A stretch of 64,000 nucleotides of DNA from Bacillus marasmi. Lineage in GTDB: Bacteria; Bacillota; Bacilli; Bacillales; Cytobacillaceae. The stretch lies in assembly GCF_902168435.1 (NCBI RefSeq), contig NZ_LR656170.1, positions 202,720 through 266,719 on the forward strand, written 5' to 3'. This document shows positions 1-64,000 of the stretch, piece by piece; positions within the stretch are counted from its first letter, which is position 1, and each line of letters opens with the position of its first letter. The position numbers and the translations under genes are program-made. The notes under the pieces are model-generated. The model was given only the letters and a program-made list of their open reading frames with translations, did no database searches and was not told the origin of the DNA.

Positions 1-1275
1 ATCATTTTGTATAATACCGGATATAAGTTTATTGGCGATATCTTGATTCTTTTTCTGCTATTGAAAATTGCCTATAATAACCGGAAAAAGATAACATCCT
101 TGTTCCGTCTTAGTTTTCTAGAAATATCATTTTTGCTTTTTATTGCAGTAGGTGTTGTATCTGCATTCCTAACAGGAGTATCTCTTCCTGCAATTATTAT
201 GCAAGTCCGAGCGTTTCTGCTGTTCTTCTTACTATTCTATATAGTAAAAAGAATGACTATTTCTCAGAAAGATACTTATGATTTTGCTTTAGTAACTTTT
301 GTTACTGCAACCATTTTATCCATTCAGGGGATTATCGAGAAAGTATCAGTGCGGACATTGCTATTACCAGAGATTTGGGAAAACATGGAACTTGCCGTTA
401 CCAATAAAACAAGGGTATACGGTTTAATTGGTGGTCCAAATGAACTAGCTCTTTATTTAGCCATTTCATTTATTATTAGTTTTTATTTGTTAATGAACGC
501 CACTGGACGATTCAGAATTCTAATCTATACTGGTATGACATTAATTCTTGCTGTCTTCTTTTTAACGTATTCACGAGGAGCTGTGTTAGGGGTTGCAGCC
601 TTCCTTATAATGTATCTGCTTATTAATCGTAAGCTTGCAAATTTCAAATCATTAATGGTGATCTTAATCTCGTCTGCTGTCCTATTTCTCGGAGTTGTGA
701 CTACTACAAACTACGTAGAAAAATATTTAGAGCAGCAATCCATTGAGGATGCGAAAAATCCAGACAAAAATAAAGAAAAAACGCCAGAAAAGGGACTAAA
801 CCGATTCACTGGTGCATTTTCCGACGAAAATATGGCACTTAGTAATGAGGATGGAAGAGTTTATTATGTAAAAAAGGCGATTGAAGTATTTAAGGATCGA
901 CCAATTAATGGTTATGGTTTCGGTACTTTTGGTGGAGCAGCAACACAAACCTACTCTTCTCCAATTTATAAGCAGTATAAAATTGCCTGGAATTTCTATT
1001 CCGACAATCAATATATTCAAATTCTTGCTGAGACCGGATTAGCTGGTACAATCTTTATTTTATTATCAGTTCTAGGTATGGGAAAGATGACATGGTCATT
1101 ACGAAAAGGCTATATCTTCTCCGCCTTACTAATCTTTTTCTTCGTTACAGCAATTGTAAGTGGTGTCGTGTATAATATTTTGGAAAATGACGTATTCACG
1201 ATGTACTATTTTATTCTCCTTGGTTTTGCTCATCACTTTTTAGCTGGCAAAAAGGGCAAGGATTCAACTCTTTAA
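1..1275 (+). CDS. O-antigen ligase/polymerase-like membrane protein, 5' end cut by window edge
   Basis: The reading frame is open from base 1, so the start probably lies outside the window; the TTG at base 7 is only the first possible start inside it. About 420 residues are visible, close to the usual length of the Wzy/WaaL-type O-antigen ligase family. There are about ten hydrophobic segments and a large hydrophilic loop around residues 235-310 between the later membrane spans. That loop contains a GYGFGTFGG-like stretch typical of the family. The likely role is to polymerise or ligate lipid-linked glycan at the outer face of the membrane. The gene opens a + strand run with two glycosyltransferases and a flippase, and a hairpin follows its stop. 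Whether it is a polymerase or a ligase cannot be told from sequence. Confidence 0.8.
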   Translation: MILYNTGYKFIGDILILFLLLKIAYNNRKKITSLFRLSFLEISFLLFIAVGVVSAFLTGVSLPAIIMQVRAFLLFFLLFYIVKRMTISQKDTYDFALVTFVTATILSIQGIIEKVSVRTLLLPEIWENMELAVTNKTRVYGLIGGPNELALYLAISFIISFYLLMNATGRFRILIYTGMTLILAVFFLTYSRGAVLGVAAFLIMYLLINRKLANFKSLMVILISSAVLFLGVVTTTNYVEKYLEQQSIEDAKNPDKNKEKTPEKGLNRFTGAFSDENMALSNEDGRVYYVKKAIEVFKDRPINGYGFGTFGGAATQTYSSPIYKQYKIAWNFYSDNQYIQILAETGLAGTIFILLSVLGMGKMTWSLRKGYIFSALLIFFFVTAIVSGVVYNILENDVFTMYYFILLGFAHHFLAGKKGKDSTL

Positions 1276-1293
1276 TTGGCAAAATTTCATAGT

Positions 1294-1348
1294 AAGGCAC
1301 CTCCTATTTTTCTTCAAAACAAAGAGTTAAATATGAGGTGTCTTTTTG
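1294..1348 (+). terminator. Hairpin with T-run after the ligase-like gene
   Basis: AAGGCACCTC (1294-1303) pairs with GAGGTGTCTT (1335-1344) around a roughly 31-nt loop, and a short T-run follows. The large loop makes it a moderate candidate. It may only attenuate read-through into the next glycosyltransferase gene. Confidence 0.5.
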
Positions 1349-1413
1349 CTATACTAAGTAAGTTGGCTTACTTTAACACCTCTGCAAATTCCAAAAATAA
1401 GGATGGATTAATA

Positions 1414-2523
1414 ATGAAAAAGGTATTAATTTCAATCGACAGTTTAGGTGGTGGCGGAGCAGAGAAAGTGCTCATCAACCTCTTAAAACACCTAAATAAA
1501 GATAAATATGAGGTCACATTGCTATTGCTTTTTAATGAGGGAATCTATCTTAAAGAAGTACCAAAACACGTAAAAATAAAAACAATATTCAACCCGAAAG
1601 GCAATATTCATCGTAGAATTCTCTATAAACTATTTAAGTTTTTTTCTGCTGAAAGATTATATAAGACATTTATTCAAGAAAATTACGATGTTGAGATTGC
1701 CTTTTTAGAAGGAAGCACAACGAAATTGATCTCGGGGTCGCCGAATTCAAAATCAAAAAAGATTGCTTGGGTTCATACTGATTTTGCAAATTACCATTGG
1801 TCAAAACATTATTACAAAAATAATGAGGAAGAAAAAAAACAATATAAAAAGTTCAATGATATTATCTTTGTTTCAAATGATTCATTGAAGGGATTTGAAA
1901 AAACACTACTCATACACGATAAGTTAAGTGTTATTTATAATCCTATCGACGCAGACGAAATCTCAAACAAATCGAAACAGGACAGCATTAAAAATGATAT
2001 GCTTACTGTCATCTCCGTTGGAAGATTAATTGAACAAAAAGGTTATGACCGATTAATAAAGGTCCATAGTCAGTTAATCAAGGAAGGTATTGAGCACAAA
2101 CTTGTATTAATTGGTGAAGGTGAAGAAAAGACTAAACTAAACCAACTATGTGATGATTTACATGTTAGTAAGAGCGTTGTGTTCGCTGGTTTCCAGACTA
2201 ATCCTTATAAATACGTTAATGCAGCAGATGTATATGTTAGCTCCTCTAGAGTGGAAGGGCTTCCGTTAGTGGTAGCAGAAGCATTGATATTAGGTAAACC
2301 TATTTTATGCACAAGATGCAGCGGACCGGTAGAGCTTCTTGACAACGGGAAATATGGGATGATTGTAGATAATTCTGAACAGGGAATTTACGATGGGCTT
2401 AAAGAATTGCTGTTAAGCGAAGATACAAGAAAACAGTATGCTAAACTCGCCTTGCAGCGTAAAAGCTTTTTTGATATTAATAAAATCATCTGCCAAATTG
2501 AGCAGTTAATTGATGATAAATAG
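1414..2523 (+). CDS. Glycosyltransferase family 4 (GT-B fold)
   Basis: The 369-residue cytosolic glycosyltransferase starts with MKKVLISIDSLGGGGAEKV, the glycine-rich N-terminal loop of GT4 enzymes. The C-terminal half carries SVGRLIEQKGYDRLI and the donor-binding ARVEGLPLVVAEAL-like EX7E region (SSRVEGLPLVVAEA). It probably transfers a nucleotide-activated sugar to a lipid-linked oligosaccharide. The frame is open upstream to 1276, but the ATG at 1414 has AAGGATGG nearby and begins the conserved fold, so it is preferred. It is followed directly by a GT2 gene, with which it probably forms an operon. Substrate is unknown. Confidence 0.88.
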   Translation: MKKVLISIDSLGGGGAEKVLINLLKHLNKDKYEVTLLLLFNEGIYLKEVPKHVKIKTIFNPKGNIHRRILYKLFKFFSAERLYKTFIQENYDVEIAFLEGSTTKLISGSPNSKSKKIAWVHTDFANYHWSKHYYKNNEEEKKQYKKFNDIIFVSNDSLKGFEKTLLIHDKLSVIYNPIDADEISNKSKQDSIKNDMLTVISVGRLIEQKGYDRLIKVHSQLIKEGIEHKLVLIGEGEEKTKLNQLCDDLHVSKSVVFAGFQTNPYKYVNAADVYVSSSRVEGLPLVVAEALILGKPILCTRCSGPVELLDNGKYGMIVDNSEQGIYDGLKELLLSEDTRKQYAKLALQRKSFFDINKIICQIEQLIDDK

Positions 2524-2542
2524 AACGAAACGGGGAATGGAT

Positions 2543-3556
2543 ATGTCTTCACCATCGATCAGTATTATTGTACCCGTGTATAAAGCTGAGTCCTTTTTAC
2601 ACCAATGTATACAGTCCATATTGAATCAAACCTTTAAGGATTTTGAGCTTATTCTTGTAAATGATGGATCGCCCGATAACAGTGGAAAAGTTTGTGATGA
2701 TTTTGCCTTAAAGGATGAAAGAATAAAGGTCATCCACAAAAATAATGAAGGCGTGAGTAAAGCAAGAAACACAGGTATTGATGCCAGTATTGGTAAATAC
2801 TTAATGTTTTGTGACGCCGACGACTTTGTTGAACCAACCTGGTGTGAGGAAATGATCAACAAGGTTAAAGACCATTCAGTGGTAATATGCGGACACTACT
2901 TAAATAATCAAAAAGCTAACCAAAATACCATCTCACCAGTTTTATTAGGAAATGATGGTGACTATTTTTCTTTTAAAAAGAAAGATATTTTCCCTTATTA
3001 TCAGAAGCATTTTATTAATTCACCGTGGAATAAAATTTTTAATGCGAAAATGATTAAACAAAATCAAATTCGATTCAATGAAAGTCTAAGCATTGGTGAA
3101 GACCTACTGTTTAATCTTGACTATCTCAAATTAGTAGACGAGGACATAATTGTCGTTAATAAGCCTTTGTATCATTATGTTTTAAGAGACACTGACAGTC
3201 TAACAATTAAATACCATGCGAACCAATTTGACATTTACAAACAGTTATTTACTGAAGTGTATAACTGTTTTAAATTATTTGGGGTCAACCTTAACGAGAT
3301 TAAACCAGTATATTTCAACTTATATTTACATGCGCTAAACCACGTGTTTGAGCACAAATTTTTCAAGGAATCTAAACTATCATTTTTCAAAAAATGGAAG
3401 TATAACTCCATGGTATTAAAAAGTAAGGAATTTACTGAGTGTCTTCAAAATGCACAAATTACAGACATGAATAATTTATATGTTTCCTTATTAAAGTCTC
3501 AAAACTATCTACTAGTTTACTTATACAATTACCTACGTCATGTAAGGAATCATTAA
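2543..3556 (+). CDS. Glycosyltransferase family 2
   Basis: The 337-residue GT2 (GT-A fold) enzyme starts with SISIIVPVYKAE, followed by LVNDGSPDNSG and the metal-binding FCDADDF motif. The C-terminal half resembles capsule and teichoic-acid GT2 enzymes such as EpsJ. The frame is open from 2510, but the ATG at 2543 lies six bases after GGGGA, while the alternative ATG at 2537 sits too close to it. The preceding gene stops at 2523. The flippase gene starts only 9 bp after this stop, so the genes are probably co-transcribed. It is likely to extend the same repeat unit as its neighbours; the sugar cannot be inferred. Confidence 0.88.
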   Translation: MSSPSISIIVPVYKAESFLHQCIQSILNQTFKDFELILVNDGSPDNSGKVCDDFALKDERIKVIHKNNEGVSKARNTGIDASIGKYLMFCDADDFVEPTWCEEMINKVKDHSVVICGHYLNNQKANQNTISPVLLGNDGDYFSFKKKDIFPYYQKHFINSPWNKIFNAKMIKQNQIRFNESLSIGEDLLFNLDYLKLVDEDIIVVNKPLYHYVLRDTDSLTIKYHANQFDIYKQLFTEVYNCFKLFGVNLNEIKPVYFNLYLHALNHVFEHKFFKESKLSFFKKWKYNSMVLKSKEFTECLQNAQITDMNNLYVSLLKSQNYLLVYLYNYLRHVRNH

Positions 3557-3565
3557 GGAGTATTT

Positions 3566-5077
3566 ATGAAAGCCAAACGTAGCATATTAAACATCATATT
3601 CGGACTCACCAGTCAGCTCATAATTATTTCCCTTGGTGTTGTAATTCCTAGACTTTTCCTCGTAAACTTCGGTTCAGAGGTTAATGGTTTTTTATCTTCA
3701 ATCACGCAAATAATGGTGTATATGACGCTTTTTGAAGCGGGAGTTGGTGCCGCATCCTTACAAGCCTTATATAAACCTATTTCTGGCGGGGATAAACAAG
3801 GAATTAATTCTATATTAGCAGCAACTTCAAAGTATTATCGTAAAACGGGAATTTATTATTTTATTACCGTTATTATTATTTCAATCGGTTATCCTCTGGT
3901 TGTTAAAACTAGTTTGCCGACTTCAACGATCGTTCCTGTAATATTATTAACCGGTCTTGGTGGTGCGCTAAATTATTATTTTGTTGGTAAATACAGGATT
4001 TTTCTCGTAGCTGAAGGAAAAAATTACATTGAGACATCAATCGTTACGGTCATAAATATCTTGATTAATGTTGCGAAAATTGTATTGCTGTTAAACGGTT
4101 TCAGCATCATCGCTGTTCAAGCAGCTTATCTTATTTTATCCATCATCCAAGTAGTCGTCTTTCTTATTTATATTAGAAAAAATTATCAATGGCTCGACTT
4201 AAGTATCAAGCCAGATTTTGAAGCCATTAGCCAAAAAAACTCGGCATTGGTTCATCAATTTTCTACCTTGATATTTAGTAATACGACCGTGCTGATTCTA
4301 ACACTCTTTACAAACTTAAAGGTTGTTAGTGTGTACGTTATGTATAATTTATTATTCAGTATTATCGACAATGTCATAATCACGATTAATAGTAGCTTAA
4401 CCGCAGCGCTTGGCCAGACTTACCATGAAAGTCGAGAAAGATTTTTAAAATTTTATGATGTATATGAAACCTATTTTATGGCAATTATCTACGCGTTGTT
4501 CACCATTGCCTATATATTAATTTTGCCATTTATGAAACTATACACGGCGGGAATAACGGATATCAATTATATCGATACTATACTCCCAGTGCTATTTATT
4601 ATCATAAAATTATTAGGTAATGCTAGGATTTCATCTAATAATGCAATAAACATTGCTGGACACTTTAAGAAAACGCAAAATCGTTCTTTGTTAGAATCCG
4701 GCATCAATATTGTATTTACTTTAATATTTGTGCAAATTTGGGGAATCTACGGAGCATTAATGGGAACAATCACGGCACTATTGTATCGCTCCATTGACAT
4801 GATTGTATACTCAAGCAAAAACATCTTAGAGAGAAGTCCATTAATTACTTCGAAAAGATGGTTTATAAACGTGTGTTTATTTTTATTGATTATTTTCATT
4901 GCCGGAAAATTTGATATCAACCCAACATCATATATAGGAATAGTAGGTTGGGCAAGTCTACTAGTTGCCACAATATTACCAACTTATTTAATAGTATCAT
5001 CAATTTTTGAAAAGGAAGTTTTCCTTTATTCAAAAGCGTTTTTTAATAGTTATTTTAATAAATCAAAACAAAATTAA
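3566..5077 (+). CDS. Polysaccharide flippase (Wzx/MOP superfamily)
   Basis: The 503-residue integral membrane protein has about 12-14 hydrophobic segments. The start, NIIFGLTSQLIIISLGVVIPRLFL followed by FGSEVNGFLSS, is typical of oligosaccharide flippases in which a lipid-linked repeat unit is turned across the membrane. RBS TAAGGAG precedes the ATG. It lies between glycosyltransferase genes and downstream of a polymerase/ligase-like gene, the usual composition of a Wzx/Wzy-type glycan locus. A 63-bp gap separates it from the next synthase gene, so it may close the first sub-operon. Confidence 0.87.
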   Translation: MKAKRSILNIIFGLTSQLIIISLGVVIPRLFLVNFGSEVNGFLSSITQIMVYMTLFEAGVGAASLQALYKPISGGDKQGINSILAATSKYYRKTGIYYFITVIIISIGYPLVVKTSLPTSTIVPVILLTGLGGALNYYFVGKYRIFLVAEGKNYIETSIVTVINILINVAKIVLLLNGFSIIAVQAAYLILSIIQVVVFLIYIRKNYQWLDLSIKPDFEAISQKNSALVHQFSTLIFSNTTVLILTLFTNLKVVSVYVMYNLLFSIIDNVIITINSSLTAALGQTYHESRERFLKFYDVYETYFMAIIYALFTIAYILILPFMKLYTAGITDINYIDTILPVLFIIIKLLGNARISSNNAINIAGHFKKTQNRSLLESGINIVFTLIFVQIWGIYGALMGTITALLYRSIDMIVYSSKNILERSPLITSKRWFINVCLFLLIIFIAGKFDINPTSYIGIVGWASLLVATILPTYLIVSSIFEKEVFLYSKAFFNSYFNKSKQN

Positions 5078-5140
5078 GAGAAGCTCCTATATTGTTTGAA
5101 GTATAAAGTTTTTCTCTAAGGAATAGTTGAGAGGTGCATC

Positions 5141-6088
5141 ATGGAAATAGCAATATTAATTCCTTGTTATAACGAAGAACAAACGATTGGAAAAGTAATT
5201 GATGATTTTAGAAAAGAACTCCCTCATTCAAAAATATATATTTATGATAATAATTCCTCTGACAAAACCTATGAGGTTGCAAAGCTTCATGGAGCGATTG
5301 TCAAAAAGGAAATCATGCAAGGAAAAGGGAACGTTGTTCGCTCTATGTTTAGAGATATTGACGCAGATATTTATGTGATGGTCGATGGTGATGATACGTA
5401 CCCAGCAGAGTTTGTTCATGATTTAATGAAGCCGGTTATCACTCAAGAAGCCAATATGGTGATTGGGGATCGGCTTTCTAATGGAACATACTTTAACGAA
5501 AATAAACGATTGTTCCACAATACTGGAAATAACTTAGTCAAGGGTTTAATTAATCTTCTGTATAAAAGTCAGATAAAAGATATTATGACTGGCTATCGTG
5601 CGTTTGATCGATTGTTTGTTAAATCAATGCCTGTGATGAGTCCAGGCTTTGAAATCGAAACAGAAATGAGTCTCCATGCGCTTGATAAAAGATTCAAAAT
5701 AAAAGAAGTGCCAATTGATTACCGTGACCGACCTGAAGGAAGCGAATCAAAGCTTAATACTTTTTCTGACGGTTTTAGAGTACTAAATATGATCTTCACA
5801 TTATTTAAGGAATTTAAGCCGTTCCAGTTCTTTAGTATTTGGGCCGTGGTGTTTTTTATGCTAGGACTTGCAGTCGGAATTCCAGTCATATATGAATTCT
5901 TTAAAACAGACTATATTACAAAGGTCCCATCGGCCATACTTGCAGTAGGATTAATCATTCTTGCTGTACTATCTTTTGCTTGTGGATTAATTTTGGATAC
6001 CATTTCATCGCAAAATAAAAAACAATATGAACTAGAACTTAATCGTTTATCATCTAATCTCGGAGGGGAAAAATGGAAGGGAAAATAG
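5141..6088 (+). CDS. Polyprenyl-phosphate glycosyltransferase (DPM1/GtrB-like GT2) with two C-terminal membrane helices
   Basis: The 315-residue protein has a GT2 domain over residues 1-220 (ILIPCYNEEQTIGKV, IYDNNSSDKT, MVDGDDTYPAE, IMTGYRAF). Two membrane helices follow at about 230-285. This layout is that of dolichol/undecaprenyl-phosphate sugar synthases, which load one sugar on the lipid carrier at the inner face of the membrane. The RBS GAGAGGTG precedes the ATG. Its stop overlaps the next gene, a GT-C-like membrane protein, by 16 nt, and two small EamA proteins follow. The set therefore looks like synthase, transferase and ArnE/F-like flippase. Confidence 0.87.
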   Translation: MEIAILIPCYNEEQTIGKVIDDFRKELPHSKIYIYDNNSSDKTYEVAKLHGAIVKKEIMQGKGNVVRSMFRDIDADIYVMVDGDDTYPAEFVHDLMKPVITQEANMVIGDRLSNGTYFNENKRLFHNTGNNLVKGLINLLYKSQIKDIMTGYRAFDRLFVKSMPVMSPGFEIETEMSLHALDKRFKIKEVPIDYRDRPEGSESKLNTFSDGFRVLNMIFTLFKEFKPFQFFSIWAVVFFMLGLAVGIPVIYEFFKTDYITKVPSAILAVGLIILAVLSFACGLILDTISSQNKKQYELELNRLSSNLGGEKWKGK

Positions 6089-7800
6089 CATACTTAACCT
6101 TATGCCTAACTGCTCTAATTTCAACATTTGGGATATTTTTCTTCTATTTTCCAATCAAAAGCGTTCCAATTTTTATTGTGTTAACTGGCTTTTGCATCGT
6201 TCTTGCCCTTTATGTCATCTTTTATCGTTTGTATTTTCACGATTTGCGTGAGCTTCCGTATAAGCAACGGGGATTATTAATCTTTTTTTCTTCTTTGTTA
6301 GCTATATTTTTTTTGATTAGCTCAAGCGGGAATCAAGATTATTTAAGCGATAATTCCTTCGTTATCGTTATGCTGACTTACTGTGGTAGCTTTTTATTCA
6401 TTTCTTTTCTTATCATATTTGTTACGATGTTTGCTTTAAGCAATATCGCTAATTCTAATGTACAAAATGCGAGCCTCAAGAACTTTGCCGTATATTTTAT
6501 GATGATCTTTCTTGCAGGAATTTTTTATTGGGCTGCTTTTTATCCAGCAGCTATGTCTTATGATTCAATGTGGTCGTGGAATCAGGTCCATACGAAGGAA
6601 TTCAATGATTGGCACCCTATCATGTTCACATGGCTCATCTTAGGACTTACTTATGTCTGGGACTCTCCAGCAATGGTGACAATATTTCAGATTGTTATTT
6701 TAGCCCTTATTTATGCTTATTCCTTTAGTCAATTACAAAAATTAGGATTAAATAAGTATTTATTGGTGTTTACGTGTATTTTACTAGCATTTTCCCCACC
6801 CTTCGGAAACTACACGATTGTCATTTGGAAGGATGTACTTTACAGTGGATGTTTATTGTTTTTTACAGTACACCTTTTCTTAATCGTAAGATCTAAAGGT
6901 AGCTGGCTTATCAGTAAGGGGAATATAGCCCTTTTTATATTATCATCCTTTGGAGTAATATTTTTCCGCCATAATGGGTTTCCAGTCTATCTACTAACGA
7001 TGCTTATCTTGTTTTTATTTTATTGGAAATACGTATTTAAGCGAGCATTACCCTTATTTCTTTGCTTGGTCATTTTCCATCAAATCTTGACGGGCCCAAT
7101 CTTTACTTATTTTAATATCGAGTCATCTGATCCAAATGAAGCATTAGCTATTCCGACCCAACAAATCGGGAACGTCATTAAAAATGATGGAAAACTTACG
7201 GAACAACAGCTCGAATACTTTAATTCAATCATGCCAATCCATTTATGGAAGGAGAATTATTATCCACATACTGTTGACTATATTAAATTTCATGGTGAAT
7301 ATGATCGTGATGTGATCATCGAAGATTATCCTTTATATTTTAAGATGTGGGGAAACACTGTGCTTCAAAACCCGAAACTAGCACTTGAGGCATTCTTTAA
7401 CCAAACTTCGTTAGTTTGGCAAATTCGGACACCAGAAGGTTTTTCATTAACCTTTTTTACCGATATGAGTGAAAATGACGTAGGACTGGAAAGGAAACCA
7501 TTAAGTTCGTTTCTGTCTGAAAAACTTACTAGTTATTTAGAGTTCTCGAGAGCAAATCCAATCCTTAATTTTGTATGGCGTCCTGCTTCTTACGCTTTTA
7601 TCATTTTTGTATTTGCCATTGCATTTTTTATGAAAAACGGCTGGAAAGCTGGCGTTGTCCTCTTGCCATTTTTACTAAATATGCTCTCAGTTACAGCAGC
7701 CTTACCTGCTCAGGATTTCCGCTACTTATTTGCCAATGTATTGATTAGCTTTATTTTCCCTTTAATGGCGCTAATAAAACCCAATATTAAGGAGGAGTGA
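6073..7800 (+). CDS. Large GT-C-like membrane protein (resembles DUF6020-type proteins)
   Basis: The 575-residue protein has about 12-13 membrane segments. After the fifth or sixth helix comes FYPAAMSYDSMWSW followed by NDWHPIMFTW. An acidic residue in an early outer loop followed by an H-P motif is what GT-C glycosyltransferases use for polyprenyl-phosphate sugar donors. It overlaps the synthase gene by 16 nt, has GGAGGGG just before the ATG, and is followed after 4 nt by the EamA pair. I infer that it transfers the flipped sugar onto an outside acceptor such as a wall polymer or glycan. The family name is from memory and not verified. Confidence 0.7.
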   Translation: MEGKIAYLTLCLTALISTFGIFFFYFPIKSVPIFIVLTGFCIVLALYVIFYRLYFHDLRELPYKQRGLLIFFSSLLAIFFLISSSGNQDYLSDNSFVIVMLTYCGSFLFISFLIIFVTMFALSNIANSNVQNASLKNFAVYFMMIFLAGIFYWAAFYPAAMSYDSMWSWNQVHTKEFNDWHPIMFTWLILGLTYVWDSPAMVTIFQIVILALIYAYSFSQLQKLGLNKYLLVFTCILLAFSPPFGNYTIVIWKDVLYSGCLLFFTVHLFLIVRSKGSWLISKGNIALFILSSFGVIFFRHNGFPVYLLTMLILFLFYWKYVFKRALPLFLCLVIFHQILTGPIFTYFNIESSDPNEALAIPTQQIGNVIKNDGKLTEQQLEYFNSIMPIHLWKENYYPHTVDYIKFHGEYDRDVIIEDYPLYFKMWGNTVLQNPKLALEAFFNQTSLVWQIRTPEGFSLTFFTDMSENDVGLERKPLSSFLSEKLTSYLEFSRANPILNFVWRPASYAFIIFVFAIAFFMKNGWKAGVVLLPFLLNMLSVTAALPAQDFRYLFANVLISFIFPLMALIKPNIKEE

Positions 7801-7804
7801 AGCT

Positions 7805-8152
7805 ATGGAACAAAATACGAATACTCAAAATAAAACTTATCTTGGAATCATCTTAATGATATCTGCTGCTGTATGTACTTCATTTGGTCAATTATTTTGG
7901 AAATTATCCGAGGCTAATTTAAATATAGAATTAATATTCGGCTTCTTCCTATACTTTTTTGGTGCAGTCTTAATGATAGTAGCATTTCGTTTTGGGAAAC
8001 TGTCTATATTACATCCACTATTAAGTATAGGTTATGTATTCAGCACCCTATTAGGTTCATTTTTTCTGAATGAAGTCATCAGTATTAGCTCGATTATGGG
8101 GATAATTTTTATTATGAGCGGGGTTATCTTGATTGGTGGTGAAACCAATTAA
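7805..8152 (+). CDS. Small EamA/DMT transporter subunit (ArnE/ArnF-like)
   Basis: The 115-residue protein has four predicted helices and no soluble domain. It looks like one half of an EamA drug/metabolite transporter (LGIILMISAAVCTSFGQLFWK near the start, SIMGIIFIMSGVILIGG at the end). Pairs of such half-proteins form the ArnE/ArnF flippase for undecaprenyl-phosphate-aminoarabinose. The RBS AAGGAGG overlaps the end of the preceding gene. It overlaps the next, related gene by 20 nt, so the two are probably made in equal amounts as a heterodimer. Substrate and flipping role are inferred from the neighbouring synthase. Confidence 0.78.
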   Translation: MEQNTNTQNKTYLGIILMISAAVCTSFGQLFWKLSEANLNIELIFGFFLYFFGAVLMIVAFRFGKLSILHPLLSIGYVFSTLLGSFFLNEVISISSIMGIIFIMSGVILIGGETN

Positions 8153-8489
8153 TATATTATTGTTAATTTCAATGACTATTTTCGGTTCCTTTGGTGGTTT
8201 CTTTTTTAAAAAAGCCAGTTCACCTTTGGAGAACAGCAAAAAAATTAGCTCATTATTAATGTTTCTTGCGATTGGTGGGTTTTTTTATATTTCAGGAGCG
8301 GTAGTGAATATTATTTTATTGAAGAAACTCCCTTATTCAATCGTTTTTCCACTTACATCAGTGACCTATATTTGGACAATGATTATTTCTAAAATATGGC
8401 TTAATGAAAGGATTACGTCCAGAAAGCTTTTAGGGGTTACACTTATACTGATTGGATGCGTCCTACTATCATATAACAAACTAAATTGA
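8133..8489 (+). CDS. Second small EamA/DMT transporter subunit (ArnE/ArnF-like)
   Basis: The 118-residue, four-helix protein is similar in layout to the preceding one (ISMTIFGSFGGFFFKKASS near the start, VTLILIGCVLLSY at the end). Three start codons in a row are possible: TTG 8133, GTG 8136 and GTG 8139. A GAGCGGGG stretch about ten bases upstream fits any of them. The overlap with the first subunit gene suggests translational coupling. It ends a four-gene cassette, and a strong terminator follows at 8526-8554. It probably works with its partner in moving the lipid-linked sugar outward. Confidence 0.75.
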   Translation: MVVKPINILLLISMTIFGSFGGFFFKKASSPLENSKKISSLLMFLAIGGFFYISGAVVNIILLKKLPYSIVFPLTSVTYIWTMIISKIWLNERITSRKLLGVTLILIGCVLLSYNKLN

Positions 8490-8525
8490 GCAATAAAAAA
8501 CCTAATATTGCATTTTTAATAGAAC

Positions 8526-8554
8526 AAAAAGGTCCCAAAATTGGGACCTTTTTT
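8526..8554. terminator. Bidirectional terminator between convergent genes
   Basis: The perfect stem AAAAAGGTCCCAA / TTGGGACCTTTTT has A- and T-runs on both sides. It lies between the EamA operon (+) and the stop of the giant glucosaminidase gene (-), so it can end transcription from both. Confidence 0.9.
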
Positions 8555-8555
8555 A

Positions 8556-11500
8556 TTAGCGATTGATAAAATTATAGAACTCCTGCATGAAATAGCCGAT
8601 TTTTCCAGCCCATGCTTCATCAGAAGCATATTGATGCCAGCTATTATCAAAACGCATGTTATCCACGGTTGGTTGATAATACGGAAGTTTATCATCTGTA
8701 TCCCAAGCTCTAATGACATAATTACTACTAATCCAGCTAGCACCGGCAATGATTCCGCCTTCAGGTGTCGTATAATCATATGCACCCTCAGCAGGCTTAG
8801 AATCTATCGCACCGATTCCATAGAAATTATATTTTGTTTTAGAGATGGCAGATGTTCCCCAACCTGTTTCTAAACCTGAATGAGCTAATAGGTAAACAGC
8901 ATTCAAGCCACTTTGCTCTTGAGCTGTCAAATACGCATATCCCATACCTGACATTAAGGTCGTTCTTCCTTGAGTCTTATAATTAATGAAACTATTAATT
9001 TGCTCAGCGGTTACGGTTGCTTTTGAATTAAGTGGCGTAAAAATTGAAACCTGATTAGTAAACTGACCTGTTTTATGAAATTCGTATTTGATTAAGTTAT
9101 AGCCAGAATTTCCATCAGTGCTTATTGCTCCCCATATCCAGCCTCGTTGTCCAGATTCTGTTTGAACATAATACCACTCAGAATAAGTGTTACCAGGAGT
9201 TTGAATATAAGAGATTATTTTTAATTTTGCTTTTGCAGGTACAGTTCCTATAGCTTGAGCACTAGAATTTGAATCACTTCTTAATGTGCGTGCCTCTTTT
9301 AATAGCCAGTAGTCTTCAGTAAGATTGGTTTCTAAATAATCTTTATGAACCCAACCAACTCGTCCATCCGTAGTCTGTATTCGTGCCGCATACGATGATT
9401 CTTCGATTACATAAACAATATCACCATATTTAAGCTCGAAGAATCTAGTATAGCTTGGATTATAGTAGGTTAAGTGTTTAGTATAATCCTTTAACTCATC
9501 CAAACTGCGGTATACTGGTAATTTCACAGCACTAATAAATTTAGCATTCTGCGAAGTAAGGTCAACAATATCAACTTTTAGCTCTGCACCTTGAAGATTA
9601 TCATAGTATTCTACTTTAATCTCATGGAAACCTGCCTCTAAATTGATAATACTATCCTTGTAATCTGTTGAACTATCAACCCAAGAATCAATAATTCTAT
9701 TTCCATCAACATATACTCTTATACCATCGTCAGACCAAGTTTTAATTTGGTAAATTCCAGTATTAAAATAAGCCTTTTTAATAAACTTTGCCGAGAAATT
9801 ATCAGCAGGTATGGAGCTATGTGGCTTACCTGTTCCCCAATTAAAGTTTAGTGATGTTAACGGATTGACTGAACCTTTCCCTCCAAGCAGGATAGCGTTC
9901 CCAGTTAAATCTTGTTTCGGATACAAGTATCCAACCCATTGATCAGTACTTGTTACGTCACTTAAAGGTTGAATAAACATTTCCAAATTACTCGATCCAC
10001 TCATTTCAAGATACTGAACTTCAATCCAATGCACATCTTTTTCACTTGGGTTTGTTACATTTCTATCACTTACAGTAAATGGAATACTTGTTTCCTCATT
10101 AAACGAGCTACTTGTCCATTTATCGTATACTAACTGACCGTCTACTAATACTCGAATGCCATCATCTACTCGCGTCCGCAGTACATATTCACCAGCAGGT
10201 AGTCGCTTTGCTGTACGATATTTAGCAGAGAACTGATCCACTGGAATTTTTTCTGACGGGCTACCTTCTCCATTATTATCGACTAACATTTTACTGTTCC
10301 CAGTTGGAGCTATTGCCTTAACAAATCCAGGCTTTCCACTCAACGCATTATTCGGATAATAATAGGCTGCCCAACTATCAAACGGTAAAATATCGGAGTA
10401 TAAAAATGCATTTCCGACATTTTCATAATACTTAGTAATAATTTTATGGTCACCCGGTTGAACATTCAGCATTAACGCTTGGTCCACTATGCCATTCGAA
10501 TTAGAATCAGACCATCGATTAATTTTAAGTTGATCATTCACTAATACTTGAACACCATCATCAGCTAATGTTTGGATAAAATAATCTCCTCCCGCTAAAT
10601 AACGAGACTGATCAAAGTATCCTTCAAATCCATCGGCAGGTAAAGAACTATTAGGGCTTCCTGTTCCCCAATCATAACGAACAGTTTCACCGTAGTTATA
10701 GAAGAGCTTTTTGTTGCTTATCATATTGTAATCAACTTTTAATAAAGCTCCACCAGTATCTTCTCTGTATTCAACCACAATTTTGTGGCTACCTTTCTCC
10801 AGATACACTGCCGCTTTTTTAGGCTTAAACACATTGTCATTTACCCAATAATCTGCAATTAACTGATTATCCACCCATACTCTCACGCCGTCATCAGCTA
10901 ACATAGTAAATTCATAGGTGCCTGCTTCAAACTGCTCTTTTTTAGTAAAGCGCATAGCGAAGTTGTCTTGAGGGAAATTGATCGTTGGTGCTTTAGTTCC
11001 CCAATCCATATTGATGCTGTCAATCATGCTTGAGGAGTTTTTTCCACCAATGATTTTAGGATTCCCTTGAAAAGTTGTATTAGAATATAATTCTCCAAGC
11101 CAAGTACCTTCACTAGCAGATTCATAAGGTTCAATATTGAACTCTAACTGACTGCTTCCAGCTCCTTCAAAGTACTGTACTTCGATCCAATGGACCTCTT
11201 TTTCCTTTGAATTAGATGTTTGGTTATCCTTAATCTCAACTTTCACGGCATCCTCATTGCCAGCGCCTAATGTCCAACGATCAATGACTACTTGACCGTC
11301 AATTAAGACGCGAATACCATCATCAGCTTTTGTTCTTATAATATAATCCCCTGCTGACATTCTTTTAGCTGTTGTATATTTGGCTGAGAAGTTATCCGCC
11401 TGATATCCGCTAACAGGACCATTAGTACCATGGTTTTCAGCTAGCTTATTTTGACTATTAGGAGAAACTACTTTTGCTGCAGTTGGTAATCCCGCTAAAT

Positions 11501-14264
11501 TTTGATTTGGATAATAGTAAGCTAACCATGTATCAAATGGTACAACATCTGAGAATACCGCTGCACTACCAGTGCCTTCATAATAATGCGTCTTAACTCT
11601 ATGCTCACCTTCACTAACATCCAGCCACAGTGCACGATTTATTTCTCCACCTGAGTCTGACCAGCGATCAATTAGCCACTTACCATCAGCTTCAACTTTA
11701 ATCCCATCATCAGCTAATGTTTGGAAGAAATAGTCACCCTTTTCAAATGACTTAGACTGATCGAAAACAGCTGTGAAGTAATCTGCTGGCGCACCCACTT
11801 TTGGACTATTATTTCCCCAGTTAAAGTGCACAGCCTCACCTTTTTGAGTTGGAAGTTTGTAGAAACTAGCATAATTAAACAACAAATGTGCTGCTCCACT
11901 ATTTTCGAAGTACTCTACTTTAATCGTATGCTCACCTTGGGACAGATAGATTTTACCTGTCTTTAGTTGCCTACCATCGCTATCCTTCCAAACATCAATA
12001 ACCTTTTCATCATCCACATATACACGTACACCATCATCGGCTCTTGTTTCAAATTGATAAGTTCCATCTTCTAAATAAACCTTCTTAGTATAACGTGCAG
12101 AAAAGCGATCACCTGGAACCTTAGCTAATGGTGAGGAATTACCCCAGTTAAAGTCGATATTTTCTACTTTATTACTAGAGTTTTTACCTCCAATTACATA
12201 AGGCGTTCCTTGAAGTTCCATATTTGGATAGATTTCTCCAACCCATGAATTGTCAATGGCTTCTTTAAAAGGCTCAACGAAAAATTCTACCTTTGCAGCT
12301 CCCTTCGCCTCATAGTATTGAACTTCAATCCAATGCACATCTTTTTCAGCCGCGTTTGATACGTTACGGTTTTCAATAGATACCTTAGCTGCATCTTCTT
12401 TGCCATCACCCGGTGTCCATCTATCGATGACGAGTTTTCCATCAACGTAAACTCTTACACCATCATCAGCTTTCGCTCTGAAAATATAATCACCAGCAGG
12501 CAAGCGTTTAGCCGTTGTATATTTTGCTGAAAAATCATCAGTCTTAAAATTACTTTCAGGACCAGCTACATCAAAATTTTCATAGAGCTTTTTTAAACTG
12601 CCATGCGGAGAAATCACTTTGGCCTTTGTAGGAAGTCCACCAAGATTTGGATTAGGATAATAATACGCTACCCACGAGTCCAACGGAACAATATCAGAAA
12701 ATACGGCTGCATCACCACTATTTTCATAGTAATGAGTTTTTACGGTTTGTTCGCCTTCATTGACTCCTAACCATAACGCACGGTTTATATCTCCACCGGA
12801 ATCAGTCCAGCGATTAATTAACCAATTACCATTAGCTTCTACCTTAACCCCATCATCTGCTAAAGTTTGGATGAAGTAATCACCGCTACTAAAGCTCTTA
12901 GTTTGGTCGAAAACTGCAGTGAAAAAGTCATTGCCAATCCCGTTCCCAGGACTTCCGGATCCCCAATTATAATGAACTTCTCCACCTTTTTGGGTTGGAA
13001 GCTTTGCATAGCTACGATAGTTTACATTAAGCTGTGCGTGACCACCATTCTCAAAATATTCCACCTTGATAGTGTGTTCACCTTTTGAAAGTGTAACCCT
13101 TCCGGATCTCAAATTGTTCATTCCACTATCTTGCCAAGAATCGATTACTTTTTCGCCATCAACCCATACTCTAATGCCATCATCGGCACGTGCTTCAAAT
13201 AGGTACATTCCTTCTTCTTGGAAATACTCCTTTTTCGTAAAACGCGCTGAGAAACGGTCGACAGGTACTTTTGCATTCGGAGATGAATTGCCCCAATTTA
13301 GATCAAGTCTATCTATCTTAGAAGCCGAGTTTCTTCCACCAATAATATATGGAGTTCCTTGTAGATTCATATTTGGATAGATTTCTCCAACCCATGAATC
13401 CTCAATTTCTTGCTTAAAAGGTTCCATGAAAAACTCGATTTTGCTAGCTCCCTTAGATTCGTAGTACTGTACCTCGATCCAATGGACATCCTTCTCTTCT
13501 TGATTCGAAACAGTCCGGTCATCAATAGAAAGTTTAATGGCATCCTCACGACCATCGCCGTCCGTCCAACGATCAATTACTAACTTCCCATCAACGTAGA
13601 CTCTTACACCATCATCAGCTTTAGTCCTTAAAATATAGTCTCCTGCGCTGAGTCTTTTCGCCGTTACGTATCTTGCAGAAAAATCGTCTACCTTAAAGCC
13701 GCTTGTTGGTCCCCCTAGATTATGGTTCTCATAAAGCTTTTTAAGTGCTCCCTCAGAAGGTATAACTTTTGCAGCATTCGGTAAACCTGCAAGATTCTTA
13801 TTAGGATAATAATAAGCAACCCAAGAATCAAAAGGCACTATATCAGAGAAAACCGCTGCTTCTCCACTATTCTCATAATACTCGGTCTTCACATTGTGTA
13901 ATCCGGCATTAACATTTAGCCACAATGCACGATTAATATCCCCACCGGAATCAGTCCATCGATCAATCAAATACCTTCCATCGACCTTGACCCTTACACC
14001 GTCATCCGCTAAGGTTTGCAGGAAGTAATCACCTTGCTCAAACGAACGTGATTGATCAAATTCAGCTCTAAAATTATTTAGAGGGAAGTTTGCTGGTGAG
14101 CCCCCACCCCAATAATAGTGAACAGGTTGCCCTGGTGCTGGCTTGAAGGTTGCTATTTCACTAGCATTAGAATGGATTGTCCAACTGATTAGAGCCGCTG
14201 CCGTTAAGCCGATTCCCGCACCTCGTATTAAATTTTTGTGTTTCAATTTAAGAATCAACCCCAA
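8556..14264 (-). CDS. Giant secreted N-acetylglucosaminidase with twelve PA14-like units and two SH3-like domains
   Basis: The protein has about 1900 residues. It begins with a signal peptide (positively charged, hydrophobic 15-30, likely cut after Ala34 in HSNASE). Four supermodules of about 382 residues start near residues 45, 426, 806 and 1191, each with three different PA14-like units. The repeated hallmarks are NWGxxSP, RADDGVRVYVDG, VIDRW and VEYYENxG. Two SH3-like segments follow (about 1575-1660 and 1660-1730). The C-terminal 165 residues are a glucosaminidase domain with AHSGLETGWG, the family's catalytic-Glu region. It probably cuts peptidoglycan, while PA14 and SH3 units bind glycans or wall. 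The start is uncertain: TTG 14264 or TTG 14246, the latter giving a cleaner signal peptide. There is no nearby strong RBS. Confidence 0.9.
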   Translation of the reverse strand: MGLILKLKHKNLIRGAGIGLTAAALISWTIHSNASEIATFKPAPGQPVHYYWGGGSPANFPLNNFRAEFDQSRSFEQGDYFLQTLADDGVRVKVDGRYLIDRWTDSGGDINRALWLNVNAGLHNVKTEYYENSGEAAVFSDIVPFDSWVAYYYPNKNLAGLPNAAKVIPSEGALKKLYENHNLGGPTSGFKVDDFSARYVTAKRLSAGDYILRTKADDGVRVYVDGKLVIDRWTDGDGREDAIKLSIDDRTVSNQEEKDVHWIEVQYYESKGASKIEFFMEPFKQEIEDSWVGEIYPNMNLQGTPYIIGGRNSASKIDRLDLNWGNSSPNAKVPVDRFSARFTKKEYFQEEGMYLFEARADDGIRVWVDGEKVIDSWQDSGMNNLRSGRVTLSKGEHTIKVEYFENGGHAQLNVNYRSYAKLPTQKGGEVHYNWGSGSPGNGIGNDFFTAVFDQTKSFSSGDYFIQTLADDGVKVEANGNWLINRWTDSGGDINRALWLGVNEGEQTVKTHYYENSGDAAVFSDIVPLDSWVAYYYPNPNLGGLPTKAKVISPHGSLKKLYENFDVAGPESNFKTDDFSAKYTTAKRLPAGDYIFRAKADDGVRVYVDGKLVIDRWTPGDGKEDAAKVSIENRNVSNAAEKDVHWIEVQYYEAKGAAKVEFFVEPFKEAIDNSWVGEIYPNMELQGTPYVIGGKNSSNKVENIDFNWGNSSPLAKVPGDRFSARYTKKVYLEDGTYQFETRADDGVRVYVDDEKVIDVWKDSDGRQLKTGKIYLSQGEHTIKVEYFENSGAAHLLFNYASFYKLPTQKGEAVHFNWGNNSPKVGAPADYFTAVFDQSKSFEKGDYFFQTLADDGIKVEADGKWLIDRWSDSGGEINRALWLDVSEGEHRVKTHYYEGTGSAAVFSDVVPFDTWLAYYYPNQNLAGLPTAAKVVSPNSQNKLAENHGTNGPVSGYQADNFSAKYTTAKRMSAGDYIIRTKADDGIRVLIDGQVVIDRWTLGAGNEDAVKVEIKDNQTSNSKEKEVHWIEVQYFEGAGSSQLEFNIEPYESASEGTWLGELYSNTTFQGNPKIIGGKNSSSMIDSINMDWGTKAPTINFPQDNFAMRFTKKEQFEAGTYEFTMLADDGVRVWVDNQLIADYWVNDNVFKPKKAAVYLEKGSHKIVVEYREDTGGALLKVDYNMISNKKLFYNYGETVRYDWGTGSPNSSLPADGFEGYFDQSRYLAGGDYFIQTLADDGVQVLVNDQLKINRWSDSNSNGIVDQALMLNVQPGDHKIITKYYENVGNAFLYSDILPFDSWAAYYYPNNALSGKPGFVKAIAPTGNSKMLVDNNGEGSPSEKIPVDQFSAKYRTAKRLPAGEYVLRTRVDDGIRVLVDGQLVYDKWTSSSFNEETSIPFTVSDRNVTNPSEKDVHWIEVQYLEMSGSSNLEMFIQPLSDVTSTDQWVGYLYPKQDLTGNAILLGGKGSVNPLTSLNFNWGTGKPHSSIPADNFSAKFIKKAYFNTGIYQIKTWSDDGIRVYVDGNRIIDSWVDSSTDYKDSIINLEAGFHEIKVEYYDNLQGAELKVDIVDLTSQNAKFISAVKLPVYRSLDELKDYTKHLTYYNPSYTRFFELKYGDIVYVIEESSYAARIQTTDGRVGWVHKDYLETNLTEDYWLLKEARTLRSDSNSSAQAIGTVPAKAKLKIISYIQTPGNTYSEWYYVQTESGQRGWIWGAISTDGNSGYNLIKYEFHKTGQFTNQVSIFTPLNSKATVTAEQINSFINYKTQGRTTLMSGMGYAYLTAQEQSGLNAVYLLAHSGLETGWGTSAISKTKYNFYGIGAIDSKPAEGAYDYTTPEGGIIAGASWISSNYVIRAWDTDDKLPYYQPTVDNMRFDNSWHQYASDEAWAGKIGYFMQEFYNFINR
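9545..14130. repeat. Four tandem coding copies of a ~1.15-kb PA14 supermodule
   Basis: Units lie at about 14130-12990, 12990-11845, 11845-10690 and 10690-9545. Each encodes three PA14-like domains of types A, B and C in the same order. Units 1 and 2 look most alike at protein level, while unit 4 is the most diverged. The pattern indicates duplication of a whole A-B-C block rather than of single domains. Confidence 0.85.
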
Positions 14265-14314
14265 TCTTATTAATGAAAACTATAAAGATACCAATGTATC
14301 CCATTTAATATATT

Positions 14315-14436
14315 AACATATTAATATGTTGAGTTTTACCTTTTTCGACCATTTGTTTGCTATAATTCGCAACATCTTACTTTATTATTTCAACATAGAA
14401 TAACTGTTATCTCAACATTAAAGTTTTTTCCAACAT
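14315..14436. promoter_or_regulatory. CAACAT array upstream of the giant glucosaminidase gene
   Basis: CAACAT occurs at 14370, 14391, 14413 and 14431, spaced 21, 22 and 18 nt. A 16-nt perfect palindrome AACATATTAATATGTT lies at 14315-14330. The region separates the glucosaminidase start (-) from the terminator of the LTA-synthase-like gene (-). The spacing, near two helical turns, suggests protein binding. No regulator can be named. Confidence 0.4.
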
Positions 14437-14470
14437 GCTGTAAGCCAATAGGCATTTAAGGTGGGAAAAT

Positions 14471-14512
14471 AAGTAAAAAACACAACTCATCAATGAGTTG
14501 TGTTTTTTACTT
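14471..14512 (-). terminator. Terminator of the LTA-synthase-like gene
   Basis: AAGTAAAAAACACAACTCAT and its complement around a short loop form a long perfect hairpin directly after the stop codon, with T-runs on both strands. Confidence 0.9.
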
Positions 14513-16334
14513 ATTTTTTAAAATGGTTTTTCCAATAGTATTGGCTATGCAAAAATTCATTAACCTTTTTTTGACTATCTGATGGTAATTTCTCAGTCAA
14601 TTCTTTTGATTGAACATAGCGACCACTACTATGAATAGCGTCGACTACTGAACGAACTTCATTCGCTTGCTTCATAAACTCATTTCCTTCATAGCCTGCA
14701 TAATCGAAGAATACATTCATGAGAAAATGTGGACCAATTGTGGGCCCTTTGTCATTAAGATCGTTATTGAGTACTTGATTTGCACTGTCATTACCCCAAA
14801 TTAGATATGGAGTATTATAATAATTATAAAATCCTTCTTCATTGCTTGTGTCGAGATCAATACCTAATTTCTCATAAATGGTATTATTATCAGCTAACCA
14901 TGGATTATGATCACCGAACAAAATGATCACAACTGGCTCTTCCTCATTTCTGAAATGGTCAACTAATTTTTTTAATTCCTCATTAGTACTACGTATACCA
15001 GCTAAATAATTATTAAAAATATTAAATTCTTCTGTAGTTAAACCTTCATTTAGCACAAATTTCTCCTCATACGTTCCACCATGAGGATATGGACCATGAT
15101 TTTGATACGTAACATTAAAACTAAAGTATGGCTTACCGGTTTTCTTATTTTTTTCAAAGAGCTTAATTATTTGTGGAAATACTATGTTATCATTTGCAAT
15201 TTCTCCATTTGCAAGCTCAGAATAATAATTCTCAAAGAAATAATAGTTTTCAAATCCTAGAAATTCATTCACATTTTTTCTGTTATAAAACCAATCATAG
15301 CAAGGATGACTTCCTTCCACTGTATAACCCTGCTCCTTAAAATAACGAACGTAAGAGTTTACATTGCTTCTATAACTAGTATCAGTTCTTGCAAAGCCAG
15401 TCAGAAAAGATCGTTCAGTATCCACTGTACCACCAGCAAATATATTCGTTATCAATTCACCAGAAACAGATTCTGACTGTAATTGATGAAAATATTCATA
15501 AACAGTCTCATTTATCTCAACTTGATCAAATTTTGTAAAATCATTGTAAGCTTCTAGCATAATCGAGATAACATTAACTTTTTTATCCATAGCTATATCC
15601 GAATAGTCGTATGCGGATAACCTCTTTTTAGTTTCCTTTTCATTATATCCTTCTGGCTTTTTTTCAAATGAGGTTTGAATACTATAAATAAATGGATACA
15701 CAAAACCTTTTGAAATATACACTTGTGTCGATGACCATTGATTGATTATGCCTAAATTTTCTGTTTCAGAATAAACTTTACTGTTAGAGTACACATATTT
15801 ATAAGAAATGGCACATATCAGAAGAACGATAATAATACCAATTAATCTTGATTTTAATTTTTTTATTTTTCCCTTAAATAAATACTTTCCAATTATCGTC
15901 CCCAATACACAAGCCACTATTACTGAATTTATTTTCCAATCAGAGTTAATCTCATATTTACCCATCATATCTTGGGCTTCAGAGAACAACCTCAAATCAG
16001 CTACAAGTAATGGATCATTCCTAATCATCAGCTTAAAATAATTAATCCATGTAAAACCTAAAGTTATGATGGATGTTAGTAAAAAACTGACCCATACTCG
16101 ATTAAAAATGAAATATAATAAAAATATCAAGGAAATAACTGGGAATATATTCAAAAACGGAAGATATTGGATTTTAAAGTAAGAGAGAAACATCGGCATT
16201 ATGTAATGAGCTGCACCAAAATACATACTGATAAGTCCTAGACATAATCCCATTAAGAAAATGATCAAAAAAGTAAATGGCCATTTTTGCAACATATGAA
16301 AAATATTCTTTAAGCTATTTTTTGAATTTGACAT
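14511..16334 (-). CDS. LTA synthase family protein (membrane sulfatase-fold phosphoglycerol transferase)
   Basis: The 607-residue protein has five N-terminal membrane helices (about residues 15-190). An extracellular sulfatase-fold domain follows from about residue 250. Visible motifs are VNVISIMLEAYNDF (metal site), FAGGTVDTERSF and FGDHNPW (metal-binding Asp-His). In the second motif Thr303 matches the nucleophile Thr of LtaS. This fits enzymes that add glycerol-phosphate from phosphatidylglycerol to lipoteichoic acid or to another surface glycan. The ATG has AAAGGGAA upstream. Divergence from the LtaS core suggests a paralogue such as YfnI/YvgJ-type or a polymer-specific transferase, not necessarily the main LTA synthase. 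Confidence 0.85.
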   Translation of the reverse strand: MSNSKNSLKNIFHMLQKWPFTFLIIFLMGLCLGLISMYFGAAHYIMPMFLSYFKIQYLPFLNIFPVISLIFLLYFIFNRVWVSFLLTSIITLGFTWINYFKLMIRNDPLLVADLRLFSEAQDMMGKYEINSDWKINSVIVACVLGTIIGKYLFKGKIKKLKSRLIGIIIVLLICAISYKYVYSNSKVYSETENLGIINQWSSTQVYISKGFVYPFIYSIQTSFEKKPEGYNEKETKKRLSAYDYSDIAMDKKVNVISIMLEAYNDFTKFDQVEINETVYEYFHQLQSESVSGELITNIFAGGTVDTERSFLTGFARTDTSYRSNVNSYVRYFKEQGYTVEGSHPCYDWFYNRKNVNEFLGFENYYFFENYYSELANGEIANDNIVFPQIIKLFEKNKKTGKPYFSFNVTYQNHGPYPHGGTYEEKFVLNEGLTTEEFNIFNNYLAGIRSTNEELKKLVDHFRNEEEPVVIILFGDHNPWLADNNTIYEKLGIDLDTSNEEGFYNYYNTPYLIWGNDSANQVLNNDLNDKGPTIGPHFLMNVFFDYAGYEGNEFMKQANEVRSVVDAIHSSGRYVQSKELTEKLPSDSQKKVNEFLHSQYYWKNHFKK

Positions 16335-16480
16335 TACTAATTCCCTTTCATAATATAACTATTGAATTATTATATCATAAAATTATATCTATATAACGAA
16401 TCAACCGCATTTCTAAACTCTCAATGCTTGGTAAGCTGCTGTTTAACATAAATATATACATACGGAGGAATTACACTTAT

Positions 16481-17350
16481 ATGCAAAAATACGCCTATTT
16501 AATAATGGCTCATAATAACTTCAAAGTTCTTGAGAAGCTAATCAAACTTATTGATTATGAAAAAAATGATATCTATATTCACGTAGATAAAAAGACAAAA
16601 GATTTTGATAAGGACTACTTCAGTACACTACCAAAGAAATCTAATATATATTTTGCACCTAGAATTGAAATCAATTGGGGAGGGTTAAGTCAAATCATAT
16701 GTGAATTATCCCTATTAGAAATGGCTTGTGCTAAAAATTATAGCTATTATCATCTTTTATCGGGTGCAGATTTACCATTGAAATCTCAAGAATATATTCA
16801 TGAATTCTTTGATAAACACCAAGGCAAAGAGTTTGTAGGATTTATTGAAGATTGGGATCAGAGCAGGATCAAGTATTATCATGTTTTTAATGAGGTAGGT
16901 AGAAATACGGATATCCCTTCGCGTATAAAAAGAAAAATGAATAACCTATTAGTAAAATCTCAGAAGCTGTTAAATGTTAATCTTGCCTCAAATAGAAATT
17001 TTGCTAAAGGAGCAAACTGGTTTAGCATCACCTCCAATTTGGCTCAATATATTCTTGAGAAAAAGCATGAGATTTTAAAACAGTATCGACATGCTGTTTT
17101 TGCTGATGAAGTTTTTTTACAAACTCTAATTATTAACTCAGAATTCAAGGATCATCTATATAAAGATATATACGAGGATGAATATGAAAATAATTTAAGA
17201 CATATTGATTGGAAACGTGGAGGTCCCTACACATTCACGAAAGAAGATTATCACGAGCTTATGAATTCAAATAAACTGTTTGCAAGGAAATTCGATGAAA
17301 ATGTGGATTTTGATATTGTAAACACGATTTATCATACTTTAAAAAATTAA
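16481..17350 (+). CDS. Core-2/I-branching-type beta-1,6-N-acetylglucosaminyltransferase (GT14)
   Basis: The 289-residue protein has the family's start, YAYLIMAHNNFKVLEKL. It also has IYIHVDKK, a WGGLSQI motif, YYHLLSGADLPLK and KGANWFSIT, all in the order seen in bacterial core-2/I-branching enzymes. It probably adds a sugar branch to a surface glycan in the cytosol. The frame is open from 16424, but the ATG at 16481 has CGGAGGAA ten bases upstream and begins the conserved domain. It stands as a single gene between a divergent LTA-synthase-like gene and the GT2-GtrA fusion, separated by about 100 bp from the latter. Confidence 0.87.
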   Translation: MQKYAYLIMAHNNFKVLEKLIKLIDYEKNDIYIHVDKKTKDFDKDYFSTLPKKSNIYFAPRIEINWGGLSQIICELSLLEMACAKNYSYYHLLSGADLPLKSQEYIHEFFDKHQGKEFVGFIEDWDQSRIKYYHVFNEVGRNTDIPSRIKRKMNNLLVKSQKLLNVNLASNRNFAKGANWFSITSNLAQYILEKKHEILKQYRHAVFADEVFLQTLIINSEFKDHLYKDIYEDEYENNLRHIDWKRGGPYTFTKEDYHELMNSNKLFARKFDENVDFDIVNTIYHTLKN

Positions 17351-17452
17351 GATTGTTCTGACGCTCTTTTATAGCAGTAACGCAGGTATATCTAGGCACA
17401 TGGACGGAAATGATACATTCTATGAGTATAGATATGAACTGTGGAGGGCTTT

Positions 17453-18532
17453 ATGGCAAAGAGCATAATAGTAGTAATACCTGCCTTTAATCCAGATAAT
17501 AAGTTAGTTAACCTTGTGAATGAATTAATAACTGCTAACTTTAATCAAATTCTTATTGTAAATGACGGCAGTAAATCGAATAGTAAAGCCGTTTTTGATC
17601 AATTACATCATTTAAAAGAATGCACTATTTTGAATCACGCTGTTAACCTTGGAAAGGGCAGAGCTTTGAAAACTGCGTTTAATTATGTATTAAACTATTT
17701 TGCTGATTCAGTTGGAGTAGTAACAGTTGATGCCGATGGTCAGCATTCTGTTAAGGATATTAGTAAAGTGGCACACAAATTATTAGATTGTGAAAACAGT
17801 TTGGTTTTAGGAGTTAGAAATTTTTCTTTAAAAGACATTCCTTTTAGAAGCCGTTTTGGAAATTTGATTACCATTAAGGTTTACAGCCTAGCATCAGGAA
17901 TAAAGATAGCTGATACTCAAACTGGTTTAAGAGGAATACCTAACCACTTTATGAAGATATTAATGAATCTTAATGGAGAAAGATTCGAATACGAAATGAA
18001 TATGCTGCTTGAGTGTAAATCGAAAAATATTACGATAGAACAAGTGGAAATTGAGACAATTTACATTGAAGCTAACAAATCATCACATTTCAACCCGATT
18101 ATAGACTCAATCAAAATATACTCGTTATTTTTAAAATACTTGTTTTCATCACTACTTTCCTTCGGGATAGATATTTTACTATTTTCAGTACTGTTAATGT
18201 TATTAAAAGGGATATTACCAGCATATTATATTATTGGTGCAACCATTGGAGCTAGGATACTATCATCTCTATTTAATTATTTAGTAAATAGGAATATTGT
18301 GTTTAACTCTAACTCCCAAAGTGCAATTATTAAATATTACACGCTTAGCATTACGCAGATGTCAGCATCTGCCTATGGAGTGTTCATTTTCTACTCACTC
18401 ATCGGTCGTAACGAAGTATTAATAAAGATTGCAGTTGATGCTGTATTATTTTTATTGAGTTTTTATATCCAAAGAGAATGGGTATTCAACAATAAAACCA
18501 TTCCGTCTAGTCAGGTGGTACAAAGTGACTGA
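17453..18532 (+). CDS. GT2-GtrA fusion: polyprenyl-phosphate sugar synthase joined to its flippase
   Basis: The 359-residue protein joins two domains. Residues 1-215 are a GT2 domain with VVIPAFNPDNKL, LIVNDGSKSNS, TVDADGQHS and DTQTGLRG. Residues 225-345 are a four-helix GtrA domain with SFGIDILLFS, LSSLFNYLVNRNIVF and a FYIQREWVF end. The two functions are separate proteins in most bacteria, including the cassette at 20.4-23.4 kb. The start at 17453 has GGAGGG upstream; an in-frame GTG at 17441 lies inside that RBS. The next gene, a large membrane protein, overlaps its 3' end by 8 nt and is the likely glycosyltransferase partner. Confidence 0.88.
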   Translation: MAKSIIVVIPAFNPDNKLVNLVNELITANFNQILIVNDGSKSNSKAVFDQLHHLKECTILNHAVNLGKGRALKTAFNYVLNYFADSVGVVTVDADGQHSVKDISKVAHKLLDCENSLVLGVRNFSLKDIPFRSRFGNLITIKVYSLASGIKIADTQTGLRGIPNHFMKILMNLNGERFEYEMNMLLECKSKNITIEQVEIETIYIEANKSSHFNPIIDSIKIYSLFLKYLFSSLLSFGIDILLFSVLLMLLKGILPAYYIIGATIGARILSSLFNYLVNRNIVFNSNSQSAIIKYYTLSITQMSASAYGVFIFYSLIGRNEVLIKIAVDAVLFLLSFYIQREWVFNNKTIPSSQVVQSD

Positions 18533-20366
18533 TTATCTTAACTTTGGATTACTCTTTTTGTCCTTTACCGGATGGGGAATGTTTATTCACCATAAACTAA
18601 AGATATATCCAGCGTTTATCCCCTTATTTCTCTTTTCAATGATAACCTGCACTGTTTTCGGTGCAGGATTATTACATTTCATGCCTGAAATGGTCGTATT
18701 TATTTTCTATTTTGGCTTGCTTTTATTTGTTGTATATACCTACTTACTTTTCAAAGGGGTCATTCAGTTAAGAGCATTGGCATTACCTTCAATTGTAATA
18801 TTTATTTTATTTTCCATATACAGCACATTACTACTAAAAGGTGTCTCCTTGCTTCATTATGATAATTTTAGCCATTGGGGATTAGTTGTAAAAGAAATGT
18901 TTAGAATTGACGCATTACCCAATGATTCAACGATTGTATCATTCAGAAATTATCCTCCTGGCAGTGCAGTCTTCATATACTTTGTTTGTAAAATTATTGG
19001 GTATAGCGAGAGCCACACCTTAATGGCACAAAGTTATTTAATTGCCGCAAATTTATCTGTTTTATTTACATTTTGCACATGGAAAAAATACGCCTATACA
19101 ATGATAAGTTTTGTAGTAAGTATTATATTATTGTTGATTATCAAAAATAATATTTATGATTTATTAGTGGACACGTTATTAGCATTAGTTTCCCTATCTG
19201 TTTTTGTTGTAGCTTATTATTATCGTAATAACTGGAAGAAGAACTTATTAGTGAACGTATCCTTACTAATATTGTTAGTGTTAATAAAGGATAGTGGGAA
19301 AATATTTCTCATTTTTGATCTTATACTTATTTTAGGGATTATGATTTTCCAAGTTACGACACAGGAGAAAAGTTTCTTCTTAAACATAAAAAAACTAAGT
19401 ATGGGACTATTATGGTTACTTATAGCTCCATTATTTATTAATTTTTTATGGACGAAGTATGTGGAAAATGCCTATCCGGCAGTTGGTGTTGAGAACAATA
19501 AATTTGCATTAAGCACAAATAAAATTACCGAAATAAACAAATCTGAGGAGTTTATTTCCAATTTAGCTCCCATGGTTATTCGTGCATCAACCGATTTAAG
19601 CCATAATAACAATTTTAAGAGTGTGCTATTATTGACCGCACTCTTAATAATATTTATCATATACATTTTCATAAAAAACAGAAAAATACCGAGACTTTTA
19701 TTAGCATCTACTATGTATTCGATTTTCATTTATATATGTTATATTTTGCTTTTATATTTTATGTACCTGTTCTTAATGCCTGAAGTTGAAGCAAATTTCT
19801 TAGCTGGGTTCGAACGCTACCAATCGACAGTTGTAATCTTCATTTCTGGATTACTTATGTTTTCTATCTCACTGGAATGGTCTAGAATGGTACATCTACA
19901 AACATTTCATTATCAAAAATTGATAAGTTCCCTACTGCTTATTTTCATCTTCCTTTTCCCATTCTACGAAAACGCTGAAACACTGATTAGAAGGCCTGAC
20001 ATTAGCAATTCAATTAGACTCCAGGTTAAACAGGAATTTGAAAAGATTAAAAGTACCGGTATTTCCAACCCAAAGGTAATATACTATAGTCCAAGGAGTA
20101 CGGGCGATCAGGGATATCTTTACAATACGTTAATTTACGAGCAACTTTCATTTAATTTCGCTTATTTCACGGGTATTCCTAACGAACAAGATCGTGATCA
20201 ACTTTTAGCTTCCATTAAAGCATCAGATTTTTTGGTTGTAATAGATTCAGACAAAGACTTTAATAAATATTTTCCGCACCTTTTTACGGAAATTACTACA
20301 ATACCGAAGGGTACATACAAAGTGATTCACAACCAAGATCGCATAGCTCTAACGCCTTTGAATTAA
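18525..20366 (+). CDS. Large multi-pass membrane protein, probable GT-C glycosyltransferase
   Basis: The 613-residue protein has about 12 membrane segments and a soluble C-terminal tail of about 120 residues. An outer loop after the third helix carries LLHYDNFSHWG and then NYPPGSAVF, similar to the acidic and PPG motifs of GT-C enzymes. The GTG start overlaps the preceding gene by 8 nt and has AGGTGG six bases upstream. As the only gene coupled to the GT2-GtrA fusion it is the best candidate for moving the flipped sugar onto an outside acceptor. I do not recognise the family. Confidence 0.7.
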   Translation: MTDYLNFGLLFLSFTGWGMFIHHKLKIYPAFIPLFLFSMITCTVFGAGLLHFMPEMVVFIFYFGLLLFVVYTYLLFKGVIQLRALALPSIVIFILFSIYSTLLLKGVSLLHYDNFSHWGLVVKEMFRIDALPNDSTIVSFRNYPPGSAVFIYFVCKIIGYSESHTLMAQSYLIAANLSVLFTFCTWKKYAYTMISFVVSIILLLIIKNNIYDLLVDTLLALVSLSVFVVAYYYRNNWKKNLLVNVSLLILLVLIKDSGKIFLIFDLILILGIMIFQVTTQEKSFFLNIKKLSMGLLWLLIAPLFINFLWTKYVENAYPAVGVENNKFALSTNKITEINKSEEFISNLAPMVIRASTDLSHNNNFKSVLLLTALLIIFIIYIFIKNRKIPRLLLASTMYSIFIYICYILLLYFMYLFLMPEVEANFLAGFERYQSTVVIFISGLLMFSISLEWSRMVHLQTFHYQKLISSLLLIFIFLFPFYENAETLIRRPDISNSIRLQVKQEFEKIKSTGISNPKVIYYSPRSTGDQGYLYNTLIYEQLSFNFAYFTGIPNEQDRDQLLASIKASDFLVVIDSDKDFNKYFPHLFTEITTIPKGTYKVIHNQDRIALTPLN

Positions 20367-20383
20367 TGTGAACAACACAATAT

Positions 20384-20422
20384 AAAAAAGGGAAGCATAG
20401 TTTGGACCATGCTTCCCTTTTC
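20384..20422. terminator. Bidirectional terminator
   Basis: AAAAAGGGAAGCATAG pairs with CATGCTTCCCTTTT around a short loop. It lies between two convergent GT-C-like genes (stops at 20366 + and 20428 -). Confidence 0.88.
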
Positions 20423-20427
20423 GATAT

Positions 20428-21876
20428 TTAAGCTTTCTTTATAACCTTTTTTAGACTTCCTTTAATTAGTTCAAATAATATAAATATCCCATAACTTTGG
20501 AGTATGATAAAACACGGCATAATGAAATATCTGTACCTTGTTTGTATTTCAATCAATAGGTGGACTGCAACATAGCCTAAAATTAATAAGAAAACTAGCG
20601 CAAGCTCCTTCCTAGAGAACTTATTAATCATTATTTTTACGAGTGATATTATCCCGAAGAAAATCATCACTAAATACATAAGTCTTTCTAATTTGAACAG
20701 ATTATTAATGATTGGAATTCTTTCGGCATGCCCCAAACTCCACTCTAACGCTCCATCAAATCCAGACCACATCGAGCCTAACTTGGCCCAAAACAGCTTA
20801 AGTAATTTTTGTTTATCAGCAATTCTTTCATTTATTAATTCTGTTTCAGCTTTCTCTCTTTCATCACCTACAGGATATTGACCAACGAATTCTGCATCCT
20901 CATTGCTATACCAACCACCTGATTCATGGTTAAAACCTAGCACAAATTTCCATTGCGGATCACGATTAGACAATGGATATTTTGTTATATCCATTGCTAT
21001 AAACAACTGACTAATAAAGAAATGTATCAGGAAGTATGTTACTAGAATTCCGGCAACTTTTTTTATCGTATTAAGTTTCCTTTGCTTATCTGCACCCAAA
21101 AATTGTGTCAAGAAGAGGTAAATTCCTATTGCCAATAAAATAAGGCTTCCCAACGGACGAATAATATCTCCAAGCGCTATTAGAACAGCTGAATAAATCC
21201 ATAATGGCCTTTTTGATTCCTCATTTAAAATCAAAAGATAAAACCCTAAATAAAAGAGGAATGTGGCAAGATGCTGATTAGTTAACACGGAAGACATCAC
21301 AATGCTTGGAATAAAGGCAGCATAAATAATCCCAGCAATTCTACCAGTGGTCTCATTAAAAATTTTCGCAGAAATTTTATAAACTAATACGGTTGTTCCG
21401 ACTGAATAGATAATATTTAGCAGCTTAAGTATAAAAGGCCCCTCACCAAATAATTTAATGATAACGGCTTGATACATTGTAAATCCTAATTGATATACCC
21501 ATGTAATAAAATAAGGAGTATCTGTGAATTGAAAATTCCCCTTCGAGGCATCAATCGCCCCCTGATACATAACCGAAAAATCAGATATTATCGGGGTATT
21601 TACATTTAAAACCCAGACAAGTCTAGTGACAAAGGCAATTAGCACCAAAAAGACAATAAACAAAGTCTTGTTCTTTAATACATGATTTACGATAAGTGGA
21701 ACTAGTAATAAAAAAAGGCTAATTAAAGCCAAATCATACATAATGGTTCCATTAAATCCATAATTATTTCTCACAAATGTAAATACATTATAAAATGTAA
21801 TAATAAAGAAAAGGATCGTTAATCCTTGTAAGAATCTATGTGAAAATATTTGAAACTTGGTTCCTTCATTAACCAC
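20428..21876 (-). CDS. GT39/ArnT-like membrane glycosyltransferase
   Basis: The 482-residue protein has about 11-12 helices. The first outer loop carries NTPIISDFSVMYQGA, followed by TPYFITWVYQLGFTMYQ and a YRYFIMP segment near the end, the usual pattern of PMT/ArnT-type GT-C proteins. It probably transfers a polyprenyl-phosphate-bound sugar to a wall polymer or protein outside the cell. The GTG start has AAGGGTGA just upstream. It is the last gene of a - strand cassette GtrB-like, GtrA, transferase, with gaps of 25 and 61 bp. Confidence 0.75.
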   Translation of the reverse strand: MVNEGTKFQIFSHRFLQGLTILFFIITFYNVFTFVRNNYGFNGTIMYDLALISLFLLLVPLIVNHVLKNKTLFIVFLVLIAFVTRLVWVLNVNTPIISDFSVMYQGAIDASKGNFQFTDTPYFITWVYQLGFTMYQAVIIKLFGEGPFILKLLNIIYSVGTTVLVYKISAKIFNETTGRIAGIIYAAFIPSIVMSSVLTNQHLATFLFYLGFYLLILNEESKRPLWIYSAVLIALGDIIRPLGSLILLAIGIYLFLTQFLGADKQRKLNTIKKVAGILVTYFLIHFFISQLFIAMDITKYPLSNRDPQWKFVLGFNHESGGWYSNEDAEFVGQYPVGDEREKAETELINERIADKQKLLKLFWAKLGSMWSGFDGALEWSLGHAERIPIINNLFKLERLMYLVMIFFGIISLVKIMINKFSRKELALVFLLILGYVAVHLLIEIQTRYRYFIMPCFIILQSYGIFILFELIKGSLKKVIKKA

Positions 21877-21937
21877 TCAGTTCACCCTTCTTGTTCTCAA
21901 ATTAAATATGGACGCCAAATTGTATCCATAATTAATA

Positions 21938-22351
21938 TCAATTGTTATGAGACCCTTTTTTAAAGACAAAATATTTACTTGCAAAATAATTAAAAACGAT
22001 CACTAGAATATTGGCAAAGATTTTTGAAAACAAGTCGTCTAATTTGAAATATTCTATTGCAATAATCATCGTTACAATATCAAGAAAATATGACAATAAC
22101 CTAAAAAACGTAAAGGTCATCATCTCTTTCATTACAATAATGAAATTCATTTGTTTGCTTCTAAAAACATAAAGCTTGTTAGTGATAAATGCAAAAATCA
22201 CAGAAATAATCCAAGCAATCGTTGTTGCAACTTTGTAGTCGAGATTAAATCTTACTAATATTGCATAACTAATAATGTTTATCAGTGTTGTTAGAACCCC
22301 AAAAAACACATAGCTAATTACATCATTTTTCTTTGCTAATGATAATGACAT
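21938..22351 (-). CDS. GtrA family flippase-like protein
   Basis: The 137-residue, four-helix protein has YVFFGVLTTLINIISYAI at the N-terminus, FAFITNKLYVFRS in the middle and NYFASKYFVFKKG at the end, the GtrA signature. GtrA proteins are thought to flip polyprenyl-phosphate sugars made by GtrB-type synthases. B. subtilis GtcA in the CsbB-GtcA-YfhO system for LTA glycosylation is an example. It lies between exactly such partners here. Confidence 0.88.
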   Translation of the reverse strand: MSLSLAKKNDVISYVFFGVLTTLINIISYAILVRFNLDYKVATTIAWIISVIFAFITNKLYVFRSKQMNFIIVMKEMMTFTFFRLLSYFLDIVTMIIAIEYFKLDDLFSKIFANILVIVFNYFASKYFVFKKGSHNN

Positions 22352-22376
22352 ACGTCTAAAACTCCATATAATTTAC

Positions 22377-23360
22377 TTAGTTTCGATTTGCAGAATAATA
22401 ATATTCAGTTGCTTGCTTTTTGTTTAAAGCTTTTTCATCATTATATTCATCTACAAAATATAATGGTCTTCCCTTCGTTTCATTAAAGACTCTTCCTAAA
22501 TACTCCCCAATAATTCCAAGTGAGATTAATTGAATACCGCCTAGGAAAAGAATGATAGTCATTAACGATGGATAACCCGCAACTGGTTCACCCATGATGA
22601 TTGTTTTAAGAATAACCCAAATCATATACATAAAAGCAAAAATTGATACCGTAAAACCGAAGATTGATGACAATCTCAACGGATTGGTTGTAAATGAAGT
22701 AATTCCTTCAATAGCTAAATCCACTAATTTAATATAGTTCCATTTCGTTTCTCCAGCTGCTCGAGGATCTCTATCAAATAAAATTTCCTTTTTATTATAG
22801 CCAATCCAACTAAACATCCCTTTAGTATATCGTTGTGTTTCACGTAATTGCTTTAATGCTTCAACACACCGACTGTCTAAAAGCCTAAAATCACCTGTAT
22901 CCTCTTGAATTGGGACCCTTGTTATCTTTTGCAAGACACGATAGAATGCACGAGATGTCCACTTTTTTAACCAACTCTCACCAGCTCTACTCTTTCTCTT
23001 TGCATAGATATCGTCATACCCATCTTCCCAATAACTTATCATTTCAGGAATTAATTCTGGGGGATCTTGGAGATCTGCATCTAAAATAATTACGGCATCT
23101 CCCAACGCATAATCCAGTCCAGCAATCATCGCAATTTCTTTCCCAAAGTTTCGCGAAAGATCAACATATGACACTCTGTTGTCTTGTTTTCTCAGAGATT
23201 TAATAATATTTAGGGTTTCATCCTTACTACCATCATTTACAAAAAGCAATTCAAAACGATAGCGAGGAAGTTGATTTATTACTGTGCTTAAGCGATTATA
23301 TAGTTGATATAGTACATCCTGCTCATTATACGCAGGAATAAGTATCGTTATTTTTTTCAA
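22377..23360 (-). CDS. GtrB/CsbB-like polyprenyl-phosphate glycosyltransferase
   Basis: The 327-residue protein has a GT2 domain with ILIPAYNEQDVLYQL, LFVNDGSKDET, LDADLQDPPELIP and DTGDFRLLD. It then has the QRYTKGMFSWIGY motif of bactoprenol glucosyl/GlcNAc transferases and two C-terminal helices (about 230-300). The TTG start has AGGAGG seven bases upstream. The predicted reaction is transfer of a hexose or GlcNAc from UDP-sugar to undecaprenyl phosphate at the inner membrane face. It is the first gene of the three-gene cassette and is transcribed away from the epimerase gene. Confidence 0.9.
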   Translation of the reverse strand: MKKITILIPAYNEQDVLYQLYNRLSTVINQLPRYRFELLFVNDGSKDETLNIIKSLRKQDNRVSYVDLSRNFGKEIAMIAGLDYALGDAVIILDADLQDPPELIPEMISYWEDGYDDIYAKRKSRAGESWLKKWTSRAFYRVLQKITRVPIQEDTGDFRLLDSRCVEALKQLRETQRYTKGMFSWIGYNKKEILFDRDPRAAGETKWNYIKLVDLAIEGITSFTTNPLRLSSIFGFTVSIFAFMYMIWVILKTIIMGEPVAGYPSLMTIILFLGGIQLISLGIIGEYLGRVFNETKGRPLYFVDEYNDEKALNKKQATEYYYSANRN

Positions 23361-23782
23361 ATTAAATCCTCCTGAACATAATAAAAAAGTCTTATCAGAA
23401 AAAAATATTGATAATATTTACATCATTTCCCTATGGACTACTTTTTAGTACCTCTAATAAATAATATCAATATACTATCTTAGAACTTCAAAGGATGATT
23501 ATACATTAAGTATTCACCTTTTAAAAGCACTGTTTATCACCCGTAAAAACAGATAAATATGGATTATTTCATATTTCTCATAAAAACGACAATCAACTGC
23601 AATGTGTTGCTTGTGAAAAATGATATTATCCTACAAAACTTTATTTTAACATAGAAATGGTTTTCATTCGAATATCATTTTAGTTCTAGTTGTTTATCTG
23701 ATATTATCAAAGGTGACAATAATCTTATTTATATTTAATATCGTACAGAAGAATGAAGATTCCTACGTTTTGGAGGTTTATG
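23361..23782. other. 422-bp divergent intergenic region
   Basis: This AT-rich region lies between the GtrB-like gene (-) and the epimerase gene (+). It holds no convincing ORF. Apart from the + promoter at 23713-23741, I see only AT-rich stretches and no clear inverted repeat. Confidence 0.6.
23713..23741 (+). promoter_or_regulatory. Candidate sigma-A promoter of the epimerase gene
   Basis: GTGACA (23713-23718) and TAATAT (23736-23741) are 17 bp apart and about 40 bp before the gene start. Each box has one or two mismatches to TTGACA/TATAAT. Confidence 0.5.
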
Positions 23783-24928
23783 ATGAATAATAACAAAATA
23801 AAGGTTATGACCGTTTTTGGTACAAGACCGGAAGCAATTAAAATGGCACCACTTGTTAAAGAGTTAGAGAAACACACTGACCACATTGAATCAATCGTAA
23901 CTGTCACTGCTCAGCATCGACAAATGTTGGATCAAGTATTAAATATCTTTGAAATTGTTCCAAATTATGATTTAAACATTATGAAGGATCGACAAACGTT
24001 AGTCGATGTGACAACCCGCTGTTTAGAAGGGCTAAACCAGGTTATTCAAGAGGTGAAACCAGATATAGTCCTTGTACACGGTGATACTTCTACCACATTC
24101 GTTGCAAGTTTAGCAGCGTTTTATAATTCCACCATGATTGGACACGTTGAAGCTGGCTTACGTACAAGAAACAAATATTCTCCATATCCAGAGGAAATGA
24201 ATCGACAACTAACAGGTGTGTTAGCTGATTTACATTTTTCGCCAACTAGCCAATCAAAAAACAATCTTCTATCCGAAAACAAACTGGAAGATACCATTTT
24301 CGTAACAGGAAATACAGCGATTGATGCATTACAAACGACTGTCAAACCACAATACTCCCATCCTGTATTAGAAAAGGTTGGTAGCGATCGCTTAGTCCTA
24401 ATGACCGCACACCGTCGCGAAAATACCGGTAAACCAATGGAGAATATGTTTACAGCTATTAGAAGATTAACAGAAAAACATGATGACATTCAGGTAGTTT
24501 ATCCTGTACATATGAACCCAGTAGTTCGTGAAATCGCCAATCGAATCCTAGGAGAAAATGATCGAATCCATTTAATTGAACCGCTTGACGTTATTGACTT
24601 CCATAATTTCGCTTCTAGAGCTTATTTGATATTAACGGATAGTGGCGGAGTTCAAGAGGAAGCACCTTCATTAGGGGTACCGGTGTTGGTATTAAGAGAC
24701 ACTACGGAGCGACCAGAAGGCGTTGCAGCTGGTACTTTAAAGTTAGCAGGAACTGACGAGGAAACAATCTTTGAGCTTGCAGATGAATTACTGAACGATA
24801 AGACTGCACATGATAAAATGGCGAAAGCATCAAATCCATATGGTGATGGGAAAGCATCTAAACGAATTGTCGAAGCAATTCTTTATCATTTCAAGGTTAC
24901 AAACGAAAGACCCAAAAACTTCGGGTAA
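23783..24928 (+). CDS. wecB: UDP-N-acetylglucosamine 2-epimerase (non-hydrolysing)
   Basis: The 381-residue enzyme interconverts UDP-GlcNAc and UDP-ManNAc, the precursor of the teichoic-acid linkage unit and of ManNAc-containing glycans. Visible motifs are VFGTRPEAIKMAPLV, VHGDTSTTF, GHVEAGLRT, PEEMNRQL, TAHRREN, and TDSGGVQEEAPSLG with a following TERPEGV. Length and motifs match the WecB/MnaA family over its whole length. TTGGAGG precedes two consecutive ATG codons (23780, 23783); the second has the better spacing. It is monocistronic, with a strong terminator after it, and supplies sugar nucleotide for the surrounding glycan genes. Confidence 0.95.
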   Translation: MNNNKIKVMTVFGTRPEAIKMAPLVKELEKHTDHIESIVTVTAQHRQMLDQVLNIFEIVPNYDLNIMKDRQTLVDVTTRCLEGLNQVIQEVKPDIVLVHGDTSTTFVASLAAFYNSTMIGHVEAGLRTRNKYSPYPEEMNRQLTGVLADLHFSPTSQSKNNLLSENKLEDTIFVTGNTAIDALQTTVKPQYSHPVLEKVGSDRLVLMTAHRRENTGKPMENMFTAIRRLTEKHDDIQVVYPVHMNPVVREIANRILGENDRIHLIEPLDVIDFHNFASRAYLILTDSGGVQEEAPSLGVPVLVLRDTTERPEGVAAGTLKLAGTDEETIFELADELLNDKTAHDKMAKASNPYGDGKASKRIVEAILYHFKVTNERPKNFG

Positions 24929-24956
24929 AATTAACATTTTTTAGGTTCACCATATA

Positions 24957-24996
24957 AAAGGAGTGCAATCACAAAAATGATTGCACTCCTTTTTTC
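24957..24996 (+). terminator. Terminator of the epimerase gene
   Basis: AAAAGGAGTGCAATC pairs with GATTGCACTCCTTTTTT around a short loop, 28 bp after the stop. Confidence 0.92.
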
Positions 24997-25036
24997 TTTT
25001 ACATTTCAATCTGTTAACAAGCTTAATGGAACTAAA

Positions 25037-25912
25037 TTATTGATTTTCTCTTAATTTTTCTTCCATGAATTTCAACAAGTCATCTCTTAGTTCTTTCTTC
25101 TCTAAAGCAAATTCGATAGTGGTTTCAATAAAGCCCAATTTCTCTCCAACATCGTACCGTTTCCCTTCAAATTCATAGGCAAATACGCGTTGAATTTGGT
25201 TTAAGTTCTCGATGGCATCGGTAAGCTGGATTTCCCCGCCTGCTCCAACCTCCTGCTTATCTAAAAACATGAAGATTTCAGGTGAGAATACATATCTTCC
25301 GATAATCGCTAAATTGGAAGGTGCAGTTCCCAGTGCAGGTTTTTCTACAAAGTTACGGACCTGGAAGGAACGGCCAATCTGCTCAATTGGATCAATGATT
25401 CCATAACGATTTGTCTCATCATCTGGGACTCTTTTTACACCAATAACGGATGAATGAGTTCGATTATACTCATTCATTAATTGCTTTAAGCAAGGAGTTT
25501 CCGCTTGGACTATATCATCACCTAGTAACACAGCAAAAGGCTCGTTACCGATAAAGTTACGTGCACACCATACCGCATGACCAAGACCTCTAGGTTCTTT
25601 TTGTCTGATGTAATGGATGTCAACCATTTTCGATGTCTCTTGGACAGCTTCTAATAATTCTAATTTCCCTTTATCCAGTAAGTTTTGTTCAAGTTCAAAA
25701 GCGTGGTCAAAATGATCCTCAATTGCCCGCTTTCCTTTACCAGTAACAATAATAATATCTTCAATTCCAGATTCAATTGCTTCTTCAACTATGTATTGAA
25801 TAGTCGGTTTGTCGACAATTGGTAACATTTCTTTTGGCATCGCTTTTGTAGCTGGTAAAAAACGAGTACCAAGACCTGCAGCAGGAATAATGGCTTTTCT
25901 TACTTTTTTCAA
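25037..25912 (-). CDS. galU: UTP-glucose-1-phosphate uridylyltransferase
   Basis: The 291-residue enzyme makes UDP-glucose from UTP and glucose-1-phosphate. Motifs are [24 protein letters not shown] (activation and nucleotide loop), [19 protein letters not shown] and [10 protein letters not shown], with the family's normal length (GtaB about 292). The start is TTG, supported by AAAGGAGA seven bases before it. UDP-glucose feeds teichoic-acid glucosylation, glycolipid anchors and the glycan cassettes nearby. The gene is single and faces the epimerase gene across a terminator. Confidence 0.95.
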
Positions 25913-26189
25913 TGTTGATTCTCCTTTTTCAAAAGTTTATGTATTTTATAATCTAGAACAACTTCATTTGAATATATTTCCTCACGATACATACAACCAA
26001 AATTATTCCATAACCTGAGAAAATATTCAACCAACCACTTAGTGAAATGCTACTCGCAAACATTTTTTATTTTATCAGAATAACATTATTTGTATGCACC
26101 CTCCTTTCCCATTGCAAAAAACTCCTATTTCCTTCCATCATTTCATAGTACAATAGTCCTGTTGGAATTTTTTCAGAAAGGTTGATAAG

Positions 26190-27791
26190 ATGCAAAAATG
26201 GTACCGTATTAAGAATCGCATTATATCCAATGCACTCATACTGCTAACTAGCGGTCTTTTAATTTTTTTAGCCACAGAGATTTTCGCTGTGAAAAATAAA
26301 CTTGATAACCCCACCCAAACGTTATTTTTAGATAGCAACAACAAACAAATTAATAAAAGAAATGCAAAGAACCAGCACGAAACGCTTTCACCGAAAATAT
26401 ACTCATATTTAGCTAAAGAAATAGACACCGCTTCTCTTTCAGATCAAAGCTTTAGCTCCAATCCATTTCGACGTTCAATATGTAAGCTGTTATTGACTTC
26501 ATTCTATGATGATAGGGATTTAGTTAATATTGCTCTTGACCAACTATATTTGGGTAACGGAAACATCGGAATAGATTCTGGTGCAATCTATTACTTTAAT
26601 AAGGAACTTAAGCAAACTTCCGAATTAGAGCAGCTATTCCTTTTGTCAAAAGGAATACACGAAAATAAGGCAGGATCGACAGCTGAGCAATTTAAAAAAT
26701 TTATCAGTCAGCTTGATGGTTTACAATATTCTGATGAACAAATTGATAAACTGCTTCATTCACTTTATCATGAGCAATCCTACGCGCAATCCTATCTTCA
26801 GCAAACCATTACGGAGGCGACATCAATTTTAAATATTTCAGAAGAAGCCTTAATCCGGAGTGGATATATTATTGAAACGAACCTTAATAAAACCATTCAA
26901 AGGGAAATTCACTCACAATTTGCTCAAAAGCATAATTTCCCCGAGCAAGAAGGCTTTCATGTTGAAAGCGGCATGGTCATTCTTGATCGAAATACCGGGG
27001 CTACTGTTGCTTTAATGGGCGGAAGGAATTATCAGCATAATTCTTTAAATAGAGCAAGTGACATCAAACGTCAGCCTGCATCAACCTTTAAGCCATTAAT
27101 CGTTTATGCTCCCGCACTAGAACAGGGCTGGGCTCCTACCGATCAATTAATGGATGTGCCATTAAAAATAGGCGACTTTAAACCGAGAAACTACGACCAT
27201 ACATTTAGACAGCAAACTTCATTAGAGGAAGCTTTAGTCCATTCCTATAACGTACCAACCGTGTGGCTTTTATATAAAATTGGACTTAAAAATGGACTAG
27301 ATTATTTAAAGAAATTCGATTTATTTGAAATCGACGAAATGGATGGCTATCAATTAGCGTTAGGCTATTCAAGTAAGGGGTCTAATCCACTTGAAATCGC
27401 TCAAGCCTATACCATTTTCCCCAATGAAGGAACGATGTTTGTAGCTTCAACCATCCGGACAATTAAGACTACATCTGGGAAAGCTGTATATAAAGCAAAG
27501 CCAAATAAAAAGTCTATTATTACAAGTAAAACCGCAAAAACTATGGATAAGCTTCTTCAAGAGACGGTAAAGACTGGAACAGGAAGCAAAGCGTACATCG
27601 AGGGACAGACTATTGCCGGAAAAACAGGAACGACTTCTTATGATGGCTGGTTTGTTGGATATAACAAGGAGTTTGTATCAGCAGTTTGGATGGGTCCGGA
27701 TGAAGTCAATCCAAAGAGAAAAATTAGTGTAGATGGCGGTGGCTATCCAGCACTCCTTTTCAAAAAGGTCTTCACCGAAATATCAAAATAA
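26190..27791 (+). CDS. PBP-like transpeptidase with a shortened, apparently inactive GT51 domain
   Basis: The 533-residue protein has one N-terminal membrane helix (about 15-35). The transpeptidase half is complete: S298-T-F-K, S352-Y-N and K478-T-G-T, so acyl-enzyme chemistry is possible. The N-terminal part keeps only the last third of a GT51 glycosyltransferase domain (LYLGNGNIGIDSGAIYYFNKEL matches the LYLNQIYFGNGxYGIE region). The EDxxFxxHxG and GGSTITQQ blocks, including the catalytic Glu, are not found. Class A PBPs are usually 650-900 residues. The probable role is crosslinking of peptidoglycan or of another peptide-bearing polymer outside the cell. It is followed by a ligase-like gene after 62 bp. 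Confidence 0.85.
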   Translation: MQKWYRIKNRIISNALILLTSGLLIFLATEIFAVKNKLDNPTQTLFLDSNNKQINKRNAKNQHETLSPKIYSYLAKEIDTASLSDQSFSSNPFRRSICKLLLTSFYDDRDLVNIALDQLYLGNGNIGIDSGAIYYFNKELKQTSELEQLFLLSKGIHENKAGSTAEQFKKFISQLDGLQYSDEQIDKLLHSLYHEQSYAQSYLQQTITEATSILNISEEALIRSGYIIETNLNKTIQREIHSQFAQKHNFPEQEGFHVESGMVILDRNTGATVALMGGRNYQHNSLNRASDIKRQPASTFKPLIVYAPALEQGWAPTDQLMDVPLKIGDFKPRNYDHTFRQQTSLEEALVHSYNVPTVWLLYKIGLKNGLDYLKKFDLFEIDEMDGYQLALGYSSKGSNPLEIAQAYTIFPNEGTMFVASTIRTIKTTSGKAVYKAKPNKKSIITSKTAKTMDKLLQETVKTGTGSKAYIEGQTIAGKTGTTSYDGWFVGYNKEFVSAVWMGPDEVNPKRKISVDGGGYPALLFKKVFTEISK

Positions 27792-27853
27792 TGATCTATC
27801 TACTCATATTCTTCATGAATTAGCTAGATTGAAAGAACAGGAGAGATTGTTCA

Positions 27854-30142
27854 ATGCAGTGGGCAATTTTTATCGTATTATCGATTATCTTTTTCATAAC
27901 ACCTTATCAAAAGGGTCTTTATTTTTCTTATAATCTATATTCGACAGGAATTATCCTTTCGATTCTGTTTATCCTAGTAGCATTACTACCTTTTATCAAA
28001 AAAGATAACGATCAAACTAAAGGATTGGTTGTGTTTTTACTACCCTTAGCTTTGCTCATTTCACTCCCTTTTGCAGCAAGCCCAAAAGGTGCATGGGATA
28101 CATTGATTAAATGGATATTTTATGCTGAATTTTTCTATTTGCTGTTGTGGGTATCTCTCATACCTGCAATCAAAAAATTAATGCCTCTTCTATTCCAACT
28201 AAATGGTATGGCATTATCTGTATTCATGATGTTAAATTTTTACGGTGTGCTTGATTATCGAGCAGCAATATTAAATGACCGCTTCGCAGGTGTTTTTCAA
28301 TATCCTAATACATTCGGAATGATTATGGCACTGTTTTTAATGTTTGCCATCATTCAATTATCATCTAAGAACCAAGGTACGCGAGATACTCTTTTGTACT
28401 CTGCATCTCTAGTTTGTTATACAGTTTGCTTTATTATGTCATTTTCCCGCGGGATGATGCTAATGCTTCCATTTGTTTGGCTTGTAGGGCTTTTAATGCT
28501 CCCTGCACTTAATCAATTAAAATATTTATTTATTACTTTCATAACCTTTGGAAGTTCATTGATTGTATATCAAGCAATCGAAGCTGATAAGCTTTCCAAT
28601 AGTAGTTATCCAGGTTTAACGATACTAGTTGTGATGACATTCTTATTAATGGGATTAATCTTCCTTCTTGAAAAACTAATTACAACAAACTCTTCAAAAT
28701 TTGAGACTGGTAAAATTCGGGGCTTCCTTGATTGGAAATTCTCAAGTTTGATTTTACCCGTAATGATTATGATTTCGCTGTTCTTAGCCTTTCTTGATCT
28801 CACGAATGAGGGGATACTTTTCCGTAGTATTCCAGAAAAGTTACAAGAGCGGATTTCCGGGATTAACCTTAATGCAGCAACAGCACAGGAACGAATTTAC
28901 CTATATGAAGATGCGTTAGAGATGAGTAAAGATTCACCAATTATCGGTTTCGGAGGAGGAGGCTGGGCAGCGCTTTATAAGGAATATCAGCAAATTCCTT
29001 ATCAATCAAATAAAATCCATAATGGATATTTGGAATGGCTCATCGACAGCGGTTGGCTTGGTTTTGTAACATTCTTAGGTGTTCTCTCCTATCTGATTTA
29101 TCTTGTATACAAATCTAAACAAACCGAGCAAGGTTCGACCATACATATAGCTGTTATTACATCTTTCATAGCAGCCGCTTCACACAGTATTCTTGATTTC
29201 AACTTTTCATTTGGAACAGTAATGTTAATTTTATTTTGGTTATTAGCAATGGGAATTTCTGTTGAACAAGCCCGTATCGATATTAAATCCCTCGAAAAAA
29301 ATAGATTAAAAATAAACGCATTAAAGCTAGTAACGGTTATCGTAGTTTTAGTCTCTGCCACCACAATGGTAAAATCATACACTTATCAAAACGCAAGACA
29401 AACTCCTGCAGCCAAAGCAGCAGGTAGCACTTTTTTTGAAAATGAAGCTGCCTTCTTAAAGACCATTAATAAGGACCCAGATAATATCAATCAATATATT
29501 CAATTAAGCAATCTTTATTTAAGCGAAACGATACTAAATAAAACAACTCAAAATAACATTGTGAAACTTATTAATAAAATGATTTCTGTGGAATCGAATA
29601 ATCCAACCGTCCTACAAAAATCAGCTCAATTATCAGCTAAACTCGGTGACAATAAAAACGCACTTAAATACTATAATCAGGCTTTAAAGATTGATCATTT
29701 TAATACAAAGCTTTATGAGGACAGTATAAAGTGGAAAATCAAATCTGCTCTAAAATACAAAAAAAATAACAAACAAAATCTTTCTACTGAACTAACAGAG
29801 TCTGCTTTAAGTGATTATAAACAACTATTGTATTGGAATGATAAATTCAGCAAGAGCAACCTAAAGGAAGAATTTAACGGACGGAATTTCCACATAAGCA
29901 ATGAGGTTTTCTACTATTCTTCACTTGCGTATTTCTTAATGGAGGACTATGAAACTGCGATTGAACTCACTAGCCAAGTTAATACTGAGCATAAGCTTTA
30001 CCTAAACGCTGTTGCATTAAAAATCATTTGTTTAGAAAAAAATGGGGATACTATAGAGTCCAATGAATTATTTTCAAATACTATTAAAATCAACAAGAAT
30101 TTAAATGATAAAGTTGCCAAATTTATAAATATTTTATATTAG
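27854..30142 (+). CDS. O-antigen-ligase-like membrane protein with C-terminal TPR region
   Basis: The 762-residue protein begins with about 12 helices over residues 1-480, including FAGVFQYPNTFGMIMALFLM and a GFGGGGWAALYKEYQ loop. These are typical of the Wzy/WaaL O-antigen ligase superfamily. An extracellular or cytosolic tail of about 270 residues follows. It contains TPR-like helices (NNPTVLQKSAQLSAKLGDNKNALKYYNQALK is the clearest pair). AGGAGAGA precedes the ATG. Genes of this type often attach glycans to proteins or wall. The close link to a PBP-like protein suggests a shared extracellular assembly. Acceptor is unknown. Confidence 0.82.
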   Translation: MQWAIFIVLSIIFFITPYQKGLYFSYNLYSTGIILSILFILVALLPFIKKDNDQTKGLVVFLLPLALLISLPFAASPKGAWDTLIKWIFYAEFFYLLLWVSLIPAIKKLMPLLFQLNGMALSVFMMLNFYGVLDYRAAILNDRFAGVFQYPNTFGMIMALFLMFAIIQLSSKNQGTRDTLLYSASLVCYTVCFIMSFSRGMMLMLPFVWLVGLLMLPALNQLKYLFITFITFGSSLIVYQAIEADKLSNSSYPGLTILVVMTFLLMGLIFLLEKLITTNSSKFETGKIRGFLDWKFSSLILPVMIMISLFLAFLDLTNEGILFRSIPEKLQERISGINLNAATAQERIYLYEDALEMSKDSPIIGFGGGGWAALYKEYQQIPYQSNKIHNGYLEWLIDSGWLGFVTFLGVLSYLIYLVYKSKQTEQGSTIHIAVITSFIAAASHSILDFNFSFGTVMLILFWLLAMGISVEQARIDIKSLEKNRLKINALKLVTVIVVLVSATTMVKSYTYQNARQTPAAKAAGSTFFENEAAFLKTINKDPDNINQYIQLSNLYLSETILNKTTQNNIVKLINKMISVESNNPTVLQKSAQLSAKLGDNKNALKYYNQALKIDHFNTKLYEDSIKWKIKSALKYKKNNKQNLSTELTESALSDYKQLLYWNDKFSKSNLKEEFNGRNFHISNEVFYYSSLAYFLMEDYETAIELTSQVNTEHKLYLNAVALKIICLEKNGDTIESNELFSNTIKINKNLNDKVAKFINILY

Positions 30143-30155
30143 TGGAATTTTCTAC

Positions 30156-30184
30156 TAGACACATAGGACTTTAGTCTGTATAGT
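30156..30184 (+). promoter_or_regulatory. Sigma-A promoter of the LPNTA surface protein gene
   Basis: TAGACA (30156-30161) and TATAGT (30179-30184) are exactly 17 bp apart, each one mismatch from consensus. The leader to the ATG is about 75 nt. Confidence 0.65.
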
Positions 30185-30221
30185 AATTTTATGGAAATGT
30201 TATATTTCTATAATTTTATAC

Positions 30222-30263
30222 AGGAGGTGGCAGGGTTTCTTATAACATATAAGAAATCAAAGT
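30222..30263 (+). promoter_or_regulatory. Strong Shine-Dalgarno separated from its start by a perfect hairpin
   Basis: AGGAGGTGG (30222-30230) lies 33 nt before the ATG at 30264. In between is a perfect 9-bp stem TTTCTTATA / TATAAGAAA (30236-30256) with an ACA loop. Folding of the stem would shorten the gap to about 15 nt. No better RBS lies directly before the ATG. Confidence 0.5.
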
Positions 30264-31460
30264 ATGAAGAAGAGAATATCATTTGTAAGTGGACTTACCG
30301 CATTAGTATTTTTCTTATTAACCTTTACTTCAAGTGCCTTTGCTGCAGAAGTAACAACAGAACTAGATTCTATCAGTTCTCCTGAAACTCAAGAAATCTT
30401 AACAACCGCTGCAGGTGAGACTAATCAACTGACAGGTGTTGAAGAAGATACTGAGGTTTCAATTGATTCACTTGTAGAAGGTGAACAGGATTCCCCAGCA
30501 GACATAGACCCATCATTAATTACAGACATTGAAGATGTATATGAAAGTACATACGGAAATGTATATGATGATGTTTATGAAGATGTCTATGAAAATGTTT
30601 ACAATGATGTTTATGAAGATGTTTACGATGATGTTTATGAAGATGTTTACGATGGTGAGTATGATATCGAAGATGAATACTATAATTCCTACTATGATGC
30701 ATTCGAAAATGCTGGTGCAGATGTTTATGGATACGGAATTGACTTAAGCGAAGCAGAAAATGGTACGATCACATTTGATGCTACAGACTCTCCAAATAGC
30801 AATCAAGTATTCTATATTTTTAATTCATTATCAGAAGAAGAAATTACTAATATTCCAGCAGGATTAATCATTAACTCAAAGGTGAAAAATTTAGAAATTT
30901 CTTTACCATCGGATATTTTACAAGGTTACTATTATGAATTATCCATTTTTAAGGATAAAGCTTCATACGATGGTGCATTGAGCGACGTATTTGATCTCTT
31001 CTTGTATAATATGCCAGAAGGCGAATTAATTAGTCAGTTCGATAAAGCAATCACACTTAAGTTTAAGATTGACCCAGCAAAAGTTAAAAATTGGGATGAT
31101 GTAAAGCTTGTTTATATTAACACAAAAGGTGAAAAGGCTGAATTTATCAAACCAAAGAGCTTCGATAAAGTTACTGGGGAACTTATTTTTGAAGTGACTC
31201 ACTTCAGTAAATATGGAGTTTTTGAAATAGCAAGCGCTGGTTCAAATAATAACGGAGGTGGCACTACAACCACACCGACTCCTACGACTGGAACAACGGT
31301 TACTCCTGGAACAACTACAACTGGAACAACTACAGCTGGAACAGGTAGTCCACTACCAAATACTGCCACTGATTCCTATAATATGTTAATCGCTGGTTTG
31401 GCATTTATTGCTGTAGGTGGAGTTTTCTTAGCATTAAGAAAAAAACCTAATTTTCAATAG
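30264..31460 (+). CDS. LPNTA-anchored surface protein with acidic Tyr-rich tetrapeptide repeats
   Basis: The 398-residue protein has a signal peptide (ending SSAFAAE, cut about residue 28). It continues with an acidic stretch and then about ten units of xVY[DEN] at residues 90-130 (DVYEDVYENVYNDVY and so on). A globular part follows at about 145-325, then a Thr/Gly/Pro linker rich in TTTT and PTPTTG. The C-terminus has LPNTA, a hydrophobic segment and RKK, a sortase sorting signal. In Bacillus, LPNTA-type signals are used by class D sortases such as B. anthracis SrtC. It is monocistronic between the ligase-TPR gene and a terminator. Function is unknown; the repeat region could bind metal or self-associate. 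Confidence 0.85.
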   Translation: MKKRISFVSGLTALVFFLLTFTSSAFAAEVTTELDSISSPETQEILTTAAGETNQLTGVEEDTEVSIDSLVEGEQDSPADIDPSLITDIEDVYESTYGNVYDDVYEDVYENVYNDVYEDVYDDVYEDVYDGEYDIEDEYYNSYYDAFENAGADVYGYGIDLSEAENGTITFDATDSPNSNQVFYIFNSLSEEEITNIPAGLIINSKVKNLEISLPSDILQGYYYELSIFKDKASYDGALSDVFDLFLYNMPEGELISQFDKAITLKFKIDPAKVKNWDDVKLVYINTKGEKAEFIKPKSFDKVTGELIFEVTHFSKYGVFEIASAGSNNNGGGTTTTPTPTTGTTVTPGTTTTGTTTAGTGSPLPNTATDSYNMLIAGLAFIAVGGVFLALRKKPNFQ

Positions 31461-31473
31461 GTCACTAACATAG

Positions 31474-31509
31474 AAAAAACCTCTTCACCATTGAGTGAGG
31501 AGGTTTTTT
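31474..31509. terminator. Bidirectional terminator between convergent surface protein genes
   Basis: AAAAAACCTCTTCAC pairs with GTGAGGAGGTTTTTT (one G-T pair) around a six-base loop. The core resembles the terminators at 34285 and 37047. Confidence 0.9.
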
Positions 31510-31538
31510 CCATTTTCGATTCATTTCCTTGCTTTGTT

Positions 31539-34151
31539 TTATTTTCCTTCTTTTCGTTTAAATACTAAACGAGTAAAACCAATCGCAATCAAAACTAAGC
31601 CCGCTAATAAGATGTTAAAGTTATTAGTTGCAGTGTTTGGTAATAAGTTTGCAATTATTTTTGCTGCAGTATTCACAGGTGGTGTAGTCACCGTTGCTTC
31701 ATTCACCTGAGTAGTTGGTGGTGTTGTCGTTGGTGTTGGCTTTGGCGTATCAGTACCGTCACCAGGTGTAGCTGTAACTGGTTTTGGCAATATGACAAGG
31801 GTTTGAGGTATATTGCCGAGTTCACCGTCATTGAGTAGGTCGCGTTTATTTCCAACATTATCAAAGACTGTCAAGTTAACAAAGAACAAGCCAGTTGGAC
31901 TATCAGTCGGAATGAGCCAATCTGTTTCCCAAACACCTAATACTGAATTAAACGTTAGTGGTAATGATTTAGCCACAGCAATGTTCTCACTTGAACCATC
32001 ATAATAATTCTTCATGTCTAAAATATTGATTAAAGAAATCGTGGCTGAATGGATACCCGTTCCCTCATCAACCAATCTAGTTTCGAAATGGGCAACCTCA
32101 CCTTGATACATCGTTGCTGGTGGATATTTTACAAAATCAATATATGGTGGTAAATAATCGTCTAAATTGTAAATTTCTACAACTTCACGATTTGACTCAG
32201 AAACGTTACCAGCATTATCGATTGCATAAACATAGACTACAACATATACATCATTTTCCTTGATTGAATAGTTCCCTTCATATCTACCAGTAGCAGGATT
32301 AAGATTTAATTCGATATCCTCCCATTTATCTGCAGAATTATAATAAATTCTTGCCATAACAGAATGGATACCTGAAGAATAACCACCAGGATTTTCGTCA
32401 GTAACCTTGGCATTAATTTTCATAACATCGCCAAACTTTACAGGATCACCAATCACATCAAAATCTAGTATTTCCGGTGCGAGCCAGTCAGTATCTGGGT
32501 TTTCCAGTTCAAATTGAGTGCCATAATATGTTTCAATATTTCCGTTGTTGTCTTCTGCAGTTATTATAACTGAATAATATCCTGCCGGATCAGCCACTGT
32601 CAGATCAACGCTTCCAACATATCTTCCAGATTTAGAATCATATTCTAATTGAGTAGTATAGTATTTATAGTCACCATCCCAGGTTTCTTGGCTTTTCAGG
32701 GCAAAACCTTTTCCACCACCACCATAAGAATAGGAAACTTCAGCGGTTACCGTTTTAACACCACTCTTATCGTCAACAACTGTAGCAACGATTGGAATAT
32801 TTACAGTGCCTATTTCCTCATTAACCAGGAATGTGGCTTCATACTCAGGTGAGTTAACTGCCTTTAGTTCAGGAGCAACCACATCACCATGCGGATTTTC
32901 AACTACAAAATAACGATTTTCTTCATAAAAATATTGATTAGTGGTATTGCCTGCACGGTCAGCCACAGACATATAGTAATAAACCTCAGTTCCATCTGGA
33001 ACATTTCCAGGGACGTTATATGTACCTACCCATTTTCCTGTTGTTGCGTCATAGCTTAATGGAATTGAAGCACTTTCCTCGTAATATCTAATCGCTTCAT
33101 AATCCCTTGACTCGAAGTCTAGTAGCAACAGGGCATAGACGATATCAGATTGATTATTGACATCCTTAACTGTCGCAGAAAAACTCACTGCCTGTCCAGC
33201 TTTTACAGGATTAGGACTGGCAATTAACTCAATTGCTTGTGGAGCTGTAGAGTCACCTGTATTTAGTACATTAAACGCAAATTGAATATCTTTATATGTA
33301 TAATCATATTCTGAATGGTCTTGATCTCCTGGATAATCGTTATAAACTTCCCAAGAATATCTCGCAGCTATTTCAGCTCTCCAGTAACCAGGTTTCCAAG
33401 TTTCTTGTACGATGAGGAAGCCAACCCACTGTTGATCATCAGCATCATATCTTAATCTAATATTTTGTCCACTATTAAAGTCCCAAGAATTTTGATTTGG
33501 AGCCCACAGCCTAGCCACGACTTCTTCAACAGTTTCTTCGATTGCGTTACCATCTTTCATTTTCACTGTTACCGTTACCGTATCGCCAACCTTTGCATCG
33601 CGAGGGCTAAAGGTAATGTCCCCAACTTCCGGCCAAGTTTGTTCTACCTTCGTCTCAACTTCTGTCTTAGTGGCAGGAGCCGGTTCAGGAGTAACGGCAG
33701 GGGTAACAGGTAAAGCTTGTTCTTTTTCTGGAAGACTAGGAGTATCAGCTGCGTCTGTATTTTCAACAGCTCGCTCCTCCAGTTCTTTTATTGCAGAAGC
33801 TTCAGAATCTAATACTGTTGCAGGGTCTACTTCTGTTTCAAAATCCTCTGCCTCTGTTGCCTCAATTTCTTCGACTGATTCAGACTCTTCTCCATCTTCA
33901 GGTTCAATTCCTGTTGTGGTTTCATCCTTAGATTCGAGTTCGGAATCTATTTCGGATTCGGATTCGGGCTCTGATTCAGTCTCAGATTGTGTGGCATCCA
34001 TTACCACTTGCTCTATACTATCTAATAATGGAATCGCTGTTTCGTCAGCATTGGCAAGATTTGCAATTAAGCCGTTCGGCATTACAATCAAGAGACACAA
34101 TATGCCTAACATGATATATTTACTTATTTTCTTGAATGGCTTTTTGTGCAT
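31539..34151 (-). CDS. LPNTA-anchored surface protein with Ig-like modules
   Basis: The 870-residue protein has a signal peptide (basic start, hydrophobic 13-30, LANADE). A very acidic Glu/Ser/Asp-rich segment follows at about 55-130. About five beta-rich modules come next, with motifs such as SPNPVKAGQAVSFSA, DGTEVYYYMSVADRAGNTT and VYAIDNAGNVS. They look like bacterial Ig-like/FN3-like domains. A Thr/Pro linker leads to LPNTA, a membrane segment and FKRKEGK. GGAGGG precedes the ATG. It is clearly paralogous to the next protein. It is probably a wall-anchored adhesin or stalk; no ligand can be inferred. Confidence 0.85.
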   Translation of the reverse strand: MHKKPFKKISKYIMLGILCLLIVMPNGLIANLANADETAIPLLDSIEQVVMDATQSETESEPESESEIDSELESKDETTTGIEPEDGEESESVEEIEATEAEDFETEVDPATVLDSEASAIKELEERAVENTDAADTPSLPEKEQALPVTPAVTPEPAPATKTEVETKVEQTWPEVGDITFSPRDAKVGDTVTVTVKMKDGNAIEETVEEVVARLWAPNQNSWDFNSGQNIRLRYDADDQQWVGFLIVQETWKPGYWRAEIAARYSWEVYNDYPGDQDHSEYDYTYKDIQFAFNVLNTGDSTAPQAIELIASPNPVKAGQAVSFSATVKDVNNQSDIVYALLLLDFESRDYEAIRYYEESASIPLSYDATTGKWVGTYNVPGNVPDGTEVYYYMSVADRAGNTTNQYFYEENRYFVVENPHGDVVAPELKAVNSPEYEATFLVNEEIGTVNIPIVATVVDDKSGVKTVTAEVSYSYGGGGKGFALKSQETWDGDYKYYTTQLEYDSKSGRYVGSVDLTVADPAGYYSVIITAEDNNGNIETYYGTQFELENPDTDWLAPEILDFDVIGDPVKFGDVMKINAKVTDENPGGYSSGIHSVMARIYYNSADKWEDIELNLNPATGRYEGNYSIKENDVYVVVYVYAIDNAGNVSESNREVVEIYNLDDYLPPYIDFVKYPPATMYQGEVAHFETRLVDEGTGIHSATISLINILDMKNYYDGSSENIAVAKSLPLTFNSVLGVWETDWLIPTDSPTGLFFVNLTVFDNVGNKRDLLNDGELGNIPQTLVILPKPVTATPGDGTDTPKPTPTTTPPTTQVNEATVTTPPVNTAAKIIANLLPNTATNNFNILLAGLVLIAIGFTRLVFKRKEGK

Positions 34152-34284
34152 AAAAAAATTCCCTCCTTCTTATAAAATAGGTATATTAAACTAGGAGTTT
34201 TATCCTATATTATTATAATATTATATAACCATAATTTTCTAGTTTAAATATTACATGTTATCGAACTATCCGAAAAATCAATAA

Positions 34285-34328
34285 ATATAAAACCCTCTTC
34301 ACAAAGTAAGGTGAAGAGGGTTTTATAT
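34285..34328 (-). terminator. Terminator of the 778-residue surface protein gene
   Basis: A perfect 18-bp stem, ATATAAAACCCTCTTCAC and its complement, encloses an 8-nt loop. It lies 13 bp after the stop at 34342. Confidence 0.9.
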
Positions 34329-34341
34329 TACTGTTAATGCA

Positions 34342-36678
34342 TTATTTTTCTACTTTTCTTCTGAATACAAGTCGACCTCCACCAATCACAACCAATGCTA
34401 AGCCTGCGAATAGGAGATTGAAATAATTAGTCGCTGTGTCAGGTAATTCGGTAGCTGTTTTAGTTGGTGTGGTTACTGGAATTACCACTGGTTTGGTTGG
34501 ATTATCCACTGGTGTTGGGTTTGGTGGTGGCTTAACTGTTCCATCGTCATCCGGTTGTTTTTCAATGGCTGGTAAAATGACCATTGTTTGCGGATAATCA
34601 TCGAATAGCCAATCAAATACATAATTGGTCATGTTTCCAACATTATCGATTGCGTAAACATTAATCGCAAACAAACCTGTAGGTCCAGCCAACGGTAATA
34701 GGTAATCAGCTTCCCAAACGCCTTTTGTTTCGTTATATTTTAGGTCTAGTGAGATATCAGCGAAATCATCATTAAAAAATGTCTCTTCCTCATCAAAATA
34801 GTTCAGTTTATAGATTTTGGTTAAAGTTACTTTCGCTAGTTTAATACCGGATGAATCAAAAATGTTTGTTTCAAAATGGAAATTTTCCCCGAGACACATT
34901 GTTGGTGCTGGATATTTTATTCCATTAATCGTTGGTCCATAACGATCATTCATTTGAGTTACCCATGCAGGATTGTATCCAAAGTCTCCACGATTTCTGT
35001 TATCATTTCCAGCATTGTCTACAGCAGTAATTTCTACTGTAAAACCATTTGAATCATATAGATTCAATGTATAGAGGGATTCCCATTTACCTGAAGTAGC
35101 ATTATACGTAAATGTTAACAAATCCTGACCACCGTTATAAAAATGAACAACTCCTGTAACATTTTTAATTCCTGAACTATTATCTCCATCATCAACCTTA
35201 GCGGAAATTAATAGTTTATCGCCCACCTTTGCTGTTTCAGTTACAGTCCCGATGCTGATATCACTTACAACAGGGCTATAGTTATCTGAGTCAGGATTTT
35301 CCAAGTAAAATGTATCTCCATATTCATAATCAAGTGTACTACCATTGTTATACTCAGCAATTACATAAATTGAGTAATTACCTTCTCTATCAAGATCGGT
35401 TAGCTTAATACTTCCTACCCACATATCATTTTCTAAACTAAGATTAGTGTAGTGAATGTCCTCATCCAAAACCACTGCAACAGATTTTACTCCAGTTGCG
35501 TTGTCTTTAACCTTTACATAAACATTTACTGTTGCATCGGTATCCCTATCAACATAATATTCATTAGTATCTAATCTGACTTCAACCCAGTCTTCAGTAT
35601 CATTTTCATTGGATACATAAAAATATCGATCTCTGTCATTGTCATAATTTTCATTATCTATAATGTTTCCAGCTTTATCTGCAATAACGGTTGAGTAGTA
35701 AATTTTAGTTTCATCAGGAATATTTGCTGGGACATTGTAGGTGCCAACCCAATCATCCTTAGCTGAGTCATATTGTAATACAATAAATACTTCATCATCA
35801 TATTCAACATAGTCTAATGATCTATATTCATCATAACCATAGTAATCTAGCATTAAATGGGCATAGACTATTTCTGATTGGCTATTCACATCCTGAAGTT
35901 TTGCTCGGAACTCGACAGGCATTCCAGCTTGAGCTGGATTAGGGGTTACTGTTAGACTTACAAATTGCGGTGGTGTGGAATCTCCTTCATTTAAAACATT
36001 AAAGGATTGGTAGTCTTCTGTGTATTCCGAATCGTAGCCATTCTCTGTATCCCATTCAAGATATACATAACTGGACCACATACCTGGATTCATTGTTTCT
36101 CTGACAACGAATTGACCAGTAAATTGCTGTTTACTAGCATCATATCTTAAAAATACAGCTAGTTCATCATCGTATCTCCAGTGCAAATCACCAGGTGCAT
36201 ATAACCAAAGACTACTTTCGTCACTTCCCCCTTTTATTTGTTCCGCGTTCTTCATTTTTACTGTAACAGTTACCATATCTCCAACACGTGCATTCATTGG
36301 AGCAAATGTTACAGTGTCAATTTCAGCTTTGGGAACTTCACCTGTAACATCTAGGACAGGATCTTCTAATAGATTTTGTGTCTCTGTTATAGGTGCATTT
36401 TCATTTACCGGCATAGCTTCGTCATTTGGCAATGCGTTTTCAAGTGGTTTTTCCTCCGCTGCTGTAATCCCTTCATCAGCAGGAATCACATCTTCAATCT
36501 CCATTGAGTCAACTGTAGGGGCTATCCCATCGTCGATTTTTAAATCTGCTGATGGAATTAAATCATCTGTTTCAACAAGATTTTCATTAGCTAATACACT
36601 ATTTGGCAATACAATCAAAAAACACAATAAGCTTAGCAAAATGGACTTGCGTAGTTTCCTACGAGCTTTTCTGCGCAT
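34342..36678 (-). CDS. LPDTA-anchored surface protein with Ig-like modules
   Basis: The 778-residue protein is a paralogue of the 870-residue one. It shares the signal peptide style (CFLIVLPNSVLAN), an acidic N-terminal part, and modules with FNVLNEGDSTPPQF, TPNPAQAGMPVEF and ITAVDNAGND. The Thr/Pro linker ends in LPDTA with a FRRKVEK tail. AGAGGG precedes the ATG. The 3' terminator and the upstream terminator of galK share a core. The two paralogues probably arose by tandem duplication and each has its own promoter. Sorting would need a sortase encoded elsewhere, because none is in the window. Confidence 0.85.
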   Translation of the reverse strand: MRRKARRKLRKSILLSLLCFLIVLPNSVLANENLVETDDLIPSADLKIDDGIAPTVDSMEIEDVIPADEGITAAEEKPLENALPNDEAMPVNENAPITETQNLLEDPVLDVTGEVPKAEIDTVTFAPMNARVGDMVTVTVKMKNAEQIKGGSDESSLWLYAPGDLHWRYDDELAVFLRYDASKQQFTGQFVVRETMNPGMWSSYVYLEWDTENGYDSEYTEDYQSFNVLNEGDSTPPQFVSLTVTPNPAQAGMPVEFRAKLQDVNSQSEIVYAHLMLDYYGYDEYRSLDYVEYDDEVFIVLQYDSAKDDWVGTYNVPANIPDETKIYYSTVIADKAGNIIDNENYDNDRDRYFYVSNENDTEDWVEVRLDTNEYYVDRDTDATVNVYVKVKDNATGVKSVAVVLDEDIHYTNLSLENDMWVGSIKLTDLDREGNYSIYVIAEYNNGSTLDYEYGDTFYLENPDSDNYSPVVSDISIGTVTETAKVGDKLLISAKVDDGDNSSGIKNVTGVVHFYNGGQDLLTFTYNATSGKWESLYTLNLYDSNGFTVEITAVDNAGNDNRNRGDFGYNPAWVTQMNDRYGPTINGIKYPAPTMCLGENFHFETNIFDSSGIKLAKVTLTKIYKLNYFDEEETFFNDDFADISLDLKYNETKGVWEADYLLPLAGPTGLFAINVYAIDNVGNMTNYVFDWLFDDYPQTMVILPAIEKQPDDDGTVKPPPNPTPVDNPTKPVVIPVTTPTKTATELPDTATNYFNLLFAGLALVVIGGGRLVFRRKVEK

Positions 36679-37095
36679 AAAAAATTCCCTCTTTCTTTTA
36701 TAAGCGGGAATTGGGTTGTTACTCTATAAGATTGTAAACTGCTCTGGCCAGTTTCCGTTTATAACAAAATCCCTGAGTCATTTGTCTAACCACGGTATTT
36801 ACAGCCAATCATACGAATTGTATCCATCGGCATCCTCCTTACATGTCAAGAATAAGAAGTCTGTCATATTGGGAGTTCTACTCGATTTCATTATAAGTCT
36901 TTTTTTATTTTATCTCGACTAAATTATTACATATTTTTGAACTATCAGAAGATTATTACAATAATATATCGATATAATATATAGAAATATCTGTTGATTT
37001 GATAATGAACGTTTTCTAAACATAAAATCACAAAGCATCACCGCAAAAAACCCTCTTCACCAACACTGTGAAGAGGGTTTCCGCCATCATATATT
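36679..37095. other. 417-bp intergenic region with a possible short leader ORF
   Basis: On the - strand, AAGGAGG (36834-36840) stands six bases before an ATG that opens a 13-codon frame (36786-36827, MDTIRMIGCKYRG). This is some 100 bp upstream of the surface protein start. The + strand ORF at 36716-36922 looks random. The rest is AT-rich, ending with the galK terminator at 37047. Confidence 0.3.
37047..37081 (-). terminator. Terminator of galK
   Basis: AAACCCTCTTCAC pairs with GTGAAGAGGGTTT around a 7-nt loop and is followed by six T on the - strand, 15 bp after the galK stop. Confidence 0.9.
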
Positions 37096-38280
37096 TTATG
37101 ACTTCACCTTATCCAGATACAGTTCCCGTACTCCATCACTAATGGTTGCGATATAGAAGCTTGCGTCAAGACCAGTTTTGGATTTGTACTCTTGATTCAC
37201 GTTCTCGGTAAACTGATCGACTTGACTTGCTTCAACGATGGCAATCGCCGAGCCACCAAGTCCAGCACCTGTCATTTTAGCTCCTAGCACGCCAGTTTGG
37301 TTCCAAGCTCCTTGGACGAGTGTATCAAGTTCGGCTCCTGTTGCATCATAATCATTTTGTAAAGATAAATGTGACTGCTTCATTAAATCCCCAAGTGCAG
37401 TTAGATTTCCACGTCTAAGCTGTTTTACCGCCGAAAAGGCTCGTTCATTCTCAGTAATGACATGTCTGGCCCGCTTTTGTAACAATTGGGTTGGGATTAG
37501 ATGCTTAAAGTTCTCGAACTGCTCGATGTTTAAATCACCAAGCGAAAGGATATTAATTGCACCTTGGAGATGTCTGAGCGCATGCTCACACTCATCCCTG
37601 CGTTTATCATATAATTCCACAAGCTCTTCGCTCTGTTTGTTTGAATCCATAATAACCAGCTTATAATCCTGTAAATGAAATGGAATATAGTCATAACTTA
37701 ATGTATGACTGTCGAGCAGAATCGCATGATTCGCTTTCCCTTTTGCAACAATAAATGGATCGCTCATTCCGCTTTTCATTCCAATAAAATACTGGTCAGT
37801 TTCTTTGCACGCCTTAATCAGCTCGATTTTAGAAAGATGAAGCTGATATAGCTTATTTACGATTTCGCCGATTAGCATCAACAACGATGCTGACGAGGAT
37901 AAACCTGCACCAACCGGAATATTTCCCGATACGTACAAATCAAAGCCGCAAGGAAGGCGATGGCCACTCTGTTTGAGATAAGAAAGCATTCCCTTAGGGT
38001 AATTTGCCCAGCCATGAGAAGGTTTGAAATCTAGTTCATCTAATGTGAATTGTACTATGCCTTGCTCTGAAAAATTTTTCGAAAATAGTCGTACCAAACG
38101 ATCTGTTCGTTTACTAATAGCACCGTATATACCAAGTGAAATAGCACAAGGTAGTACATTAGCGCCATTGTATTCTGTATGCTCTCCGATTAAATTTACT
38201 CGACCCGGAGAAAAGAAATAACGTTCAGCTTCTTGTGAAAATGTGGTATGAAAGTCAGATGCAAGGGCGCGAAAATCCAC
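37096..38280 (-). CDS. galK: Galactokinase (GHMP kinase)
   Basis: The 394-residue enzyme phosphorylates galactose at C1 with ATP. Motifs are FFSPGRVNLIGEHTEYNG (galactose signature), VGAGLSSSASLLML (GHMP ATP loop), and MTGAGLGGSAIAIV near the end. The length is normal for GalK. Two GTG starts nine bases apart are possible. The second, at 38280, has GAGGAG at good spacing, while the first, at 38289, touches the RBS. No galT or galE lies beside it, so it may serve to scavenge galactose for the glycan genes rather than act in a Leloir operon. Confidence 0.93.
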   Translation of the reverse strand: MDFRALASDFHTTFSQEAERYFFSPGRVNLIGEHTEYNGANVLPCAISLGIYGAISKRTDRLVRLFSKNFSEQGIVQFTLDELDFKPSHGWANYPKGMLSYLKQSGHRLPCGFDLYVSGNIPVGAGLSSSASLLMLIGEIVNKLYQLHLSKIELIKACKETDQYFIGMKSGMSDPFIVAKGKANHAILLDSHTLSYDYIPFHLQDYKLVIMDSNKQSEELVELYDKRRDECEHALRHLQGAINILSLGDLNIEQFENFKHLIPTQLLQKRARHVITENERAFSAVKQLRRGNLTALGDLMKQSHLSLQNDYDATGAELDTLVQGAWNQTGVLGAKMTGAGLGGSAIAIVEASQVDQFTENVNQEYKSKTGLDASFYIATISDGVRELYLDKVKS

Positions 38281-38405
38281 GTGAACCACTCCTCATAAAT
38301 GAGATTGTTAGTGCAGTAAACCCTTTCCAACTATAAGCGTATTATTTGTACGGAAATACGTCAATCAAAATATGTTGGAAATTTCCTATTAATACCTATT
38401 TTCTG

Positions 38406-38837
38406 TTATAGTGGCTTTTCACGAGCACCATTCAGGTGATATCGTGCCACATTTTCTGGTTTTTTCACGAGCAGCAACCCCAAATATATGCCTATAACAT
38501 CATAGCCAACATCCAACAGCCTGCCACTTCTACCAGTAAAAAGCTGCAGAAGCTCTGTGCTAAATGCAAATAGTATTAGAATTAGACGAGCCTTCATAGA
38601 TGATGTTCGTACAGCTAATGCCAGCATGAAAAAGCAAACTATATGTCCAAGCTTTTGAATGATATAGCCTTGTGAAAATGACTTAGGAAGCTCAATCAAT
38701 TGTGAGAAGTTAGGCTGGGAATCCCAAGCAATCATGATTTGTGGAGGCTTATCCTGAATCAGACTTGAAAAATCAGAAACTGCTGTCAGGATTACAATTG
38801 CGCTTCCCCATATCATCATAAATAACCATCTCTTCAA
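38406..38837 (-). CDS. VanZ-like membrane protein
   Basis: The 143-residue protein has four hydrophobic segments. It contains the VanZ-family stretch with STELLQLFTGRSGRLLDVGYDVIGIYLG, in which GRSG and D-x2-D are typical. Family members are small membrane proteins of unclear function; one gives low-level teicoplanin resistance. The TTG at 38837 is chosen because GGAGGAGAT lies six bases before it. An in-frame ATG at 38867 has no RBS. It is a single gene upstream of galK, with 125 bp between them. Confidence 0.82.
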   Translation of the reverse strand: MKRWLFMMIWGSAIVILTAVSDFSSLIQDKPPQIMIAWDSQPNFSQLIELPKSFSQGYIIQKLGHIVCFFMLALAVRTSSMKARLILILFAFSTELLQLFTGRSGRLLDVGYDVIGIYLGLLLVKKPENVARYHLNGAREKPL

Positions 38838-38970
38838 TTCATCTCCTCCTCCCACTGATAGAATCATTATCGGCTCTATAACTCACTAATATACTATTAT
38901 TCCTTCATCTTTATGACAGCTTTAAAAATATTAATTCTATAGATTGCGAAAAAATCATCTTTGTTTTATT

Positions 38971-38990
38971 ATTTAGTTAAATAACTAAAT
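38971..38990. promoter_or_regulatory. Probable SdpR operator
   Basis: ATTTAGTTA and TAACTAAAT form a perfect 20-nt palindrome with a central AA, 27 bp before the sdpR-like start. Dyads of this size are usual ArsR-family sites, and SdpR is known to repress its own operon. Confidence 0.6.
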
Positions 38991-39017
38991 ACTTAAATAA
39001 GAGAGGAGACGGATCTG

Positions 39018-39299
39018 TTGAATTCGACCTTTAAAGCATTATCAGATCCGACCCGGCGGCAAATTCTTGATTTATTAAAGGAGCGCGATCTAACCGCTGG
39101 TGAAATATCTGACCACTTCCAAATGTCCAAACCGAGTATCTCCCAGCACTTGAAAATCCTGAAGCACGCTGACCTTATCCAGGATGAGAAAAAAGGGCAG
39201 TATATCATATACTCATTAAACACTACCGTTTTCCAAGATATTTTAAATTGGGCATTTAGTTTCACTCAACCTTCTCACCACGATAAAAAGGAGGACTAA
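39018..39299 (+). CDS. sdpR: ArsR-family repressor, SdpR-like
   Basis: The 93-residue winged-helix protein has FKALSDPTRRQILDLL, then the recognition helix MSKPSISQHLKIL and the wing DLIQDEKKGQYIIYS. It lacks the Cys/His metal boxes of metal-sensing ArsR proteins. It lies 5 bp before an SdpI-family gene, exactly as in the B. subtilis sdpRI autoregulated immunity operon. There, membrane SdpI sequesters SdpR when the toxin SdpC is present. The TTG start has GAGGAG ten bases upstream. Confidence 0.85.
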   Translation: MNSTFKALSDPTRRQILDLLKERDLTAGEISDHFQMSKPSISQHLKILKHADLIQDEKKGQYIIYSLNTTVFQDILNWAFSFTQPSHHDKKED

Positions 39300-39304
39300 T
39301 TGAT

Positions 39305-39937
39305 ATGAAGAAACACATTTTTCCTATTTCCATTATCGCCCTGACAATTATCGTTTGGGCCATCGCATATCCTAAGCTTCCAGCTGAAGTTCCAACTCAT
39401 TGGGGATTTAATGGTGAGGTGAATGGATACTCAAGCAAACTCAATGCGATGCTAACACAAATTGGGATCATGGCACTACTATACTTTTCGGTAGCATTTT
39501 TACCAAAGATTGATCCTCGAAGAAAAAATTATAAGTATTTCTCTTCTAGCTATCAAATGATGTATAATGCGCTGCTTGTGGTCTTCTTTGGCTTAAATGT
39601 ATTTGTGATTTTTTACGCATTAGGGTATGACATCCCGATGTCATCATTAGGTACGGTATTCATTGGGATTATTTTTATCGTCCTTGGTAATGTAATGCAA
39701 CGGGTTCGCTCCAATTTCTTTATAGGCCTGCGCACACCATGGGCATTGAGCAATGAGGAAGTATGGCGGAAAACACACCGCTTTGGCGGGAAGTTATTTT
39801 TTGTCAGTGGAATTATCCTCTTATTAGCTACCTTTTTATCAGGTCCCGTGAAAGAATATTTGATTATTGCTATTATTGCGGTCATCATCGTCGCCCCATA
39901 TATTTATTCTTATTTGATCTATAAAAAGTTATCTTAA
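39305..39937 (+). CDS. sdpI: SdpI-family immunity/signal membrane protein
   Basis: The 210-residue protein has six helices. The N-terminal PAEVPTHWGFNGEVNGY motif is that of the DUF1648/SdpI family. The C-terminal half has FFIGLRTPWALSNEEVWRKTHRFGG, the SdpI signature. Length matches B. subtilis SdpI (about 207). It would protect against an SdpC-like toxin and relay its presence to SdpR. No sdpABC toxin genes lie in this window, so it may act as immunity against other strains or as an envelope-stress sensor. AAAGGAGG precedes the ATG. Confidence 0.88.
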   Translation: MKKHIFPISIIALTIIVWAIAYPKLPAEVPTHWGFNGEVNGYSSKLNAMLTQIGIMALLYFSVAFLPKIDPRRKNYKYFSSSYQMMYNALLVVFFGLNVFVIFYALGYDIPMSSLGTVFIGIIFIVLGNVMQRVRSNFFIGLRTPWALSNEEVWRKTHRFGGKLFFVSGIILLLATFLSGPVKEYLIIAIIAVIIVAPYIYSYLIYKKLS

Positions 39938-39940
39938 CTA

Positions 39941-39976
39941 AACAAGAGCATCCAAAAGATTGGATGCTCTTGTTTT
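39941..39976. terminator. Terminator after sdpRI
   Basis: AACAAGAGCATCCA pairs with TGGATGCTCTTGTTTT. It sits between convergent genes and can work in both directions. Confidence 0.9.
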
Positions 39977-39997
39977 ACCAGTGGTTATTTTTTGCTG

Positions 39998-40453
39998 CTA
40001 AATGACTCTACCTTTCTTCTTGGCATTAGCATCAAATATTGCTCCGATTATAATTCCGGAAATGAGCCCGATTGAAACGGAATATAAATTTAAGAACATA
40101 AATGCAGAACCAATTAGTAATCCTATCACAAGCCACTGATTCATTAATTGACCTGGTTCAAATAGACCATGGCCCTTTTTTACATGCGTTAGGAGCTCTT
40201 TATAAATATCCTTGTATTCCTGGGGATTAATAGACTTTCCTCGTAACATGTCTTCAAGTATCCCGATTAATACATCCGCCTTTTGCTGCAACGCTTGACA
40301 TTGCTCACAATTTTCTTGTGAGAATTCATCTATTCTACCGACTATTTTTTTTATTTTATCAACCTTAAGTCTTCTTAAACCATCATTATGCATCGTCTCG
40401 ATAATTCTATCTAATCTTCCATTTGCCTGATTCAACCATTTTGATTGTTTCAT
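39998..40453 (-). CDS. Small membrane protein of unknown function
   Basis: The 151-residue protein is not recognised. The first 100 residues are charged, mostly helical and contain CEQCQAL. Two hydrophobic segments follow at about 107-140 (LVIGLLIGSAFMFLNLY, IGLISGIIIGAIF), with a basic end. This suggests a cytosolic helical domain attached to the membrane by a helical hairpin. GAGGG lies about ten bases before the ATG. It is a single gene, convergent with sdpRI. Confidence 0.6.
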   Translation of the reverse strand: MKQSKWLNQANGRLDRIIETMHNDGLRRLKVDKIKKIVGRIDEFSQENCEQCQALQQKADVLIGILEDMLRGKSINPQEYKDIYKELLTHVKKGHGLFEPGQLMNQWLVIGLLIGSAFMFLNLYSVSIGLISGIIIGAIFDANAKKKGRVI

Positions 40454-40733
40454 TGTTGCAGGTCCCTCTCTTTCTTAACGGTATATATATCTTATCATGC
40501 TAAATATAGAAATTTTTATAAAAATAAAATTCGTATTATTTCGACATTTGTATTTTAGCATACATGCGAGAGTTGTTGTATTTTCAGGGTATTTCTGATA
40601 AAGTCGCTTGTAGTTTATGGTAATTATCTGCCTGTTTAGCTGTTTTATAAAGCATTCTATTCTATGAATCTAACAATTTTTTTGGTATTGTATGTGTATT
40701 AGATTGTAAAACATTTGGAGGTTTTTTGAAATA

Positions 40734-41672
40734 ATGTCAAAAACTAAGAGTAAAAAGCCAAAATGGCTGCGAATCCTTACAATTGTTGCCCTAGTGCTAT
40801 TTATTGGTGTGGCAATCTATGGGGTCACATTTTATATGTCGCTATCAACTGCTTTAAAAGATATTCATGAACCAATTGAACGGAAATCAGAAAAACGAAC
40901 GCAAGAGGTTACATTGCAGAAGAAGGAGCCATTCTCGATTTTAATGCTTGGTGTAGATGAACGGGAAGGTGACAAAGGCCGTTCTGATACGATGATCCTG
41001 ATTACGGTCAATCCGAATCAAAATTCAACAAAAATGCTAAGTATTCCTCGTGATACTTATACAGAAATAATCGGAAAAGGTATAAATGACAAAATCAACC
41101 ATGCCTACGCCTTTGGTGGACCAGAAATGTCGATGGATTCTGTTGAGAATTTCTTAGATATTCCTGTTGATTACTTTATGAAAATCAATATGGAAGGCTT
41201 TGAGGAAATTGTCAACGCGGTCGGAGGAATTACGGTTAACAATAACTTGGATTTTGAATATGGGGGAGTCCATTTCCCAGTTGGTGAAATCACGTTAAAC
41301 GGTGAGGATGCATTAATTTATTCTCGTATGCGTAAAGAGGATCCGAACGGAGACTTCGGACGTCAGCAAAGGCAGCGCATGATTATCCAAGGTGTAATTA
41401 AAAAAGGAGCTAGCTTGAATTCCGTTACGAATTTCGATTCCATTTTTAATGCATTAGGAAATAACGTTAAGACGAATATTTCGTTTAGCGAAATGGTCGA
41501 TATTCAGCAGAACTATAAAAATGCCAGCCAAAACATTGAGCATATTACGATTTCTGGTACGGGTACACATATGGGAGGCATCTACTATTTAGTTGTGCCT
41601 GATGGGGAAAAGAACCGTGTTCAATCGATATTGAAAAATCACTTAGAATTAGAACCTGTCGTACAGGAATAG
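40734..41672 (+). CDS. LytR-CpsA-Psr (LCP) family wall polymer ligase, TagU-like
   Basis: The 312-residue protein has an N-terminal membrane anchor (about 15-35). An extracellular LCP domain follows from about 65: ILMLGVDEREGDKGRSDTMILITVNP, KMLSIPRDTYTEI, DKINHAYAFGG, and the polyprenyl-phosphate-binding IYSRMRKEDPNGDFGRQQRQ. LCP enzymes move teichoic acid or other anionic glycan from undecaprenyl pyrophosphate to peptidoglycan MurNAc. GGAGG lies about 12 bases upstream. It is a single gene with a terminator, and is the probable attachment enzyme for the glycans made in the first 25 kb, though this is inference. Confidence 0.92.
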   Translation: MSKTKSKKPKWLRILTIVALVLFIGVAIYGVTFYMSLSTALKDIHEPIERKSEKRTQEVTLQKKEPFSILMLGVDEREGDKGRSDTMILITVNPNQNSTKMLSIPRDTYTEIIGKGINDKINHAYAFGGPEMSMDSVENFLDIPVDYFMKINMEGFEEIVNAVGGITVNNNLDFEYGGVHFPVGEITLNGEDALIYSRMRKEDPNGDFGRQQRQRMIIQGVIKKGASLNSVTNFDSIFNALGNNVKTNISFSEMVDIQQNYKNASQNIEHITISGTGTHMGGIYYLVVPDGEKNRVQSILKNHLELEPVVQE

Positions 41673-41697
41673 TTGTTTTTGCGAAGTACATGAATTC

Positions 41698-41740
41698 GCC
41701 TTTGGTCCGGATATTCGGGCCAAAGGCTTTTTTGTTTTTT
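41698..41740 (+). terminator. Terminator of the LCP gene
   Basis: GCCTTTGGTCC pairs with GGGCCAAAGGC and is followed by six T and a further T-rich run. Confidence 0.9.
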
Positions 41741-41799
41741 CGTTCAGTTTTGATTTTTAGCGTGATGAAGGCGTTGATCACGGATGGCGTCCTGCTCTG

Positions 41800-42255
41800 T
41801 CAGTCCTGGTTATAATCCCAAAGCAGCTTCCACTCCCCTTTTTCTTCTACGACAAAGCATGGGTGTTCAATCGTGAATTTGCCAAATTTACTTTGGAAGG
41901 TTTGATAAACGGTTACTTGATGGACATTTTTCAATGCCTTTCCACCTTGTGTTGCCCTCCACTCGTCGTGCTTTTCTGTATCACCAAGCTTAAAGGTAAA
42001 GCTGTGCGCATTCATATCCTGCATAAATACATGTGCCCTGCTTTGGATGTATTGATCTTTATTGAAGCGCTCCTTCATTTGCGAATGAAATAAATCCCAC
42101 GAGCTCCCGAAATCCCCCTCCTGTTCGAGCTGATAAAATTGTTCCACTACCTTTTCTGGTTTACTTTTTAATGAAGCCACTAAGCTTGCTACCGCAATCC
42201 CAATTACCGCAATGGCGATTGCGATAATGATCAATGGATTTTTCCGTCTTCTCAC
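41800..42255 (-). CDS. Membrane-anchored small extracellular protein, unknown
   Basis: The 151-residue protein has a basic start and one hydrophobic segment (about 8-28) without a lipobox. The outer domain of about 115 residues begins KPEKVVEQFYQLEQEGDFGSSWDLFHSQMK and ends KGEWKLLWDY. This resembles NTF2-like or DUF4878-type domains often found as extracellular sensors or chaperone-like modules in Firmicutes. The start is GTG with GGTGAT five bases before it. It is a single gene, and a TTTATCC tandem repeat lies about 90 bp upstream of its start. Confidence 0.55.
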   Translation of the reverse strand: MRRRKNPLIIIAIAIAVIGIAVASLVASLKSKPEKVVEQFYQLEQEGDFGSSWDLFHSQMKERFNKDQYIQSRAHVFMQDMNAHSFTFKLGDTEKHDEWRATQGGKALKNVHQVTVYQTFQSKFGKFTIEHPCFVVEEKGEWKLLWDYNQD

Positions 42256-42340
42256 AAGGCATCACCTTGTACTATGTATATTGGGCCGGTTTTGGAATTA
42301 TGTGAGTGACTCTCTATCTGGAGATTTTAGGGTTTATCCG

Positions 42341-42490
42341 TTTATCCGTGGATTTCTGGATTTATCCGCGGGATCTGAGTTTTATCCGTGGATTTCTGGA
42401 TTTATCCGTGGGATCTGAGTTTTATCCGTGGATTTCTGGATTTATCCATGGGATCTGAGTTTTATCCGTGGTTTTCTGGATTTATCCGTA
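42341..42490. repeat. 40-bp tandem repeat, about 3.7 copies
   Basis: The unit begins TTTATCCGTGGATTTCTGGA and continues TTTATCCGNGGGATCTGAGT. Copies start at 42341, 42381, 42421 and 42461 (last one partial). Each copy holds two TTTATCC-led halves, so there is also a 20-bp sub-period. It lies upstream of the 41800-42255 gene and downstream of the CoA-disulfide reductase gene. Confidence 0.9.
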
Positions 42491-42511
42491 CTTTAGAACT
42501 ATTATTATTTT

Positions 42512-42547
42512 TACAAAAAATAACCCGGTAAAACTCCTTACCGGGTC
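42512..42547 (-). terminator. Terminator of the CoA-disulfide reductase gene
   Basis: ACCCGGTAA pairs with TTACCGGGT around a 6-nt loop and is followed on the - strand by a T-rich run. Confidence 0.88.
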
Positions 42548-42563
42548 TCGCAAATCTATATTA

Positions 42564-44231
42564 TTATGCGTTTTGCAATTGCTTTGGTTTCATTGCTGAG
42601 TAAGTTTTCCAGCCACCGTCTAGATTTTTCACGTTAAAGCCGTATGCCATTAAGAGTCTTGTAGCAAGATAGCCACGCAAGCCAACCTGACATGAAACAT
42701 AAATCGTTTCATCTTTCGGTAGCTCATCAACATGGTTGCGAAGCTCATCAAGCGGAATACATTGAGAGCCGTTAATATAGCCATTGTCACGTTCTTTAGG
42801 ATTACGTACATCAATTAACAGTCCGCCAGCTGCAACGATTTCATCAATTTCATGCCATTGTACAGTTTGAATACCTTCATCAATGATGTTTGATGCCACA
42901 TATCCCGCGTAATTAACAGGGTCCTTTGCAGAAGCAAATGGCGGTGCATAAGCCAATTCAAGTTCTGTTAAGTCGTGAACAGTTAATCCGCCTTTGATAG
43001 CTGTGGCAATAATATCAATTCGTTTATCTACGCCATCCTTACCAACTGCCTGGGCTCCGAAAATTTTACCAGTCTCACGGTCAAAGATAAGCTTTAAGGC
43101 AATTTGACTGGCACCAGGGTAATAGGTGGCATGACATGCCGGATGAATATGTACGACTTCATAATCGATACCTAATTCTTTTAATGTTTTTTCATTATTA
43201 CCTGTTGAAGCGACATCAAGGTCAAAGATTTTCGCAATCGATGTTCCTAGTGTACCTGGGTATTTCTCGACATTGCCTCGAACGATATTATTCGCTACGA
43301 TTCGGCCTTGGCGGTTCGCTGGACCTGCGAGCGGAATCATTGCTGGATTTTCATTGATATAGTCAACTACTTCAATCGCATCACCGATTGCGTAGATACT
43401 TTCATCACTTGTTTGTAGGAATTCGTTTACTTGAATCCCTCCACGTTCTCCGATTTCTAAACCTGCTTCTACCACTAAGTGATTCTCAGGTTCAACGCCA
43501 ATTGAAAGAATCATCATATCTGTGCTGATGCGCTTACCGCTAGTGAGGATTAGCGTATTTCCGTTATCTTCAACTGATTGAACGACATCACCAAGGATAA
43601 GCTCAACACCTTTATCAATTAAATGTTGCTGAACAACCGCAGCCATTTCAATATCTAACGGCTTCATGATCTGGTTTCCTGTTTGGATGATCGTCACTTT
43701 TACTCCGCGTTCAACAAGGTTTTCAGTCATTTCTAATCCGATGAAACCAGCGCCAACAACTACACAATGCTCAGGCTGTTGATTGTCCACAAAATCCTTA
43801 ATTTTATCTGTATCTGGAATATTTCGTAATGTAAAGGCGTTATGCGCTTCGTTTAATCCAAGCCAATTTGGTACTCGTGGTTTTGCGCCTGGTGACAAAA
43901 GTAAAACATCATAGGCTTCCTCATAAATTTCTCCCGTGTTAACATGTTTTACCGATACCGTTTTCTGTTCACGATTGATTTTAACGACTTCGCTAAAATT
44001 GCGAATGTCTAATTTAAACCTTTTGTTCAAGCCTTCAACGGTTTGGACCATTAATTTACTTCTTTGTTCAATCACTTCGCCGATGTAATATGGAAGACCG
44101 CAGTTCGCAAATGAGACAAATTCACCGCGTTCGAATAAGACGATTTCTGCCTCTTCATCAATTCTTCTTAATCTTGCTGCTGCTGTAGCGCCACCCGCTA
44201 CACCACCAACAATGACAATCTTTTTACCCAT
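42564..44231 (-). CDS. CoA-disulfide reductase/persulfide reductase fused to a rhodanese domain
   Basis: The 555-residue flavoprotein starts with KKIVIVGGVAGGATAAARLRR (FAD-binding) and FVSFANCGLPYYIG, where Cys44 is the single redox cysteine of the CoADR family. It also has a NAD(P)H-binding VVVGAGFIGLEM and IYAIGDAIEV. Residues about 465-550 form a rhodanese domain with LIDVRNPKERD and active Cys in VSCQVGLRGY. Such CoADR-Rhd proteins reduce CoA persulfide or polysulfide with NAD(P)H. GGAGGGG precedes the ATG at 44231. It is divergent from cstR, with TACCCC half-sites upstream, which fits control by that repressor. Confidence 0.92.
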   Translation of the reverse strand: MGKKIVIVGGVAGGATAAARLRRIDEEAEIVLFERGEFVSFANCGLPYYIGEVIEQRSKLMVQTVEGLNKRFKLDIRNFSEVVKINREQKTVSVKHVNTGEIYEEAYDVLLLSPGAKPRVPNWLGLNEAHNAFTLRNIPDTDKIKDFVDNQQPEHCVVVGAGFIGLEMTENLVERGVKVTIIQTGNQIMKPLDIEMAAVVQQHLIDKGVELILGDVVQSVEDNGNTLILTSGKRISTDMMILSIGVEPENHLVVEAGLEIGERGGIQVNEFLQTSDESIYAIGDAIEVVDYINENPAMIPLAGPANRQGRIVANNIVRGNVEKYPGTLGTSIAKIFDLDVASTGNNEKTLKELGIDYEVVHIHPACHATYYPGASQIALKLIFDRETGKIFGAQAVGKDGVDKRIDIIATAIKGGLTVHDLTELELAYAPPFASAKDPVNYAGYVASNIIDEGIQTVQWHEIDEIVAAGGLLIDVRNPKERDNGYINGSQCIPLDELRNHVDELPKDETIYVSCQVGLRGYLATRLLMAYGFNVKNLDGGWKTYSAMKPKQLQNA

Positions 44232-44263
44232 CAATTATCCCCTCCATTCCTCATCATATCTCA

Positions 44264-44280
44264 ATACCCCTACCCCTATC
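44264..44280. promoter_or_regulatory. TACCCC half-sites upstream of the CoADR gene
   Basis: ATACCCC (44264-44270) is followed directly by TACCCCTAT. The half-sites match those of the cstR operator but are in direct rather than inverted order. This is a weak candidate for CstR binding. Confidence 0.35.
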
Positions 44281-44444
44281 AAGAGGGAAAATGATTAGTT
44301 GAATATTTCTTTATTTTTACATTTAATTACTATATAAATATTGCGAATAGATGTATTAATTTTTGCAAAATAGTCAAAATTTTTGTAAAATTATTAACAT
44401 ATAAAAACTGACATTTCAACATATTCGTTGTATAAGAATTCGTG

Positions 44445-44473
44445 TTGACATCATACCCTTTAGGGTATAATAT
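44445..44473 (+). promoter_or_regulatory. cstR promoter with overlapping CstR operator
   Basis: TTGACA (44445-44450) is followed by TATAAT at 15 bp or TAATAT at 17 bp. The inverted repeat ATACCC-TTTA-GGGTAT (44453-44468) fills the spacer. This G/C-tract dyad is the site type known for CsoR/CstR repressors, so autoregulation is very likely. Confidence 0.75.
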
Positions 44474-44526
44474 TAACCTAGTTCTATTTTCGAAAGAGAA
44501 TTTTTTGAAAGATAGGAGGGTAACCA

Positions 44527-44787
44527 ATGGATTATAATGATAAAATAAAAAATCGCGTAAAGCGAATTGAAGGTCAACTTCGCGGAATTCTTAGAATGAT
44601 GGAAGAAGATAAAGATTGCAAAGAAGTCATCACACAGCTTTCCGCAGCAAGAACAGCCATAGATCGAACTATTGGTGTTGTCGTAAGTTCGAACTTGATT
44701 AAATGTGTCCGTGATGCCGAGGGAAGCGGCCAGGACTCAGAACAATTAGTGAAAGATGCTGTCGATTTGCTTGTGAAAAGCCGTTAA
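44527..44787 (+). CDS. cstR: CstR-like persulfide-sensing repressor (CsoR family)
   Basis: The 86-residue all-helical DUF156 protein has NRVKRIEGQLRGILRM, Cys31 and Cys60, and no His ahead of Cys60 (SSNLIKC). Copper-sensing CsoR needs that His, whereas CstR uses Cys31/Cys60 to form di- and trisulfide links with reactive sulfur species. The LLVKSR end also agrees with CstR. It has GATAGGAGG before the ATG and its own terminator. Flanking genes are a CoA-disulfide reductase-rhodanese and three rhodaneses, so it almost certainly controls sulfane-sulfur detoxification. Confidence 0.88.
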   Translation: MDYNDKIKNRVKRIEGQLRGILRMMEEDKDCKEVITQLSAARTAIDRTIGVVVSSNLIKCVRDAEGSGQDSEQLVKDAVDLLVKSR

Positions 44788-44835
44788 TGATGAACTCTTT
44801 AAATCATTTGCATTTTTTTACAGCGAGACAAACAT

Positions 44836-44860
44836 AAAAAAGGAGAATCTCCTTTTTTAT
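44836..44860 (+). terminator. Terminator of cstR
   Basis: AAAAAAGGAGA pairs with TCTCCTTTTTT, 48 bp after the stop. Confidence 0.85.
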
Positions 44861-44873
44861 TTTAACACATATG

Positions 44874-44889
44874 ATACCCATAGGGGTTT
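44874..44889 (+). promoter_or_regulatory. Second CstR-like operator before the rhodanese operon
   Basis: ATACCC-ATAG-GGGTTT resembles the cstR dyad with two changes in the right half and lies 47 bp before the first rhodanese start. Confidence 0.45.
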
Positions 44890-44935
44890 AGGTGTTTTCA
44901 CCTATTGTTAAACCCACATATAAGGAGGATTTTTG

Positions 44936-45295
44936 ATGGATTATTTAGGTTATATCATCTTTGCGGGCGTCGTGCTTTTGTTAGTACTTAGAATGATGCC
45001 AACTAAAGGTGTAAAACAAATTACCACTTCACAACTAAAAAGTTATTTAGACAATAAAAATATTCAATTTATTGATGTTCGCACACCTGGTGAGTACAAA
45101 GGAAATCACATCCGTCAGTTCAAAAACATTCCATTGCATCAATTAAACCAAAAGCTCGGCGACTTATCTAAAGAAAAAGAAGTCGTTGTGATTTGCCAAA
45201 GCGGAATGAGAAGCAACAATGCAAGTAAAATTTTAAAAAAGGCTGGATTTAAGAGTGTCATTAATGTGAAGGGCGGCATGAGCGCCTGGAGTTAA
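44936..45295 (+). CDS. Membrane-anchored single-domain rhodanese
   Basis: The 119-residue protein has an N-terminal helix (about 4-20). A rhodanese domain follows with FIDVRTPGEYKGNHI and the active-site loop VVICQSGMRSNNA, with the sulfur-carrying Cys. It moves sulfane sulfur between thiols at the inner membrane face. AAGGAGGA lies seven bases before the ATG at 44936; the TTG just before it is less likely. It is the first of three rhodanese genes downstream of cstR and has a CstR-like operator in its leader. Confidence 0.9.
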   Translation: MDYLGYIIFAGVVLLLVLRMMPTKGVKQITTSQLKSYLDNKNIQFIDVRTPGEYKGNHIRQFKNIPLHQLNQKLGDLSKEKEVVVICQSGMRSNNASKILKKAGFKSVINVKGGMSAWS

Positions 45296-45389
45296 TATAT
45301 AGATAATTTGTGTGTTTCGGTTTACCGCACGTTTAAATTCGTGCAAGTATAGATTTGCCGTTTCGGTGTATTACTTAGGAGGAGAAAAA

Positions 45390-45686
45390 ATGAAACAAAT
45401 TTCTGCAAGAGATTTAGAAGCACTATTAAAGGAAAACAAAGACCTGAATATTATTGATGTTCGTGAGCCTTCAGAGGTTGCAGGTGGTAAAATCCCTGGA
45501 GCAGTCAATATTCCTTTAGGTTTAATTGAGTATAAAATGAACGAATTAGATAAAAACAAAGAGTATTATATAGTATGTTTATCTGGTGGAAGAAGTAGTT
45601 CAGCTACTAGATTTTTAGAATATCAGGGTTACAACGTAACGAATATGAATGGTGGAATGATGGCTTGGATGGGCGAAATTGAGTAA
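45390..45686 (+). CDS. Single-domain rhodanese
   Basis: The 98-residue cytosolic protein is made only of a rhodanese domain: IIDVREPSEVAGGKIPGAVNIPL and the active loop IVCLSGGRSSSA with the catalytic Cys. The length equals that of GlpE/YqhL-type sulfurtransferases. The open frame starts at 45312, but the ATG at 45390 has TTAGGAGGAG eight bases upstream. It is about 95 bp after the first rhodanese and very likely in the same transcript. It probably acts as the soluble sulfur carrier of the CstR regulon. Confidence 0.9.
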   Translation: MKQISARDLEALLKENKDLNIIDVREPSEVAGGKIPGAVNIPLGLIEYKMNELDKNKEYYIVCLSGGRSSSATRFLEYQGYNVTNMNGGMMAWMGEIE

Positions 45687-45831
45687 ATGACGGACTAATT
45701 GCCTAATACAACACTTCGCTATTTTGATTTTGAGGCAACTATAATTTGTCATTGTTTAGATATGTTAGTTTGTTTTATCAGCCATTAAAATGATAATGGA
45801 GACTATTATACAATCAGGAGTGGATCATCAT

Positions 45832-46221
45832 ATGACGAAAAAAATTATCGCAGGGCTGGTAGTGCTCTTATTTGTTGGGTTTATTGGATTTCAATTTATG
45901 AACCAAAGCACAAGTGTTAGTAACATTTCAACTGATGAAATGGCCGCAAAAATGAATCAGAATGATGGGAATATGGTGTTTATCGATGTCCGTGAACCGG
46001 ACGAGTTTGCAGCTGGACATGTTCCTGGAATTGTTAATCTTCCACTTAGTGAGTTAAGTGAAGAAACCGCAGATTTTCCGAAGGATTCTGAAATCGTGAT
46101 CATTTGCCGTAGCGGCAATCGTAGTTTGCAGGCTGCTGAGAAGTTGCAAGGCTATGGATTTACAAACCTAATCAACGTCCAAGGTGGCATGAACGATTGG
46201 AACGGCGAGGTAGAGTATTAA
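45832..46221 (+). CDS. Rhodanese with N-terminal membrane/signal segment
   Basis: The 129-residue protein has an N-terminal hydrophobic segment (about 3-22, IIAGLVVLLFVGFIGFQF). An extracytoplasmic rhodanese domain probably follows: VFIDVREPDEFAAGHVPGIVNLP and the active loop VIICRSGNRSLQA. The ATG at 45832 has CAGGAGTGG nine bases upstream, so the longer frame from 45790 is less likely. It closes the sulfur cluster and a terminator follows at 46305. It may handle sulfane sulfur outside the membrane. Confidence 0.88.
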   Translation: MTKKIIAGLVVLLFVGFIGFQFMNQSTSVSNISTDEMAAKMNQNDGNMVFIDVREPDEFAAGHVPGIVNLPLSELSEETADFPKDSEIVIICRSGNRSLQAAEKLQGYGFTNLINVQGGMNDWNGEVEY

Positions 46222-46620
46222 AAAGGGAAAGCTCCTTGTTTTGCGGAGTATGGAATAAAGCACATCAACTAAGAAACTAAGCTGCTAAGGACTAATCTGA
46301 CTTAAAGCGACTGTTATTGAGACAGTCGCTTTTTTATGCACAAGAATTAATCTTGTCATACTGATTGGATTTTAATTTACAAATTATGACTTTATCATAT
46401 AAATGTAATTGCTATTATTATCAGTTTTTGTCATAATTGAACAGAGCTTTTTAATAGTTTCGCCTCTAATCGTTTATACGTTAATGGAGTTGAACTATTT
46501 AGATACATAGGGTTTGAATATTGGAGATTCATTCAAGTTATTATTACAAGAAACTGCCATCGGTCGGTGTCATGAAACCCGTAAAGGCAGGACAAATTTA
46601 AAGTTTTGGAGGTTGGTAGA
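46222..46620. other. 399-bp intergenic region with a terminator and a possible structured leader
   Basis: After the terminator at 46305-46337 the sequence is AT-rich until 46554. There CTGCC (46554-46558) can pair with GGCAG (46586-46590) around a GC-richer loop containing CGG...CCG. This is directly upstream of the RBS of the SGNH-like gene. I could not match it to a known riboswitch. Confidence 0.35.
46305..46337 (+). terminator. Terminator of the rhodanese operon
   Basis: AAGCGACTGT pairs with ACAGTCGCTTTTTT around a short loop and a T-run follows. Confidence 0.9.
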
Positions 46621-47406
46621 TTGAAAACAATATTGACTATTGTATATGGAATTATATGTATTGCTTTTATCAGTATTAGTCATTTTTTGTGGATTGATAA
46701 GACAACAGCCCTTCAAGCTGAAGAAAAAAATAGCACGCAAAAAAATGCAGAGGTATCAAACGTTAAACAGAATCCAATTGATAGCCTCCTCCCTTTAACT
46801 AAAAATTGGCCCGAAGCAGGTGCTGAGAACTTTAAAAAAGCTGTTGAGAATAATGAAAAGTTCACGATTGTAATTGCCGGCTCAGACGCATTAGGTGGGG
46901 AAACTGGTTGGGCTATGACAACAAAGGCTAAACTACTTGAAGCTTATGGCGAAGAACATATTTCTGTTGAGGTACGTGAATACGATACGAATTCTGAACA
47001 ATTTACGTCTCAAAACAAGCATCTTGAACTTGCAGATTTAAAAGCAGATTTATTATTATTTGAACCGTTTATTCTTAAGAACAATGGAGAAGTTGAGTTA
47101 GTGAATACCCTTGCCAATTTAACAACAACCATTGAGGCAGTTAAAGCGAGCAATCCGGAATGTGTCATTATCGTACAACCAGCAAATCCTATCTATAAAG
47201 CGAAGATTTATCCAACTCAAGTTGCTCAATTAAAAGCATATGCTGATGAATTTAAGCTTACCTTCCTTGATCACTGGGGAATTTGGCCAGACCCGAATAC
47301 TGAAGCAATTAAAGAATATATTACACCTGAGCATTCATTCCCAAATGAACAAGGTCATGAGGTATGGAGCCAATTTGTTAACGCATACTTCATTAATCAA
47401 GAATAA
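46621..47406 (+). CDS. Membrane-anchored SGNH/GDSL-like hydrolase
   Basis: The 261-residue protein has an N-terminal helix (about 3-22), a 50-residue linker and an SGNH-like domain. FTIVIAGSDALGGETGW carries the candidate nucleophile Ser in a block-I position. FPNEQGHEVWSQF near the end carries His with a preceding acidic or polar residue. Such enzymes remove O-acetyl or other esters from wall glycans. The TTG at 46621 has GGAGGT eight bases before it; the frame's earlier TTG at 46606 overlaps that RBS. It is a single gene after a structured leader, with a terminator following. Confidence 0.72.
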   Translation: MKTILTIVYGIICIAFISISHFLWIDKTTALQAEEKNSTQKNAEVSNVKQNPIDSLLPLTKNWPEAGAENFKKAVENNEKFTIVIAGSDALGGETGWAMTTKAKLLEAYGEEHISVEVREYDTNSEQFTSQNKHLELADLKADLLLFEPFILKNNGEVELVNTLANLTTTIEAVKASNPECVIIVQPANPIYKAKIYPTQVAQLKAYADEFKLTFLDHWGIWPDPNTEAIKEYITPEHSFPNEQGHEVWSQFVNAYFINQE

Positions 47407-47439
47407 TAACAAATTATGATCACTTAAAAGATTTTTCAG

Positions 47440-47497
47440 GCACTCCATTCAATTTATTTGATTGGAGTGTTTTCTTTTCTTTTCTTTTCTTTTCTTT
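47440..47497 (+). terminator. Terminator followed by a CTTTT microsatellite
   Basis: CACTCCATTCAA pairs with TTGATTGGAGTG with one mismatch. It is followed by TTTTC repeated about five times, an unusually long T-rich tail. Confidence 0.8.
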
Positions 47498-47647
47498 TGG
47501 ATTTCTATAAATTTCCTGGGGAATTTTCCCGCGAAATGATGAATTAACGCATAATATGATTGAATGTTTCTTTCTTGAGTTATGAATGATGAATATCTTC
47601 TTTCATCAACTGTGATAAACATTATTACATCAAGAATTAGAAAACAA

Positions 47648-47653
47648 TATAAT
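47648..47653 (+). promoter_or_regulatory. Candidate -10 box upstream of the PAS-GGDEF-EAL gene
   Basis: A perfect TATAAT lies about 170 bp before the start, with no convincing -35 at 17 bp. If used, the transcript would run through the palindromic repeat at 47738-47802. Confidence 0.3.
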
Positions 47654-47737
47654 AATGTTATGAATAGAATGGGTATCCATATGGCGTAGTAGGGAAAAAT
47701 ATTCTAGTCCAGTGCGGACACCCCCTAGTACGGCAAC

Positions 47738-47802
47738 GCTTTAATTGGGTGGGGGACTGTCCCCCGGTGCGGTGATGCTTTAATTGGGTGGGGTGCTTCC
47801 CA
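47738..47802. repeat. REP copy 1, core at 47751-47765 (GGGGGACTGTCCCCC)
   Basis: A core GGGGGACTGTCCCCC is flanked by GCTTTAATTGGGTGGGG (47738-47754), which is repeated directly at 47777-47793 next to a decayed second core (GGTGCTTCCC). It lies in the leader of the PAS-GGDEF-EAL gene, ending about 25 bp before its start codon. Confidence 0.75.
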
Positions 47803-47826
47803 CGGGTAGAGGAGGATTTGCTAGTA

Positions 47827-49899
47827 ATGCAACATGATTCTTTTTTTCAAGATCATCAATATTTAAAGACCATATTTGATCATTTAGATTTAGCCTTTTG
47901 GTCAGTGGATTTACTGAATGGAAACATATTTATGTCTAAAGGTGCCGAAACACTGTTAGGCATACCTCGATTAGCCTTTGAAAAAAATCCCGCCATTTTA
48001 AAGGAATTCATTCATCCCGATGATCAATATAAATACGATAAAGTCATGTCTGACCTCTTTAAGGACCAACGAAGTCAACTAGAGTTCCGAATGATTAATC
48101 AAGATGGGGATATTCGTTGGTTAAGGGTACACGCCTCAACCATTTTCAATCCCGACTTAAAGATGAAGCTTCAATATGGAATTATTTTTGATATTACTGA
48201 CTTTATTAATGAACACTCCAATTTAACCTACCAAAACGGCTTTATGCAAAAACTGATTAATGAAGTGAATATCGTTCTATGGTCCTATGACCTCAAGACT
48301 AAAGAAACCTATTATTCACAAAGTGCTGAAGAGCTTTACGGAGTTCCTCTTGAAGATTTCACCAAAAACCCTTCTTTATGGAAGGACGTAATACATCCTG
48401 AGGATGTCACAGAAATTGAAAAAGACGAAAGACTCCTCTCCGGACGCAAAGTAACATGTGAGTACCGAATTATTCGACCGAGTGACGGAGATATTCGATG
48501 GATTGAAGACCGCGCCTTTCCGACAATCGACCAAAATGGACAGGTTACAGCCTTCACTGGTGTAAAAATTGACGTGACTGCAAGAAGAATTTCTGAAGAA
48601 AGAATTAATCAACTCACATTTTTCGATGTACTCACAGGTATCCCGAATAATTATTATCTAGAACAATATTTAAATGAAATTACATTAAGTGATGAACCGC
48701 ATCAAAGCTTTGCATTTTTGCTCATCAATTTTGACCGGCTTAAATTAATTAATGATTCATTAGGGTATCATTTTGGTGATTTACTACTCGTTAATGCAAT
48801 TGAAAGATTAAGGCAGCAACTTGCTCCCACAGATTTACTGTGCAGAATTGTTGGCGATGAATTCGCGATTGTATTAAAGGACGTAACAAGAGAAGATGTT
48901 GAACAAACCTGTCACCGCCTGCTTAAAATATTCGACGAACCATTTTATATTAAAAATAAAGAAATCTACACTTCGATAAGTATTGGAATCAGTGATTTTC
49001 CTGTCACTAATCTGAATCGGAAATACTTAATCAATCAAGCTTATTACGCAATGCTTTTAGCAAAGGAGAACGGAAAAAATACTTATTATTTTTATAATAA
49101 AAAGGATGAAATCAATAAGTACAATATCGAAACGGAAAGCGAATTAAAAAAGGCATTAAAAAACGAGGATTTTGTGCTGCATTTTCAGCCCTTATTTCAT
49201 TTAGTGACTGGAAAATTGACCAGTTATGAGGCCTTGATTCGCTGGAATCACCCGATAAAGGGGTACATCCCCCCTTCAGAATTTATTCCAGTTGCCGAGA
49301 AAACCGATTTAATCGTGGCGCTCGGAGAATGGGTGATGTATGAAGCCTGTAGGCAAAATCAGCAATTTCAAAAGCGTGGCTTCCCCCCTGTTGTCGTATC
49401 TGTCAACGTCTCGACGAGGCAGTTTTACGATACTTATTTTGTAAAAAAAGTGAAGAATGTCCTTCGAAAGACTGGACTTGATCCGCAATATTTAGAGCTT
49501 GAAATTACCGAAAGCATCATGCAAAACATCGAAAAAACAAAGCCGATTATCGAGGAGATTAAGAATCTCGGTGTTAAAATTTCTATTGATGATTTTGGGA
49601 CAGGCTTTTCTTCATTAAGCATTTTAAAGCATCTTCCTTTAGATAAGCTAAAAATTGATAAGTCATTTATTGATGATATTGGCACGAAAAAGGAGCCACT
49701 GGTGAAATCAATAATTGAACTTGGAGTTAATTTAGATATGTCCGTGGTGGCCGAAGGTGTAGAAACGGTGAAACAGGCTGATTTCTTACGGGAAAACAAT
49801 TGCGATATCGGTCAAGGCTATTTGTTTAGCAAACCGGTTCCAAGCGAACAACTAGAAGAAGCGTTGCTGAAAAACTTAAAGCATGGGGCTCAAGATTAG
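47827..49899 (+). CDS. PAS-PAS-GGDEF-EAL protein, probable c-di-GMP phosphodiesterase
   Basis: The 690-residue protein has no membrane segments. Two PAS domains (about 10-125 and 135-265, each ending in a PAC-like IFDITDF or KIDVTARR) are followed by GGDEF at about 270-430 and EAL at about 440-685. The GGDEF signature is IVGDEF, with Val for the first Gly, so cyclase activity is doubtful. The EAL domain is intact: YEALIRW, EITESIM, DDFGTGFSSL, KIDKSF and VVAEGVET. It should hydrolyse c-di-GMP in response to a PAS signal. The ATG at 47827 is 11 bases after AGAGGAGG. A palindromic repeat occupies its leader. Confidence 0.9.
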   Translation: MQHDSFFQDHQYLKTIFDHLDLAFWSVDLLNGNIFMSKGAETLLGIPRLAFEKNPAILKEFIHPDDQYKYDKVMSDLFKDQRSQLEFRMINQDGDIRWLRVHASTIFNPDLKMKLQYGIIFDITDFINEHSNLTYQNGFMQKLINEVNIVLWSYDLKTKETYYSQSAEELYGVPLEDFTKNPSLWKDVIHPEDVTEIEKDERLLSGRKVTCEYRIIRPSDGDIRWIEDRAFPTIDQNGQVTAFTGVKIDVTARRISEERINQLTFFDVLTGIPNNYYLEQYLNEITLSDEPHQSFAFLLINFDRLKLINDSLGYHFGDLLLVNAIERLRQQLAPTDLLCRIVGDEFAIVLKDVTREDVEQTCHRLLKIFDEPFYIKNKEIYTSISIGISDFPVTNLNRKYLINQAYYAMLLAKENGKNTYYFYNKKDEINKYNIETESELKKALKNEDFVLHFQPLFHLVTGKLTSYEALIRWNHPIKGYIPPSEFIPVAEKTDLIVALGEWVMYEACRQNQQFQKRGFPPVVVSVNVSTRQFYDTYFVKKVKNVLRKTGLDPQYLELEITESIMQNIEKTKPIIEEIKNLGVKISIDDFGTGFSSLSILKHLPLDKLKIDKSFIDDIGTKKEPLVKSIIELGVNLDMSVVAEGVETVKQADFLRENNCDIGQGYLFSKPVPSEQLEEALLKNLKHGAQD

Positions 49900-50063
49900 T
49901 ATTGGTTTCGGATTGGGTTAGGGTGATTAAGGCAGATTTTTATGCCATTTTTCAAAGTGTAAATTGGGTAATATTAACAGCTTTTCATTTGAAACCCGCT
50001 TCTGTTAGGAGTAAAATATAGGTGTAAGGTAAGGTAATATTCCATAGGAAGGAGGAATCAAGT

Positions 50064-50495
50064 ATGACCGGCAGATCATTGCGGCGTTTAGATCGCGATT
50101 TAGGTGAGATGTGGGATACTTTCAATGATTTCTTCGGTGATAATTTCCTTACATCTTTTCGCGGTGGTGTTCATCAATTCCGAACAGACATCAAGGATAA
50201 TGGTGATCGATATGTAATCGAGGCCGAAATGCCTGGATTTGACAAAGATGCGATTAACATTGATTATGAAAACAGCTATCTCACCATATCCGCAAAACGA
50301 GAAGCGATCAATAAGGACGAAAAAGAAAACTATATTCGTCAGGAACGTCATTATGGAGAGTTTGTTCGTCGCTTCTTCGTGGAAGATATTGACGATCAAA
50401 ACATTGAAGCTAGCTTTAACAACGGTGTCCTAACCATCATTTGCCCTAAGCTTGCTGTTACACCTCCAGACCGCAAACGAATTGAAATTAACTAA
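50064..50495 (+). CDS. Small heat shock protein, Hsp20 family
   Basis: The 143-residue chaperone has an alpha-crystallin domain of about 90 residues: FRTDIKDNGDRYVIEAEMPGF at its start, ERHYGEFVRRFFV in the middle and the FNNGVLTIICPK motif (A-x-x-x-x-G-V-L type) near the end. The N-terminal arm (FNDFFGDNF) is of the usual length. GGAAGGAGG lies eight bases before the ATG. It is a single gene with a strong terminator. No CIRCE or CtsR site was seen upstream. Confidence 0.93.
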   Translation: MTGRSLRRLDRDLGEMWDTFNDFFGDNFLTSFRGGVHQFRTDIKDNGDRYVIEAEMPGFDKDAINIDYENSYLTISAKREAINKDEKENYIRQERHYGEFVRRFFVEDIDDQNIEASFNNGVLTIICPKLAVTPPDRKRIEIN

Positions 50496-50527
50496 TAATT
50501 TATTAACTTAATTAATACCACCGGACG

Positions 50528-50568
50528 ACCGCATTCGATCTATATTTTTCGAATGCGGTTTTTTTTTG
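50528..50568 (+). terminator. Terminator of hsp20
   Basis: ACCGCATTCGA pairs with TCGAATGCGGT and is followed by nine T. Confidence 0.93.
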
Positions 50569-50817
50569 TTTTTTAAATGTGGTGTTTCCCTCCTCCAATT
50601 CGCAAAGTTTTTGAATTTTATCACAATATTTTTCATAACTATGACAAAGTTCACTTACATTGTTTATCAGATAATTTAAACTAATAGAAAAATGAGAATT
50701 TAATATTCAGAATTCAGGTGAATCTATTCGATAGCATACTTTCAGTCGTGCAACATTACATTAACATTTCCTCTACTGATTAGTCACGGAACTTAATAAT
50801 TTGAGAGGTGTAATATA

Positions 50818-51042
50818 ATGGTTGAATTGTTGAACACTATGGAAAAAGTAAATAATTGTGGGTCTTTCACTCCAATTTTTCTAAACAATCGGCTAAAAGG
50901 CAACAGAACACTAGAATTAAGCAACTACCACGCATCCTCTTCACCGCACCACCGTGGCGGGGGACAGTCCCCCATCGCGCTAAAGCGGGAACGTACTGGG
51001 GGACTGTCCCCCAACGCTTTAACGTGGTTCAGTGGGTCGTAG
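50818..51042 (+). CDS. Possible small ORF running into REP sequence
   Basis: The 74-codon frame has GAGAGGTG eight bases before its ATG, and a + strand terminator follows at 51077. The first 40 codons (MVELLNTMEKVNNCGSF and onward) resemble nothing I know. Codons about 45-70 are simply the REP palindromes read through. It could be a gene whose 3' end was replaced by the REP insertion, or chance. Confidence 0.25.
   Translation: MVELLNTMEKVNNCGSFTPIFLNNRLKGNRTLELSNYHASSSPHHRGGGQSPIALKRERTGGLSPNALTWFSGS
50947..51030. repeat. REP copies 2 and 3 as a pair in opposite orientation
   Basis: Cores GGGGGACAGTCCCCC (50959-50973) and GGGGGACTGTCCCCC (50998-51012) are separated by 24 nt containing GCGCTAAAGCGGGAACG. 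The second is followed by AACGCTTTAACG. The centre bases (A and T) show opposite orientation, the layout of a BIME-like pair. It lies on the 3' side of the transposase gene. Confidence 0.85.
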
Positions 51043-51076
51043 TTGGATAGCGATTGTTTGATAACGTTTTATCCTT

Positions 51077-51110
51077 AACAGGGTCTCATACGGGATCCTG
51101 TTATTATTTT
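51077..51110 (+). terminator. Terminator-like hairpin on the + strand
   Basis: AACAGGGTCTC pairs with GGGATCCTGTT (with G-T pairs) around ATAC, then ATTATTTTT. It ends any + strand transcript reaching past the REP pair. Confidence 0.65.
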
Positions 51111-51199
51111 TGCTTGATAGATTGAATTCCAAGTTGTGCTTGTACTTCAACCCGAATCGGGTAGTCTTCGATCCCCTTTAAGCCAATGCTTGTAATGTA
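51104..51199 (-). pseudogene. Apparent remnant of a yifB/comM (Mg-chelatase-like ATPase) N-terminus
   Basis: Read on the - strand, the frame gives YITSIGLKGIEDYPIRVEVQ followed by AQLGIQSIKQK and a stop. The block with SIGLKGIE-Y-RVEV is the first beta strands of YifB/ComM-type ATPases, usually about 500 residues. Only some 30 codons remain, without start codon or ATPase part. It begins right after the RAYT gene on the same strand, out of frame with it. The match is from memory of the family and short. Confidence 0.42.
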
Positions 51200-51212
51200 G
51201 AGTTGCAAGAAT

Positions 51213-51791
51213 TCATATTTGTATACCTCCATCTTGCTCATTTTCATCTTCTCTTTCGACGAATTCACGATAATTTATGTGAGCAGGTTCAGGAAAAAAG
51301 GAAAAGGTTTTGCTAGTGTCGATATGCGGATTTTCAGATAGCTGGAGATAGGCGGAGTAGCTGCTCCAAGGATAATCCTCTGGTTTGGCAACCATATTGG
51401 CTTCGAGAGGATTGCGGTGGATGTAGCGGCTCACGGTGAGAAAATAGTTTTCTGAAATGATAATTCTTGCGTTGTAACGTCCTTGAAAGACATGACCATC
51501 GACATCGAGTTTTTTGTTTAAGTAAATAGCATAGTGCATATGTAATGTTTTCATGATGTTGGGAATGATGTTTTCCAAAGTGGGGAGCTTTGGCTGTAGT
51601 TGTAGGTGAATGTGGTTTGTCATTAGGCAGTAGGAATGCAGAATAAATGGATACTTTTCGCGGACATCCTCTAGTATTTCGAGATATTTCTGGAAATCCT
51701 TACGTTCATAAAAGATTGGGGCGCGCTTGTTGCCGCGAGCAGTTATATGGAACGGGGCGCCCGGATAGTATTCCCGAGGTTTTCTTGACAT
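51213..51791 (-). CDS. REP-associated tyrosine transposase (RAYT; IS200-like Y1 HUH family)
   Basis: The 192-residue protein has the family's start FHITARGNKRAPIF, the metal-binding H60-I-H62 (YCLMTNHIHLQL), the GHVFQGRYNARI block, RYIHRNP with Tyr123 as candidate catalytic Tyr, and YPWSSYSAYL. HUH Y1 enzymes cut and rejoin single-stranded hairpin DNA. RAYTs are single-copy, usually immobile relatives linked to REP palindromes. No IS200-type end structure was found around it, but REP cores lie on both sides (50947-51030, 51891-51925). GGAGG stands before the ATG. It is the likely source of the spread of the palindrome family in this region. Confidence 0.9.
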   Translation of the reverse strand: MSRKPREYYPGAPFHITARGNKRAPIFYERKDFQKYLEILEDVREKYPFILHSYCLMTNHIHLQLQPKLPTLENIIPNIMKTLHMHYAIYLNKKLDVDGHVFQGRYNARIIISENYFLTVSRYIHRNPLEANMVAKPEDYPWSSYSAYLQLSENPHIDTSKTFSFFPEPAHINYREFVEREDENEQDGGIQI

Positions 51792-51885
51792 GTGGCTTTC
51801 CTCCTTAAATTATTATATAAATATCATAATTTATCAGAGTGATTTCGGTCAATTGATAACCATAGGGACTTATAATGTGCTTCAT

Positions 51886-51926
51886 CGCTTTAGCGGGGTG
51901 GGGGACAGTCCCCCACTGCTTTAGCG
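51886..51926. repeat. REP copy 4, core 51900-51914
   Basis: GGGGGACAGTCCCCC is flanked by CGCTTTAGCGGGGT on the left and ACTGCTTTAGCGCG on the right. The arms are not fully complementary; instead GCTTTAGCG occurs in direct orientation on both sides. It lies between the transposase promoter side and the stop of the PH-domain gene. Confidence 0.85.
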
Positions 51927-51928
51927 CG

Positions 51929-52306
51929 TTACCTTGCTGTGTAGGTGGCTAGGGCTTTTTGGACTTCGAAGATGCTTTTGTCTTTTTTGAATTGCTTAAG
52001 AATAGGCTCTTCCCAACCAGAAATCCAAATTTTTAGTTCAGCATCCAAATCGAAGGTTCCAGCTGTTTCGCAGCTAAAGTGGGTTATGCTTTTATATGGA
52101 ATTGAATGATATTCTACTTTTTTCCCAGTCATTCCTTGCTTGTCGATTAAAATCATTCTTAAGTTTGTAAATACTAATAAATCTCTTACAAGTTTATATG
52201 CTTTTTCGATGTGCTCATTTTCTGTGACAATCATTTCTAATTCTTTTTCTACTGCCTCTGCTTCTACTTCTGAGACATTTCCGATAAATCCGTCAAGTAA
52301 ACCCAT
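51929..52306 (-). CDS. Bacterial PH-domain protein
   Basis: The 125-residue cytosolic protein begins MGLLDGFIGNVSEVE, then VRDLLVFTNLRMILIDKQGMTGKKVEYHSIPYKSI and HFSCETAGTFDLDAELKIWI. This is the bacterial PH-domain (bPH_1, PF08000) pattern often found as single-domain proteins in Bacillus. Its function is unknown. The ATG at 52306 has AAGGAG seven bases before it, so the longer frame from 52351 is not used. It is a single gene with a REP element just after its stop. Confidence 0.85.
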   Translation of the reverse strand: MGLLDGFIGNVSEVEAEAVEKELEMIVTENEHIEKAYKLVRDLLVFTNLRMILIDKQGMTGKKVEYHSIPYKSITHFSCETAGTFDLDAELKIWISGWEEPILKQFKKDKSIFEVQKALATYTAR

Positions 52307-52439
52307 GCTTCTATCTCCTTCGTTTATGTACTTGCCTTTGACATCTGTCATGACACTGTTTCGGACAATGTTATTATAACAAGTGGCTAGGGAAATATCT
52401 GCCTTTTTGTTTTTTGATTAAGCTGTATTAAATTTGAAT

Positions 52440-52694
52440 GTTGATTTCCGTTGCAGACGCGTGCGGTTCATGGGGCTAACTGGGACCCTGTCTAGCTGCA
52501 GTGGCTAGGGGCTCGGGGTCATAAACCAATCCGTCCAGAAGGTAAAAGTCAACCATCCGGCCGGCTCGTCTTATGCCTGTCGCCCCTGGGCAAGCCACTT
52601 CCGCTTTTCGTACTCCTCGGCGCTTTGCGCCTGTGGGGTCTCCCATTCCAGCTACTCCCTTAGGAGTCTACGTGCCTGCAGCGAATATCAACGT
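52440..52694. repeat. Nested inverted-repeat element of Bacillaceae type
   Basis: GC-rich against its AT-rich surroundings. Ends are TTGATTTCCGTTGCAG (from 52441) and the near-complement CTGCAGCGAATATCAA (to 52692). Inside is a second element (about 52485-52612) with CAGTGGCTAGGGGC / GCCCCTGGGCAAGCCACT arms. The right part contains CTCCTCGGCGCTTTGCGCCT. I recall similar modules as dispersed intergenic repeats in Bacillus genomes. No coding frame is plausible. The remaining intergenic sequence 52307-52439 and 52695-52814 shows nothing else clear. Confidence 0.7.
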
Positions 52695-52814
52695 GTCTAA
52701 AAATCATCGCCGCGTATTAAACACAGCCTTTGATTAAGAAACTTGAAAGCTTATTATGATAATTGTAGTATGGATTTATTCGCTTCTCCTCATACTAAAC
52801 AAGAGGTGAGGTCG

Positions 52815-53729
52815 ATGAATTTTAATTGGCTTTTTGCCCTTATGGTATTAGGTCAAACATTAGAAGTGCCAGCAGATAATCTATCGATCAATACGAAAAG
52901 CGAAACGATCTCGGTCGTAAACAGGGCCGATTTTATTTTGCCATTACCCATGCTTCCCTTTTTTAACCTTGATAGATTTGGACAGCTTGAAGAGCAGGTA
53001 GCCCAACAAATTAAAAAAGAGCCCGTTAACGCCGGACTTGATCAGCACGGAAATATTATTGCTGAGAAGCCAGGAGCTCGACTTGATCGAGTAAAATTTA
53101 AAGAACAATTTTATCAATATTTTTATGGATCAGGACCTAAAATGATAGAGGTTCCTATCCAAGATATTTTTCCAAAGGTTGATAGTGAGTTGATTTCTGA
53201 TATTCGCACAGATATGATTGGCCATTATGTAACTTATTATAATTCTCATAACATGGAACGCTCTCATAACATTGCCTTAGCAACAAGTGCACTAAATAAT
53301 CATGTCGTTTTTCCAGGTGAGACGTTTTCTTTTAACAAAGTGGTTGGGAAAAGAACCCCTGAAAAGGGTTATTTATCAGCACCCGTAATTGTGAAGGGTG
53401 AATTAACAGAGGGAATTGGCGGTGGGATTTGCCAGGTTTCTTCGACATTGTATAATGCGGTCGATCAATCTGGTCTCCAAATTGTTGAGCGATATTCGCA
53501 CAGTAAGCGAGTGCCCTATGTGCCAAATGGTCGGGATGCAACAGTGAGCTGGTACGGACCTGATTTTGCGTTCCGAAACTTATATAACCAGCCTATTTTG
53601 ATTCGCGCTTATGCAAATGATGGAAGGATGTTAGTTATGCTATTTTCTTCAGATTCCATTAATTATTATCCACGCAACGTCCCACGAATGTCCGGGGACC
53701 TACCACCAGAAATACCTGCCAACTATTAA
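52815..53729 (+). CDS. VanW-domain exported protein, YoaR-like
   Basis: The 304-residue protein has a weak hydrophobic N-terminus (about 3-12). A middle part of about 110 residues leads to a VanW domain from about 165: FSFNKVVGKRTPEKGYLSAPV, EGIGGGICQVSSTLYNA and YVPNGRDATVSWYGPDF. These motifs are the family core, linked to surface and peptidoglycan-associated functions that remain unclear. GAGGTGAGG lies just before the ATG at 52815. It is a single gene with a terminator overlapping the stop and a REP palindrome behind it. Confidence 0.85.
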   Translation: MNFNWLFALMVLGQTLEVPADNLSINTKSETISVVNRADFILPLPMLPFFNLDRFGQLEEQVAQQIKKEPVNAGLDQHGNIIAEKPGARLDRVKFKEQFYQYFYGSGPKMIEVPIQDIFPKVDSELISDIRTDMIGHYVTYYNSHNMERSHNIALATSALNNHVVFPGETFSFNKVVGKRTPEKGYLSAPVIVKGELTEGIGGGICQVSSTLYNAVDQSGLQIVERYSHSKRVPYVPNGRDATVSWYGPDFAFRNLYNQPILIRAYANDGRMLVMLFSSDSINYYPRNVPRMSGDLPPEIPANY

Positions 53730-53745
53730 AAGTAGGCAGGTATTT
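53711..53745 (+). terminator. Terminator overlapping the end of the VanW-domain gene
   Basis: ATACCTGCC pairs with GGCAGGTAT across the stop codon and is followed by TTTTA. Confidence 0.75.
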
Positions 53746-53797
53746 TAATGCTTTAGTGCAGTGGGGGACAGTCCCCCACTGCACTAAAGCATTAAAA
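53743..53797. repeat. REP copy 5, perfect 55-nt palindrome
   Basis: Arms of 27 nt starting TTTTAATGCTTTAGTGCAGT and continuing GGGGGAC pair fully around a central A at 53770. It lies between convergent genes (VanW-domain +, csp -). Confidence 0.95.
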
Positions 53798-53828
53798 AAC
53801 AGACTTTTATTTAAAAAAGTCTGTTTTA
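53796..53828 (-). terminator. Terminator of the cold-shock gene
   Basis: AAAACAGACTTTT pairs with AAAAGTCTGTTTT, directly next to the REP palindrome. Confidence 0.85.
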
Positions 53829-53835
53829 GGCTTAT

Positions 53836-54036
53836 TTAAGCTTTTTGTACGTTGGCTGCTTGTGGTCCACGTTGGCCTTGTTCTACATCAAAAGTAACTT
53901 CCTGGCCTTCTTCCAATGTCTTGTAGCCCTCAGTTTGAATGGCTGAAAAGTGTACAAATACGTCCTCTCCGCCTTCTCTTTCAATAAAACCAAAACCTTT
54001 TTCACTGTTAAACCATTTTACTTTTCCACGTTCCAT
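53836..54036 (-). CDS. Cold-shock protein (CspA/CspB family)
   Basis: The 66-residue OB-fold RNA/ssDNA-binding protein has [16 protein letters not shown] (RNP1), DVFVHFSAI (RNP2) and [21 protein letters not shown], normal for the family. The ATG at 54036 has AGGAGG seven bases upstream; the open frame extends further but without function. It works as an RNA chaperone. The 240 bp to the next, divergent gene could hold a cold-shock type 5' leader, though no box could be assigned. Confidence 0.95.
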
Positions 54037-54277
54037 TTCATTGCCTCCTAGCATTCACATGTACACAAAAATTCAAATGAATCTTGCTCATTTTATTATG
54101 TCTGTAAATCGGAAATAATATACATAAATGTTATTTTTTATTTTTTACATTTTAAAAACTTTTGGAAAAACATCTTAAAACTTGAATAGCCTATAATATA
54201 CACAATTAGTATGACAACAAATGGTATAATTTATTATGAGTAATTAAAAAACTTTACTTTGAAAGAGGTGAGTAAAA

Positions 54278-54976
54278 ATGACGATAACAGAGATTAAGAA
54301 ACAAGCCCTTAAGGCATTAAAAGGTCAGTGGGGAGTAGCTGCAGCCTTAACGTTAATAATTTTCATCATCAACTCCGTACTCCCGACCATATTTGAGGTA
54401 ATGTTAAGTGGCGGCTGGGAAAATTGGTTTTTGGCAGATCAGCTCCCAATCCAAGCTGAAATCGTTAGTATGATTATCACATTATTGATTATGCCATTAG
54501 CAGTCACTACACTTTGGTTCTTTTTATCATTGGTTCGCTATGAAGGTCCGCAGCTTTTTGATGTTTTTGCAATTTTTACGGATGGGAAAAGATTTTTCAA
54601 ATTAATCGGTACTTCAATTGTAATGGGAATATTCATCGCCCTATGGACACTTTTGCTATTGATTCCAGGTATCATAAAATCAATTTCTTACTCACAAACA
54701 TATTTTCTGATGAAGGACCATCCAGAATATACGGTGTTAGAAGCAATTACCGAGAGCAAAAAGCGGATGAAGGGATATAAGTGGAAATACTTCCTACTGA
54801 ATCTAAGCTTCATTGGCTGGGGAATTCTTTGCTTACTTACATTGGGTATCGGCTTTTTATGGCTATCCCCTTATATCCAAGCTTCCACGGCAACATTCTA
54901 TAACGAGCTAATCCTATCGCAAGAACATAATCAAGAACCTGTACAGGTACTTGAAGATCAAAACTGGGAAGAATAA
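54278..54976 (+). CDS. DUF975 family membrane protein
   Basis: The 232-residue protein has six hydrophobic segments. It begins TITEIKKQALKALKGQWGVAAALTL, the DUF975 signature, and contains SYSQTYFLMKDHPEYTVLEAI with ESKKRMKGYKWKYF, another conserved block. The function of this family is unknown; members are found throughout Firmicutes. GAAAGAGGTG lies before the ATG. It is a single gene convergent with telA, with REP copy 6 in between. Confidence 0.85.
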   Translation: MTITEIKKQALKALKGQWGVAAALTLIIFIINSVLPTIFEVMLSGGWENWFLADQLPIQAEIVSMIITLLIMPLAVTTLWFFLSLVRYEGPQLFDVFAIFTDGKRFFKLIGTSIVMGIFIALWTLLLLIPGIIKSISYSQTYFLMKDHPEYTVLEAITESKKRMKGYKWKYFLLNLSFIGWGILCLLTLGIGFLWLSPYIQASTATFYNELILSQEHNQEPVQVLEDQNWEE

Positions 54977-54981
54977 CGAAC

Positions 54982-55034
54982 TTTAACACAGTAAAGCGGT
55001 GGAGGACAGTCCCCCACCGCTTTACTGTGTTAAA
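54982..55034. repeat. REP copy 6, 53-nt palindrome
   Basis: TTTAACACAGTAAAGCGGT and its complement flank GGAGGACAGTCCCCC; one mismatch in the core (A opposite C). It sits just between the stops of the DUF975 gene (+) and telA (-) and may act as terminator for both. Confidence 0.93.
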
Positions 55035-55041
55035 TTATAAA

Positions 55042-56229
55042 TTATTTGTCTTTGATTTCGAGTAGTTTTAGTCTTAGTTCGTTTTCCATTACGGCCAGCT
55101 CTTGTTCAGCTGCACGGCGCTTGTTGCGGCCTTCCTCTTGAATACGAAGCGTTTCTTCTAGTGTTGAGATCAAGTTGGATTGGGTTGTTTTTAACGTCTC
55201 AATATCTACTAAACCACGCTCATTTTCTTTTGCAGTCTCAATTGTATTCGTTTTAAGCATTTCGGAGTTTTTCAACAGCAGCTCATTCGTTGTTTTCGAA
55301 ACCTGCTTTTGCGCTTCGACGGCATGACGCTGGCGAAGTAAGGTTAAAGCAATCGCCACTTGGTTTTTCCATAATGGAATTGCTGTTACGATTGAGGATT
55401 GAATTTTTTCAACCAAAGCTTGGTTCGTATTTTGAATCAAACGAATTTGCGGCGCACTTTGAATTGTTATTTCCCGACTGAGTTTCAAATCGTACAAGCG
55501 TTTCTCAAGACGGTCGGCAAATTGAATCATATCGTTGACTTCCTGAAACTTCATTTGGTCCTGTGAAGCCTCTGCCGCTTTTTTCATCGCTGGAATTGTT
55601 TTTTCATTAAGTTCCTCGAGCTTAATTTCCCCTGCCGCTATATACACATTTAATGCATGAAAATAATCCTTATTTGTCTCATAAAGTTTTTCAAGCATGC
55701 CAATATCAGATAGAAGTACATTCTTACTTCGGTCTAACTTCACGCTAATGCGATCGATTTGAGCACTAGTTTTCTGATATTTGGAAAGCACCTCTTGTAT
55801 CGAGCCGGAAATTTTCCCGAACATCCGTGAAAAGAAAGATGGCTTTTCCTTGAGCTCGTCCGGACTAATATCATTAAGCCGCTTCATGAGATCGTTGATG
55901 ATGTCACCAACTTCTCCGACATCCTTTTTTTGGACATGCTCAAGCATTGTATGTGAAAAAGTTAGCAGCTTACTTTGAGCCTGTGTTCCGTAAAGAATCA
56001 TCGATTGATGGTTTTTCGGGTCAATTTGCTGGGCAAGCTGAAATGCCTTTTCACGATTTTCGGCTGGGATTACGTCGATTAGTTTCACCGGCTTATTATC
56101 ATTATTAACCTTTTGCATTGCCATTGGATCTGCAACTAAGACATCTGTCTTGTCACCGAACGGATTGGCAAGAATATCATCTAGTACATTGTCAGTTTGT
56201 TTGAGTAAATCTGGTTCTTTATCACTCAT
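55042..56229 (-). CDS. TelA-family protein (YaaN-like)
   Basis: The 395-residue soluble, mostly helical protein has no membrane segments. Typical stretches are [60 protein letters not shown] and [17 protein letters not shown], as in B. subtilis YaaN and tellurite/toxic-anion resistance TelA. The role is unclear; the family is linked to envelope stress and resistance to toxic anions and antimicrobial peptides. It overlaps the XpaC-like gene by 4 nt (ATGA), so the two are translationally coupled as in B. subtilis xpaC-yaaN. Confidence 0.92.
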
Positions 56230-56885
56230 TTTTTCAACCTGCTTTCTTCTAGAGATTTAACATCCTTCATGTTTTTGATTGAATGCTTGGCAACATCCAC
56301 TTCAAAATTCAAGTGATCAATATCATCGGAAAGGACAACATATAGGTCTTTTTCAATTGTTTTTGTTAATTCATTGAGCGTGTGCCTTGTATCGTGCAGG
56401 GTTTGATTGAGCTCAATATTTTTCTTGGGCTGTGATGAAAGCAATGCGTATTTTTCCGTGATTTCAACAAGTGAATCAAGGTGTGAAAAATAAAACTGTT
56501 CTGCTTTATAAAAGCGCTTCGGCTCTTTCTTTGTTAACTTGTAAATTTGTCTTGTTATTTTTGCAATTTCAATTCTTTGCTTAAAAGATGGAATTTCGCG
56601 AATCATGAATGCTGCCTTATTCAATCGATTAATTTTTTGCTTCGCTTCTTCTAAATTCTGCTTTATATAGCGATATTCCTTTCGAGACAGCTGGTTTTTC
56701 TTTAGGAAACGAGACTTCATTACCATTGTAACCAATGAAAAAGTTAGGAAACCACCAATAAATGAAATTCCTGAAGATGGCCAAAAGGCATGGTCCGTGA
56801 TGGCAAAAAAACTAATTAACCATATACTTACAGCTACTGGAATTGTAACGAACGTTCCAACCAGAAAAGAAATGAATGCGTTCAT
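56226..56885 (-). CDS. XpaC-like membrane protein
   Basis: The 219-residue protein has two N-terminal helices (about 2-25 and 38-58). A coiled helical cytosolic part of about 150 residues follows ([27 protein letters not shown] and so on). It resembles B. subtilis XpaC (5-bromo-4-chloroindolyl phosphate hydrolysis protein family, a name from an old assay). The ATG at 56885 has CAGGAGTCG upstream; the longer frame to 56996 is not supported. It is the first gene of the xpaC-telA operon. Confidence 0.85.
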
Positions 56886-57292
56886 ATTATATCGACTCCT
56901 GACTTTTATCCTTACTATTATACGAACAAAGAAGTACAAGGTTTCATAATTTCTTCTTATATGTTCAGAATACACCATTGCCTGAAATTTTCCCATAGAC
57001 TACAACTGTAAAAAAAAATACGACCTGAGACCTATTTATTTTAACGCAGTAAAGCAGTGGGGGACAGTCCCCCACTGCTTTACTGCGTTAAAGTCTGTTT
57101 TTCTTTAAATATCATTTCTGCTATCGAAATAAGATTTGTAGTGTAAAACATGTGTATATAAAATTGGAACACATGTATATTTCCTGTTTGTCTGCATAAA
57201 ACTATGGTTACAATTTTCCTACTAACTATTATTTTCAACATTCCATCTATCTACTACCATTACAGACTATACAAAGCTGAGGTGCATCATGT
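56886..57292. other. 407-bp divergent intergenic region
   Basis: This region lies between xpaC (-) and the ger operon (+). Apart from REP copy 7 (57040-57092) the sequence is AT-rich. A sigma-G promoter is expected before a ger operon, but no pair of boxes with correct spacing could be assigned with confidence. Confidence 0.5.
57040..57092. repeat. REP copy 7, perfect 53-nt palindrome
   Basis: TTTAACGCAGTAAAGCAGT and its exact complement flank GGGGGACAGTCCCCC, centre A at 57066. Unlike copies 5 and 6 it lies between divergent genes. Confidence 0.95.
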
Positions 57293-58978
57293 TTGTTTAC
57301 TTGGTTGAAGAAATCAGCGCGGCATCTATTCCGGAGGGCAATACATGTTGAATCAAATACAAATTCAAATACAAATTCAAACACCGACAATCTTATTAAT
57401 CAACGTAATGGATTTAATCAATCCGACTCTAGTTTAACTACTAATAATAACAGAGCGAATAATCATTTTCACAACTATAAAAAGGTGAACCGGACACTTA
57501 ACGAGAATAGGAAATTTCTAGAAACCACTTTAGGAAATAATTCTGGAATTATTAATAGAAGCTTCCAAGTAGGCGAAAACGCTTATTCCTCAGGTTTATT
57601 ATTTGCAGTTTCTGGTATGGTCGAAACGACTGTGATTAATGAAAATGTGCTTGGGCCGCTGATGAAAATGGCAGAGCCACCGGCTAACCTACATAAATCC
57701 CTGCTCGTCTATTTAAAGGAATCTGTCCTTTCTGTTGCTGAAATTGATTTAATAGACAACCTCCACCAAATCGTCAATGAGCTGTTTACAGGTAAAATTG
57801 TTCTATTTGTTGAAGGCGAGGAAACCGCACTTATCATAAATGCTCAAGCATGGGAAATGCGGGGAATCGAGCAGCCGATTACGGAAACGGTGATTCGAGG
57901 TCCACGAGATTCCTTTACTGAAGATATATCTACCAATCTTACCTTACTGCGCAGAAGAATTAGAAATCCTAACTTGCGCTGCGAATCGTTACTGCTCGGG
58001 AAACAAAGCAACACGAAGGTCGTTATTGCCTACATAGACGGAATTGTCAATAAAGAAGTTTTAAAGGAGGTATACACTAGATTAGAAAATATAAAGGTTG
58101 ATGCTATTCTAGAGTCCGGTTATATCGAACAATATATCGAGGACGCTCCCTTCAGTATTTTTCCAACGGTGGGAAATCAAGAAAAGCCAGATATTGTGGC
58201 GGCCCAGCTCCTTGAAGGCAGAGTATCCATTTTTGTAGACGGCACGCCAATCGTCTTAACGGTGCCCTACCTATTAATTAATCATTTCCAGGTTTCCGAG
58301 GATTACTTTTCAAGGCCCTATTATTCAAACTTTGTCAGGATTTTACGAGTAATCAGCTTTTTTATTTCAGTTCTGCTCCCAGGAGTGTTCGTTGCAATTC
58401 AATATTTTCATCCAATCCTTATTCCTTTTTCACTTTTAGTAAAATTTTTCATTACCCGCGCGAACGTTCCATTTCAGCTTTATGTTGAAATGATTCTGAT
58501 GCTCATTATCTTTGAAATCATTCGTGAATCGGGATTAAGAATGCCCAAGCCCGTTGGACAAGCAGTCAGCCTCGTCGGCGCACTGATTTTAGGGGAAGCA
58601 GCCGTCTCGGCTGGTTTAGTCGGGATTCCAGTTGTTGTTACCGTCGCCTTAGTGGGAATCTCTTCATTTCCAGTTAACTCACTATCGGAGCCAATTAGCC
58701 TATTAAGAATCGCATTTGTGGTTGCGGGAGCGACGTTTGGCTTATTCGGCATACTGATGCTTGGCATGATTGTTGTCAGTCACCTCGCTTCGCTGAGATC
58801 GTTTGGTGTTCCATTTACTGCTCCACTTTTTCCAATAAAAATCAGCGACTGGATCGACGGTATCATTCGCATTCCGCTTTGGCTCATGACAAATCGCCCA
58901 GCTACAATAGGCTCAGCTAATAGAACAAAACAAAAGTTTGGAGGTCTTTCCGGTGAAGGAAAACGGGGAAAAGAATAA
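57293..58978 (+). CDS. Spore germinant receptor A subunit (GerAA/GerKA family)
   Basis: The 561-residue protein has a hydrophilic N-terminal domain of about 350 residues and then about five helices. Family marks are RGPRDSFTEDISTNLTLLRRRI, LESGYIEQYIEDAPFSIFPT, RPYYSNFVRILR and RESGLRMPKPVGQAVSLVGALILGEAAV. It forms the germinant receptor in the spore inner membrane with B and C subunits. The TTG start at 57293 has GAGGTG seven bases upstream; an overlapping ATG at 57289 is in another frame. The N-terminus has a low-complexity NTNSNTNSNTDN stretch from a 12-bp DNA repeat. It is the first gene of an A-C-B operon. Confidence 0.93.
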   Translation: MFTWLKKSARHLFRRAIHVESNTNSNTNSNTDNLINQRNGFNQSDSSLTTNNNRANNHFHNYKKVNRTLNENRKFLETTLGNNSGIINRSFQVGENAYSSGLLFAVSGMVETTVINENVLGPLMKMAEPPANLHKSLLVYLKESVLSVAEIDLIDNLHQIVNELFTGKIVLFVEGEETALIINAQAWEMRGIEQPITETVIRGPRDSFTEDISTNLTLLRRRIRNPNLRCESLLLGKQSNTKVVIAYIDGIVNKEVLKEVYTRLENIKVDAILESGYIEQYIEDAPFSIFPTVGNQEKPDIVAAQLLEGRVSIFVDGTPIVLTVPYLLINHFQVSEDYFSRPYYSNFVRILRVISFFISVLLPGVFVAIQYFHPILIPFSLLVKFFITRANVPFQLYVEMILMLIIFEIIRESGLRMPKPVGQAVSLVGALILGEAAVSAGLVGIPVVVTVALVGISSFPVNSLSEPISLLRIAFVVAGATFGLFGILMLGMIVVSHLASLRSFGVPFTAPLFPIKISDWIDGIIRIPLWLMTNRPATIGSANRTKQKFGGLSGEGKRGKE

Positions 58979-60095
58979 GCCTTTGCTCAAGATTCTTTCA
59001 TTATCGATATTGATTTTCCTCTTGTCAGGATGCATGCGCGGAGAACTAGATGAACGACTCATCCTCTCTTCACTCGGAGTAGATAGAACAGAAGATAATA
59101 AGGTAAAAATAACAGTTTCGCTAATTGATACACGCTCAGTGGACCAACAGGAAGCTAAGGGAGTAAAGGTCTATTCTAGTGTTGGCGACACCATATTCGA
59201 TGCCGTCCGGTCAACAATTATTAAATTGGGGAAGCAACCTATTTGGCCTTATATTAAAATAGTTGTCTTAGGGCCATCTATCACTGAGGAAAACATCCTT
59301 CCCTTTCTTGATTTTTTAAATCGTAATAACGAAGTTCAGCCCAATCCATTCGTATTAATTTCAAAGGTAGAAGCCGCTAAAATCATAAAAGCAAAACCTG
59401 ATTTCACGACAGTTCCATCAACCGTGATTGAAAAGCAGCTGTCACAGCAGAAAAATGTTTCATACATTCCTGCTGTTAGGCTGCACCATTTTACAGAGAT
59501 GATGTTAAGTCATAATAAAGTTGGCTATGCCGCTATCATTGAGACAATTAATAAAGATAAAAAGCACATTCCATTTTCCCAAAGTACAGCCATTATCAAA
59601 AACGGAAAATGGATTGGTGTTTTAAACAAATATGAGACAAGAGGCTTACTTTGGGTAATGGAGGAAGTGACCGGCGGAATTTTAGTAACACCTGCTTTAG
59701 AGGGTTCTGGAAAAATCGGCCTGGAGATTTTAGACAAAACGAAGGTAAAAATAAAGCCCAAAATCGTAAAATCCCAATTAAAGCAAATCAATATTAACGT
59801 GAAGGCAACGGTTAGTATTGGGGAAATACTATCGCAACATACCCTTTTAACACCCGAAAAGATTGATAAAATCGAGAAACTTGCCCAGCAAGAAATAAAA
59901 TCTGAAATTCTCGCCGCAGTCGAAAAAGCCAAATCTCATCAAACTGATATATTTGGTTTCGATGCAGCAGTACATCGTGAAGACCCACAATTTTGGAAGA
60001 AAAATAAGAAAAACTGGAACAATCAGTTTCCAAACTTGCCTATTAGCGTAAACGTAAAAGTCGATATTCGCAATTTAGGTTTGTTTAATTATTAA
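58953..60095 (+). CDS. Spore germinant receptor C subunit lipoprotein (Ger(x)C family)
   Basis: The 380-residue lipoprotein has a type II signal peptide with lipobox FLLSGC, then GELDERLILSSLGVDRTE, QPIWPYIKIVVLGPS and a KAKPDFTTVPSTVIEKQL-type middle, all Ger(x)C features. The C-terminal part has KIDKIEKLAQQEIKSEI. The GTG start at 58953 has GGAGGT seven bases upstream and overlaps the A gene by 26 nt, so translation is coupled. Lipidation places it at the outer face of the spore inner membrane. Confidence 0.93.
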   Translation: MKENGEKNKPLLKILSLSILIFLLSGCMRGELDERLILSSLGVDRTEDNKVKITVSLIDTRSVDQQEAKGVKVYSSVGDTIFDAVRSTIIKLGKQPIWPYIKIVVLGPSITEENILPFLDFLNRNNEVQPNPFVLISKVEAAKIIKAKPDFTTVPSTVIEKQLSQQKNVSYIPAVRLHHFTEMMLSHNKVGYAAIIETINKDKKHIPFSQSTAIIKNGKWIGVLNKYETRGLLWVMEEVTGGILVTPALEGSGKIGLEILDKTKVKIKPKIVKSQLKQININVKATVSIGEILSQHTLLTPEKIDKIEKLAQQEIKSEILAAVEKAKSHQTDIFGFDAAVHREDPQFWKKNKKNWNNQFPNLPISVNVKVDIRNLGLFNY

Positions 60096-60114
60096 ATTTT
60101 ACTAGGAGGATATT

Positions 60115-61254
60115 ATGGGGAAAACATCAATAGCCACACGGCAGATTTTTTTTATCATGACCCCGCTAATCGTAATTCCTGGACATTTCTTTTTGATAAA
60201 AATCTTTCTTGGGTGGGCAGGGCGAGATTCTTGGCTCGGAATCATTTTAGGGTTCATCCCAGGCATTATTATTTTTTTAGGCATGGCCTATTTAAGTGAA
60301 AAATTATACGGTAAAACGATAGTGCAGTGGTCGCTCGAAACACTCGGACCATTTTTCGGAAGAATTGCTACTCTTCCACTTATTACCTTTTTTATTATCC
60401 ATATCTGTGTAACCCTATATGGATATTCAATTTTTATTACTGCAGTGTTTTTGCCGCAGCATCACTTATGGGTGATTGCGACCATGTTTGGACTATGCGT
60501 TTTCTTCACTGTTCATATGGGGATTGAGGTCATCTCAAGAGTGGCCGAATGGATCATTATTTTGAACCTTTTGTCTGGAATTTTTGTATCGTTAGCCTTA
60601 AAGCCGGAAAAGGATTATGAAAAACTGTTGCCAATACTCGAAAATGGGATTGAGCCGATTATTCCCGTTGCCCTTGTCATTTTAGCTCTGTTTGGCGAAA
60701 TGATTGTGCTCTTAATGATCAATGTGGAAAAGCCGAGTCCAAAGTCGGTTTCGTTTCGGAAAGTATACATTATTTCCTTCATCGTCAACTTAATTATTTT
60801 CCCATCAACTGCAGCTGGGGCAATCGCAATCTTTGGTGATGCGCAAGCAACGAAATTCATGTACCCGGTTGAGAGCATGGTTCGCTTAATTAATGTTGGC
60901 TTTATTGAGCGCTTTGATATTTATGGGCTCACAATCATGTCTGTGTCAGCATATTTGCGTCTTGCACTCCTTCATTATGGTGCAAGCACTGCTATTTCAA
61001 ACTGGTTTAAACTCAAACAATATCATGGCGTAAATTGGCTTTTAGGCATAGTTGTCGTTTTTATATCGTTAAACTCATTTGATACGGCGATTGATTTTTA
61101 TGATTTTATGGAAAAATACTACATATATGGGCTCGTCTTTAGTGCGGCGATCATTCTTCTCGTACTCATTGTTTTCATAGCATCAAAAGCATCTAAAACG
61201 CAGCAAGGCCAGCCGCCAAAGCTTGAAAATAATCAAGAAAAAAGACAACTATGA
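60115..61254 (+). CDS. Spore germinant receptor B subunit (GerAB/GerKB permease family)
   Basis: The 379-residue membrane protein has ten helices in the APC-like fold of germinant-binding B subunits: TSIATRQIFFIMTPLIVIPGHFFL and GWAGRDSWLGIILGFIPG near the start, YGKTIVQWSLETLG, and VESMVRLINVGFIERFDIYGL later. B subunits bind the germinant amino acid or sugar; this one cannot be assigned a ligand. AGGAGG stands before the ATG, 19 bp after the C gene. It closes the operon and a terminator follows. Confidence 0.93.
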   Translation: MGKTSIATRQIFFIMTPLIVIPGHFFLIKIFLGWAGRDSWLGIILGFIPGIIIFLGMAYLSEKLYGKTIVQWSLETLGPFFGRIATLPLITFFIIHICVTLYGYSIFITAVFLPQHHLWVIATMFGLCVFFTVHMGIEVISRVAEWIIILNLLSGIFVSLALKPEKDYEKLLPILENGIEPIIPVALVILALFGEMIVLLMINVEKPSPKSVSFRKVYIISFIVNLIIFPSTAAGAIAIFGDAQATKFMYPVESMVRLINVGFIERFDIYGLTIMSVSAYLRLALLHYGASTAISNWFKLKQYHGVNWLLGIVVVFISLNSFDTAIDFYDFMEKYYIYGLVFSAAIILLVLIVFIASKASKTQQGQPPKLENNQEKRQL

Positions 61255-61280
61255 TTTGAAGCTCATAGTTGTCTTTATTT
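61241..61280. terminator. Bidirectional terminator between ger operon and lysine permease
   Basis: AAAGACAACTATGA pairs with TCATAGTTGTCTTT; the stop of the B subunit gene is in the left arm. T-rich on both sides. Confidence 0.85.
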
Positions 61281-61290
61281 TAATAAAATA

Positions 61291-62790
61291 TTAATTGTCG
61301 GTCGGGTTCAAGTCGCATTGTTCCAACGGAATAACTTTCGTCTTTTTCATCAATTTATAGCCAAACCATACGACAAGGAAGATTGGCAATCCGATGTAGG
61401 AAACGAGGATACCGTTCCAGTCAATCGATGAGCCGAGAAAGGCTTGATAATTTTGTCCTAAAATAACAAATGAGCATAATATAAATGCAAAAATTGGACC
61501 AAACGGGAACCATTTAGCGCGGTACGGCAGCTCATTCAAACTGCGTCCTTGAACTTTAAACGCTTTGCGGAATCGGTAGTGACTGATGGCAATGCCCAGC
61601 CATACAATAAAGCCTGACATACCAGATGCATTCAATAACCAAAGATAAACAGCGCCATCACCAAATAATGAAGCGAAAAAGGCTACAAGCCCAACAGCTG
61701 CGGTTACAATTAGCGCATTGACCGGAACGCCACGCTGGTCAACCTTAGCTAGGAATTTCGGGGCCTTGCCTTCCTTCGCGAGATTCCAAAGCATCCGAGT
61801 TGAGGCGTACATTCCAGAGTTCCCCGCCGATAATACTGATGTTAAAATAACCGCATTCATTGCAGACGCTGCAAAGGCAAAGCCAGCGCGTTCAAAAATC
61901 AACGTAAATGGACTTAATGTTACATCGCCGCTTGCTAATGATTCATTCGTAAATGGAATCAGCATGCCAATGACAAAAATAGCTAATATATAGAATAAAA
62001 GGATTCTCCAAAATACTTGGCGAACTGCACGAGGAACATTACGAGCAGGGTCTTCACTTTCCCCGGCAGCAACCCCAAGGAGCTCTGTGCCCTGGAAGGA
62101 AAATCCAGCCACCATAAAGATCCCAATCATCGTGAAAAATCCACCATGGAAAGGTCCATCAGCCAGCATAAAATTAGAAAATCCGACTGCTTCACCTGTA
62201 AAGACGCCAAAAATCATTAATACACCAACGGCTAAAAAGATAATTATGGTAATAACTTTAATCAGCGCAAACCAGAATTCTGACTCACCGAAGCCTTTAA
62301 CAGATAGGTAGTTTAATCCAAACATTAATGCCAAAAATAAGGCACTCCAGAGAAGGGATGAGCTATCCGGGAACCAAAACTTCACAATCAGCGCTCCCGC
62401 TACTAATTCAGCGGCAACGGTAATTGCCCAGTTATACCAGTAATTCCAGCCGAGCGCAAATCCAAGTGCCGGATCAACGAACTTTGTTGCATATGTGCTG
62501 AACGAACCAGCTTCAGGCATATAGGCAGCCAGTTCCCCAAGGCTTGTCATCAAAAAATATACCATGACGCCAATAATTGCATAAGCAAGGAGGGCTCCAC
62601 CAGGTCCTGCGGTGTGAATCGCTGCACCACTCGCTAAAAACAAACCTGTTCCGATTGCTCCACCAATGGAAATCATTGAGAGGTGGCGAGCCTGCAAGCC
62701 GCGTTTTAATTGTGGTTGTTGCGATTGTTTCTCGTGTTGCTGTATTTCTTCGTTGACTAACACTCTTGCTGTTGTATTTCTTTGACTCAT
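61291..62790 (-). CDS. lysP: Amino acid permease, lysine-specific by riboswitch context
   Basis: The 499-residue APC-family transporter has twelve helices. The first contains the substrate-binding ISIGGAIGTGLFLASG, then TSLGELAAYMPEAGSF and FQGTELLGVAAGESEDPARNVPRA. Its last helices match LysP/YvsH-type permeases in length. Assignment to lysine rests on an L-box lysine riboswitch directly upstream with its own promoter and terminator. The ATG at 62790 has AAAGGAG upstream. Expression should rise when lysine is low. It belongs to no operon. Confidence 0.88.
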   Translation of the reverse strand: MSQRNTTARVLVNEEIQQHEKQSQQPQLKRGLQARHLSMISIGGAIGTGLFLASGAAIHTAGPGGALLAYAIIGVMVYFLMTSLGELAAYMPEAGSFSTYATKFVDPALGFALGWNYWYNWAITVAAELVAGALIVKFWFPDSSSLLWSALFLALMFGLNYLSVKGFGESEFWFALIKVITIIIFLAVGVLMIFGVFTGEAVGFSNFMLADGPFHGGFFTMIGIFMVAGFSFQGTELLGVAAGESEDPARNVPRAVRQVFWRILLFYILAIFVIGMLIPFTNESLASGDVTLSPFTLIFERAGFAFAASAMNAVILTSVLSAGNSGMYASTRMLWNLAKEGKAPKFLAKVDQRGVPVNALIVTAAVGLVAFFASLFGDGAVYLWLLNASGMSGFIVWLGIAISHYRFRKAFKVQGRSLNELPYRAKWFPFGPIFAFILCSFVILGQNYQAFLGSSIDWNGILVSYIGLPIFLVVWFGYKLMKKTKVIPLEQCDLNPTDN

Positions 62791-62839
62791 AAAAAAAACT
62801 CCTTTGATTTGTTTGGGAAGGAGCGCAAAATTTACACAA

Positions 62840-63120
62840 AAAAGCCAACGACGGATTGCTTATTTGCTTTCACTTCGCAGGCAGTTTTTATTCAACCGCA
62901 TCAAACCTTCTCCATGAAGATAGCTCAACACGCAATAGCCGTATTTGTAATGTTATGGCTCTTGCGTGACAGTTCTGCCCCTTTCGGAAGCAGCCCCAGC
63001 TCGTCTTGGTTAGAGATTTTGGACAAGCTTCGGCGATTTTTCCTTTTAGGTAACTTCATTGATGTCTCTCCATCTCCATTACCTTACTTATAAAAATCGC
63101 GACCTCTACCTCATCGGTTA
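62840..63120 (-). ncRNA. Lysine riboswitch (L box) with terminator
   Basis: On the - strand the leader has GATGAGGTAGAGGTCGCGA (5' part, near 63117-63099), then AAAAATCGCCGAAGC, CTGGGGCTGC, and TTGAGCTATCTTCATGGAG. These are in the same order as in the B. subtilis lysC L box (AGAGGTGCGA, GTCGCCGAAGC, GGCTATCTC). An expression-platform hairpin (GCCTGCGA / TCGTTGGC followed by TTTTTT, about 62840-62885) lies before the permease RBS. Exact aptamer ends are estimates. Confidence 0.85.
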
Positions 63121-63161
63121 GGATGAGGGTGATGATTATTATATTGAAATAACTATATACA

Positions 63162-63190
63162 ACTATAAATCTAGTACACCCCAAAGTCAA
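63162..63190 (-). promoter_or_regulatory. Sigma-A promoter of the lysine riboswitch transcript
   Basis: TTGACT and TATAGT are exactly 17 bp apart on the - strand (63185-63190 and 63162-63167), about 40 bp before the aptamer. Confidence 0.75.
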
Positions 63191-63220
63191 CAACCGAAAA
63201 ATTCCATAAAAGCCTCTCTC

Positions 63221-63273
63221 TTTAACACAGTAAAGCGATGGGGGCCTGTCCCCCATCGCTTTACTGTGTTAAA
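63221..63273. repeat. REP copy 8, 53-nt palindrome
   Basis: TTTAACACAGTAAAGCGAT and its complement flank GGGGGCCTGTCCCCC; one core mismatch, centre T at 63247. It follows the stop of the DUF1232 gene by 10 bp and probably terminates it. Confidence 0.94.
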
Positions 63274-63283
63274 GTTTATGCTG

Positions 63284-63721
63284 TTATACGCCAAATTTGT
63301 TGCGAATTTTCTTCATGACACCTGACCCAACCATGTTGTCGGCAGTTGCGATAATTTTTTTGATGACTTCGAGTACGTCTTGATCACCAGCCCAGTGCTT
63401 CTTCACGATTTCAGGATTTGTATTATTAACCATACTATTTAATACAAATGCGGCAACAGCGATATCATCCACATAACCTAGTGGCCCCATTAATATTTCC
63501 GGAATAAAATCAACCGGTGATACAAAATAGGCTATTGCAGCTCCAAGCTTTGCCTTATCCGAGATAGACACTTCATTATCAATTGCCATCTTGCATAATA
63601 AGTGAAATAAATCTGGTCCAAACATCAAGATTTCAACGTATTTATTGTTCTTACCTTCCTCACTTTTCGCCCACCATTGAATCCGTTTCCGAAAGCTCTG
63701 ATAAAAATCCTCATGTTCCAT
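63284..63721 (-). CDS. DUF1232 (YkvA-like) protein
   Basis: The 145-residue protein has the DUF1232 core LGAAIAYFVSPVDFIPEILMGPLGYVDDIAVAAFVLN (SPxDxIPE...G..DD), which contains a hydrophobic segment and probably a membrane hairpin. The function of the family is unknown; YkvA is a B. subtilis member. Of two in-frame ATGs the one at 63721 has AAGGATGGAG at usable spacing, while the ATG at 63730 touches it. It is a single gene with REP copy 8 behind it and REP copy 9 about 130 bp before its start. Confidence 0.85.
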   Translation of the reverse strand: MEHEDFYQSFRKRIQWWAKSEEGKNNKYVEILMFGPDLFHLLCKMAIDNEVSISDKAKLGAAIAYFVSPVDFIPEILMGPLGYVDDIAVAAFVLNSMVNNTNPEIVKKHWAGDQDVLEVIKKIIATADNMVGSGVMKKIRNKFGV

Positions 63722-63851
63722 ATGCTCCATCCTTAATGTTCACCTCTTTCTTCTATATATTTAGTTACATTCGACAAAATCAACCAAAACACCTTGCAAC
63801 CATATATGTCATTATTTTGTACAAAACTCAGCCCATCTAACCAAACTTCAG

Positions 63852-63890
63852 CACGTTAAAGGAGTGGGGGACTGTCCCACTAGCGTTGCA
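63852..63890. repeat. REP copy 9, decayed
   Basis: The core GTGGGGGACTGTCCCAC (63864-63880) has lost two C on the right. The flanks GCACGTTAAAGGA and TAGCGTTGCACG keep only partial complementarity. Confidence 0.65.
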
Positions 63891-63942
63891 CGACTTGAAA
63901 AATATGTAAAAGTGACTTAATTAATTTCTAAAAAATAAAAAG

Positions 63943-63999
63943 GCTCCTATTGTAGAAGAGATAGACCATACTTGTTCCCTCATCTTCTACAAAAGGAGC
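63943..63999 (-). terminator. Terminator-like hairpin at the window edge
   Basis: GCTCCTATTGTAGAAGA pairs with TCTTCTACAAAAGGAGC (one mismatch) around 23 nt and has TTTTTATTTTTT downstream on the - strand. It probably ends a - strand gene beyond the window, or belongs to an insertion element end. Confidence 0.5.
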
Positions 64000-64000
64000 A

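Follow-up and report, generated by a model that had tools for sequence, protein, structure and literature searches.

A single-copy HUH-Y1 transposase gene of Bacillus marasmi and a dispersed family of hairpins that probably form a REP/RAYT-type system of Bacillaceae

We analyzed a window of 64,000 nucleotides of the Bacillus marasmi genome (the whole stretch of DNA presented here) and found a transposase gene of the HUH-Y1 type among copies of a palindromic hairpin with the core GGGGGACWGTCCCCC. We propose that the two probably form a REP/RAYT-type system of Bacillaceae, in which one immobile transposase acts in trans on a dispersed hairpin family. The palindromes are associated with the gene in their genomic abundance and in their position beside it, they form hairpins whose arms carry compensatory differences, and they occur as dimers of fixed pitch and lie at the ends of genes; the transposase gene itself is under purifying selection. 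Moreover, the letters of the core change together with the transposase across relatives, which suggests that the protein recognizes and spreads the palindrome. The features of the window are the following:

47731 to 47785 (limits approximate), no strand: dispersed REP copy with imperfect arms, core at 47751-47765
50939 to 51032 (outer limits approximate), no strand: REPIN-like dimer of REPs on the 3' side of the transposase gene, cores at 50959-50973 and 50998-51012, pitch 39 bp
51213 to 51791, minus strand: RAYT-like HUH-Y1 transposase gene, 192 aa, with H60-I-H62, Y123-IHR-NP and W142-SSY
51880 to 51934 (limits approximate), no strand: REP 5' of the transposase gene, core at 51900-51914, less perfect arms, z -3.6
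51929 to 52351, minus strand: bacterial PH-domain (bPH) gene, its TAA stop inside the outer arm of the REP with the core at 51900
53743 to 53797, no strand: dispersed REP copy, core at 53763-53777, 26-pair hairpin, z -10.9
55002 to 55014, no strand: degenerate core GAGGACAGTCCCC, one mismatch to the inner 13 bases
57040 to 57092, no strand: dispersed REP copy, core at 57059-57073, 25-pair hairpin, z -12.2
63241 to 63253, no strand: variant core GGGGCCTGTCCCC, one mismatch to the inner 13 bases
63867 to 63879, no strand: degenerate core GGGGACTGTCCCA, one mismatch to the inner 13 bases

The initial annotation, made from the letters of the window, had described a 192-residue HUH Y1 protein, and our searches agree with it. 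The encoded protein matches Pfam Y1_Tnp (PF01797) at 44.2 bits as its sole Pfam domain, and H60, H62, Y123, N127, P128, S143 and S144 are invariant in a 47-sequence alignment of the window protein and 46 relatives. It bears the class 2 RAYT signature Y-x-x-x-NP together with the HUH motif and one catalytic Tyr. On the NCBIfam model NF047646 (REP-associated tyrosine transposase) it scores 75.1 bits, under the cut-off of 80, and two of seven more orthologues and paralogues scanned pass this model (L010 with 83.1 and L006 with 81.2). No IS200 model matched the window protein at 1e-3, and the Pfam domain scan found no C-terminal helix-turn-helix in it. In a PDB sequence search with E up to 0.01, the only match was E. 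coli TnpA-REP (4er8; E 2.3e-5, profile positions 1-143). The gene is single-copy, vertically inherited and under purifying selection: the only other match in its own genome is 45% identical, orthologues of 70-76% identity (70% in G001) are found in all four other genomes of the genus that we compared (G001-G004), and, of 10 congener pairs, the four with unsaturated dS give a dN/dS of 0.08-0.12, rough values at a dS of 1.3-2.4. The neighborhood is also shared in part. In G002, a gene that we read as VanW-like lies together with the bPH gene on one side of the transposase gene, and a partial HSP20 match and a gene that we read as GGDEF lie on its opposite side. In G003, the VanW-like and bPH genes adjoin the transposase gene, and in G001 both are within 3-5 kb of it.

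The nine-core palindrome family that the initial annotation had assigned to this window consists of six exact copies of GGGGGACWGTCCCCC (starting at 47751, 50959, 50998, 51900, 53763 and 57059) and the three one-mismatch relatives of the inner 13 bases, and no exact copy appeared in 100 dinucleotide shuffles. Its distances to the gene were likewise accurate, with cores 201-254 bp beyond the 3' end and 109 bp ahead of the 5' end. The 3' pair had further been called oppositely oriented; it is indeed a pair, and its members fold together (z -5.2), but the core differs from its reverse complement in nothing but the central base, so that opposite orientation here means only A versus T at the center. 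Single-stranded DNA folds at four sites of the window, with z-scores from -3.6 to -12.2, and the G002 gene (L007), too, is followed on its 3' side by a dimer of 39-bp pitch. At gathering thresholds, an Rfam scan of the window matched no REP and gave a single hit elsewhere, a lysine riboswitch (RF00168, 109 bits) at 62913-63116 on the minus strand.

The genome-wide count that the initial annotation had called for gave 61 exact GGGGGACWGTCCCCC cores in the 4.64-Mb genome (G000) and none for the reversed control pattern. We examined 51 of the 61 elements with their surroundings, and these 51 cores are the centers of hairpins of ~55 bp. Among the 38 elements without a second exact core within 110 bp, the conserved part extends ~20 nt to either side of the core; the outward arm consensus is ACYGCKTTAMWGYGTTAAAG, which, read inwards, is made of two 8-nt modules NNTAAMGC. 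The arms of an element match each other: 572 of 760 cells pair, compared with 470 (sd 10.6, maximum 510) when arms are permuted between elements (10,000 permutations), and pairing is perfect over 37 bp in 20 of the 38. In G000, exact cores separated by less than 200 bp form seven neighboring pairs, all with a pitch of 39 bp; the core is too symmetric to show inversion within these dimers. In G001, which has the core GGGGTCAGGCACC instead, all 11 close pairs of exact cores are arranged -/+; the pitch is 39 bp in eight of these pairs, and the other three have 38, 35 and 31. GT immediately precedes the first Gs of the core, a potential GTGG, in 55/102 arms in G000, 16/54 in G003 and 12/54 in G001, and GT[AG]G occurs at either foot of 46 of 124 gene-flanking cores. 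A GTGG foot is thus possible for part of the elements and is not a conserved feature.

With regard to genomic position, a simple ORF rule (no gene caller) placed 49 of the 51 elements. Nearly all of these (47/49) are extragenic and 25/49 lie between convergent genes, while 81% of random positions in the same stretches fall inside ORFs (19% extragenic) and 4% in convergent gaps. In G000, at 20 of 44 facing gene ends (ORFs of 90 aa or more, within 60 nt of an element), the stop codon is a TAA of the element itself, at a distance of exactly 6 or 14 nt from the core. This involves 18 of the 51 elements, and several genes therefore end in arm-encoded residues (LTQ, ALQ, TLPQ, VTH or FTH). Such stops were found at 5 of 16 facing ends in G003 (ORFs of 60 aa or more) and at 0 of 51 in G001, whose arms are different. 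As an ORF that enters an arm usually stops there, what counts is the location of the element, right where the gene ends. For the bPH gene, a relative that has no REP at this end carries a TAA at the aligned place (by eye), which would fit insertion at a TAA.

Across the family, we matched a homologue of the transposase in 146 of 193 genomes, leaving 47 without. The exact core GGGGGACWGTCCCCC occurs in 14 of the 193, two of which hold a single copy, and all 14 have a homologue; GGGGTCWGACCCC, the core of a second type, occurs in 80. The initial annotation had set one outcome against its own reading, namely palindromes equally common in relatives that lack the gene, and this is not what we found: GGGGGACWGTCCCCC is present in 0 of the 47 genomes without a homologue, and the general frame GGKGNCWGNCMCC has a median count of 88.5 in clade members (n=100; best E up to 1e-44, a limit set by us), 21.5 in genomes with a weaker homologue only (n=46) and 4 in those with none (n=47). 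Clade members differ from genomes without a homologue at a Mann-Whitney value of 5e-15, and when clade membership was permuted within genera the observed value was reached in 0 of 5000 permutations. There are exceptions on both sides. Fewer than 10 general cores are found in 5 of the 100 clade genomes, and at least 30 in 18 of the 46 weaker-homologue genomes and in 8 of the 47 without a homologue (G027 with 66, G033 39, G034 32, G052 35, G062 30, G135 200, G147 185 and G191 39). A second query with E up to 1 in these eight and five more genomes yielded matches in 4 of 13, all of them weak and partial (best E 9e-4), and no clear transposase in the eight, G135 and G147 included. In these core-rich genomes, the gene may have been lost and the repeats left behind.

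The association is also local. We scanned 95 loci, nearly all of them best-scoring homologue matches (we omitted weaker matches as well as the fragments L013 and L016), and classified 94 after dropping a duplicate (L040 = L045). A core of the frame GGKGNCNGNCMCC lies within 700 bp at 76 of the 94 loci and at 73 of the 89 whose match spans 160 aa or more, compared with 0-1 of 89 in 20 runs with dinucleotide-shuffled flanks; 16 of the 89 have no such core nearby. Of a set of 80 named loci, 65 were taken first (second copies and near-duplicates omitted) and 36 of these had a GGKGNCNGNCMCC-frame core, and with a uniform gene end the core was found at 45 of all 80; some of the remaining named loci have other palindromes, such as the GGTACC-containing ones in Halanaerobium and Bacillus dakarensis. 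The outer letters of the core follow the protein: on a quick protein tree, the outer type (31 GGGG, 39 GGTG, 6 mixed) changes 7 times, compared with a mean of 29 and a minimum of 22 in 200 label shuffles. The type at the gene also agrees with the type in the genome. In the 81 genomes whose flanks we examined, all 10 with a gene flanked by type A (GGGGACWGTCCCC) are rich in the type A 15-mer (17-89 copies), and none of the 13 with a gene flanked by type B (GGGGTCWGACCCC) has any type A. Among the 58 with neither flank type, two are rich in GGGGGACWGTCCCCC (G003 and G104, which have near variants as flanks) and four have at least 10 copies of GGGGTCWGACCCC. Four genomes (G000, G002, G122 and G154) have a gene of the GGGG type together with one of the GGTG type. 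Those of G122 and G154 fall within the large clades of their respective core types; the GGTG gene of G000 and G002, by position on the tree, is on a long branch apart from these. G000 has 90 cores of the GGTG type, of which 11 surround the paralogue at C4:4519 within the first 17 kb of contig C4.

Within the genus, the counts of GGGGGACWGTCCCCC in G000-G004 are 61, 0, 89, 35 and 39. Instead of GGGGGACWGTCCCCC, G001 holds 67 exact copies of GGGGTCAGGCACC, largely in 39-bp dimers, and its four congeners have 0-1 matches to GGGGTCAGGCACC even with one mismatch. Ten REP-ended genes had a blast match in the G003 or G001 stretches, and we compared eight by eye, without L110|5111 and without L117|4941, for which the match was fragmentary. 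The REP is present in G003 at four of five compared ends (cases 2, 3, 7 and 8) and absent at one (case 1); at the six ends compared with G001, three have none (cases 2, 5 and 8) and three have a REP of the G001 type (cases 3, 4 and 6). Repeats thus come and go, and some gene ends hold different types in different species. This presence and absence is seen at eight gene ends and gives no direct view of movement, and since the G003 and G001 stretches were chosen because they hold REPs, the sample is not neutral. Along the 4.8-Mb contig G001:C1, 60 of the 67 cores fall into one half of the chromosome, the one closest to the end with an ORF (at 571) that we take, by reading, to be dnaA-like; after merging neighbors, the counts are 43/47 (within 2 kb) and 12/16 (within 50 kb). 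The cores of G003 are bunched similarly along its contig, whose origin was not located.

Could the palindromes have another function, with their nearness to the transposase being incidental? As bidirectional terminators or stabilizers of mRNA 3' ends, they would be kept by selection, and both their extragenic placement and their frequency between convergent genes are what one would expect of these; at two gene ends (cases 1 and 5), a relative even has a stem with a T-rich tail in the place of the REP (by eye). However, T-rich tails are hardly commoner beside the elements (24 of 76 arms) than further out (19 of 76), a terminator scan of positions 47000-58000 lists no REP, and selection of this kind predicts neither cores beside transposase genes nor a core type that tracks the protein clade. 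We consider this explanation unlikely, and the tails and the scan lead us to reject plain intrinsic terminators as a full account. It is less likely still that palindromes and protein are merely co-inherited, such that the agreement between core and clade reflects shared ancestry without a working link. This idea draws on the small number of changes in outer type: a 161-row tree with 100 labeled rows has 5 changes between GGGG and GGTG and 3 well supported independent pairs. Against it, paralogues within one genome bear different cores, the cores adjoin the gene itself, and counts track the presence of the gene within genera.

The least probable of these alternatives, in our view, is that the transposase and its flanking palindromes make up an autonomous unit, IS200-like or a TIRtron, with the scattered palindromes as solo remnants. 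The palindromes do lie on both sides of the gene, and the TIR motif of TIRtrons, GGGGWSAS, fits both GGGGACAG and GGGGTCAG. Yet such a unit is at odds with the one gene copy in the genome, with neighbors that are common to G002 and partly to G003 and G001, and with a Y-x-x-x-NP signature that is not the Y-x-x-x-Q of IS200; we reject an autonomous insertion sequence on the grounds of the single copy and the conserved neighborhood. For the REP/RAYT-type system that we favor, we envisage the following mechanism. A vertically inherited, single-strand HUH-Y1 transposase would act in trans on GGGGGACWGTCCCCC hairpins with arms of ~20 nt, recognizing them as folded single strands at times when the DNA is single-stranded. 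It would nick near the foot of the hairpin and then join, copy or move it to new sites, with a preference for stop codons or the positions right behind them, and each transposase clade would serve its own core type. Binding, strand choice, nicking, transposition and the stop-codon target are thus all predicted activities of a putative REP transposase, modeled in part on TnpA-REP, which, in the available text on that enzyme, binds and cleaves single-stranded REP in a strand-specific manner (PMC8266576).

Compared with known systems, our findings support a system that works like a REP/RAYT pair, with class 2 Y1 features, dispersed dimers and single-copy inheritance. As in the REPtrons, BIMEs and REPINs of enterobacteria and Pseudomonas, a single conserved Y1 gene is flanked by extragenic hairpins, dimers have a fixed pitch, and elements at gene ends supply stop codons, which are TAG there (GTAG REPs are known to do so, according to the available text of PMC3733652) and TAA here. 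Unlike those systems, the elements have no conserved GT[AG]G foot and have long covarying arms built of the 8-nt modules. Moreover, of the GTAG-contact residues that Quentin et al. name in the available text of PMC6006769, only Q95 is kept: W94, E100, H101 and R104 of E. coli TnpA-REP, the one PDB relative, align by eye with F102, A108, R109 and I112 of the window protein. We rejected a canonical RAYT with a GT[AG]G foot on these grounds; the unconserved foot and the NF047646 score below the cut-off mean that this is not a canonical RAYT. The initial reading of a Bacillaceae RAYT is supported by the genome-level association of repeats and gene, qualified by this departure from the canonical type. 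With IS200/IS605 the protein shares the Y1 family; it is unrepeated in the genome, matches no IS200 model at 1e-3 and has the class 2 signature Y-x-x-x-NP as opposed to Y-x-x-x-Q in IS200 (available text of PMC6006769).

By the GGGGWSAS motif, the system is nearest to the TIRYT group, whose helix-turn-helix tail the window protein is without. TIRYTs and TIRtrons have GGGGWSAS repeats that occur in the genome as dimers and clusters (available text of PMC3733652); likewise, the window protein is an HUH-Y1 protein with Y-x-x-x-NP, the motif is present as GGGGACAG at the window gene and as GGGGTCAG at relatives, and the repeats are found in dimers and clusters. The TIRYT/TIRtron of Di Nocera et al. 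2013 probably corresponds to subclass 2.1 of Quentin et al. 2018; 20 of 26 TIRYTs fall in that subclass and all 20 are said to have a C-terminal helix-turn-helix (available text of PMC6006769). The GGTG-type cores found here do not fit GGGGWSAS. Repeat numbers, furthermore, track the gene here, whereas Di Nocera et al. 2013 report no obvious correlation between such genes and repeats (available text of PMC3733652) and Quentin et al. 2018 no REP-like sequences near subclass 2.1 genes (available text of PMC6006769). The word Firmicutes does not occur in the available main text of either paper. Among the matches listed in the open-access literature, we found no Bacillaceae system of this kind, which is not a claim that none is in print, and a search by core sequence listed no match relevant by title.

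Whether RAYT-type proteins do drive REP populations, and by what means they select them, is still largely inferred. The present dataset offers ~100 transposases with a matching adjacent hairpin (76 loci and 38 further ones, some of these outside the family), and the paralogue pairs within one cell, together with a congener in which protein and repeat have both changed, provide naturally occurring cases in which to examine how REPs are recognized, how their targets are chosen and how they turn over. Residue 104 is G in 41 of 49 GGGG-core genes and in 1 of 51 GGTG-core genes, and the GGGG-type relatives L074, L079 and L093 carry D-K. One possibility, which we hold to be doubtful, is that a two-residue switch (Q103-G104 for GGGG..CCCC, mostly E/D-K for GGTG..CACC) sets the outer base pair of the hairpin, and that, once specificity changes, the new repeat type displaces the entire old population and also takes over gene ends that the old type had held. 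Residues 103-104 correspond in position to Q95 of E. coli TnpA-REP, a reported contact of the GTAG foot. With 3 independent pairs, a sign test has no power, and we treat the residue-104 code as a lead and not as an established result. If true, the switch would make this a Firmicutes branch in which the specificity of the protein can be read from its sequence.

In addition, we made several minor observations on the paralogues and their repeats. The second, GGTG-type REP population of the B. marasmi genome is bunched at C4:2017-16782 around the 45% identical transposase gene (L006). On contig C37 of the same genome, three GGGGTCWGACCCC cores at 91336, 91682 and 92028 follow each other in exact 346-bp steps, perhaps inside a tandem repeat. 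The G002 homologues L015 and L014, of 254 and 262 aa, have helix-turn-helix-like tails; L014 passes the HTH_23 cut-off (25.4 versus 24.6), and the helix-turn-helix matches of L015 are sub-threshold only. Two copies of GGGACAGTGAACCTGTCCC, 41 bp apart, adjoin L015 (L015:2314-2373) and perhaps belong to another repeat family.
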